In this document: piece after piece, positions 1 through 32,960 of the stretch
Layout of the letters: every line of letters starts with the position of its first letter
How positions within the stretch are numbered: position 1 is the first letter of the stretch
Origin: Lachnospiraceae bacterium
Lineage (GTDB): Bacteria; Bacillota; Clostridia; Lachnospirales; Lachnospiraceae
Length of the DNA stretch: 32,960 nt
Assembly: GCA_017962825.1 (NCBI GenBank)
Contig: JAGCUO010000085.1
Span: 1 to 32,960 of the forward strand
Direction: 5' to 3'
Notes under the pieces: model-generated
The model's input: the letters and a program-made list of their open reading frames with translations, nothing else
Database searches by the model: none
What the model was told of the DNA's origin: nothing
Translations under genes and position numbers: made by a program

Positions 1-30
1 GCGGTGTGGGGAATAGGATTTAGAATATAT

Positions 31-93
31 ATGACAATGGTGACGCTTCTGTTTTGACACCAGGTGACAAAACATAAGCGTCCCCATTGTCAT
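31..93. repeat. REP-like long palindrome, copy 1
   Basis: The arms at 31-56 and 68-93 are inverted copies with two mismatches in 26 bases. The outer core reads ATGACAATGG-GACG. The 11-base loop itself contains CACC/GGTG, so nearly the whole 63 bases can fold. It ends 3 bases past the stop codon of the minus-strand hydrolase, so it may also act as a transcript end. A second element with the same outer arms but a different centre lies at 10779-10846. I infer a dispersed REP- or MITE-like family; no transposase is present here. Confidence 0.75.
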
Positions 94-96
94 CTT

Positions 97-1266
97 TTAT
101 GCGAGTACGATATTTCTTATCTTTCTTGTCAGTCCGAAAGTTCCGGAATCTTTCTTCTGGGTCATGATGAGGATGGACATGTTATCCGACGGAATGTTAG
201 CCATATAGCATCCCAGCCATCCGTCCCAGCCGTATTCTCCCTTTCGAGAGATGGTAACTGCTTTCTCCGGTTCATTCATGATCCTGAGGAAGTGAGAGTA
301 TGAAAATCCCTGCAATCCTTCCCAGTTAAAATCTGTCTGCTGCTCCGGAGTAAGTTGTCCGCTTGTCAGGAACTTTACGCTGTTTTCATTTAAGATTCTC
401 TTACCTTTATATTCACCGCCGTCAAGCAGCATGGTTACAAACTTTGCATAATCATCGATGCAGGAGATAAGTCCCGCTCCGCCAGATTCAAATGCGGGTT
501 TGTGAATGGGAGGATTTTCTATTCCGAGATTTTCTCCCGTGTATTCGATCATCTCCGAGCCGGGTACGGTCTCATAAACTTTCGCAAGTCTGTCTGCTTT
601 TTCCGCAGGTACATAAAAATCCGTATCATTCATTCCGAGGGGTTCAAAGATTTCTTTTCTGAGGAATTCTCCGAAAGGCATTCCGGATACTTTCTCAATT
701 ACGGCGCCCATGATATCTGCGCCTGTTCCGTATGCCCAGTGGGAACCGGGATTGAAGAGAAGAGGAATTCTTCCGGTCCTGTCAGCGTATTCCAAAGTGG
801 TTATTTTTCCGCCGGGAACTTCGGATAGTCCCTTTATGATGTCATCAAATATGATCCCTGCTTCGTATGCGGCTCCCTCCGGTCCCGGATATGAAAGTCC
901 GCTTGTCATGTTGAAAATATCAAAAAGGTTCAGATCTCTCGTTGCGCGGGACGCCTTTCCGTTTTCCAGAACCTTCATATCTTTGAAAGAGGGTAAGATA
1001 TATTTTATCTGATCCGTAAGTTCGATCATTCCTCTTTCTATGAGGATCATTGCAGCAACTGCAGTGACGGGCTTTGTCATGGAATAAAGTCTGAAAAGAG
1101 AATCCCTCTTTAAAGGCTTCTTATTCGGAATATCCGCATAACCTGTTTCGAGATAACATTCTTCCTTGCCGTCTTTGATGACAAGCAGAAGAGATCCTGC
1201 TGTTTCACCCGATGAAACAGAGCGCTCCATCGCAAGTTTCAAGTTCTCAATTCTTTCTTTTTCCAT
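97..1266 (-). CDS. Serine beta-lactamase-like hydrolase
   Basis: A 389-residue protein of the beta-lactamase/class C-like superfamily (esterases, D-Ala carboxypeptidase-like enzymes). The catalytic S-x-x-K motif is visible as SMTK (Ser62, Lys65). The usual Y-x-N motif appears to be replaced by Y-G-T in WAYGTGADIMG, and no clear KTG/HTG box is seen; GWDGWLG lies where it would be expected. This argues for an esterase or peptidase-like role rather than antibiotic resistance. No signal peptide is visible, so it is probably cytoplasmic. I chose the ATG at 1266; a GTG at 1275 would add three residues but leaves almost no room for the AAGGTG ribosome binding site. It follows the AraC gene by about 20 bases, probably as one operon. 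The natural substrate is unknown. Confidence 0.85.
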   Translation of the reverse strand: MEKERIENLKLAMERSVSSGETAGSLLLVIKDGKEECYLETGYADIPNKKPLKRDSLFRLYSMTKPVTAVAAMILIERGMIELTDQIKYILPSFKDMKVLENGKASRATRDLNLFDIFNMTSGLSYPGPEGAAYEAGIIFDDIIKGLSEVPGGKITTLEYADRTGRIPLLFNPGSHWAYGTGADIMGAVIEKVSGMPFGEFLRKEIFEPLGMNDTDFYVPAEKADRLAKVYETVPGSEMIEYTGENLGIENPPIHKPAFESGGAGLISCIDDYAKFVTMLLDGGEYKGKRILNENSVKFLTSGQLTPEQQTDFNWEGLQGFSYSHFLRIMNEPEKAVTISRKGEYGWDGWLGCYMANIPSDNMSILIMTQKKDSGTFGLTRKIRNIVLA

Positions 1267-1287
1267 AATCCCCACGCACCTTGTAGC

Positions 1288-2151
1288 TTATTTTCTCTTT
1301 TTATATTCCTTGGGTGTGCACCCGGTTAATTCTTTAAACTGTCTGTTGAAGTTGGATATGTTGGTGTAACCTACGCTGAGAGCAGCTTCGGAGGCTGACA
1401 TGTTTTCATTGGCGAGAAGTCTGCATGCATTATCCACTCTCACCTGCATCAGGTATCCGATAACGGTGTTTCCGGTAACCTTCTTGAACAGATTCATGAA
1501 GTAGCTCTTACTCAGGTGGCATTTATCGGCCAGCATATCAACGGTGATATGGTCGCTGTAATTATCCCTTATATAATCAACAGCAGGTTTTATGGAGTCC
1601 GATGATATCTCGGATTTATAGCCGGTTTCAACCGCTCCGCTGTCAATGATTAGTCCGAAGATCTTGAGAAGAGATATTTTGACATTCAGATCCCCGTAGC
1701 CCGAAAACAGCCTTGCTGCATCAAAGAGATCCAATGCATTTTGTTTGATCTCTTCATAGCGGGGATTTTCGGAATTGATGGGGAGTTTGATAAAAGAATC
1801 CTCTCTTTCGAAAATGCTCAAAAGATCGGTAAAGCATCTTTCCGCGTGATTTCCGAAAATAAAAGAGTCGTCAAATACGATAGTATCATAATAGAACTTC
1901 TTGCAGTCCGTTTTATCGGTGGAATGAAGAGCACCGGGTTTGATAATGACAATGTCGCCCGTTTTCACAGGTATTATCTGTTCTTCAATCCTGAAAATGC
2001 CCTTCCCGTCGTAAATATATGCAAGTTCGAATTCTCTGTGCCAGTGGAGAGGTACTGACGGAAACCAGTCCGGTATGATGCCTTTGTAGCAGGTGTAGGG
2101 GACACGTGCGTTAGAATGATGCCTTTTTTCTTCTGTAGATCTGTCTTTCAT
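1288..2151 (-). CDS. AraC-family regulator with N-terminal cupin
   Basis: A 287-residue transcription regulator. The N-terminal half (about residues 15-110) is a cupin-type sensing domain, with HWHREFELAYI and GDIVIIKPGALHS as metal- or sugar-cupin signatures. The C-terminal 100 residues carry two helix-turn-helix motifs: DMLADKCHLSKSYFMNLFKK and SEAALSVGYTNISNFNRQFK, followed by the family ending GCTPKEYKK. In this family the cupin usually binds a sugar and the C-terminus binds DNA. The gene is transcribed away from the GH94 phosphorylase and upstream of the hydrolase, so those two are the likely targets. An AAAGAGG ribosome binding site precedes the ATG. The inducer cannot be read from sequence; a cello- or xyloglucan-oligosaccharide is a guess from context. 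Confidence 0.92.
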   Translation of the reverse strand: MKDRSTEEKRHHSNARVPYTCYKGIIPDWFPSVPLHWHREFELAYIYDGKGIFRIEEQIIPVKTGDIVIIKPGALHSTDKTDCKKFYYDTIVFDDSFIFGNHAERCFTDLLSIFEREDSFIKLPINSENPRYEEIKQNALDLFDAARLFSGYGDLNVKISLLKIFGLIIDSGAVETGYKSEISSDSIKPAVDYIRDNYSDHITVDMLADKCHLSKSYFMNLFKKVTGNTVIGYLMQVRVDNACRLLANENMSASEAALSVGYTNISNFNRQFKELTGCTPKEYKKRK

Positions 2152-2484
2152 TTTTTGAGCCTCTTTGATACTAAAACCGTAAAATTTGTGCTTTCCCCTC
2201 GCACAATACTATAGTATCACATTTGAGTTACATTTTGTTTGCTTTATTTTAGTTAAAAAATTATTGTACAGGTGTAGGGATTACTTACAGTAGAAACGGG
2301 AAGACATAGATACCGGCGCGAGGGGTTCGATGGCAGGTAACGAGGGGCTTCCCGTTTCGAATGTAAAACGGGGTTAAGACCGTATTATCCAACTATTTTT
2401 TTAGTACCCGTTTTGCTATACTGTTCAGGTAATACCCGCTTTTTTTATAGGGTGAAAACAAAATCTATCAAAGGGGATAAAACT
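2152..2484. promoter_or_regulatory. Divergent intergenic regulatory region
   Basis: A 333-base gap between the divergent AraC and GH94 genes. The AraC-proximal side contains the perfect 12-base palindrome ATACTATAGTAT (2206-2217), which can supply a -10-like element on either strand. The GH94 side holds a set of inverted repeats, annotated separately. A TATACT hexamer lies at 2417-2422, without a good -35 box. Control by the adjacent AraC protein is inferred from layout only. Confidence 0.5.
2293..2446 (+). other. Candidate structured leader RNA or operator array
   Basis: GAAACGGGAAG (2293-2303) pairs perfectly with CTTCCCGTTTC (2348-2358) across a GC-rich 44-base centre. Just downstream, AAAACGGG (2365-2372) can pair with CCCGTTTT (2407-2414), and a further CCCGC runs into seven T (2440-2446). 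Seven T also follow at 2396-2402. The ACGGG and CCCGT segments could pair in alternative ways, as in an antiterminator/terminator switch. I do not recognise a known riboswitch class. It could instead be DNA-level binding sites for the AraC protein. Confidence 0.4.
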
Positions 2485-4914
2485 ATGCAGTACGGACATT
2501 TTGACGACGAAGCTTACGAATACGTTGTTGACAGGCCGGATACTCCGACTTCCTGGAGTAACTATCTCGGAACAACCCAGTACGGTGCCATCATAACCAA
2601 TAATGCCGGAGGATACGGATTCTACCGCTCGGGTGCAACCGGAAGATTCATGCGTCTTCGCTTTAACTCCATTCCCATGGATCAGCCCGGCAGATACTTC
2701 TATCTGAGGGACAATGACTCTAAGGATTATTGGTCAGCTTCTTGGCAGCCTGTCGGAAAGCCTCTTGATACATATAAGAATGTCTGCCGTCACGGTACGG
2801 CTTATACCATCATCAGCTCGGATTATGCGGATATCCACACCGATGCTACTTACTTTGTTCCTCTGGGACAGACCTTTGAGTATTGGAGACTGGATGTAGA
2901 AAATAAGTCCGACAAGCCCAGAAATCTTTCAGCATTCACATACTGCGAGTTTGCAAGCCAGTGGAACACCACTCAGGACCTTGTGAACCTTCAGTATTCA
3001 CTTTTCATTATGGAAGCCGATAAGAAGGCAGATAACATCCTCGGCTATTCCATCCATGACAATATCTACAAGCAGCATCCCGAGTATGAGCTGGGTGGTC
3101 TTGTACAGCAGGAGTGGTTCGCAGTCTGCGAAGCTCCCATGACTCACTACGACACATCAAGAGAGAAGTTCCTTGGAACTTACGGATCATACAAGGAGCC
3201 TAAAGCTGTCATCGAAGGACAGTGCTCCGATTCCTGGTGCTACGGCGATACTGCCTGCGGATCCATCCAGTCCGATATGATTCTTGCTCCCGGTGAAAAG
3301 AAAACAGTACTCATCCTCCTTGGTATCGGAAATGCAAATGCCGTAGGAGAGAAGACCGTTAAAGAGTACGGCTCCATCGCAAGATTTGACGAAGAGTTTG
3401 AAAAGCTTAAAACCGACTGGCATTCAAAGCTTACCTCTTTCAAGGCTAAGACCCCCGATGAGGATATCAACCATACCGCCAATGTATGGGGACTTTACAA
3501 CAACCTCATCACCTTCTCCTGGTCAAGGGCAGCTTCTCTTGTCTACAACGGAGAAAGAGACGGTCTCGGATATCGTGATTCGGTTCAGGATACACTCGGC
3601 GTAAATGCAGCAATCCCTGAACTTTCCAAGGCACGTTTGAAGCAGATGCTTTCCGGACAGACCTTCTGCGGAGGTGCAATGCCCCTCATCAAGCTCGGAC
3701 ACAATCCCGGCCATGAGAAGTGCCCCGATGAGAAGGAATTCAGATCCGATGACTGCCAGTGGTTCTTTAATGCGATCCCCGCATATGTTGCAGAGACCGG
3801 GGACATTGATTTCTTTAACGAAGTAGTTCCTTATGCGGATCACGGTGAGGACACCGTTTACGATCACCTTAAGAAAGCTCTTCTTTTTAACATCGAAAGA
3901 AGCGGAGCGGACGGACTTCCTTCGGGACTAGCAGCTGACTGGAACGATTGTCTCCAGACCGGTTACCACGGCGAGAGTGTAATGGTTACTTTCCAGCTAA
4001 GACTCGGTCTTACCACCTACGCAGATATCTCCAAGATGCTCGGCAAAGAAGACGAGGCTGCATGGGCTCTAAAGCAGAGAGATATCCTCGATGAAGCTAT
4101 CCAGAAGAAAGCATGGGACGGCAAGTGGTGGATCTGGGCTGTCGGCGAAGACGGAACCGTTTACGGAACCGATAAATATGACGAAGGTAAGGTTTACCTC
4201 AACACTCAGGTATGGGCTGTCATGTCCGGTGCATGCAAGGACGATCAGGAAAAGCTTTGCCTCGATGCGGTAGATGAGCAGCTCTTCTCGGAGTACGGAC
4301 TTAAGCTCTGCGCACCCGCGATCGTTTACACTCCCCAGACCGTTATGGGCTGCGTAGTATTCCCTACCGGTATCAAAGAAAACGGCGGTATCTTCAACCA
4401 TACACAGGGTTGGGGCGTCATGGCAGAAACTGTTGCCGGCAACGGAAACAGAGCATATAAGTACTTAAAGGCTGCGCTTCCCGCAAGCTACAACACTAGA
4501 GCGGAGATCCGTCAGTCAGAGCCTTACGTTCAGGGCCAGACCACCTATTCGGATGAGTCACCCAGACCCGGTAACTGCCGTACTTCATGGCTCTCCGGTG
4601 CGGTTGCATGGACATATTATTCACTCACACAGTATGTGCTCGGTATCAGACCTCAGTACGACGGAATGCTCATCGATCCCTGTATCCCCGATTCATGGGA
4701 CGGATTCGAAGTCGACAGAGTATTCAGAGGAAAGAACCTTCATATCGAAGTTAAGAATCCCGAGCATGTATGCAAAGGCGTCTCTTACATCGTTGTAAAC
4801 GGCGAGAAGCTTGAATCGGCGGTTATCCCCGTATCCAAGCTTAAGGATGGAGACAATAAGATCGAAGCTGTTATGGGCAAGGCTGCTCAGAAGGTAGAAT
4901 TTGAAAGACTTTAA
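2485..4914 (+). CDS. GH94 cellobiose phosphorylase
   Basis: An 809-residue cytoplasmic enzyme that splits cellobiose with phosphate into glucose 1-phosphate and glucose, saving ATP. The start MQYGHFDDEAYEYVV followed by RPDTPTSWSNYLG and ISNNAGGY-like TNNAGGYGFYRSG is typical of cellobiose phosphorylases. The N-terminal half is the beta-sandwich and the C-terminal half the (alpha/alpha)6 barrel. The DWND motif (residues 485-488, in GLAADWNDCL) carries the catalytic aspartate of the family. Length matches the usual 810 or so. The ATG at 2485 is chosen because AAGGGG lies 8 bases upstream; a TTG at 2413 would add 24 unconserved residues. It diverges from the AraC gene and ends at a strong terminator. 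Related specificities (cellobionic acid, longer cellodextrins) cannot be excluded. Confidence 0.9.
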   Translation: MQYGHFDDEAYEYVVDRPDTPTSWSNYLGTTQYGAIITNNAGGYGFYRSGATGRFMRLRFNSIPMDQPGRYFYLRDNDSKDYWSASWQPVGKPLDTYKNVCRHGTAYTIISSDYADIHTDATYFVPLGQTFEYWRLDVENKSDKPRNLSAFTYCEFASQWNTTQDLVNLQYSLFIMEADKKADNILGYSIHDNIYKQHPEYELGGLVQQEWFAVCEAPMTHYDTSREKFLGTYGSYKEPKAVIEGQCSDSWCYGDTACGSIQSDMILAPGEKKTVLILLGIGNANAVGEKTVKEYGSIARFDEEFEKLKTDWHSKLTSFKAKTPDEDINHTANVWGLYNNLITFSWSRAASLVYNGERDGLGYRDSVQDTLGVNAAIPELSKARLKQMLSGQTFCGGAMPLIKLGHNPGHEKCPDEKEFRSDDCQWFFNAIPAYVAETGDIDFFNEVVPYADHGEDTVYDHLKKALLFNIERSGADGLPSGLAADWNDCLQTGYHGESVMVTFQLRLGLTTYADISKMLGKEDEAAWALKQRDILDEAIQKKAWDGKWWIWAVGEDGTVYGTDKYDEGKVYLNTQVWAVMSGACKDDQEKLCLDAVDEQLFSEYGLKLCAPAIVYTPQTVMGCVVFPTGIKENGGIFNHTQGWGVMAETVAGNGNRAYKYLKAALPASYNTRAEIRQSEPYVQGQTTYSDESPRPGNCRTSWLSGAVAWTYYSLTQYVLGIRPQYDGMLIDPCIPDSWDGFEVDRVFRGKNLHIEVKNPEHVCKGVSYIVVNGEKLESAVIPVSKLKDGDNKIEAVMGKAAQKVEFERL

Positions 4915-4936
4915 TATTTTCCAAACTTATTAAGAT

Positions 4937-4982
4937 CCCGTGGAAGGATGCATGCACTGCATCCTTCCGTGGGTATTTTTTT
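4937..4982 (+). terminator. Rho-independent terminator after GH94 gene
   Basis: The arms 4937-4952 and 4958-4973 form an uninterrupted 16-pair stem (two G-T wobbles), followed by GTA and seven T. It starts 22 bases after the GH94 stop and ends just before the fucosidase ribosome binding site, so the next gene needs read-through or its own start. Confidence 0.9.
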
Positions 4983-4998
4983 AGAGGTAGTTTTTGAA

Positions 4999-7899
4999 AT
5001 GAAGAACATGATCAAAAGAGCAGGAGCCGGATTGCTCGCACTTTTCACGGCTTTTGCAATGATCCCGGCAGCAGGCGTAAAAGCAGCCGAACCATATGAA
5101 GAAGATTTATCCGTCTTTATATCTTTTACCGGATCAGGTGCGGAAGCGGGAGACAGAGGATTTGAATATACCGGTCCCGGTAAAGAGACTGATTCCGGCA
5201 TTACCGCGGTTACCGCAAGTGCAAAGGTGGGGGATACCGTAACGGTTTCTCTTTCTTTTCCGGAAGAGATAACAGGCGTATATGATATAGCGCCTGTAGT
5301 GGTATCACAGTTTGACAATGTCGCCATCGAAAATGTATCTGCGGATGTTTCACTTAAAGTAAACGGTGAAGATGTCGAAATCCCCCGTGATGATAACGAA
5401 GAATTCACTGTCGCATGGGAAGACGGGTCCGATGATTACAAGACCGCATGGCGTCTTTACGGCGGTATTGAAGAAGGCGGATCTAAGTACGTCGATGCGA
5501 ATGTATTTAAAGGCGCAACAAGCATTGAATACACCATTACCATAAATTCCGCTGATGAGATCGGCCCTGCAAGTGAAGGTGAGGCAAGAGTTTTCATAGC
5601 ATTCGACGGAGATCTTTCGGAGAGCGGAGATCACGGCCTTAAATACTTTGGCGAAGGAAATGAAGAAAACGCCGGTGATATCGAAGCGGTGGAAGCATAC
5701 GCGAAAGTAGGAGATACGGTTACGGTCTCACTTACGCTTCCCTCTGCATTAAGACATTCATATTTTATCACCCCCGTCATTATTCCCGAAGAGGGAACGG
5801 AGTACAGCAAAGCGGATGTGACGGTAGCACTCAACATTGACGGTTCCGTTATTGCTCTGGACGATACCCTTTCCGCGAAAGCCTGGAGTGAAGCCGTAGG
5901 CGGCATGGAAAGTGCCTGGAGACTTTACGGAGGTGCTGATGAAGCAGGAACCGGAACCGTAGAAAATGATTTGTTTGCGGGAGTTACCAAGATCGAATAT
6001 ATGATCACAGTTAATTCCCTTTACGAAGTTCCGAAGGAGCCCGAGCCGGAACCGGAGATTGTTCCGGAAGAGCCCGCTCCCGAAGAAATCGCACCTGCAC
6101 CTGTTGAGCCCGTTCAGCCGGAGACCCCGCCTGCGCCTGAAAAGACCGATAAAGGGCTTGTAATGGGAATAGCTATCGCGGTCATAGCGGTGATGATGAT
6201 CATTGCGGGAGCTGTGCTTTCGAGAAAAAAGGATCCCGAAGAAACAGAAGAAGAGAAAGAAAAATCAGCTGATGATCTGGATATCATCGATCTTTCGGAT
6301 AGCGATGAAGAGCTTGAAGAATCCGAAGATGATAACGGTAAAAAAGATCCTGAACCGGAAGCTGAAAAAGTCCTTGATGCGGCTGTAGAAAGTGCTTCGA
6401 CAGATCAATACTCGGATCTTCCCGATCTTGAGAAGGAGATGAAGAGGATTGATTCTGTTATCGCAAAGGGACCTTACAAGGATGACTGGACATCCCTTTC
6501 CAAGAACGGAGTTCCCGAGTGGTTTTCTGAAGCTAAGTTTGGAATATTCATTCACTGGGGAGTCTTTACTTCCGAAGAGTTCATGAATGAATGGTATCCC
6601 AGAAATCTGTACATAGAGGGAAGCGAAGAATATAAGCATCACGTTGAAAAATACGGTCCTTTGTCGGAATCCGGATATATCGATTACATAGACCGTTTCA
6701 AGGCAGAAAACTTTAATCCCGATGAATGGCTGGATGTTTTCAAAAAGTCGGGAGCAAAATACGTCATTCCCGTAGGCGAACATCATGACGGATTCCAGAT
6801 GTATAAGAGTAAAGCGTCACACTGGAATGCTTTTGAAAAAGGTCCCCGTAAGGATATAGATGCACTGCTTGAAGAATCTGCGAAAAAGCACGGAATAAGA
6901 TTCGGTATTTCATCCCACAGATTTGAACACTGGTGGTTCCTCGGAAACGGAAGAAAATTCGAAAGTGATATAAAGGGCGAATTTAAGAGAGGAGATTTCT
7001 ATTGGCCTTCTTATCCGGAACCGGCGGATCACAATGATTTTGATTTTAAACCTGCTCCTTCCGAGGAATTTATGCAGGACTGGCTCCTCAGAGTTTGCGA
7101 GATGGTGGATAAATTCCTTCCCGAGGTTATCTATTTTGACTGGTGGATAGGACAGAGCGCATTAAAGCCTTATCTGAAAAAGGCTGCTGCGTATTACTAC
7201 AACGTAATGCAATCCAAGGGCCTTAAGGGAATCATTGCCGCAAAGAGTGATGCATTCGCTCCGGGTTCATATGTAAGAGATATCGAAAGAGGAGGCTTAT
7301 CCGGAAGCGCCGCATATGTATGGCAGTCCGATACTCCCATATGCAGACAGTCATGGGGATATGTAAAGAATGCCGACTATAAGGGAGCAAGTGAGGTGGT
7401 AAGAGAACTTGTGGATATCGTATCCAAGAACGGAAATCTTCTCCTCAATGTAGGCCCCAAGGCAGACGGAACACTTTGCGATGAAGAAAAAGAAGTTCTT
7501 CTCGGAATCGGAAAGTGGCTTGATGATAACGGAGAGATGATCTTCGGAAGCACTCCTTACAAGATCTACGGAGAGGGAAGTGTCAACAGACAGGAAGGCG
7601 GATTCAAGGATGGCGAAGTTCTTGATTACACCTCCGAAGATTTCCGGTTCACCGAAAAAGACGGACATATTTATGTTGCAGCCATGAAGCCGTCTACTGA
7701 CGGACATTACTTCATTAAGAGTATGGCTAAAAAGGGTGAGGACGGCGGCTCATCATACAAAGGCATTATTTCCAAAGTCGTTCTCCTATCAGGCGATGAG
7801 GAAGTTAAATGGGATCATCTTGATAACGGACTCGATATCAGGACCGATCACGTATTTGAAGACGACATGCCGGTTGTCTTCAGGATAGAGATAAAATAA
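4999..7899 (+). CDS. Membrane-spanning GH29 alpha-L-fucosidase fusion
   Basis: A 966-residue multidomain protein. Residues 1-33 are a signal peptide (KNMIKR, a hydrophobic run, then VKAA). Residues about 36-185 and 195-340 are two copies of one domain (shared KVGDTVTVSL, AWRLYGG, IEYTITINS), perhaps carbohydrate-binding. A Pro/Glu-rich linker (345-384) leads to one membrane helix (386-408) and RKK, then an acidic linker. From about 505 to the end is a complete GH29 fucosidase: FGIFIHWG, EWYPRNLY, HHDGFQMY, and the probable nucleophile Asp714 in IYFDWW. Fucosidases of this family release alpha-L-fucose with retention. By the positive-inside rule the repeats are outside and the enzyme inside the cell. 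The start at 4999 has AGAGG 9-13 bases upstream; the upstream ATG at 4948 lies inside the terminator stem. The GH31 gene follows by 18 bases. Confidence 0.88.
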   Translation: MKNMIKRAGAGLLALFTAFAMIPAAGVKAAEPYEEDLSVFISFTGSGAEAGDRGFEYTGPGKETDSGITAVTASAKVGDTVTVSLSFPEEITGVYDIAPVVVSQFDNVAIENVSADVSLKVNGEDVEIPRDDNEEFTVAWEDGSDDYKTAWRLYGGIEEGGSKYVDANVFKGATSIEYTITINSADEIGPASEGEARVFIAFDGDLSESGDHGLKYFGEGNEENAGDIEAVEAYAKVGDTVTVSLTLPSALRHSYFITPVIIPEEGTEYSKADVTVALNIDGSVIALDDTLSAKAWSEAVGGMESAWRLYGGADEAGTGTVENDLFAGVTKIEYMITVNSLYEVPKEPEPEPEIVPEEPAPEEIAPAPVEPVQPETPPAPEKTDKGLVMGIAIAVIAVMMIIAGAVLSRKKDPEETEEEKEKSADDLDIIDLSDSDEELEESEDDNGKKDPEPEAEKVLDAAVESASTDQYSDLPDLEKEMKRIDSVIAKGPYKDDWTSLSKNGVPEWFSEAKFGIFIHWGVFTSEEFMNEWYPRNLYIEGSEEYKHHVEKYGPLSESGYIDYIDRFKAENFNPDEWLDVFKKSGAKYVIPVGEHHDGFQMYKSKASHWNAFEKGPRKDIDALLEESAKKHGIRFGISSHRFEHWWFLGNGRKFESDIKGEFKRGDFYWPSYPEPADHNDFDFKPAPSEEFMQDWLLRVCEMVDKFLPEVIYFDWWIGQSALKPYLKKAAAYYYNVMQSKGLKGIIAAKSDAFAPGSYVRDIERGGLSGSAAYVWQSDTPICRQSWGYVKNADYKGASEVVRELVDIVSKNGNLLLNVGPKADGTLCDEEKEVLLGIGKWLDDNGEMIFGSTPYKIYGEGSVNRQEGGFKDGEVLDYTSEDFRFTEKDGHIYVAAMKPSTDGHYFIKSMAKKGEDGGSSYKGIISKVVLLSGDEEVKWDHLDNGLDIRTDHVFEDDMPVVFRIEIK

Positions 7900-7917
7900 A
7901 TGTTTTAGGAGGGTACA

Positions 7918-9912
7918 ATGTTTTATCAGGACGGAAATGCACTTATTTTTAAGAAGCGCGGGGAGATCGTTAGAATTGAGGGTTGGGGTAAGAATGCACT
8001 CCGTATCAGAGCTACGAGGAACAATGAGTTTACCGGTAATCTCTGGGCACTTTGTCCGAAGGAGGAACTTTCTTCGGATAAGACATGCGCAGAGATAAAG
8101 ATCGATAAAGACAGATCTTATATCAAAAACGGTTCAACTTCAGCTTCTGTCAGCTCCGATGGTATCATCACTTATTACAAGAATGATGAGTTTCTCATGA
8201 AGGAGTATTACAGCAATTACGGCGGAACGGAGAACAATGCAGTAAGCTGTTTTAAGAGAGTGGGCAGAGAATATAAGCCCCACTTAAACGGTGACTTCAA
8301 ACTCACACTCCGCTTCGAGCCCATTCAGGGTGAGAAGATCTACGGAATGGGAGTTTACCAGAATCCCTTCATCGAGCTCAAAGGCACCACGCTTGAACTT
8401 GCACAGCGTAACGCACAGACTTCCATTCCCTTCGAGATTTCCAACAAGGGCTACGGTCTTCTCTGGAATAATCCCGCTGTGGGTAATGTAACCTTCGGTA
8501 AAAATATGACGGAATGGGTTGCGGATGCTTCCAAAGAATTCGATCTTTGGATCACTACAGACGATTCACCCAAGGCAATCATCGAGAACTATACAGAGGT
8601 TGTGGGACGCGCTCCCGAAATGCCCGAAGACCTTCTGGGACTTTGGCAGTGCAAGCTCAGATACAGAACTCAGGATGAAGTTCTTACCGTTGCAAGAAAG
8701 TATCAGGAACTTGGTATCAAGATCGATGTTATCGTAATCGACTTCTTCCACTGGACCCTTCAGGGTGATTGGAAATTCGACAAAGAATACTGGCCCGATC
8801 CCAAGGCGATGGTTGATGAGCTTCATTCATACGGTATCAAGGTCATGGTTTCCGTATGGCCTTCCGTTGATAAGAAGAGCGAGAACTTTGGAGAGATGTG
8901 GGACAGAGGCCTTCTTATGAGAACCGAGAAGGGAACCAACGGAACCTACGATTACCAGGGCGACTGCATCGTATATGATGCTACCAATCCCGAAGCTAGA
9001 AAGTATGTATGGGATCTTTGCAAGAAGAATTATTATGATTACGGAATAGATATGTTCTGGCTGGACAATGCAGAGCCCGACCTTGCCGCATACGATTTCG
9101 ATAATTACAGATATTACCTCGGACCCGGTGCGGAAGTAAGCTGCATCTATCCCAGATGCTATGCTCAGGGCTTCTATGAAGGTGAAAAAGAAGACAATGC
9201 GAACAAGCAGGTTGTAAATCTTCTCCGCTGCGGTTGGGTAGGATCACCCAAGTACGGAACTCTTATGTGGAGCGGAGATATCTATTCAACCTTCGAGGCT
9301 CTTCAGAATTCCGTAAGAGGCGGACTTGATATCGGCCTTGCGGGTATTCCCTGGTGGACCACCGATATCGGAGGCTTCATGAACTCCGATGTAAATACCG
9401 ACTATTTCAAAGAACTTCTTGTGAGATGGTATGAGTGGGCTGTATTTACTCCCATCTTAAGACTTCACGGTGAAAGAGGACCTCTCAATATCGAGCCCCT
9501 CGATCACAAGGATTGGGGAAGCGGATATCTCCATACCGGTCATGCCAATGAGATCTGGAGCTACGGAGAAGAGGTTCAGAAAATCCTTACCGATAATCTT
9601 AAAGTCAGATGGGATCTTAAGGACTACATCAAATCCATTTATGATGAAGCATCAGCTAACGGATCACCTCTTATGAGAGCAATGTTCTATGAGTTCCCCG
9701 AGGATGAGAAGTGCTGGGATCTTGATGATCAGTACATGTTCGGAAGCGACTATCTTGTAGCTCCCGTAATGTATGAGGGAATGCGGGAAAGGCAGGTATA
9801 TCTCCCCGCAGGTAAGTGGGAAGATATCCGTGACGGAAAGGTTTATGACGGAGGTCAGACCATCACCGCAGCAGCTCCCATTGAATCAATCCCCGTATTT
9901 AAGAGAAAATAA
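7918..9912 (+). CDS. GH31 alpha-xylosidase-type glycosidase
   Basis: A 664-residue retaining alpha-glycosidase of family GH31. An N-terminal beta-sandwich (residues 1-225) precedes a TIM barrel with KIDVIVIDFFHWTLQGDW and WPDPKAMVDELHSYGIKVMVSVWP. The nucleophile is Asp383 in WLDNAEP and the acid/base Asp454 in MWSGDIYSTFEAL. LHGERGP and a C-terminal beta-domain complete it. Barrel features resemble xyloglucan alpha-xylosidases more than alpha-glucosidases, but that is judged by eye. There is no signal peptide, so it acts in the cytoplasm, probably removing xylose from imported xyloglucan oligosaccharides. It has a strong TAGGAGGG ribosome binding site and is probably co-transcribed with the fucosidase 18 bases upstream. 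A strong terminator follows. Confidence 0.9.
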   Translation: MFYQDGNALIFKKRGEIVRIEGWGKNALRIRATRNNEFTGNLWALCPKEELSSDKTCAEIKIDKDRSYIKNGSTSASVSSDGIITYYKNDEFLMKEYYSNYGGTENNAVSCFKRVGREYKPHLNGDFKLTLRFEPIQGEKIYGMGVYQNPFIELKGTTLELAQRNAQTSIPFEISNKGYGLLWNNPAVGNVTFGKNMTEWVADASKEFDLWITTDDSPKAIIENYTEVVGRAPEMPEDLLGLWQCKLRYRTQDEVLTVARKYQELGIKIDVIVIDFFHWTLQGDWKFDKEYWPDPKAMVDELHSYGIKVMVSVWPSVDKKSENFGEMWDRGLLMRTEKGTNGTYDYQGDCIVYDATNPEARKYVWDLCKKNYYDYGIDMFWLDNAEPDLAAYDFDNYRYYLGPGAEVSCIYPRCYAQGFYEGEKEDNANKQVVNLLRCGWVGSPKYGTLMWSGDIYSTFEALQNSVRGGLDIGLAGIPWWTTDIGGFMNSDVNTDYFKELLVRWYEWAVFTPILRLHGERGPLNIEPLDHKDWGSGYLHTGHANEIWSYGEEVQKILTDNLKVRWDLKDYIKSIYDEASANGSPLMRAMFYEFPEDEKCWDLDDQYMFGSDYLVAPVMYEGMRERQVYLPAGKWEDIRDGKVYDGGQTITAAAPIESIPVFKRK

Positions 9913-9919
9913 TACGACA

Positions 9920-9957
9920 GGCCGCTTTTCGTACTTATCGGAAGGCGGTCTTTTTTT
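9920..9957 (+). terminator. Rho-independent terminator after GH31 gene
   Basis: Arms 9920-9931 and 9939-9950 form a 12-pair stem (three G-T wobbles) with a 7-base loop, followed directly by seven T. It closes the fucosidase-xylosidase unit. The 99 bases from here to the next gene hold only a ribosome binding site and no clear promoter boxes. Confidence 0.88.
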
Positions 9958-10056
9958 ACTTTACAGAAAGCCCTCCCGGATGGTATTTTTAAGGTGAAGG
10001 AACATATGTTACGGGCAACCGTATTATTCGGGCATGGATGGCCGGAGGTAAAGCCT

Positions 10057-10773
10057 ATGAGTATAAATATACAGGCTAAAACTGATTACAGTTCTCTATT
10101 CTCATCAATTTCAGGTTCTAAAGGTGATTCTTTTAATTCCATGAGCTGGCTCAAGGACTACGGTCTTGTGAAGAGCGGAGCATACGGCAAGCTCATGAAG
10201 GCTTATTATGCGGAAGACAAGACTTCCGAGAGCGCTTCGAAGATCGTTTCCAAGGATGCTAATAAAGCTGCCGGCAAGAGCACCGCTTCCGAAAACTACG
10301 GCAAAGTGGCTGAGGCAGCCGGATCCGTTAAGGAATCCATTGAAAAGATCAGAAATGCGACTAAGGAAGATACTGATCTTCTTGTTTCGGCTGTTAAAGG
10401 TTTTGTAAAGAGTTATAACTCCATGATCGAGGCAGCCGCAGATAAGGAAGTGGTTAATGATTCTTCCATCTCAAGCAGGATCACGGTTTTAAGCTCTCTT
10501 TCAAACGGATATACCGAGAAGATGGATTCTATCGGGCTTATCGCCGAAAAAGACGGAAAGATCGGGATTGATGAGGACAAACTTAAAGCCGCAGATGTAT
10601 CCGATATCAAGGATCTTTTTGCCGAGAGATCATCCTATGGATACAGCGTAAGCGTATCTGCCGGAATGGTTCAGAGCAATGCATCCTACGCAGCGACCAG
10701 AAACTCGCTCTATAACAGTTCGGGAACGGCTGCTTTCGGGGCAGGCGGATATTTCTTCGATACAATATCATGA
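10057..10773 (+). CDS. Short FliD-like (flagellar cap C-terminal-type) protein
   Basis: A 238-residue protein, alanine/serine/lysine-rich and helical. The stretch from about residue 105 (LLVSAVKGFVKSYNSMIEAA) through SSLSNGYTEKMDSIGL, EKDGKIGIDEDKLKAA and VSDIKDLF follows the order seen in flagellar hook-associated protein 2 (FliD), where a region with (L)GI-dGkL-lDe-kL-al-v-lF precedes the C-terminal coil. It is less than half the size of a true FliD and no other flagellar gene is near, so it may be a stand-alone relative with another role. The ATG at 10057 has GGAGG 8 bases upstream; an earlier start at 9994 lacks a good site and adds unconserved residues. No signal peptide or membrane helix. 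It sits between glycosidase genes and ends just before a palindrome. Confidence 0.6.
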   Translation: MSINIQAKTDYSSLFSSISGSKGDSFNSMSWLKDYGLVKSGAYGKLMKAYYAEDKTSESASKIVSKDANKAAGKSTASENYGKVAEAAGSVKESIEKIRNATKEDTDLLVSAVKGFVKSYNSMIEAAADKEVVNDSSISSRITVLSSLSNGYTEKMDSIGLIAEKDGKIGIDEDKLKAADVSDIKDLFAERSSYGYSVSVSAGMVQSNASYAATRNSLYNSSGTAAFGAGGYFFDTIS

Positions 10774-10778
10774 TCAAT

Positions 10779-10846
10779 ATATGACAATGGGGACGTATCC
10801 CCATGTCAGGTTTACCTGACAGAGGGATACGTCCCCATTGTCATAT
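10779..10846. repeat. REP-like long palindrome, copy 2
   Basis: The arms 10779-10801 and 10824-10846 are perfect inverted copies of 23 bases. The centre carries its own hairpin, TGTCAGGT (10804-10811) against ACCTGACA (10814-10821). Outer arms share ATGACAATGG-GACG with the element at 31-93. It begins 5 bases after the FliD-like stop and ends about 21 bases before the GH43 start. It could end or attenuate transcription between them; there is no T-tract. Confidence 0.8.
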
Positions 10847-10867
10847 GCTATGCAGAAAGGAATCGAT

Positions 10868-12295
10868 ATGGACAACAATGTATTAAAAAGCTTAAAACCT
10901 TTGGGAGATCATAACCCGATCATGACACAGCGTTTCGGAGCTGATCCCTTTGCAATGGTTTATAAAGACAGAGTCTACATGTATATGACCTGCGATATTC
11001 TTACCTATGACGAGGCAGGAAAGCTCACGGAAAACACTTATCAGAAGATAGATACCATCAGTGTTGCATCCTCCGCAGATCTTGTTAACTGGACGGATCA
11101 CGGAGTGGTATATGCCGCAGGCAAAAACGGTCTTGCTACCTGGGGCGGCAATTCCTGGGCTCCCGCAGCATGCTGGAAGACCATAGGCGGCAAGGACAAG
11201 TTCTTCCTTTATTTTGCAAACAGCGGAAACGGTATCGCAGTACTGACATCGGATTCTCCCACGGGACCATTTATCGATCCCATCGGAGGTCCTCTGGTAT
11301 CAAGAGATACTCCTAACTGTGCATCCGTAACCTGGCTCTTTGATCCCGCGGTATTAGTGGATGATGACGGAACGGGCTGGCTCTATATCGGAGGAGGAGT
11401 TCCTTCGGATGATAAGGCTTCAAATCCCGGAACAGCAAGAGTCGTAAGGCTTACCGATGACATGATCGGACTGGCAGAGGATCCCAAGCCCATCGAGAAT
11501 GTGGCTTACCTTTTCGAAGATTCGGGTATCAATAAGATTAACGGAAAATATTATTATTCCTATTGCTCCAACTTCAACGTAACTCCCGAGGCTACCAAGG
11601 AACTGGGATTTGAATCGGGTGAAATCCTGACCATGGTATCCGATAATCCGGACGGTCCCTTTGTACCTTCAGCGGCGGTTCTTAAGAATCCCGGATTCTT
11701 CTTCGGCAGAGGCGGAAATAATCACCACTGCATGTTTGAGTTTAAGGGAAAATATTACATCGCTTATCACAGCCGTATCCTGGAAGAGTATATGGGAATA
11801 GAAGGCGGTTACAGAAGTACCAATGTTGATGAGATCAATGTGGAGGCAAACGGTGCTCCCGCTAAATCGGAAGGTACCAGAAGGGGCGTAGCTCAGGTTG
11901 GAAGTTTCGATCCTTATGGGTGCATTCCCGCAGCAACATTCTCATCCATGGCGGGGCTTAAGACGGTTCCCTACATTGAGGGGGCAGACGATATGAAGCT
12001 TTTTGCAGGTGAGATGCTTGTTTGTCCTGAGGAGAAGGGAAGCTGGATGATGGTGGAAGGTGCCGATTTCGGAACGCAGGGCGCATCCTCCGTAACTGTA
12101 ACTGCCAGATCAAAGGCCGGAATGGGAATCTGCGTTTATGCGGGAGATGACAAGGTTGCAGAGTTTAAGACTGCCGCATCGGATGACTTTGCAGAGGCTG
12201 TATTCGACCTTTCAAACAAGGTTACCGGAAAGAAGGATATCAGATTTGTATTCGACGGATCCGAAGGCGAGATAAGAAGCTGGAAATTCAATTAA
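10868..12295 (+). CDS. GH43 arabinofuranosidase-type enzyme with CBM6-like domain
   Basis: A 475-residue inverting glycosidase. Residues about 15-330 form the five-bladed propeller: base Asp26 in GADPFAMVY, pKa-modulating Asp159 in FDPAVLVDDDGTGW, acid Glu217 in FEDSGINKINGKYY. GRGGNNHHCMFEFKGKYYIAYHSR resembles arabinoxylan arabinofuranohydrolase-like GH43 members. The last 130 residues form a beta-sandwich of CBM6 type. There is no signal peptide, so it would act on imported arabinosylated oligosaccharides in the cytoplasm; beta-xylosidase activity is the main alternative. The ATG at 10868 is chosen because GAAAGGA lies just upstream; ATGs at 10838 and 10850 fall in or beside the palindrome. 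A perfect terminator follows. Confidence 0.88.
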   Translation: MDNNVLKSLKPLGDHNPIMTQRFGADPFAMVYKDRVYMYMTCDILTYDEAGKLTENTYQKIDTISVASSADLVNWTDHGVVYAAGKNGLATWGGNSWAPAACWKTIGGKDKFFLYFANSGNGIAVLTSDSPTGPFIDPIGGPLVSRDTPNCASVTWLFDPAVLVDDDGTGWLYIGGGVPSDDKASNPGTARVVRLTDDMIGLAEDPKPIENVAYLFEDSGINKINGKYYYSYCSNFNVTPEATKELGFESGEILTMVSDNPDGPFVPSAAVLKNPGFFFGRGGNNHHCMFEFKGKYYIAYHSRILEEYMGIEGGYRSTNVDEINVEANGAPAKSEGTRRGVAQVGSFDPYGCIPAATFSSMAGLKTVPYIEGADDMKLFAGEMLVCPEEKGSWMMVEGADFGTQGASSVTVTARSKAGMGICVYAGDDKVAEFKTAASDDFAEAVFDLSNKVTGKKDIRFVFDGSEGEIRSWKFN

Positions 12296-12303
12296 CCTAT
12301 CTG

Positions 12304-12337
12304 TGCGCCCGATCACTCATGTCGGGCGCATTTTTTT
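12304..12337 (+). terminator. Rho-independent terminator after GH43 gene
   Basis: TGCGCCCGA (12304-12312) and TCGGGCGCA (12322-12330) form a perfect 9-pair stem with a 9-base loop, followed by seven T. Confidence 0.93.
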
Positions 12338-12358
12338 ACGACGAAAGCCTATGAATTA

Positions 12359-12387
12359 TTGACATTGAGGGCACTTTGTTTTAAAAT
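12359..12387 (+). promoter_or_regulatory. Sigma-A promoter for tRNA-Leu
   Basis: A consensus TTGACA (12359-12364) and TAAAAT (12382-12387) are separated by 17 bases. This puts the start of transcription near 12394, a few bases before the tRNA. Confidence 0.75.
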
Positions 12388-12400
12388 TTGTTCGTTGTCT

Positions 12401-12484
12401 GCAGAAGTGGCGGAATTGGTAGACGCGCACGGTTCAGGTCCGTGTGGGAGCAATCTCTTGAGGGTTCAAGTCCCTTCTTCTGCA
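12401..12484 (+). tRNA. tRNA-Leu (anticodon CAG)
   Basis: The acceptor strand GCAGAAG (12401-12407) pairs with CTTCTGC (12477-12483), with A as discriminator base. The anticodon arm is CACGG-TTCAGGT-CCGTG, giving anticodon CAG, which reads CUG. A long variable arm (class II) and the GGTTCAAGTCCC T-arm fit leucine. Length is 84 bases and the 3' CCA is not encoded; the genome continues TAATAG. It has its own promoter. The sequence right after it contains inverted and direct copies of its 3' end (see hairpin cluster). Confidence 0.95.
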
Positions 12485-12657
12485 TAATAGAGCAGGGTCC
12501 TGCGAGTGAAACTCGCGGGACCCTGTTCTATTATGCAGAAGCGAGATTGAACCCTGAGGGTTCAATCTCGGAACACGCATGCGTGTTCCTCGGTCGGTTC
12601 GGCGGGAAAAAGGTCCACCGGACCTTTTTCTGCTTCCGCCTCACCCCTTCTTCTGCA
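12477..12657 (+). repeat. tRNA-3'-end-derived hairpin cluster
   Basis: Four hairpins stand back to back. A: 12477-12507 against 12511-12541, 31 pairs with two wobbles, including the tRNA's last 8 bases. B: 12542-12554 against 12558-12570, 13 perfect pairs, carrying TTGAACCC/GGGTTCAA as in a T-arm. C: the palindrome at 12571-12588. D: 12607-12616 against 12620-12629, 10 perfect pairs ending in five T and flanked by GGCGG/CCGCC; it may be the terminator. The 13-base end of the tRNA, CCCTTCTTCTGCA (12472-12484), recurs in direct orientation at 12645-12657. An open frame of 114 codons crosses this region and the tRNA but looks non-coding. Confidence 0.8.
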
Positions 12658-12761
12658 CGGAGGGGGAGTGGCCAAAAATATGATAAAATAAAAAAGAATT
12701 GTGACTTTCGTGTGATTTATGCCGTCTATTAGGGTAAGAGACCCAAAAGGAGGGCAATATT

Positions 12762-13193
12762 ATGAAAATTACCAGAGCAGAAGGATATAAGAAACCCAAT
12801 TATGCGGTGGCTGTAGCTGCTACGATGGCGATGGTTACGATAACAGGATGCGGCATCGGAGGTCCGGATCTTGAAGGTGCTACAACCCTGGCCAATCCTG
12901 AAGAAGAGATTCAGTATGCCGGAGATATCTCGGTCGAGCAGATGAATAATGTGATCGATTATGATGGCGGATTGGAGATGTATACAGAGCCTGACGAAGA
13001 GATACAGCTTGAGGGAGAAATTGAGCCGTATATCGATGAATCTTTGGAAGATGAAGATAATAAGTGGGATGAAGCTTATGCTGAGCCCCTGGATGATGAG
13101 CTGGTACTTGAAGGAGGCGTTACGCTCTGTGAGCCTGAAGGTGCCCCCGAACCTCCCATGCTTGAAGGCTCGATAGAACTCAGCGAACCCTGA
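12762..13193 (+). CDS. Predicted lipoprotein with LEG repeats, likely radical SAM substrate
   Basis: A 143-residue acidic protein I cannot place in a named family. Residues 1-30 look like a lipoprotein signal: basic start (YKK), hydrophobic stretch YAVAVAATMAMVTI, lipobox ITGC with Cys30. The rest is rich in Glu, Asp, Pro and Gly and repeats a loose motif about five times: PDLEGATTL, IQYAGDISV, IQLEGEIEP, LVLEGGVTL, PMLEGSIEL, often followed by an EP or NP pair. One other cysteine (Cys123) lies in the fourth repeat. A good AAGGAGGG ribosome binding site precedes the ATG. The radical SAM/SPASM gene starts 27 bases later. The arrangement suggests a repetitive peptide substrate modified by its neighbour, then lipid-anchored outside; this is inference. 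Confidence 0.8.
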   Translation: MKITRAEGYKKPNYAVAVAATMAMVTITGCGIGGPDLEGATTLANPEEEIQYAGDISVEQMNNVIDYDGGLEMYTEPDEEIQLEGEIEPYIDESLEDEDNKWDEAYAEPLDDELVLEGGVTLCEPEGAPEPPMLEGSIELSEP

Positions 13194-13220
13194 ATACTTT
13201 AGTCCAATCCGGAGTAAAAC

Positions 13221-14282
13221 ATGAATCTTACCTTACATCTTACAGAAAACTGCAATATGGACTGTGCCTATTGTCTTCGCGAGAAATGTCCGAAGGATAT
13301 GTCCGAAGAGGTTCTTTATAAGGCATGTGATCTTGCTTTTGCAAAGGGTCTGAGAGCGGGACTGTGTTTTTTCGGCGGTGAGCCGCTTCTAAAAAAGGAT
13401 CTTATCTATAAGGCTCTTGATTACTGTGAAGAAAAGGCTAAGCAGACGGGCATGAGATTTGACTGTAAGATGACTACAAACGGCTCTCTCCTGGATGAGG
13501 AGTTTATTACAAGAGCCGTAAAAGCCAGGATGGGCATAGGTCTTTCTTTTGACGGAACGGCGCAGGATGTCTGCAGGGTATTTGTGGGCGGAAGGCCTAC
13601 GTCATCCGTTGTTGAGGAGAAGGCAAAGCTTTTGCTTAAGTACTTGCCGGATTCGACGGCACTGGCTACCATCGCACCTCAGGCGGTTCCATATTATGCG
13701 GAGTCCGTAAGATATCTTCATGAGCTTGGGTTTAAGCGTATTTCAATGGTCCTCGCATATGGCAAAAAGGTATGCTGGAACGATGAGGATATTGAACTGT
13801 TAAGGGAGCAGCTTGAAAAGACCTGTGAGTATGTCAAGGAGCTTTTCATAAAGGGCGATAAGATATTTGTGGGACCGATTTATTCCAAGATAGGTGAATG
13901 CATCAAGGATAAGAACCCTGCGGAGAAATGTCATCTGGGAGTAAGACAGACTCCGGTTACTCCTGAAGGAGAGCTGTATCCCTGTACTTCTTTTATAGGA
14001 GATCCCGATTACCTGCTGGGTAATGTGTTCGACGGGATAAATGAAGCTAAGCTGACGGAGATTGCAAAGAAAGCTTCAACACCCGCTACATGCGTCGGCT
14101 GTGATCTCGTAAAGCGATGTACCAATTCCTGCGGATGCGCCAACAGGATGAACACGGGTAAGGAGAATGAAATCTCACCTCTTCAGTGTACATATGAGAG
14201 AATGCTTATAGAGATAAGCGATGCTCTGGGAGAGGAGCTCTATAATATGGATCCTGCAAGATTTGCCAAAGAATTCGCGTAA
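13221..14282 (+). CDS. Radical SAM/SPASM peptide-maturase-like enzyme
   Basis: A 353-residue iron-sulfur enzyme. The radical SAM cluster motif CxxxCxxC is Cys11, Cys15 and Cys18 (ENCNMDCAYC), very near the N-terminus as in sulfatase- and peptide-maturing members. FFGGEP is the SAM-binding GGE motif. The C-terminus has a full SPASM pattern: Cx12Gx4C in CHLGVRQ...GELYPC, then Cx2Cx5Cx3C in CVGCDLVKRCTNSC, and a last Cys in PLQC; it binds extra 4Fe-4S clusters. Such proteins cross-link or otherwise modify ribosomal peptides or proteins. No sulfatase is in the window, and the repeat lipoprotein 27 bases upstream is the obvious substrate candidate. A GGAG site sits about 7 bases before the ATG. 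The exact reaction is unknown. Confidence 0.88.
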   Translation: MNLTLHLTENCNMDCAYCLREKCPKDMSEEVLYKACDLAFAKGLRAGLCFFGGEPLLKKDLIYKALDYCEEKAKQTGMRFDCKMTTNGSLLDEEFITRAVKARMGIGLSFDGTAQDVCRVFVGGRPTSSVVEEKAKLLLKYLPDSTALATIAPQAVPYYAESVRYLHELGFKRISMVLAYGKKVCWNDEDIELLREQLEKTCEYVKELFIKGDKIFVGPIYSKIGECIKDKNPAEKCHLGVRQTPVTPEGELYPCTSFIGDPDYLLGNVFDGINEAKLTEIAKKASTPATCVGCDLVKRCTNSCGCANRMNTGKENEISPLQCTYERMLIEISDALGEELYNMDPARFAKEFA

Positions 14283-14321
14283 GAGGCTTTTATTATATTA
14301 ATTTCATATATCCTATGAGGG

Positions 14322-14365
14322 AAGCTCCGCACATATGAGTATGTAGCGGAGCTTTTAAATTTTTT
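14322..14365 (+). terminator. Rho-independent terminator after radical SAM gene
   Basis: AAGCTCCGC (14322-14330) and GCGGAGCTT (14346-14354) form a perfect 9-pair stem followed by a T-rich tract. It ends the lipoprotein-radical SAM unit. Confidence 0.85.
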
Positions 14366-14459
14366 AAGCCGATAACAACCATATGTAGTATAATGACTAC
14401 TATAAAAATGCGAGGACGTGTATTTCTCACAGAGAATACGTGTAGGGGGATTAACTCGA

Positions 14460-16472
14460 ATGATATACTCATTGGTTCCTGCATCTGTGCTTATAATAAA
14501 TCTGATCATAAATTGGGAATCACTCAGGAAGTACGGATTTTCCGAAAAGAATCTGGATGTAAAGAAGCGGATACCCGTTCGTTATAACCACTTTATTCTG
14601 GCTGCAACTCTCTATTTTATAGTGGATATGACTTGGGGGCTTTTGTATGAGCACAAGGAGATCTCCGCGCTTTTTCCCATTATATATTCACTTACAGTCT
14701 TTTATTTTCTGTTTATGCTCCTGACCATGCTGACATGGACAAGGTATATAGTAGCATATCTTAATAAAGGCGGTCTTCGAACCGCGGTGCTTCTCTATGG
14801 GGTATGGACCATGTTCGGGCTGGGAGTAGTATGCCTGATGCTCAACAGGTTCTTCCATTTCATGTTTACATACAATGAGGCTCATGAGTATATCGGAGAA
14901 ACAGGCAGAAATGTTTCTTTTCTCCTTCAGATCGCATTCTATGCCGTAATATCGGTTTATATGCTGTATGTAGCTCATAAGAGTACCGGGCGCCAGAGGA
15001 TCAGATATCAGGCTGTTGCGGTTACAAGTATTGTTCTCGGAGTGTTTCTTATATTCCAGATCCTTAATGGATTTCTCCCGTCCTATGCAATGGGACTTAT
15101 GTTCGGTATTTGCCTGGTTCATTCTTATGTCCAGTCCGGTGAGAAGAAACAGAAGGAGATACATGATCATATCGCATCCGTTATGGCTGAAGACTATGAG
15201 GCCATATTTTATATCGAAATAGATTCAGGAGAATACCTGTTATTTTCCAAAAGCCAGAAATATCAGTCCATAAATGCCAAGGCATTGGGAAAGGATTTCT
15301 TTAAGGAAGCCATGGAGAGCATTGATGACTGCGTTTTTCCCGAGGACCGGGAATACGCAAAGAGCTTCTACGATAAAGAAACCATGCTGAAAAATATTGA
15401 TGGAAAGCGTTCATTTTCTTTCAAATACAGGGTTATCGTTAATGATGAGCCGAGATTCTTTCTTTTCACCGTAATGCGTGATCATGGCAGTCAGTATCTT
15501 ATCTTCTATGAAAAAGATATAGAAGATGAACTTAATGCGGAAAAAGCCCAGAAAGAAAATCAAAAGAAGACTATCACCTTCGGCCAGATAGCTGAGAGTC
15601 TGGCATCCAATTACGATGTGATCTATTACGTAGATATGACGAATTCTTCATACATCGGCTATGTTGCCAATAATATCTACGGTCAGTTGCAGATCAGTAA
15701 ATCGGGAGAGGATTTCTTCGGTGATGCTTCATCGAATATTCCGAATATTATTTATGAGCTGGATATTGATATTGTGTCGGAATATATAAATAAGGACAAT
15801 ATGATCTCTTCACTTGAGATTCATAAAGATCACAGTATTGATTACCGTCTTATGGCCGACGGAAAGCCTCGATATACAAGGATGACAGCACGGAAGGCCA
15901 GCGACGGAGAGCATATCATCATCGGTGTGGAGGATATAGACGCCGAGGTTCAGAGAGAAAAGCAGCAGCTTAGTGCACTGAGGAATGAAAAGGAACTGGC
16001 AAGACGTGATGAACTGACGGGAATCAAGAACAAGACCGCGTATAAGGAACTTGAGGCATCCGTACAGGGCAACATAGACAACGGAATGGATTATCTGGAC
16101 TTTGCACTTATAGTATGCGATGCCAATAATCTGAAGAAGATAAACGATACTTTGGGACATGCTGCGGGTGATGAATATATTAAGGCCTCTGCACGTCTGC
16201 TGTGTGATATTTTCGTCCACAGTCCCGTATTCAGAGTGGGCGGAGATGAGTTTGTTGTTTTCCTCAGAGGAAGTGATTATTTGTCAAGACATGAACTTAT
16301 GGATAAACTGCATGGTGAAGTTCTTGAGAATAACAAAACAGGCAGCGGAGTGGTATTAGCCGCCGGAATGTCTGAGTATAACCCTGAGACCGACCGCTTT
16401 GTATCTGATATATTTGAGAGAGCCGACAAAAAGATGTACGAAGACAAACAAAGATTGAAATCTTTAAAATAG
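14460..16472 (+). CDS. Membrane diguanylate cyclase (GGDEF)
   Basis: A 670-residue signalling protein that would make cyclic di-GMP from two GTP. Residues 1-225 contain about seven hydrophobic segments (a 7TM-type sensor region), followed by two PAS-like stretches (about 240-360 and 380-500), a coiled linker (VQREKQQLSALRNEKELARRDELTGIKNK) and the GGDEF domain with an intact GGDEF at 594-598. I see no RxxD inhibitory site five residues upstream. The ATG at 14460 follows TAGGGGGA at proper distance; starts at 14418 and 14393 would read through an imperfect hairpin at 14417-14443. A TATAAT at 14389-14394 may be its -10 box. It stands alone between terminators. The ligand is unknown. Confidence 0.92.
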   Translation: MIYSLVPASVLIINLIINWESLRKYGFSEKNLDVKKRIPVRYNHFILAATLYFIVDMTWGLLYEHKEISALFPIIYSLTVFYFLFMLLTMLTWTRYIVAYLNKGGLRTAVLLYGVWTMFGLGVVCLMLNRFFHFMFTYNEAHEYIGETGRNVSFLLQIAFYAVISVYMLYVAHKSTGRQRIRYQAVAVTSIVLGVFLIFQILNGFLPSYAMGLMFGICLVHSYVQSGEKKQKEIHDHIASVMAEDYEAIFYIEIDSGEYLLFSKSQKYQSINAKALGKDFFKEAMESIDDCVFPEDREYAKSFYDKETMLKNIDGKRSFSFKYRVIVNDEPRFFLFTVMRDHGSQYLIFYEKDIEDELNAEKAQKENQKKTITFGQIAESLASNYDVIYYVDMTNSSYIGYVANNIYGQLQISKSGEDFFGDASSNIPNIIYELDIDIVSEYINKDNMISSLEIHKDHSIDYRLMADGKPRYTRMTARKASDGEHIIIGVEDIDAEVQREKQQLSALRNEKELARRDELTGIKNKTAYKELEASVQGNIDNGMDYLDFALIVCDANNLKKINDTLGHAAGDEYIKASARLLCDIFVHSPVFRVGGDEFVVFLRGSDYLSRHELMDKLHGEVLENNKTGSGVVLAAGMSEYNPETDRFVSDIFERADKKMYEDKQRLKSLK

Positions 16473-16485
16473 TTTTTTTGAATAG

Positions 16486-16520
16486 ATCGGGGTGTTATGA
16501 TGGCACCCCGATTTATTTTG
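16486..16520 (+). terminator. Rho-independent terminator after GGDEF gene
   Basis: ATCGGGGTG (16486-16494) and CACCCCGAT (16504-16512) form a perfect 9-pair stem followed by TTATTTTG. It starts 13 bases after the GGDEF stop. Confidence 0.85.
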
Positions 16521-16618
16521 TACTGTATTCCCAGAATAATTACGGTAAATTCTTCCAAGCAGATTCTGTTCATGATATTATAAATTCTGCGGGGGATTGT
16601 ATTAGGGAGTACAAAGAA

Positions 16619-18487
16619 ATGTCCGATTATAAGGAGAGCAAAGATAATCCTTTGCACAAGGAATATGGCATGTGGAGCAATACATGCTATATCATTCGTA
16701 AAATGGCTGAATATCAGCCTTCTGTGTTATTTCTTATGGTGCTTGGTCTGGTGGCCAGGTCGGTCTTCCCATATTTCTGGGGAGTTTTCGGGAAATACGT
16801 AATTGATATCATACAGGCAGATAAGGGTGCATCAGGTGAGAGTGACTTGATAAAACTCGTTCTTATCATGTTTGGTATTGCGGCTTTTCTCAGATTATTC
16901 ATTTCGATCAATAATTCCAAGGCGTGGTATCGGTTTATTTTTATACGAATGAATCTGATAACAGAACGTATCTCAAAGGTACTTGATCTTAAGTATGAGT
17001 TACTTGAAAGACCTGATGTACTGGATGTGGCAGAACGCGCCAGCCAGGCTGTCAATGACAACATGAGCGGTACAGAAGGTATGATGAGACTTATGTCGCA
17101 GCTCGGCGAAAACGCACTTACCGTTATCGTTACCTTTGTGGCTGTTACGGTTCTCGATCCGAGACTTATTCTGGCATTGATCGTACTTACCGTGATCCAG
17201 TATCTCTATTACAGGCACCTGATCAAGATCGATAAGCAGCAGGTCTGGGACAAACTTTCCGGCTCATGGAGAAGTCGTCATTACATGGAAAGGATTACTC
17301 AGGATTTCGATTTTGCCAAGGATATAAGGCTTTTTAATCTTAGCGATTATCTGATCGGGAAATTTGAAAATGTAAATAAATTTTTCATTGAAAAGAATGA
17401 TCTTCATCACAAGCTGTGGCTTCGCTATAACTTTGTTTCATGTGCGGCGGGAACAGTAATAAAGATATTTGTGTTTGCCATGCTTTTTATGGCTGTTGTG
17501 GGAAAAGGAATGTCCGCCGGCGACTTTACGATGTTTTTGTCTTTTTCATTTGCTTTTTCGGGTTCCCTTACAAATTTCCTGCAAAGATTCGGAGATTATA
17601 AAAGAGCGAGTCTTCAAACGGATGATTTCCGTTCCTTCATAGATTATGAAACCGAAGAAGAGGTGGATACGGTTTCTGTTCCCGAAACGGATTCCTATGA
17701 GTTCGAATTCGTAGATGTAAGCTATAAATATCTGAAATCGGATAAAGAAGCGCTTTCGCATTTGAATCTTAAGATCAGACCCGGTGAAAGACTTGCAGTG
17801 GTCGGCTTAAACGGTGCGGGTAAGACTACGATGATAAAGCTCCTTCTTAGACTTTACGATCCTACGGAAGGTTATATCACTTTAAACGGTACGGATATCA
17901 GGAAATTCAAACGTTCGGAATACTATAAGCTTTTTGCACCGGTTTTTCAGAGCGTGGAGATATTTGCCTTTTTGATGTCTGAAAATATATCCATGCAAAG
18001 AAGTGGTGATCTGGATGCGGAGAAAGCGCGCAGATGTGCATATGAGGCAGGTCTTGAAGAACGGATAGTTTCTCTGACAAAAGGTATCGAGACACCTCTT
18101 ACCAAGTTCGTTGAAGATGACGGAGTGGATCTGTCCGGCGGCGAGAAACAAAAGCTGACTCTTGCCAAGGCACTCTATAAGGAGGCTAAGATCATAGTCC
18201 TTGATGAGCCCACATCCGCACTTGATGCGATCGCCGAGCAGGCATTATATGAGAGCTTTGATGAAATGATCGGTGATAAGTCCGCTGTTTATATTTCTCA
18301 CAGACTTGCATCCACCAGATTCTGCGACCGTATCGCAATGTTTGAAGAGGGGCATCTTGTCGAATACGGAAGTCATGATGAACTGATGGCAGCAAACGGG
18401 AAATATGCAGAGATGTTCAACACCCAGGCACAGTATTACCGCGAAAACCCTGATGGCGGAGAAAGCGGGGTGATCGCAAATGCATAA
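16619..18487 (+). CDS. ABC exporter half-transporter, subunit 1
   Basis: A 622-residue half-transporter: an N-terminal exporter-type membrane domain (residues about 40-330, six helices) fused to an ATPase domain. Walker A is GLNGAGKT (396-403), the signature LSGGEKQ begins at 505, Walker B is IIVLDEPTSALD with the catalytic glutamate, and the H-loop is YISHRLAS. Both ATP-binding motifs look intact. The next gene overlaps it by 8 bases and encodes the same architecture, so the two should form a heterodimeric exporter of drugs, peptides or lipids. The ATG at 16619 is chosen for its AGGGAG site; upstream in-frame starts lie in or near the previous terminator. Cargo cannot be told; the lipoprotein/radical SAM product upstream is one possibility, though the GGDEF gene lies between. 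Confidence 0.92.
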   Translation: MSDYKESKDNPLHKEYGMWSNTCYIIRKMAEYQPSVLFLMVLGLVARSVFPYFWGVFGKYVIDIIQADKGASGESDLIKLVLIMFGIAAFLRLFISINNSKAWYRFIFIRMNLITERISKVLDLKYELLERPDVLDVAERASQAVNDNMSGTEGMMRLMSQLGENALTVIVTFVAVTVLDPRLILALIVLTVIQYLYYRHLIKIDKQQVWDKLSGSWRSRHYMERITQDFDFAKDIRLFNLSDYLIGKFENVNKFFIEKNDLHHKLWLRYNFVSCAAGTVIKIFVFAMLFMAVVGKGMSAGDFTMFLSFSFAFSGSLTNFLQRFGDYKRASLQTDDFRSFIDYETEEEVDTVSVPETDSYEFEFVDVSYKYLKSDKEALSHLNLKIRPGERLAVVGLNGAGKTTMIKLLLRLYDPTEGYITLNGTDIRKFKRSEYYKLFAPVFQSVEIFAFLMSENISMQRSGDLDAEKARRCAYEAGLEERIVSLTKGIETPLTKFVEDDGVDLSGGEKQKLTLAKALYKEAKIIVLDEPTSALDAIAEQALYESFDEMIGDKSAVYISHRLASTRFCDRIAMFEEGHLVEYGSHDELMAANGKYAEMFNTQAQYYRENPDGGESGVIANA

Positions 18488-20243
18488 GATCTTAACTGTT
18501 ATAAATGTACTGTTTAAAACGGCAGCTAAGAAGTATCCATTCTTTTTTGTACTGAAAACAATAAGAATGGTGGTTACCGTTGCCATGCCCTTTATCGGTC
18601 TGTTTATCACTCCTCTTATTGTGGATGAGATAGTCGGAAACAGGGATGTAAACAGGCTGATCACACTGGCTGCGTGGCTGATAGGTTTGGAACTCGTATG
18701 TCAGATTTTAAACGATGTGACAACAAACTACATCAACAGGTACAGTACCCGCCTCGAAAGATACTTTGATATCCTGATCGGAAAGCATGTTATGGAGCTT
18801 GATTTCCAGCTTACCGAGGATAAGGAAGCTCTTGAGCAGATAGAGAAAGCAAGAACCGGAATGGACTGGTATTCCGGAGGGGTAAACGGGATTTCGGATC
18901 AGTTTTTCTTCTTCGTGGCAAATGTGATCAAAGCGGTGGGATTTATAGTCGTTTTGGTAATGCATGCCCCGATACTTCTTGCCGTGATAGCGGTTTATTC
19001 CGTCTTTAACTTACTGTTACTTTATAAGATCAACAAGATCGGGATCGAAGCTTTTGCCAAGCTTTCCAAGGTTAACAGATTGTTCGGCTATTTCGGATGG
19101 ACCATAGTGGATCCCAGATATGGCAAGGATATACGTCTGTACGATGCGAAGAAAATGATGGTGGACTCGTGGAAGGAGAACACCGCCAAAAGTGATTCGC
19201 ACTGGAGATGGCAGGGAGACAGTACTTTCCCTTTCATACTTACAAATGACTATCTGTCCCTGGCAAGAAGTTTCTTTGCATATTTTTATGTAGCACTTTT
19301 GGCTATCAGAAAGGTTATAGGAGTCGGCACCTTTACACAGCTGATCACTGCGGAAGCGGGATTGGATGATGCTATAGGAGGAATGATACAGAATGTGACA
19401 GAGCTTATAAAGCGCTGTAATTATGCTTATGAGTATGTTGTGTTCATGGATTATCCCGACGCACTTACCAAAGGAACCCGTCCTATTGAAAAGAAGCTTC
19501 ATGAGATAGAGTTCAGACATGTATCATTTGCATATCCGAAAACAGACCGCAAGGTGCTGGATGATGTGAGCATAAAGATAGTTCCCGGAGAACATCTCTC
19601 GATCGTGGGGCTTAACGGTGCGGGAAAAACGACATTTATCAAACTTCTCTGCAGGCTTTACGACCCTACGGAAGGCGAGATACTCGTAGATGGAATTGAT
19701 ATCAGGGAATATGATTATGACCGGTATATGGAGCAGTTTGCTCCTGTTTTCCAGGATTTCAAATTGTTTGCTTTTTCGTTAAAAGAAAACATTGCGTTCC
19801 TGGATGATACTGCGGATATCAAAGCTCTTACGGACAGAGTCGGACTGCATGATTTTTTATCGGGACTGGATAAAGGTGCAGATACCAATATATTCAAATT
19901 CTTTGATGAAGAAGGGGTGGAGCCTTCCGGCGGAGAACAGCAGAAGATAGCGATAGCCAGAGCTCTTTTTAAGGATTCTCCCGTCGTTATACTGGATGAG
20001 CCTACCGCTGCACTTGACCCCATTGCTGAGTATGAGATATATAAGCAGTTTAATTCACTGGTCGGCGGTAAATCGGCTTTCTATATCTCTCACAGACTTT
20101 CAAGTTGTCAGTTCTGTGACAAGATCGCGGTGTTCTCGGACGGACATATAGCCGAGTACGGAACACATGCGGAGCTTGAGAAGATCGAAGGCGGGATCTA
20201 TGCGCAGATGTTCGAAGCGCAGGCGAAGTATTATAAGGACTGA
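18480..20243 (+). CDS. ABC exporter half-transporter, subunit 2
   Basis: A 587-residue partner of the previous gene: six-helix membrane domain (residues about 15-310) and ATPase domain with Walker A GLNGAGKT (377-384), signature PSGGEQQ (from 482), Walker B VVILDEPTAALD and H-loop YISHRLSS. The signature has Pro in place of the first Leu/Val, so the two ATP sites of the heterodimer differ slightly. The start codon lies inside the 3' end of subunit 1, with GGGGTGA as ribosome binding site, indicating translational coupling. Its last codons (YYKD and stop) recur as a 17-base repeat just before the GNAT gene at 21371-21387. Confidence 0.92.
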   Translation: MHKILTVINVLFKTAAKKYPFFFVLKTIRMVVTVAMPFIGLFITPLIVDEIVGNRDVNRLITLAAWLIGLELVCQILNDVTTNYINRYSTRLERYFDILIGKHVMELDFQLTEDKEALEQIEKARTGMDWYSGGVNGISDQFFFFVANVIKAVGFIVVLVMHAPILLAVIAVYSVFNLLLLYKINKIGIEAFAKLSKVNRLFGYFGWTIVDPRYGKDIRLYDAKKMMVDSWKENTAKSDSHWRWQGDSTFPFILTNDYLSLARSFFAYFYVALLAIRKVIGVGTFTQLITAEAGLDDAIGGMIQNVTELIKRCNYAYEYVVFMDYPDALTKGTRPIEKKLHEIEFRHVSFAYPKTDRKVLDDVSIKIVPGEHLSIVGLNGAGKTTFIKLLCRLYDPTEGEILVDGIDIREYDYDRYMEQFAPVFQDFKLFAFSLKENIAFLDDTADIKALTDRVGLHDFLSGLDKGADTNIFKFFDEEGVEPSGGEQQKIAIARALFKDSPVVILDEPTAALDPIAEYEIYKQFNSLVGGKSAFYISHRLSSCQFCDKIAVFSDGHIAEYGTHAELEKIEGGIYAQMFEAQAKYYKD

Positions 20244-20245
20244 TA
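20229..20245 (+). repeat. 17-base direct repeat, left copy
   Basis: TATTATAAGGACTGATA covers the last codons and stop of ABC subunit 2. The identical 17 bases occur at 21371-21387. The pair brackets the acyltransferase gene. Confidence 0.8.
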
Positions 20246-20289
20246 AAAGTAAATCCATAATATATGACTTATAGGAACAAAGGGAAATT

Positions 20290-21360
20290 ATGTCTAGAGT
20301 AGAATTAATGAATAAGAGAGTGCATTTTATAGATAATCTTAGATGGATGTGTGTATTTTTGCTGATTCCATATCATGCAGCCATGTCCTATAACATATGG
20401 GGGGAAAATTTCTATATATATTATGAGCCGAGCAAACCGATTGCTGCAGTGGTTTTGCTTAGCTCACCCTGGCTTATGCCATTGATGTTCCTTCTTGCTG
20501 GTGTTTCGGCAAGATTTTCTTTGAAAAAAAGAGGATACGGGGGCTTTATCAAAGAGCGATTCATTAAACTGGGAATTGTCTTTGTTCTCGGTGTTTTGTT
20601 TATAAACCCTGTACTGAGTTATTTTGCCGATGTTACAAAGAATGCGTATAGCGATGGTTATTTCAATCATTACAAAGTCTTTTTCTCAAGAATAACTGAC
20701 TTAACAGGTTATGACGGCGGTTTCGCGATTGCACACCTGTGGTTTATCGTTACGCTTATTATTATCTCCCTTGAAGCATGTGTGATTATTAAGCTTGTGG
20801 AAGTTGTACCGGTTAAGAATAGAAACGTTCTTAGCCCGATTTGTTTTATCTTGTTGCTTTTTGCAGCTGTAGCTACGTATAAAATCAGAATTATCGACAA
20901 ACCAATGCATTCGTATCTGATCATGTTTCTGCTGGGATACTTTTTCTTTGGCAATGAGAATTTCATTGAAAAGTTAAAAAAACTGAAGTGGGTTATAGTG
21001 CCGGTATTTCTGGTTGCGGATGTATTAAATGTTTACCTGTATGAATACACGGAAGGATATTATCGACTCAATATAATATGTGACTACCTGGCTTATGTTC
21101 TGGGTGTAATCGCAGTATTCTGCCTTGGATCTTTATGGTTTGATTTCAGGAATAATGTTACTGCTTTCTTCGCAAAAATATCGTATGTGTACTATATAAT
21201 CCATTTCCCGATACTTGTGTTTTTCCAGTACATCCTGGATAAAACCGGAATGAACCACACAGTAAATTTCATTTTGTCAATACTGTTTGCGGTTCCTGTA
21301 ACACTGATATTTTGCCTTGTTTACAGCAAAATTAAACACAACCGCCTAAAAGGAAAATAG
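20290..21360 (+). CDS. Acyltransferase-3 family membrane protein
   Basis: A 356-residue integral membrane protein with about ten hydrophobic segments. The start HFIDNLRWMCVFLLIPYHAAM carries the family hallmark of an Arg in the first helix region and a helix-borne His (YHA), and the end has SYVYYIIHFPILVF. Members transfer acetyl or other acyl groups to sugars, peptidoglycan, surface glycans or small molecules at the membrane. The ATG at 20290 follows AAAGGGA. The gene appears more AT-rich than its neighbours and is flanked by a 17-base direct repeat, suggesting later insertion between the ABC exporter and GNAT genes. The substrate is unknown. Confidence 0.88.
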   Translation: MSRVELMNKRVHFIDNLRWMCVFLLIPYHAAMSYNIWGENFYIYYEPSKPIAAVVLLSSPWLMPLMFLLAGVSARFSLKKRGYGGFIKERFIKLGIVFVLGVLFINPVLSYFADVTKNAYSDGYFNHYKVFFSRITDLTGYDGGFAIAHLWFIVTLIIISLEACVIIKLVEVVPVKNRNVLSPICFILLLFAAVATYKIRIIDKPMHSYLIMFLLGYFFFGNENFIEKLKKLKWVIVPVFLVADVLNVYLYEYTEGYYRLNIICDYLAYVLGVIAVFCLGSLWFDFRNNVTAFFAKISYVYYIIHFPILVFFQYILDKTGMNHTVNFILSILFAVPVTLIFCLVYSKIKHNRLKGK

Positions 21361-21370
21361 CTGCGGTCAA

Positions 21371-21387
21371 TATTATAAGGACTGATA
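21371..21387 (+). repeat. 17-base direct repeat, right copy
   Basis: An exact copy of 20229-20245. The bases before it (GGTCAA against GGCGAAG) are also related, so it reads as a remnant of the ABC gene end. Its AAGG serves as the ribosome binding site of the GNAT gene, whose ATG begins on its last base. Confidence 0.8.
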
Positions 21388-21827
21388 TGATCACTATTAA
21401 AGAGATTACAAAAGAAAACATAGATGATGTGCTGGCATTGAAGGTGGATGAAAGTCAGAAAAGCTTTGTCTCCTCCAACGGCGATTCGCTGGCCCAGGCT
21501 TATGTATATTCCAAAACCGCATATCCTTTTGCAGTGTATGAGGATGATACTATAGTGGGTTTTATCATGATGGGGTATTACGATGTGAAATCGTATTATA
21601 CTCTTTGGAAATTCATGATAGACGTAAGGTATCAGAATAAGGGTTACGGCCGTAAAGCTCTTGAACTGGGAATACAGTATTTGAGAGACCGTTTCGGTGC
21701 AACCGAAATATATACCGGCGTGGTACCGGGAAATGCCGTAGCTAAGAAGCTCTACGAATCCGTGGGTTTTAAAGATACCGGAATTTTAGAGCTTGGAATG
21801 GAAGAGATGTGCCTTAAATGCATTTAA
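21387..21827 (+). CDS. GNAT-family N-acetyltransferase
   Basis: A 146-residue acetyl-CoA-dependent acetyltransferase. The acetyl-CoA binding motif is RYQNKGYGRKAL (Q/R-x-x-G-x-G/A pattern), after the central strand WKFMIDV; VVPGNAVAKKLYESVGFKDTG is the conserved C-terminal part. The overall pattern resembles spermidine/polyamine acetyltransferases of the BltD type, but the substrate is a guess. Its ribosome binding site lies within the 17-base repeat. Before the acyltransferase insertion it would have started immediately after the ABC subunit 2 stop. The epimerase-like gene follows 44 bases later. Confidence 0.9.
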   Translation: MITIKEITKENIDDVLALKVDESQKSFVSSNGDSLAQAYVYSKTAYPFAVYEDDTIVGFIMMGYYDVKSYYTLWKFMIDVRYQNKGYGRKALELGIQYLRDRFGATEIYTGVVPGNAVAKKLYESVGFKDTGILELGMEEMCLKCI

Positions 21828-21871
21828 AGCCACGAAAGGCTGTAAAATTTGCAGAGAGATTGGAGCAACAA

Positions 21872-22801
21872 ATGAATGCACTGATAATAGGCGGGAGCGG
21901 CGGACTGAGCAGCGTGGTTGCCAAACTCGCCATGAAAGAATACCGTGTATGGACACTCACCAGAGGTAATCGTGAGGTTCCTGCCGGAGTGACATCTGTT
22001 ATAGCAGACAGAAATGATCCCGAAAAAATAAGACAGGCACTTCGCACGCAGAATGTCAGATGGGATGTGGTGATCGACTGCATCTGCATGAACCGCGAAC
22101 ATGCTGAAGCAGATCTTAAGATATTACCCGAGTTTACGGACAGACTTGTTGTGGTTTCCACGGACTCTGTTTATGACTGCAGGTATAAGAAGATTCCTGA
22201 AAAAGAAGACGGGATCTGTGTAAATGAAACCGGATGCAGTGATGAATGCACTTATGCCGGCAATAAGAGGCACATGGAAGAAGTGTTCATCCGGGATATG
22301 AATACGGGAGAGTCCGGATTAAAGATTACGATCTTCAGACCCGGACATATATACGGTCCCGGATTTTTATTGGGATGCTTTCCGGAACACAGCAGACAAA
22401 AGGAACTTCCCGAACTGATACTTAAAGGAATGCCGATACGATTGGTCGGTATGGGGACTTATATCATACATCCGATCTATGTTGATGACCTTGCGGAAGC
22501 CCTCGTCGATTGTGTGAAGAAAGAGAAGACGTTTGGCGAAATATTCTGTATAGGCGGACCTGAGGCGGTTGAAAATAAAACCTATTACGAGATTATTGCG
22601 GAGAGCCTTGGGGCAGGACTGACTATAGAAGAGGTTCCTTTATCCGGATATTTGGATAAACATCCCGAGTATTCAGGACATCTTTGCCACAGGGTATATG
22701 ATCTTTCGAAATTAAAGGCAGCAGGAGTCAGGATGCCGGAGGTAAATCTGAAGACCGGAATCTCAAGAAGTCTTATTTCCATGGGATATGAACTTAAATA
22801 A
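21872..22801 (+). CDS. NAD-dependent epimerase/dehydratase-like protein
   Basis: A 309-residue extended short-chain dehydrogenase fold. The Rossmann loop is GGSGGLSS (near residue 7), VVSTDSVYD is the strand before the active site, and YAGNK provides the Tyr-x-x-x-Lys pair. FRPGHIYGPG and HPIYVDDLAEAL are typical of sugar-nucleotide epimerase relatives. It could act on a nucleotide sugar or be a non-catalytic relative; substrate not determinable. ATG at 21872 is chosen because GGAG lies 7 bases upstream; an earlier start at 21818 would overlap the GNAT gene and lacks the fold. The HAD gene starts 14 bases before its end. Confidence 0.85.
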   Translation: MNALIIGGSGGLSSVVAKLAMKEYRVWTLTRGNREVPAGVTSVIADRNDPEKIRQALRTQNVRWDVVIDCICMNREHAEADLKILPEFTDRLVVVSTDSVYDCRYKKIPEKEDGICVNETGCSDECTYAGNKRHMEEVFIRDMNTGESGLKITIFRPGHIYGPGFLLGCFPEHSRQKELPELILKGMPIRLVGMGTYIIHPIYVDDLAEALVDCVKKEKTFGEIFCIGGPEAVENKTYYEIIAESLGAGLTIEEVPLSGYLDKHPEYSGHLCHRVYDLSKLKAAGVRMPEVNLKTGISRSLISMGYELK

Positions 22802-23456
22802 TTATTTATCAAAATATAAGGTCATAGTATTTGATCTCGGCGGTACTTTGATGGAGTATTCCGGAATGCCGCTTAATTGGAGCGAATACTATTATCAGGG
22901 TTTTACTAAGGTAAATGAGAAAAACAACCTGTCACTAAGTGATGATGAGATCAAAAGATCTTCGGAGATCTTAAAGTCATTTAATCCCCGACTGACCGGC
23001 AGGGAAGAAGAAATCCCTCCCGAAGTTTTGTTTGACCGGGCCTGCTTGCATTGGAAGAATAAACCGGATACGGGGACTGTGATAAGTGATTTCTTTTCCG
23101 GTATGGAGCTTCATCCGAAAATATTTGAATATGCTTTTAAAGTGATCGATGTAGCCAAATCAAACGGATGCAGTGTTGCCGTTCTTACGGATCTTCCAAA
23201 CGGGATGCCGGATGAAATGTTTAAAGGATCGATACCGGATCTTCTCGAATGCATAGACCTTTATGTCTCATCACAGTCATGCGGCTATAGGAAACCGAAT
23301 GGGAAGGGGATTTCATTTATCTCTGATCATTACGGGGTTGCGGAATCAGAAATATTATTTGTGGGTGATGAAGAAAAAGATCATAAGACAGCTCTGAACG
23401 CAGGCTGTGATTTTGCATATATCCCGGATTTTCTCGAGAAGTTTTCCCTTCGGTAA
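22788..23456 (+). CDS. HAD-superfamily hydrolase
   Basis: A 222-residue phosphatase-like protein. Motif I is VIVFDLGGTL (nucleophile Asp; the usual second Asp is Gly, as in several HAD relatives), motif II is LTDLPNG, motif III Lys lies in RKPNG, and motif IV is VGDEEKDHKTALNAG. A helical cap sits between motifs I and II. It probably dephosphorylates a small metabolite in the cytoplasm. The start overlaps the epimerase-like gene by 14 bases, suggesting coupling and perhaps a shared pathway. The 169 bases downstream hold no obvious terminator or RNA. Confidence 0.85.
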   Translation: MNLNNYLSKYKVIVFDLGGTLMEYSGMPLNWSEYYYQGFTKVNEKNNLSLSDDEIKRSSEILKSFNPRLTGREEEIPPEVLFDRACLHWKNKPDTGTVISDFFSGMELHPKIFEYAFKVIDVAKSNGCSVAVLTDLPNGMPDEMFKGSIPDLLECIDLYVSSQSCGYRKPNGKGISFISDHYGVAESEILFVGDEEKDHKTALNAGCDFAYIPDFLEKFSLR

Positions 23457-23625
23457 GCGTAAAGCGTAGTAAGGAGATTTGAGGTATCTGATCACCGATA
23501 TGATCAAACTTACGGAATGCACGGATAAAAATCGCATTATACGCATATAAATGCATAATTTTGGCATTTCCCAGTGCAAATCAAGTATGATAATATCAAT
23601 TTATAGGAAGTCATAGGAGGTTTGC

Positions 23626-24120
23626 ATGGATAGCAGGGCAATGAAAAAGGTCGGAATTACCATGAGTGCTTTCATGGGTATTGCAATGAGTTTCTTTTTG
23701 TCACTGACAGGAACCATTACATCAGGTCATTTCACGGTTCCTTCCTGGCTGATAAGCTTTGTGATCAGCGGTCTTATCTCAATGGTGATCGGTATCTCCA
23801 TCCCCATGAAGAAAGTAAACGATAAGATTGTAGGCGTATTTAAGCTTCCTCCGTTTTCTTTTGCCGGAAGGTGTCTTGAGAGTTTTGTTTCCGATCTGAT
23901 CTATACCCCGATAATGACATTCTGCATGGTGTTTTTTGCTTATAAATCAGCAATAGCACACGGCGCTCCCGCAGAGAGCATGAACTTTGGAAGAATGTTT
24001 CTGAGTTCTTTTATGATCTGTTTTGTGGTGGGATTTGTGCTTATCATAATCCTGATGCCCATCTTCCTGACTATAGCCATGAAGATGCATGGGGTGGATC
24101 CTTCCAAAAGACCGCAGTAA
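23626..24120 (+). CDS. Small four-helix membrane protein
   Basis: A 164-residue hydrophobic protein with about four membrane helices: VGITMSAFMGIAMSFFLSL, WLISFVISGLISMVIGIS, FVSDLIYTPIMTFCMVFFAY and a long C-terminal helix. The layout resembles the DUF2798-type small membrane proteins, but I do not recognise it for certain. No catalytic motif is visible. It has a strong ATAGGAGG ribosome binding site and appears to be its own transcription unit, ending at the terminator before dgt. Function unknown. Confidence 0.8.
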   Translation: MDSRAMKKVGITMSAFMGIAMSFFLSLTGTITSGHFTVPSWLISFVISGLISMVIGISIPMKKVNDKIVGVFKLPPFSFAGRCLESFVSDLIYTPIMTFCMVFFAYKSAIAHGAPAESMNFGRMFLSSFMICFVVGFVLIIILMPIFLTIAMKMHGVDPSKRPQ

Positions 24121-24158
24121 ATAAAAAAATATTTTCAAAAAAATAAAGGGATTAACTG

Positions 24159-24193
24159 ACCGGCTCGGTATATATATACTGGCCGGTTTTTTT
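24159..24193 (+). terminator. Rho-independent terminator just before dgt
   Basis: ACCGGC (24159-24164) and GCCGGT (24181-24186) enclose a self-complementary GTATATATATAC; the stem runs into eight T. It lies only about 15 bases before the dgt start codon, so it either ends the membrane-protein transcript or attenuates entry into the dgt-dnaG-rpoD cluster. Confidence 0.85.
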
Positions 24194-24207
24194 AATAGGA
24201 GATCATC

Positions 24208-25215
24208 ATGAAAGTCAGGGAAATGCTCGAAGAACGCGAGGAGCAGATCTTAAGCCCCTACGCATCACTTTCTAAAAACTCAAAAGGACGTGATCTTGAC
24301 GAGCCTCAGTGTGATATCAGACCCGTCTATCAGAGGGACCGAGACAGGATAGTTCACTGCAAAGCTTTCAGAAGGCTGAAGGATAAGACTCAGGTCTATC
24401 TGATCCCCGAGGGAGATCATTACAGAACGAGACTTACCCATACTCTGGAGGTATCGCAGATAGCACGTACCATCTCCAAGGCGCTCAGGCTTAACGAAGA
24501 CCTTACAGAGGCCATCGCTCTCGGACACGATCTGGGCCATACGCCTTTCGGACATGCGGGAGAGAGAGCTCTTGCATCCGTTTGCCCCTACGGTTTCAAA
24601 CACAACGAACAGAGTGTAAGGACAGTAGAAAAGCTCGAAAAAGACGGCAAGGGCCTTAACCTTACCTGGGAAGTAAGAGACGGAATCCTTAATCATCAGA
24701 CTTCCCTTATGCCTCATACTCTTGAGGGCAAGGTAGTAAGACTGTCCGATAAGATCGCTTACATCCATCATGATATGGATGATGCGGTAAGAGGCGGAGT
24801 TCTCACTGAAATGGACGTCCCCGCTTCCATCAGAGAAGTTCTGGGATCCACTCCCGGAGACAGGCTCGATACTTTTATGCATGATATCATCATGAACAGT
24901 ACGGATAAGAATGATATATGCATGACGGATCGTGTGGGACAGGCAATGAAGGATATCAGACAGTTTATGTTTGACAGGGTATATACAAACCCCGATATCA
25001 AATCCGAAGAGGGCAAGGCCGAGACTTTGGTCATAACTCTTTACGATTATTACCTCCATCATCCCGATAAGCTTCCCGAGGAAAACAGAAGGATGGTCGC
25101 TGAGGGAGAGAAACTTGAAATAGCGGTTTGTGATTTTGTCGGTGCTATGACTGACAGATTCGCAATCCTGACATATAATGACCTCTTTGTTCCCAAATCA
25201 TGGGAGATGATTTAA
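24208..25215 (+). CDS. dgt: dGTP triphosphohydrolase-like HD protein
   Basis: A 335-residue HD-domain enzyme that hydrolyses dGTP or other dNTPs to the nucleoside and tripolyphosphate. The family N-terminus is SPYASLSKNSKGRD...RPVYQRDRDRIVHCKAFRRLKDKTQV. The metal site is His in RTRLTHTLEVSQIA, the His-Asp pair in ALGHDLGHTPFGHAGE and a later Asp in VRLSDKIAYIHHDMDD. Position next to dnaG and rpoD is usual in Clostridia and links nucleotide pools to replication. AGGAG precedes the ATG; dnaG follows after 3 bases. Confidence 0.95.
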   Translation: MKVREMLEEREEQILSPYASLSKNSKGRDLDEPQCDIRPVYQRDRDRIVHCKAFRRLKDKTQVYLIPEGDHYRTRLTHTLEVSQIARTISKALRLNEDLTEAIALGHDLGHTPFGHAGERALASVCPYGFKHNEQSVRTVEKLEKDGKGLNLTWEVRDGILNHQTSLMPHTLEGKVVRLSDKIAYIHHDMDDAVRGGVLTEMDVPASIREVLGSTPGDRLDTFMHDIIMNSTDKNDICMTDRVGQAMKDIRQFMFDRVYTNPDIKSEEGKAETLVITLYDYYLHHPDKLPEENRRMVAEGEKLEIAVCDFVGAMTDRFAILTYNDLFVPKSWEMI

Positions 25216-25218
25216 CAG

Positions 25219-27018
25219 ATGAGATTTTCCGACGAATTCCTGGAGGAAGTCAAAGCCCGTAACGACATTCTTGATGTTGTGGGCAGCTACATTCCTCTGA
25301 AGAAAAAAGGGAATAATTACTGGGGACTTTGTCCGTTCCATAACGAGAAGACTCCGTCGTTTTCCGTTTACCCGCCCAAGCAGATGTTCCATTGCTTCGG
25401 ATGCGGCGAAGGCGGTAATGCCATCACTTTCGTAATGAAGTATGAAAATGTTTCTTTTGCGGAAGCGGTCAAGATACTGGCCGAAAGAGCCGGTATGGAG
25501 GTTAAGGGGACGGAGGAGTCCGAGGAAGAAAAGGCCAGACGATCCAAGGCCGATATCCTGAGACAGATAAATTCCGATGCGGCTCTGTATTTTATGAACA
25601 ATCTCTACACGCCTCACGGTGAGAAGGGATTGAATTATTTCAAAGACAGAGGGCTTTCCGATGATACGATCAGACATTTCGGTCTGGGATTTGCGGGCAA
25701 TAACGGAAGGGAAGTCATAGAAGCTCTGAGGAAAAAAGGCTATTCGGACGAGATGCTCGTAGCTTCGGGAATAGCGAGCAATTCCGAGAAATACGGCATG
25801 AGCTGTTCTTTCTTCGGAAGAGTGATGTTCCCGATAATAAGCGGCGATAAGAAGGTCATCGGATTCGGCGGAAGAGTTCTTGGAAGCGGAGAACCAAAGT
25901 ACCTGAATACTTCCGAAACGATGGTATTCGATAAGCGTAGAAATCTCTACGGATATAATTTTGCAAAGCGCGCGAGAAAAGATTACTACATTCTCTGCGA
26001 AGGCTATATGGATGTAATATCCATGCACCAGGCCGGGTTTGATACGGCGGTGGCGTCCCTGGGAACGGCATTTACCGAAGAGCAGGCGGCCATGATCAAA
26101 AGAGACCGTAAAGAAGTCTATCTGGCTTATGACATGGATGAAGCGGGAGAAAAAGCGGCTCTCAAGGCAGTCAGGATGCTCACTGCGGTGGGTATCACGC
26201 CCAGAAGGATCAGCTTAAAACCCTGCAAGGATCCGGATGAATTCCTGAACCGGTACGGAACCGAGGAATTTGCTAAGCGCCTCGAAAACGCCGAGAACGG
26301 ATTCCTCTATATCGAAGACAGGGTCAGGGACAGATATAACCTGTCGGATCCGGAAGAGAAATATAAATGCGAGCGTGAGATCGTAGAGAACCTGTGGATG
26401 TTTGCAGGTGACGAAGTGAGGATGAACACATACGCTCCGGAACTTGCAAAGCGATACGGCTACACCGCATCCGAGATCTCAAAGCTTCTGGAAGAAACAA
26501 GGCCGCGTGAATATGCGAGAAAAGACGACAGAAATTTTGCCACGGCTTATTCACCTCCGAAGAAACCTTCCGGCAGGAAAAAAGAAAACGAATGGACGCA
26601 TGCCGAAAGTTCTCTTTTGACCTGGATGACCGATGAACCGGATATATATAAGGTGGTCAAGAGATATTTGAAGCCCGATGATTTCTCACCGGGACCCTGC
26701 AGGACGATAGCGGGGCTTTCATTCGAAATGCTTGATGCGGGTGAGTTCAGTAACGAAAAACTCATGGCGGGGCTTGAGAGTGAAGAACTTATAAACGATG
26801 CGACGGGAATACTTCAGAATTCTGCGCCGGACATCGATACGGCTGAAAAGCGTATGGCGATGCTGAAGGATCTGATAATAAGTGTGATGGAGAGAAAGTG
26901 CGAACTTTTGACCCAAAGTGACGATCCGGAAAAAGAAATGAAGGTTTTTACCACAAGAATCGAAATTGATAAATTAAAATCCGGAAAGCTCCGGATGAGT
27001 GACGAGGAGGAGTCCTGA
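25219..27018 (+). CDS. dnaG: DNA primase DnaG
   Basis: A 599-residue primase that makes RNA primers at the replication fork. The CHC2 zinc finger (residues 38-64) shows [13 protein letters not shown] and [12 protein letters not shown]. The catalytic TOPRIM core has [15 protein letters not shown] and [13 protein letters not shown] linker rich in Pro/Lys (about 430-450) precedes the C-terminal helicase-interaction domain. Length is normal. It starts 3 bases after dgt and its stop is 1 base before the rpoD start, so dgt, dnaG and rpoD are one operon (the macromolecular synthesis operon). Confidence 0.97.
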
Positions 27019-27019
27019 A

Positions 27020-29059
27020 ATGGCTAAGAAAGAAGATAAGAACACCAAAAAGAACGCTAAGGCAGCTTCTAAGCCTGCTAAGGCGGTTAAACCCGCGGCT
27101 AAGGCTGCAGCCAAGTCTGCCAAGGCAGCAAAGCCCGCAGCAAAGGCTCCTGCAAAGAAGGCTGCAAAACCTGCGGCTAAAAATACCAAGCCCGTAAAGG
27201 CAGCAAAGCCTGTTGCAAAGACTACGGCAAAGAAGGCAGCAAAGCCCGCAGCAAAGGCGCCTGCAAAGAAGGTATCAAAGCCCGTAGCAAAAGCCCCTGC
27301 AAAGAAGGCAGCAAAACCTGTTGCAAAGGCCCCTGCAAAGAAGGTATCAAAGCCCGTAGCAAAAGCCCCTGCAAAGAAGACGGCAAAACCTGTTGCAAAG
27401 GCCCCTGCAAAGAAGACGGCAAAGCCCGCAGCAAAGGCTCCTGCAAAGAAGACGGCAAAGCCTGTTGCTAAGGCTCCCGCAAAGAAGACAGCAAAGCCCG
27501 TTGCAAAGGCCCCTGCAAAGAAGACGGCAAAGCCCGCAGCAAAAGCTTCCGCAAAGAAGGTTGTAAAGCCCGCAGCAAAGCCTGTTGCAAAGGCCCCTGC
27601 TAAGAAGGCAGCGAAGCCAGCTGTTAAACCTGCCGTAAAGCCTGCGAAGAATACAAAGCCTGTTTCCAAGCAGCCGGCTAAACCCGCAAAGGCAGTTAAG
27701 CCTTCCAAGGCAGACATCAAAGAGAATGATAAGAACAAGAAGAGCGCGGTAAAACCCGCTCCCGAAAAAGCATCAAAGAAAGATAAGACGACCGAAGTAA
27801 AGGCCGCCTCTGCTAAGAGTGCGGATAAGACTTCGACGTCTAAGAAAGACAGAGTAACCAAGACCAAGGATATGAGTAATGTTGTTAATGCCGCACCCGA
27901 GACACAGGAAGCAGAAGGTGCGTTGGACGAAAAGATCACAGAGGTAGTGAATAACCTCATTAAGAAAGCAAAGAAGGGTACAAAGCCCGTAGAACTTGAT
28001 TATTCCATGATCGTTGATTCCGTAATGAAGGTAACCGACGATGATGAGATGGTAGACAAAGTAATCGAAATGCTCGGAAAGAACGGAGTTGATGTTCTTC
28101 CCATGGAGCCCATCGGTTCCGAAATCGATGATTTTGAACTTGGAGAGCCCAGTGCTGATGATCTTGCCGAGGCAGAGGATGAAGGTGTTGAGAAGATCGA
28201 CATCGATTCACTCGTAGAAGGCGTAAGCATTGAAGATCCCGTTCGTATGTATCTTAAAGAGATCGGTAAGGTACCCCTTCTTACCGCCGAGGAAGAGATC
28301 GAACTTGCAAAGCGTATGGAGAAGGGCGATGAGGAAGCTAAGAATGCACTTGCCGAAGCAAACCTCAGACTCGTTGTTTCCATCGCCAAGAGATATGTAG
28401 GAAGAGGAATGCTTTTCCTCGATCTTATCCAGGAAGGAAACCTCGGACTTATCAAGGCTGTTGAGAAGTTTGATTACCGTAAAGGTTATAAGTTCTCCAC
28501 CTATGCTACATGGTGGATCAGACAGGCTATCACCAGAGCTATCGCCGATCAGGCACGTACCATCAGAATTCCCGTACACATGGTTGAGACCATCAACAAG
28601 CTCATCCGTGTAAGCCGTCAGCTTCTTCAGACTCTCGGAAGAGAGCCCAGCCCCGAAGAGATCGCTGCAGAGATGAACATCCCCGAAGAGAAGGTTCGCG
28701 AGATCTTAAAGATCTCTCAGGAGCCCGTATCTCTCGAGACTCCCATCGGTGAAGAGGAAGATTCACATCTCGGAGATTTCATTGAGGATGATAATGTTCC
28801 CGCACCTGCAGAGGCAGCAACACAGATGCTTTTAAGAGAGCAGCTTGATAAGGTCCTTGATTCACTTACCGACAGAGAAAAGAAAGTCTTAAGACTTCGT
28901 TTCGGTCTCGATGACGGAAGACAGCGTACTCTTGAAGAGGTCGGAAAAGAATTCAACGTAACCCGTGAAAGAATCAGACAGATCGAAGCTAAGGCACTTC
29001 GTAAACTTCGTCATCCCAGCCGTTCAAAACAGCTCAAGGATTATCTGGAGGATACATGA
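27020..29059 (+). CDS. rpoD: Primary sigma factor RpoD with H1-like tail
   Basis: A 679-residue housekeeping sigma-70, nearly twice the usual Firmicute length. Residues 1-300 are an added N-terminal arm; about 10-235 are Lys/Ala/Pro-rich with a 12-residue unit APAKKxxKPVAK repeated about ten times, like the tail of histone H1. Region 1.1 follows ([16 protein letters not shown]), then region 1.2 ([16 protein letters not shown]), region 2 ([31 protein letters not shown]), region 3 and region 4 ([32 protein letters not shown]). The core is fully conserved. GAGGAGG and an ATG one base after the dnaG stop fix the start. The arm could bind DNA or RNA without sequence preference. Actinobacterial SigA proteins have a comparable Lys/Ala-rich arm. 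Confidence 0.97.
27130..27650 (+). repeat. 36-base imperfect tandem repeats in rpoD
   Basis: Units of about 36 bases, for example around GCCCCTGCAAAGAAGACGG, encode APAKKxxKPVAK. Third-position changes between units show they have diverged while keeping the protein pattern. The opposite strand is open by chance over this stretch. Such repeats can gain or lose units by slippage. Confidence 0.85.
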
Positions 29060-29754
29060 GGCTTTCGGACAGACTTGAAAGCATTATAGAAATGGTTCCT
29101 GAGGGTGAGATATGTGCGGATATCGGATGTGATCATGGTTTTACATCCATAGAACTTATCGGCAGAGGTATTTCACCCAAGGTTGTAGCTTCGGATCTTC
29201 GCGAAGGCCCTCTTGCAAGCGCCCGTGAAAACATAAAAAATGCGGGACTTGAAGATAAGATAAAGCTTATGATCTCCGACGGTTTTGATGCATATGAGCC
29301 GGGAGAAGTAAGTACCGCGGTCATTGCGGGAATGGGCGGGGTGCTGATAAAGGACATGCTGGTTAAAGGCATAGAATGTGTATCCGAAATGGGAGCGTTT
29401 GTGGTCCAGCCTCAGTCAAACATTCCCGAGTTTCGTAATTTTCTCCGATTAAACGGTTACGAGATAGAGAAGAATGCTGTCGTGCTTGATGCCGGAAAGT
29501 ATTATTTTCCCATGAGGATCAGATACACCGGTAAAGATGCGTCGGGAGAGGATCCTTTCATCACCGCGGAAGACAGGTACGGTGCGGATCTTATCCGTGA
29601 GAACAGAGGCCTTTCGGATTACCTTGATTTTCAGATGGAATCTTATGAGAAGATAAGCGAAAGACTCCTTCTGGAAGACGGGGTGCACGACGACAGGACA
29701 CTTGAACTGAAGTCATTAATGGAGCTTAACCGCAGTATTCGAAGCAAATTTTAA
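29056..29754 (+). CDS. trmK: tRNA (adenine22-N1)-methyltransferase
   Basis: A 232-residue SAM-dependent methyltransferase that would make m1A at position 22 of tRNA. The start [15 protein letters not shown] is typical, and the SAM site is [17 protein letters not shown]-like (ADIGCDHG near residue 21), with [16 protein letters not shown] and AGMGG as further motifs. The start overlaps the rpoD stop (ATGA), so it belongs to the operon. In many Firmicutes a Nif3-like gene comes next; here a nucleoside kinase follows. Confidence 0.93.
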
Positions 29755-29772
29755 AGATTGAGAGGACATCTT

Positions 29773-31428
29773 ATGTATACCCTTATTATCGAAGGCGAGA
29801 AAAAGGAATATCCCGAAGGTGTGATCTGGGAGGATATTGCCAAAGAATACCAGAAGAATTACTCCTCACCCATTGCTGCCGTCAGTCTCGACGGTAAGAT
29901 AAGAGAACTGTTTAAGAAAGTTTCCAGAAGCGGAGAGGTAAAGTTTTTTACTCTTTCCGACAATGTAGGACATCTGACTTATATCAGAAGTACAACCATG
30001 CTTCTTATGAAGGCAATCTTTGATATCTACGGTCAGGATGTTGTTAACAAGTGCAGAACAGACTTTACCGTAGGAAGAGGCCTGTTCATGAATACAAACG
30101 GCACCATCGAAGCGACTCAGGAGAACGCTGACAAGATCAAGAAGCGCATGCAGGAGATCGTCGAAGCAGGTACTCCTTATATGAAGAGATCCTATCCTCT
30201 GGACGATGCGATGGATATTTTCTCAAAGAGAGGAATGGCCGATAAGGTAAAGCTTTTCAAATACAGAAGAAGCTCAAGTGTAAATATCTATGAGATGGGC
30301 GGCTATCGCGATTATTATTACGGATACATGCTTCCCAATGCTTCATATGTAAAATATTTCGACCTCATAGCATACGATAACGGATTTATGCTCCTTACTC
30401 CCACGAAGCAGGAGCCTACCGTTGTTCCCAAGTTTGAAGAGAGCAGAATGCTCTATGAAACATTCCAGAAGTCTCACGAGTGGTGTAAGTATGTGGGCAT
30501 TGAAAATGTAGGTGACTTAAACGAGAGGATCTGTTCCGGCAACATGGACGATCTTATCCTCGTTCAGGAAGCAGAGCAGGAGAGACGTATCGCAGAGATC
30601 GCATCCACCATCGCTTCCAGAAAAGATGTAAAGTTTGTCATGATCGCAGGACCTTCTTCCTCCGGTAAGACAAGCTTCTCACACAGACTTTCCATACAGC
30701 TTCGTACCTTCGGGCTTAAGCCTCATGCCATCGGCCTGGATGACTATTTCGTAAACAGGGAAGATACTCCCAGGGACGAAAACGGAGATTACAATTTCGA
30801 GTGCATCGAGGCAATCGATACCAAGGGCTTTAACAACGATATGCTGAAGCTTCTTGCGGGTGAAAGAGTGGAACTTCCCACCTTCAATTTCAAGGTCGGC
30901 CAGAGGGAGTACCACGGCAATTATATGCAGCTTGAGGATGATGATATCCTGGTCATTGAGGGAATCCACGGACTGAATCCCAAGATGAGCTACGCCCTTC
31001 CCGATGAGAGTAAGTTCAAGATTTATATCTCAGCGCTTACATCCATCAATATCGATGAGCACAACAGGATTCCTACCACCGATGCAAGACTTTTAAGACG
31101 TATGGTAAGAGACGCAAGGACCAGAGGATCGGATGCCAGAAGAACCCTCAATATGTGGGCTTCCGTAAGAAGAGGCGAGACTGAGAACATCTTCCCCTTC
31201 CAGGAAGAAGCTGATATGATGTTCAACTCTGCACAGATCTATGAGCTTGCTCTGTTAAAACAGTTCGCCGAGCCACTTCTTTTCAGTATCGGCAAGGATG
31301 ATCCGGCATATTACGAAGCAAAGAGGCTTCTTAAGTTCCTCGATTACTTCCTGTCGGTTCCCAGCGAATTCCTTCCCAACAACTCCATCTGCAGAGAGTT
31401 TGTGGGCGGTTCATGTTTTAATGTATAA
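29773..31428 (+). CDS. TGS-domain uridine-kinase-like nucleoside kinase
   Basis: A 551-residue protein. The N-terminus (1-65) is a TGS-like ubiquitin-fold (MYTLIIEGEKKEYPEGV), followed by a region related to the threonyl-tRNA synthetase editing module (about 65-250), then a uridine kinase/phosphoribulokinase domain with Walker A AGPSSSGKTS. This three-part layout is a common Firmicute protein annotated as nucleoside kinase; it probably phosphorylates uridine or cytidine. The ATG at 29773 has AGAGG 7 bases upstream; a TTG at 29758 is less likely. It follows trmK by 18 bases, probably as the operon's last gene. Confidence 0.88.
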   Translation: MYTLIIEGEKKEYPEGVIWEDIAKEYQKNYSSPIAAVSLDGKIRELFKKVSRSGEVKFFTLSDNVGHLTYIRSTTMLLMKAIFDIYGQDVVNKCRTDFTVGRGLFMNTNGTIEATQENADKIKKRMQEIVEAGTPYMKRSYPLDDAMDIFSKRGMADKVKLFKYRRSSSVNIYEMGGYRDYYYGYMLPNASYVKYFDLIAYDNGFMLLTPTKQEPTVVPKFEESRMLYETFQKSHEWCKYVGIENVGDLNERICSGNMDDLILVQEAEQERRIAEIASTIASRKDVKFVMIAGPSSSGKTSFSHRLSIQLRTFGLKPHAIGLDDYFVNREDTPRDENGDYNFECIEAIDTKGFNNDMLKLLAGERVELPTFNFKVGQREYHGNYMQLEDDDILVIEGIHGLNPKMSYALPDESKFKIYISALTSINIDEHNRIPTTDARLLRRMVRDARTRGSDARRTLNMWASVRRGETENIFPFQEEADMMFNSAQIYELALLKQFAEPLLFSIGKDDPAYYEAKRLLKFLDYFLSVPSEFLPNNSICREFVGGSCFNV

Positions 31429-31439
31429 AACAAGGGGAA

Positions 31440-31488
31440 TGATACCGAGAATCGATCCATGTTTGCATGGATGAGATTCTCGGTATCA
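31440..31488 (+). repeat. Long hairpin after nucleoside kinase gene
   Basis: TGATACCGAGAATC (31440-31453) and GATTCTCGGTATCA (31475-31488) pair perfectly over 14 bases, with an inner ATCCATG/CATGGAT stem. It is 11 bases after the stop and has no T-tract, so it is more likely an mRNA 3'-end stabiliser or processing site than a terminator. Confidence 0.75.
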
Positions 31489-31497
31489 ATGACCCGC

Positions 31498-31552
31498 AAA
31501 AACATGAGCAAGAGTGATTTAAAAAAAAAATCACAAGATTGCGAATGTTTTT
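31498..31552 (+). repeat. Imperfect hairpin with inner stem
   Basis: AAAAACATGAGCAA (31498-31511) and TTGCGAATGTTTTT (31539-31552) pair with two mismatches. Inside them GTGATTT and AAATCAC can pair around a run of ten A. Confidence 0.6.
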
Positions 31553-31553
31553 A

Positions 31554-31595
31554 GGATTGCGGAAATTGCGAAGCAATGAAGCAATCCGTTTTTTT
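31554..31595 (+). terminator. Rho-independent terminator before rnpB
   Basis: GGATTGC (31554-31560) and GCAATCC (31581-31587) enclose an inner ATTGC/GCAAT stem, followed by G and seven T. It should end the dgt-to-kinase operon. Confidence 0.85.
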
Positions 31596-31643
31596 ATTAT
31601 TTTCTTTTAATACCTATTTAATAGGTTTATTTGACACGTGTTG

Positions 31644-31649
31644 TATAAT
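31644..31649 (+). promoter_or_regulatory. -10 box of rnpB promoter
   Basis: A perfect TATAAT lies about 7 bases before the RNA 5' end predicted from pairing. A TTGACA at 31631-31636 is only 7 bases upstream, too close to be its -35 box. Confidence 0.5.
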
Positions 31650-31655
31650 ACTCTG

Positions 31656-32019
31656 TGAGCGAAACGGACGATCGCGGGAGGTCATCATTGACCTCGTGAG
31701 GAAAGTCCGGGCTCCACAGGGCAGGATGCCGGATAACGTCCGGCGGAGGCGACTCCCGGGACAGTGCAACAGAAAATAACCGCCTGCTTATGCAGGTAAG
31801 GGTGAAAAGGCGGTGTAAGAGACCACCGTTCGCATGGTAACATGCGGAGCTGTGTAAACCCCATTCGGAGCAAGACCAAACGGAAAGGTTAAGGGCTGCC
31901 CGCCCGTCTTTCAGGTAGGTCGCTTGATGCGTGCGGCAACGTACGTACTAGATAGATGATCGTCAGCGCATCGGCCGCAAGGCTGATCCGCAACAGAACC
32001 CGGCTTATAGTTTCGCTTA
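31656..32019 (+). ncRNA. rnpB: RNase P RNA
   Basis: The catalytic RNA that cuts 5' leaders from pre-tRNAs. The conserved core GAGGAAAGTCCGGGCTCCAC (from about 31698) and the distal ACAGAACCCGGCTTATAG (from about 31992) are diagnostic. GCGAAAC at the 5' end and GTTTCGC at the 3' end form the closing P1 stem. Internal blocks such as GACAGTGCAACAGAAA and GGTAAGGGTGAAA fit the type A form usual in Clostridia, rather than the Bacillus type B. Ends are set by P1 pairing and may be off by a few bases. Confidence 0.96.
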
Positions 32020-32034
32020 TTTTTTATAACCCCT

Positions 32035-32058
32035 ATCCGCTTAGTGCGGATTATTTTT
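32035..32058 (+). terminator. rnpB terminator
   Basis: ATCCGC (32035-32040) and GCGGAT (32046-32051) form a 6-pair stem followed by TATTTTTA. It lies just before the CobW gene's ribosome binding site. Confidence 0.7.
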
Positions 32059-32081
32059 ATCATCCGATCGGAGGAAAAGAA

Positions 32082-32960
32082 ATGACCAGAATTGATGTTG
32101 TCAGCGGATTTTTAGGCGCAGGCAAAACCACACTTATCAAAAAGCTTCTTAAGGATGCAGTTGATGCAACCAAGACAGTACTTATCGAGAATGAGTTCGG
32201 AGAGATCGGTATCGACGGAGGATTTCTGGAAGAGTCCGGTATCGAGATCAAGGAAATGAGCCAGGGATGCATTTGCTGCAGTCTCGTAGGAGACTTCGGT
32301 ACTTCTCTTAAGGAAGTTATCGATACTTATTCTCCCGAAAGAATTCTTATTGAGCCTTCAGGTGTAGGAAAACTTTCAGATGTACTCAAGGCTATCGAGA
32401 GAGTGGCGGGCGAACTTGATGTTAAGATCAACTCCGCAGTTGCGGTTGTTGATGCATCCAAGGCTAAGATGTATTCCAAGAACTTCGGTGAGTTCTTTGT
32501 TAACCAGATCGAGTATGCAGGAACCGTTATCTTAAGCCGTACCGATACTGCTTCCGCAGAGAAAATTGCCGAGGCTGTTGCCATTGTAAAAGAGCACAAT
32601 CACAAGGCTACCGTTATCACCACTCCTCTTGACCAGCTTGATGCAAAGGCTGTTCTTGATGCAATCGAAGGAAATGATTCCATTGATGCTCTTCTCGAAG
32701 AGATGATGGAGAAGGCTAAAGAGGCTCCCGAGCATCACCACCACCATCATGATCATGACGATCACGACGAAGAGTGCTGCTGTCACCATCATCACGACGA
32801 TGATGACGATGACGATGATGATCACGAGTGCTGCCACCACCATCACCACGATGATGACGATGATGATCACGAGTGCCACCACCATCACCACGATGATGAC
32901 GATGACGATGATGATCACGAGTGCCACCATCATCACCACGACGATGATGACGATGACGAC
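32082..32960 (+). CDS. CobW/COG0523 GTPase with His/Asp/Cys tail (3' end cut by window)
   Basis: The first 293 codons of a gene with no stop before the window end. Residues 1-200 are a G3E-family GTPase of the metal-chaperone type: Walker A GFLGAGKTT (9-17), NEFGEIGIDGG switch region, metal-binding CICC (63-66), and IEPSGVG. The base-recognition NKxD box appears as SRTD. From residue 218 on, blocks of four to six His, short Cys or Glu-Cys pieces and six to nine Asp repeat at least four times (pattern HHHHH-Dn-HEC). The tail should bind many zinc, nickel or cobalt ions. COG0523 proteins deliver metals, often under zinc limitation. GGAGG precedes the ATG at 32082. No Zur box was recognised upstream. 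Confidence 0.9.
   Translation, partial: MTRIDVVSGFLGAGKTTLIKKLLKDAVDATKTVLIENEFGEIGIDGGFLEESGIEIKEMSQGCICCSLVGDFGTSLKEVIDTYSPERILIEPSGVGKLSDVLKAIERVAGELDVKINSAVAVVDASKAKMYSKNFGEFFVNQIEYAGTVILSRTDTASAEKIAEAVAIVKEHNHKATVITTPLDQLDAKAVLDAIEGNDSIDALLEEMMEKAKEAPEHHHHHHDHDDHDEECCCHHHHDDDDDDDDDHECCHHHHHDDDDDDHECHHHHHDDDDDDDDHECHHHHHDDDDDDD
32733..32960 (+). repeat. His/Asp/Cys-coding tandem repeats
   Basis: Imperfect units of about 40-48 bases built of CAC/CAT runs, GAT/GAC runs and GAGTGC encode the metal-binding tail of the CobW protein. The repeats run to the window edge, so their number is unknown. The opposite strand is open but is a shadow. Confidence 0.85.

Follow-up and report, generated by a model that had tools for sequence, protein, structure and literature searches.

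The window analysed here, a 32,960-nucleotide stretch of DNA from a Lachnospiraceae bacterium (contig C185, positions 1-32960, of a genome that is 81% complete, 4.7% contaminated and in 204 contigs), carries a two-gene unit in which the reading frame of a lipoprotein-like precursor is followed, after a gap of 27 bases, by that of a radical SAM/SPASM enzyme and then by a hairpin terminator. The features of the unit are collected in Table 1.

Table 1. Features of the two-gene unit (positions in the window)
Feature	Position	Strand	Basis
Predicted ECF-sigma-type promoter TGTGAC-N17-CGTCTA	12700..12728	+	kept in 11/11 genus genomes
Ribosome-binding site GGAGGG	12749..12754	+	read off sequence
Precursor lipoprotein, 143 aa	12762..13193	+	ORF; acidic core; dN/dS 0.21-0.29
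Conserved N-terminal stretch MKITRAEGYKKPNYA, which the enzyme may recognise as a leader	12762..12806	+	12 genus sequences
Signal-peptide hydrophobic stretch and lipobox to Cys30	12807..12851	+	alignment
Repeat 1, LEGATTLANP	12870..12899	+	
Repeat 2, YAGDISVEQM	12915..12944	+	
Repeat 3, YDGGLEMYTE	12960..12989	+	
Repeat 4, LEGEIEPYID	13008..13037	+	
Repeat 5, LEGGVTLCEP	13107..13136	+	
Repeat 6, LEGSIELSEP	13161..13190	+	
Radical SAM/SPASM enzyme, 353 aa, begins at radical SAM domain	13221..14282	+	Pfam PF04055 59.8 bits; PDB 5wgg alignment
Radical SAM cluster motif C11xxxC15xxC18	13251..13274	+	invariant in 54 enzymes
SPASM region, seven invariant Cys	13929..14189	+	54 enzymes
Terminator hairpin, then U-rich tail	14321..14355	+	-22 kcal/mol, z -4.0

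The precursor, the enzyme and their surroundings

The initial annotation described a 143-residue protein with the lipobox ITGC at Cys30, a single further cysteine, and about five loose LEG repeats. The lipobox is where it was placed, and the pattern, which predicts lipidation, recurs in all 12 genus precursors; the one remaining cysteine is C123. From Cys30 on, the 114 residues include 36 Asp and Glu and one Lys or Arg. Repeats are indeed present, but there are six, and their type is [L/Y]-x-G rather than LEG (L37EG, Y52AG, Y67DG, L83EG, L116EG and L134EG, spaced by 15, 15, 16, 33 and 18 residues). Taken alone, the window precursor contains seven [LIVMFYC].G sites against 3.4 in shuffled sequences (28 of 1000 shuffles reach as many), and stricter patterns show no excess over chance in it (293/1000 and 131/1000 shuffles). 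The annotation had proposed that the repeats be aligned in search of invariant residues. In the alignment of 12 genus precursors conservation is most visible at the N-terminus, at the lipobox and at five glycines of the repeats, with G39, G54, G69, G85 and G118 invariant; because of this conservation we consider the repeats solid despite the modest excess in the single protein. The precursor passes none of the NCBIfam cut-offs shown.

The neighbouring enzyme carries the full set of SPASM cysteines that had been ascribed to it: Cys 237, 255, 291, 294, 300, 304 and 323 are all invariant among 54 enzymes. The radical SAM profile (PF04055) scores 59.8 bits, above its cut-off of 29.5, and the SPASM profile (PF13186) scores 18.2, under its cut-off of 21.5. 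Purifying selection is strong on the enzyme (dN/dS 0.05-0.08) and weaker on the precursor (0.21-0.29), with one of seven comparisons saturated. When the family profile was compared with the PDB, the nearest solved chain was 5wgg (E 3.5e-68, aligned over 5wgg residues 99-445), an entry titled radical SAM domain protein which, like 5why, we take to be the SCIFF maturase CteB. Since the alignment starts only at residue 99, the enzyme apparently lacks an N-terminal peptide-binding domain. It shows no RRE-like extension either, so that it can only be proposed to recognise a leader. None of the 25 best NCBIfam families, from 72 matches, exceeded its cut-off for the window enzyme, and the same held for eight relatives.

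The terminator that was said to close the pair is found as a stable hairpin (z -4.0), absent from the output of a consensus terminator scanner. Among 32 neighbourhoods, in which ORFs of at least 90 aa were compared and families present in at least three loci reported, the enzyme family occurs at 32 loci and the partner at 15, short or divergent partners escaping this test. At 13 of the 32 loci there is an ORF antisense to the enzyme gene, and at five (L023, L026, L096, L106 and the window) there are ABC-type ATPases of mixed kinds and strands; the remaining families are genes common to three or four closely related loci. Within about 4 kb we saw no exporter or peptidase that goes with the pair. 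A link with the neighbouring GH43 gene was considered and rejected: GH43 is found in 26 of 31 genomes and lies on the contig of the pair only in G000, G001, G015 and G017; in G026, where both GH43 and the pair lie at contig ends, the two may be neighbours. Rfam detected only tRNA near the pair, apart from two microRNA-family matches below the gathering score, which we take for chance.

Some features of the genome stand apart from the pair. Directly 3' of a tRNA-Leu, at window positions 12486-12680, lies a row of hairpins with four stems of at least eight pairs (z -10.9), found also in L017 and partly in L020, with a similar row after another tRNA-Leu in L021; none was seen in the remaining genus loci, and in the source genome the row matches only itself. 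It is unlikely to regulate the pair, because other genomes without it keep the promoter box. A truncated second copy of the enzyme (L002, G000:C25:4178-4591; 91% identical over residues 216-353), which lies among different neighbours where a contig ends, may be a paralogue or come from a contaminating strain. At window positions 26999-29059 a Sigma-70-type factor of 686 aa has a long, repetitive, Lys/Ala/Pro-rich N-terminus that resembles histone H1.

Pairing and partner types

The initial annotation asked whether the precursor always neighbours the SPASM enzyme. In the genus the pairing is tight: of 31 genomes, 11 have a precursor match, the same 11 have a close enzyme (81-100% identical), and the two genes adjoin in ten genus neighbourhoods and in the window. 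The other enzyme matches in genus genomes are only 31-33% identical. Relative to the window, the enzyme is 81-92% identical and the precursor 40-73%, except at its N-terminus and repeat glycines. In G015 two precursors in a row precede one enzyme; in G016 the enzyme is truncated by a contig end, and a complete second one is encoded on a contig, 150 bases from its start. Among 397 genomes of the family, seven have an enzyme match with E no higher than 1e-45; two belong to the genus and five do not (about 35-41% identical), and all five distant enzymes adjoin a lipoprotein whose N-terminus reads like MKVKTVTRYKNPGYP. A search for orphan precursors with profile A1 matched 29 of the 397 genomes; the best match outside the genus (E 5e-7) was an ORF of 481 residues, no enzyme was seen near the matches at 13 loci inspected, and we take those outside the genus for generic lipoprotein signals. 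The pairing is real, and it is no speciality of the Lachnospiraceae but broader than the initial annotation had it: similar pairs recur in several unrelated phyla.

This wider distribution was seen in a scan of named genomes in which the best 80 of at least 544 enzyme relatives were kept; the best-matching locus, L089, belongs to the MAG "uncultured Lachnospiraceae bacterium RUG13935". Partner classes, assigned by eye from the ORFs beside the enzyme, comprise a related partner at 65 of the 80 loci, 39 of them of a type A and 26 of two other types. Type A has hydrophobic-x-G cores (L146, L160 and L168 weakly). In type B (21 loci) most partners combine HGxGxGxxGC with a longer region of conservation; L110 and L118 are truncated, L114 has no N-terminus that could be seen, and L108 and L128 lack the HG stretch. 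Type C (five loci) has a GTGxPSR-like stretch or something akin. Of the other loci, five have an unrelated small protein without a signal peptide, and at ten no partner was recognised, something else was found, or a contig end intervenes.

A P-x-Y-like segment precedes the signal peptide, within the first 34 residues, in 45 of 53 type A sequences versus one of 13 generic lipoproteins, the latter being those of 28 control loci that fitted a crude rule, some of them doubtful. The eight exceptions are L094 and L103, which are still alike, two sequences of L120, L138, and three from Fibrobacter. The segment is also present in all 13 aligned type B partners, where P12 and Y14 are invariant, as is a G-C pair. 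Several partners, type B above all, lack a lipobox. Three deltaproteobacterial partners (L141, L143, L155) have a lipobox and, ahead of their hydrophobic stretch, RR, which suggests Tat export. Several precursor copies lie beside a single enzyme at L020, L090 and L092. In a quick tree of 56 enzymes (three rows unlabelled; labels A, B, C and outgroup), partner type tracks the enzyme, with five label changes versus 20.2 when shuffled; since three changes are needed for it, type A is not one clade.

The statistics of the repeat in type A cores should be read with the caution that the patterns were chosen after the sequences had been viewed and that the shuffles ignore relatedness. The strict motif [LIM].G[DE][VIAT] occurs 72 times in the 6433 residues of 53 type A cores, versus 4.3 in shuffles, none of 1000 being as high. 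It is present in 36 of the 53 proteins, at 11.2 per 1000 residues, versus five of 49 other lipoprotein-like ORFs, at 0.4 per 1000; the 49 come from the enzyme loci analysed, with P-x-Y-near-start ORFs left out, some are doubtful, and one (L135) is really a partner, the inclusion of which biases the comparison against the excess. Among the 13 generic lipoproteins three contain the motif, at 0.7 per 1000 residues. The excess stems mostly from the genus (24 vs 1.5) and from Oscillospiraceae-type loci (39 vs 1.9). The 20 type A sequences outside these groups, most of them from other phyla, have the strict motif nine times versus 1.0, in only five proteins, and the loose [LIVMFYC].G 71 times versus 42.3, in all 20. 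From this contrast hydrophobic-x-G is the wider trait and G-[DE]-[VI] its form in Clostridia, and given the rarity of the strict motif in the distant sequences the type A core may differ in nature from group to group. The consensus of 247 loose sites has V/I at -4, L/Y at -2, the glycine, D/E at +1, V/I at +2 and +4, and proline further on; hydrophobic residues thus alternate around the glycine as in a beta strand with the glycine in mid-strand.

Some partners deserve separate mention. Type B (L106-L132, e.g. L109:3222-3998 and L121:3180-3998) has a conserved region of about 200 residues and forms a separate class of larger partners for the same enzymes; two examples gave no Pfam match over the cut-off, and the best PDB match to the region (E 0.036) was not convincing. 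At L148, L154, L158, L161 and L163, enzymes about 29% identical lie beside a small protein without a signal peptide that has a motif like PHxHYxG, possibly another target family. One Bacteroidetes genome, G427, contains both a type B pair (L111) and a pair of the TIGR04133 kind (L169).

A promoter-like box shared with other lipoprotein genes

The sequence TGTGAC-N17-CGTC stands 61-64 bases before the first precursor in all 11 genus genomes that have the pair; it stays constant despite a variable spacer sequence and despite more distal upstream DNA that is not the same from one genome group to the next. The second precursor of G015 has no such box. In the source genome there are four exact sites, versus none in a reversed control, and all four precede genes of lipobox proteins, the pattern itself having been derived from the site of the pair; the other three genes encode a YfbK-like von Willebrand protein, a serpin (by Pfam) and a lipoprotein of about 480 aa. 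In Saccharofermentans and its kin (L090-L093, L095 and L107) GCAACA-N16-TGTAT or TGTTA is found at -55 to -61 instead; this box was not present in the other Oscillospiraceae-type loci tested.

According to the accessible part of one account, typical ECF promoters have the elements AAC and CGT, ECF41 recognises TGTCACA-N16-CGTC, and ECF sigma genes are autoregulated and co-transcribed with an anti-sigma gene (PMC3426412). The box of the pair agrees in its CGTC -10 element and fixed spacer of 17, and its -35 element, TGTGAC, is nearer to TGTCACA of ECF41 than to AAC. An ECF-type sigma gene that is followed by the gene of a 289-aa anti-sigma-like protein (L216, reverse complement 1405-2879) has a one-mismatch copy immediately in front of it. 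Nine other copies, at seven of eight sigma loci, have two mismatches each, and one of this kind (spacer 18) stands directly before the sigma gene of L213; the sigma gene of L214, the third of this group, is found some 2 kb upstream of the box that belongs to the von Willebrand lipoprotein. Upstream of the L216 sigma gene is a lipoprotein that resembles a GH5 cellulase. Judged from these sites, the pair is probably under the control of an ECF sigma factor, and we infer an envelope-stress regulon of lipoproteins that would include it.

Proposed pathway, alternatives and known systems

We hypothesize that the unit encodes an ECF-controlled, lipid-anchored, RiPP-like protein that is modified in the cytosol by the enzyme paired with it, its signal peptide doubling as the leader, and we regard this reading of the sequences as probable. 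What the sequences themselves show is the pairing, the conserved N-terminus, the lipobox, the repeats and the promoter-like box. The precursor would be made in the cytosol, where the enzyme would recognise its conserved N-terminal segment (of the type K-x-P-x-Y) and modify the [L/Y]-x-G repeats in the acidic core. The reaction would probably be oxidative and take place at the invariant glycine or beside it, a link or an oxidation per repeat being favored over epimerisation. The modified protein would then be exported, Cys30 would be lipidated, and signal peptidase II would cut off residues 1-29; in this way the signal peptide of the lipoprotein would act as RiPP leader too. The product would be a polyanionic peptide with modified repeats, anchored at the cell surface, and our guess at its function is that of a modified surface coat under stress control. 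As to the chemistry, our first choice would be an oxidative change or a link inside the repeat, followed by epimerisation and then by thioethers at the rare cysteines.

It would be unlikely, in our view, that the enzyme is an epimerase which turns one residue per repeat, such as the Leu or Tyr before the glycine, into its D form with no change of mass. Position -2 tolerates L, Y, V, I and C, as backbone chemistry would, hydrophobic residues alternate at -4, -2, +2 and +4, and cysteine is not required; there is also a weak profile overlap, at positions 3-77 only, with the YydG entry, presumably that of an epimerase. However, all seven SPASM cysteines are invariant, and a full set usually accompanies oxidative reactions; moreover, the best-scoring families are, by name, mostly formers of thioethers or other cross-links. 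These scores would also fit a maturase of the ranthipeptide type, which would form thioethers only at the few core cysteines (C123 here) and leave the repeats as a surface spacer. PapB is the best NCBIfam match (177 bits), other thioether formers come next, the type B partners share an invariant G-C (13 of 13 aligned), and a 232-aa partner from Riflebacteria, upstream of its enzyme (L167), has four CxG repeats with Cys in the place of Leu. Yet cysteine other than that of the lipobox is lacking from 22 of 53 type A cores, though the enzyme is present, the precursor L025 being naturally free of it, and the place of the cysteine varies within the genus, which makes this explanation rather improbable.

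We give equally little weight to the idea that the lipoprotein is a partner, whether anchor, chaperone or sensor, while the enzyme modifies something else. The long conserved region of type B would suit such a role. Against it, no other gene family is widely common to the 32 neighbourhoods; several precursors per enzyme, as at L020, L090 and L092, fit a substrate, as does divergence outside the N-terminus and the glycines. Finally, a sulfatase-maturing enzyme that lies beside a lipoprotein gene by chance is hardly credible. Such enzymes belong to the same superfamily, and one protein in the source genome (81% complete) has a sulfatase-type domain above the cut-off, but it lacks CxPxR. Clustering with these maturases had been named in advance as evidence against the proposed system; the enzyme is instead of the peptide-maturase type, scoring 72.9 bits with TIGR03942 versus a cut-off of 349.45, and the occurrence of both genes in the same 11 of 31 genomes speaks against chance.

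If the reading of a cytosol-modified, surface-anchored substrate is true, a large group of radical SAM substrates would be kept on the cell surface and not released, a repeat that needs neither cysteine nor aromatic residues would point to a new peptide chemistry, and radical SAM enzymes would rely on the normal lipoprotein pathway both for export and for removal of the leader. A broader proposal, that radical-SAM-made surface lipoproteins form a class across phyla, with the signal peptide (lipoprotein or Tat/Sec) as leader, a new cysteine-independent change once per hydrophobic-x-G repeat, and an envelope-stress ECF sigma factor in control, is put forward tentatively and may well prove too wide, the more so as only five of 20 distant sequences have the strict motif.

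The pairing was not found described in a literature search that covered titles and abstract openings, most subscription papers and supplements being beyond its reach. Several known systems resemble it in part. The best-scoring curated family, PapB (NF047865), covers residues 3-317 of the 353 in the window enzyme, with 177.1 bits for this enzyme and 158-220 for eight relatives versus a cut-off of 340. PapB joins Cys to Asp or Glu, according to the part of the source available (PMC9413430). Such sites are absent from the 22 of 53 cores that have no cysteine, the window core has one cysteine, and the partner here is a lipoprotein; given the cysteine-free cores, the reactions of the nearest characterised enzymes cannot be transferred to this system. 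CteB (5wgg/5why), the closest solved sequence, has about 98 extra N-terminal residues of its own and acts on a Cys-rich peptide. The window enzyme scores 123.3 bits with the SCIFF maturase family (TIGR03974; cut-off 425), and we take another enzyme of the genome (L003, 31% identical to it) for the candidate SCIFF maturase. The CXXX-repeat system (TIGR04115) likewise has a related enzyme and, by its name, a repeat-bearing target; the score is 113 bits versus a cut-off of 350, and the Cys-based repeats that the name implies are absent here. TIGR04133 pairs of Bacteroidetes share the order of genes, the lipoprotein coming first and the SPASM enzyme immediately behind it in the one example (L169), but the enzyme branch there is 6.8 changes per column long and the lipoprotein has neither [L/Y]-x-G repeats nor a P-x-Y segment; the family is absent from the best 25 of the 72 matches of the window enzyme, and a relative (L055) scores 50.2 bits versus a cut-off of 425.

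The closest parallel in pathway is with the DAG-RiPPs made by MNIO enzymes, for which, in the literature found, use of the lipoprotein pathway has been shown. As described in the accessible part of a preprint, their core is modified in the cytosol and then enters the lipoprotein pathway, with evidence from mass spectrometry (PMC12636315); the term "radical SAM" occurs zero times in its main text. The likeness lies in this sequence of cytosolic modification and lipoprotein export, which we propose here as well. The differences are the enzyme superfamily and the mode of recognition, which on the MNIO side, in the same part of the preprint, is by a C-terminal motif (PMC12636315), whereas here it would be by the conserved segment at the N-terminus.
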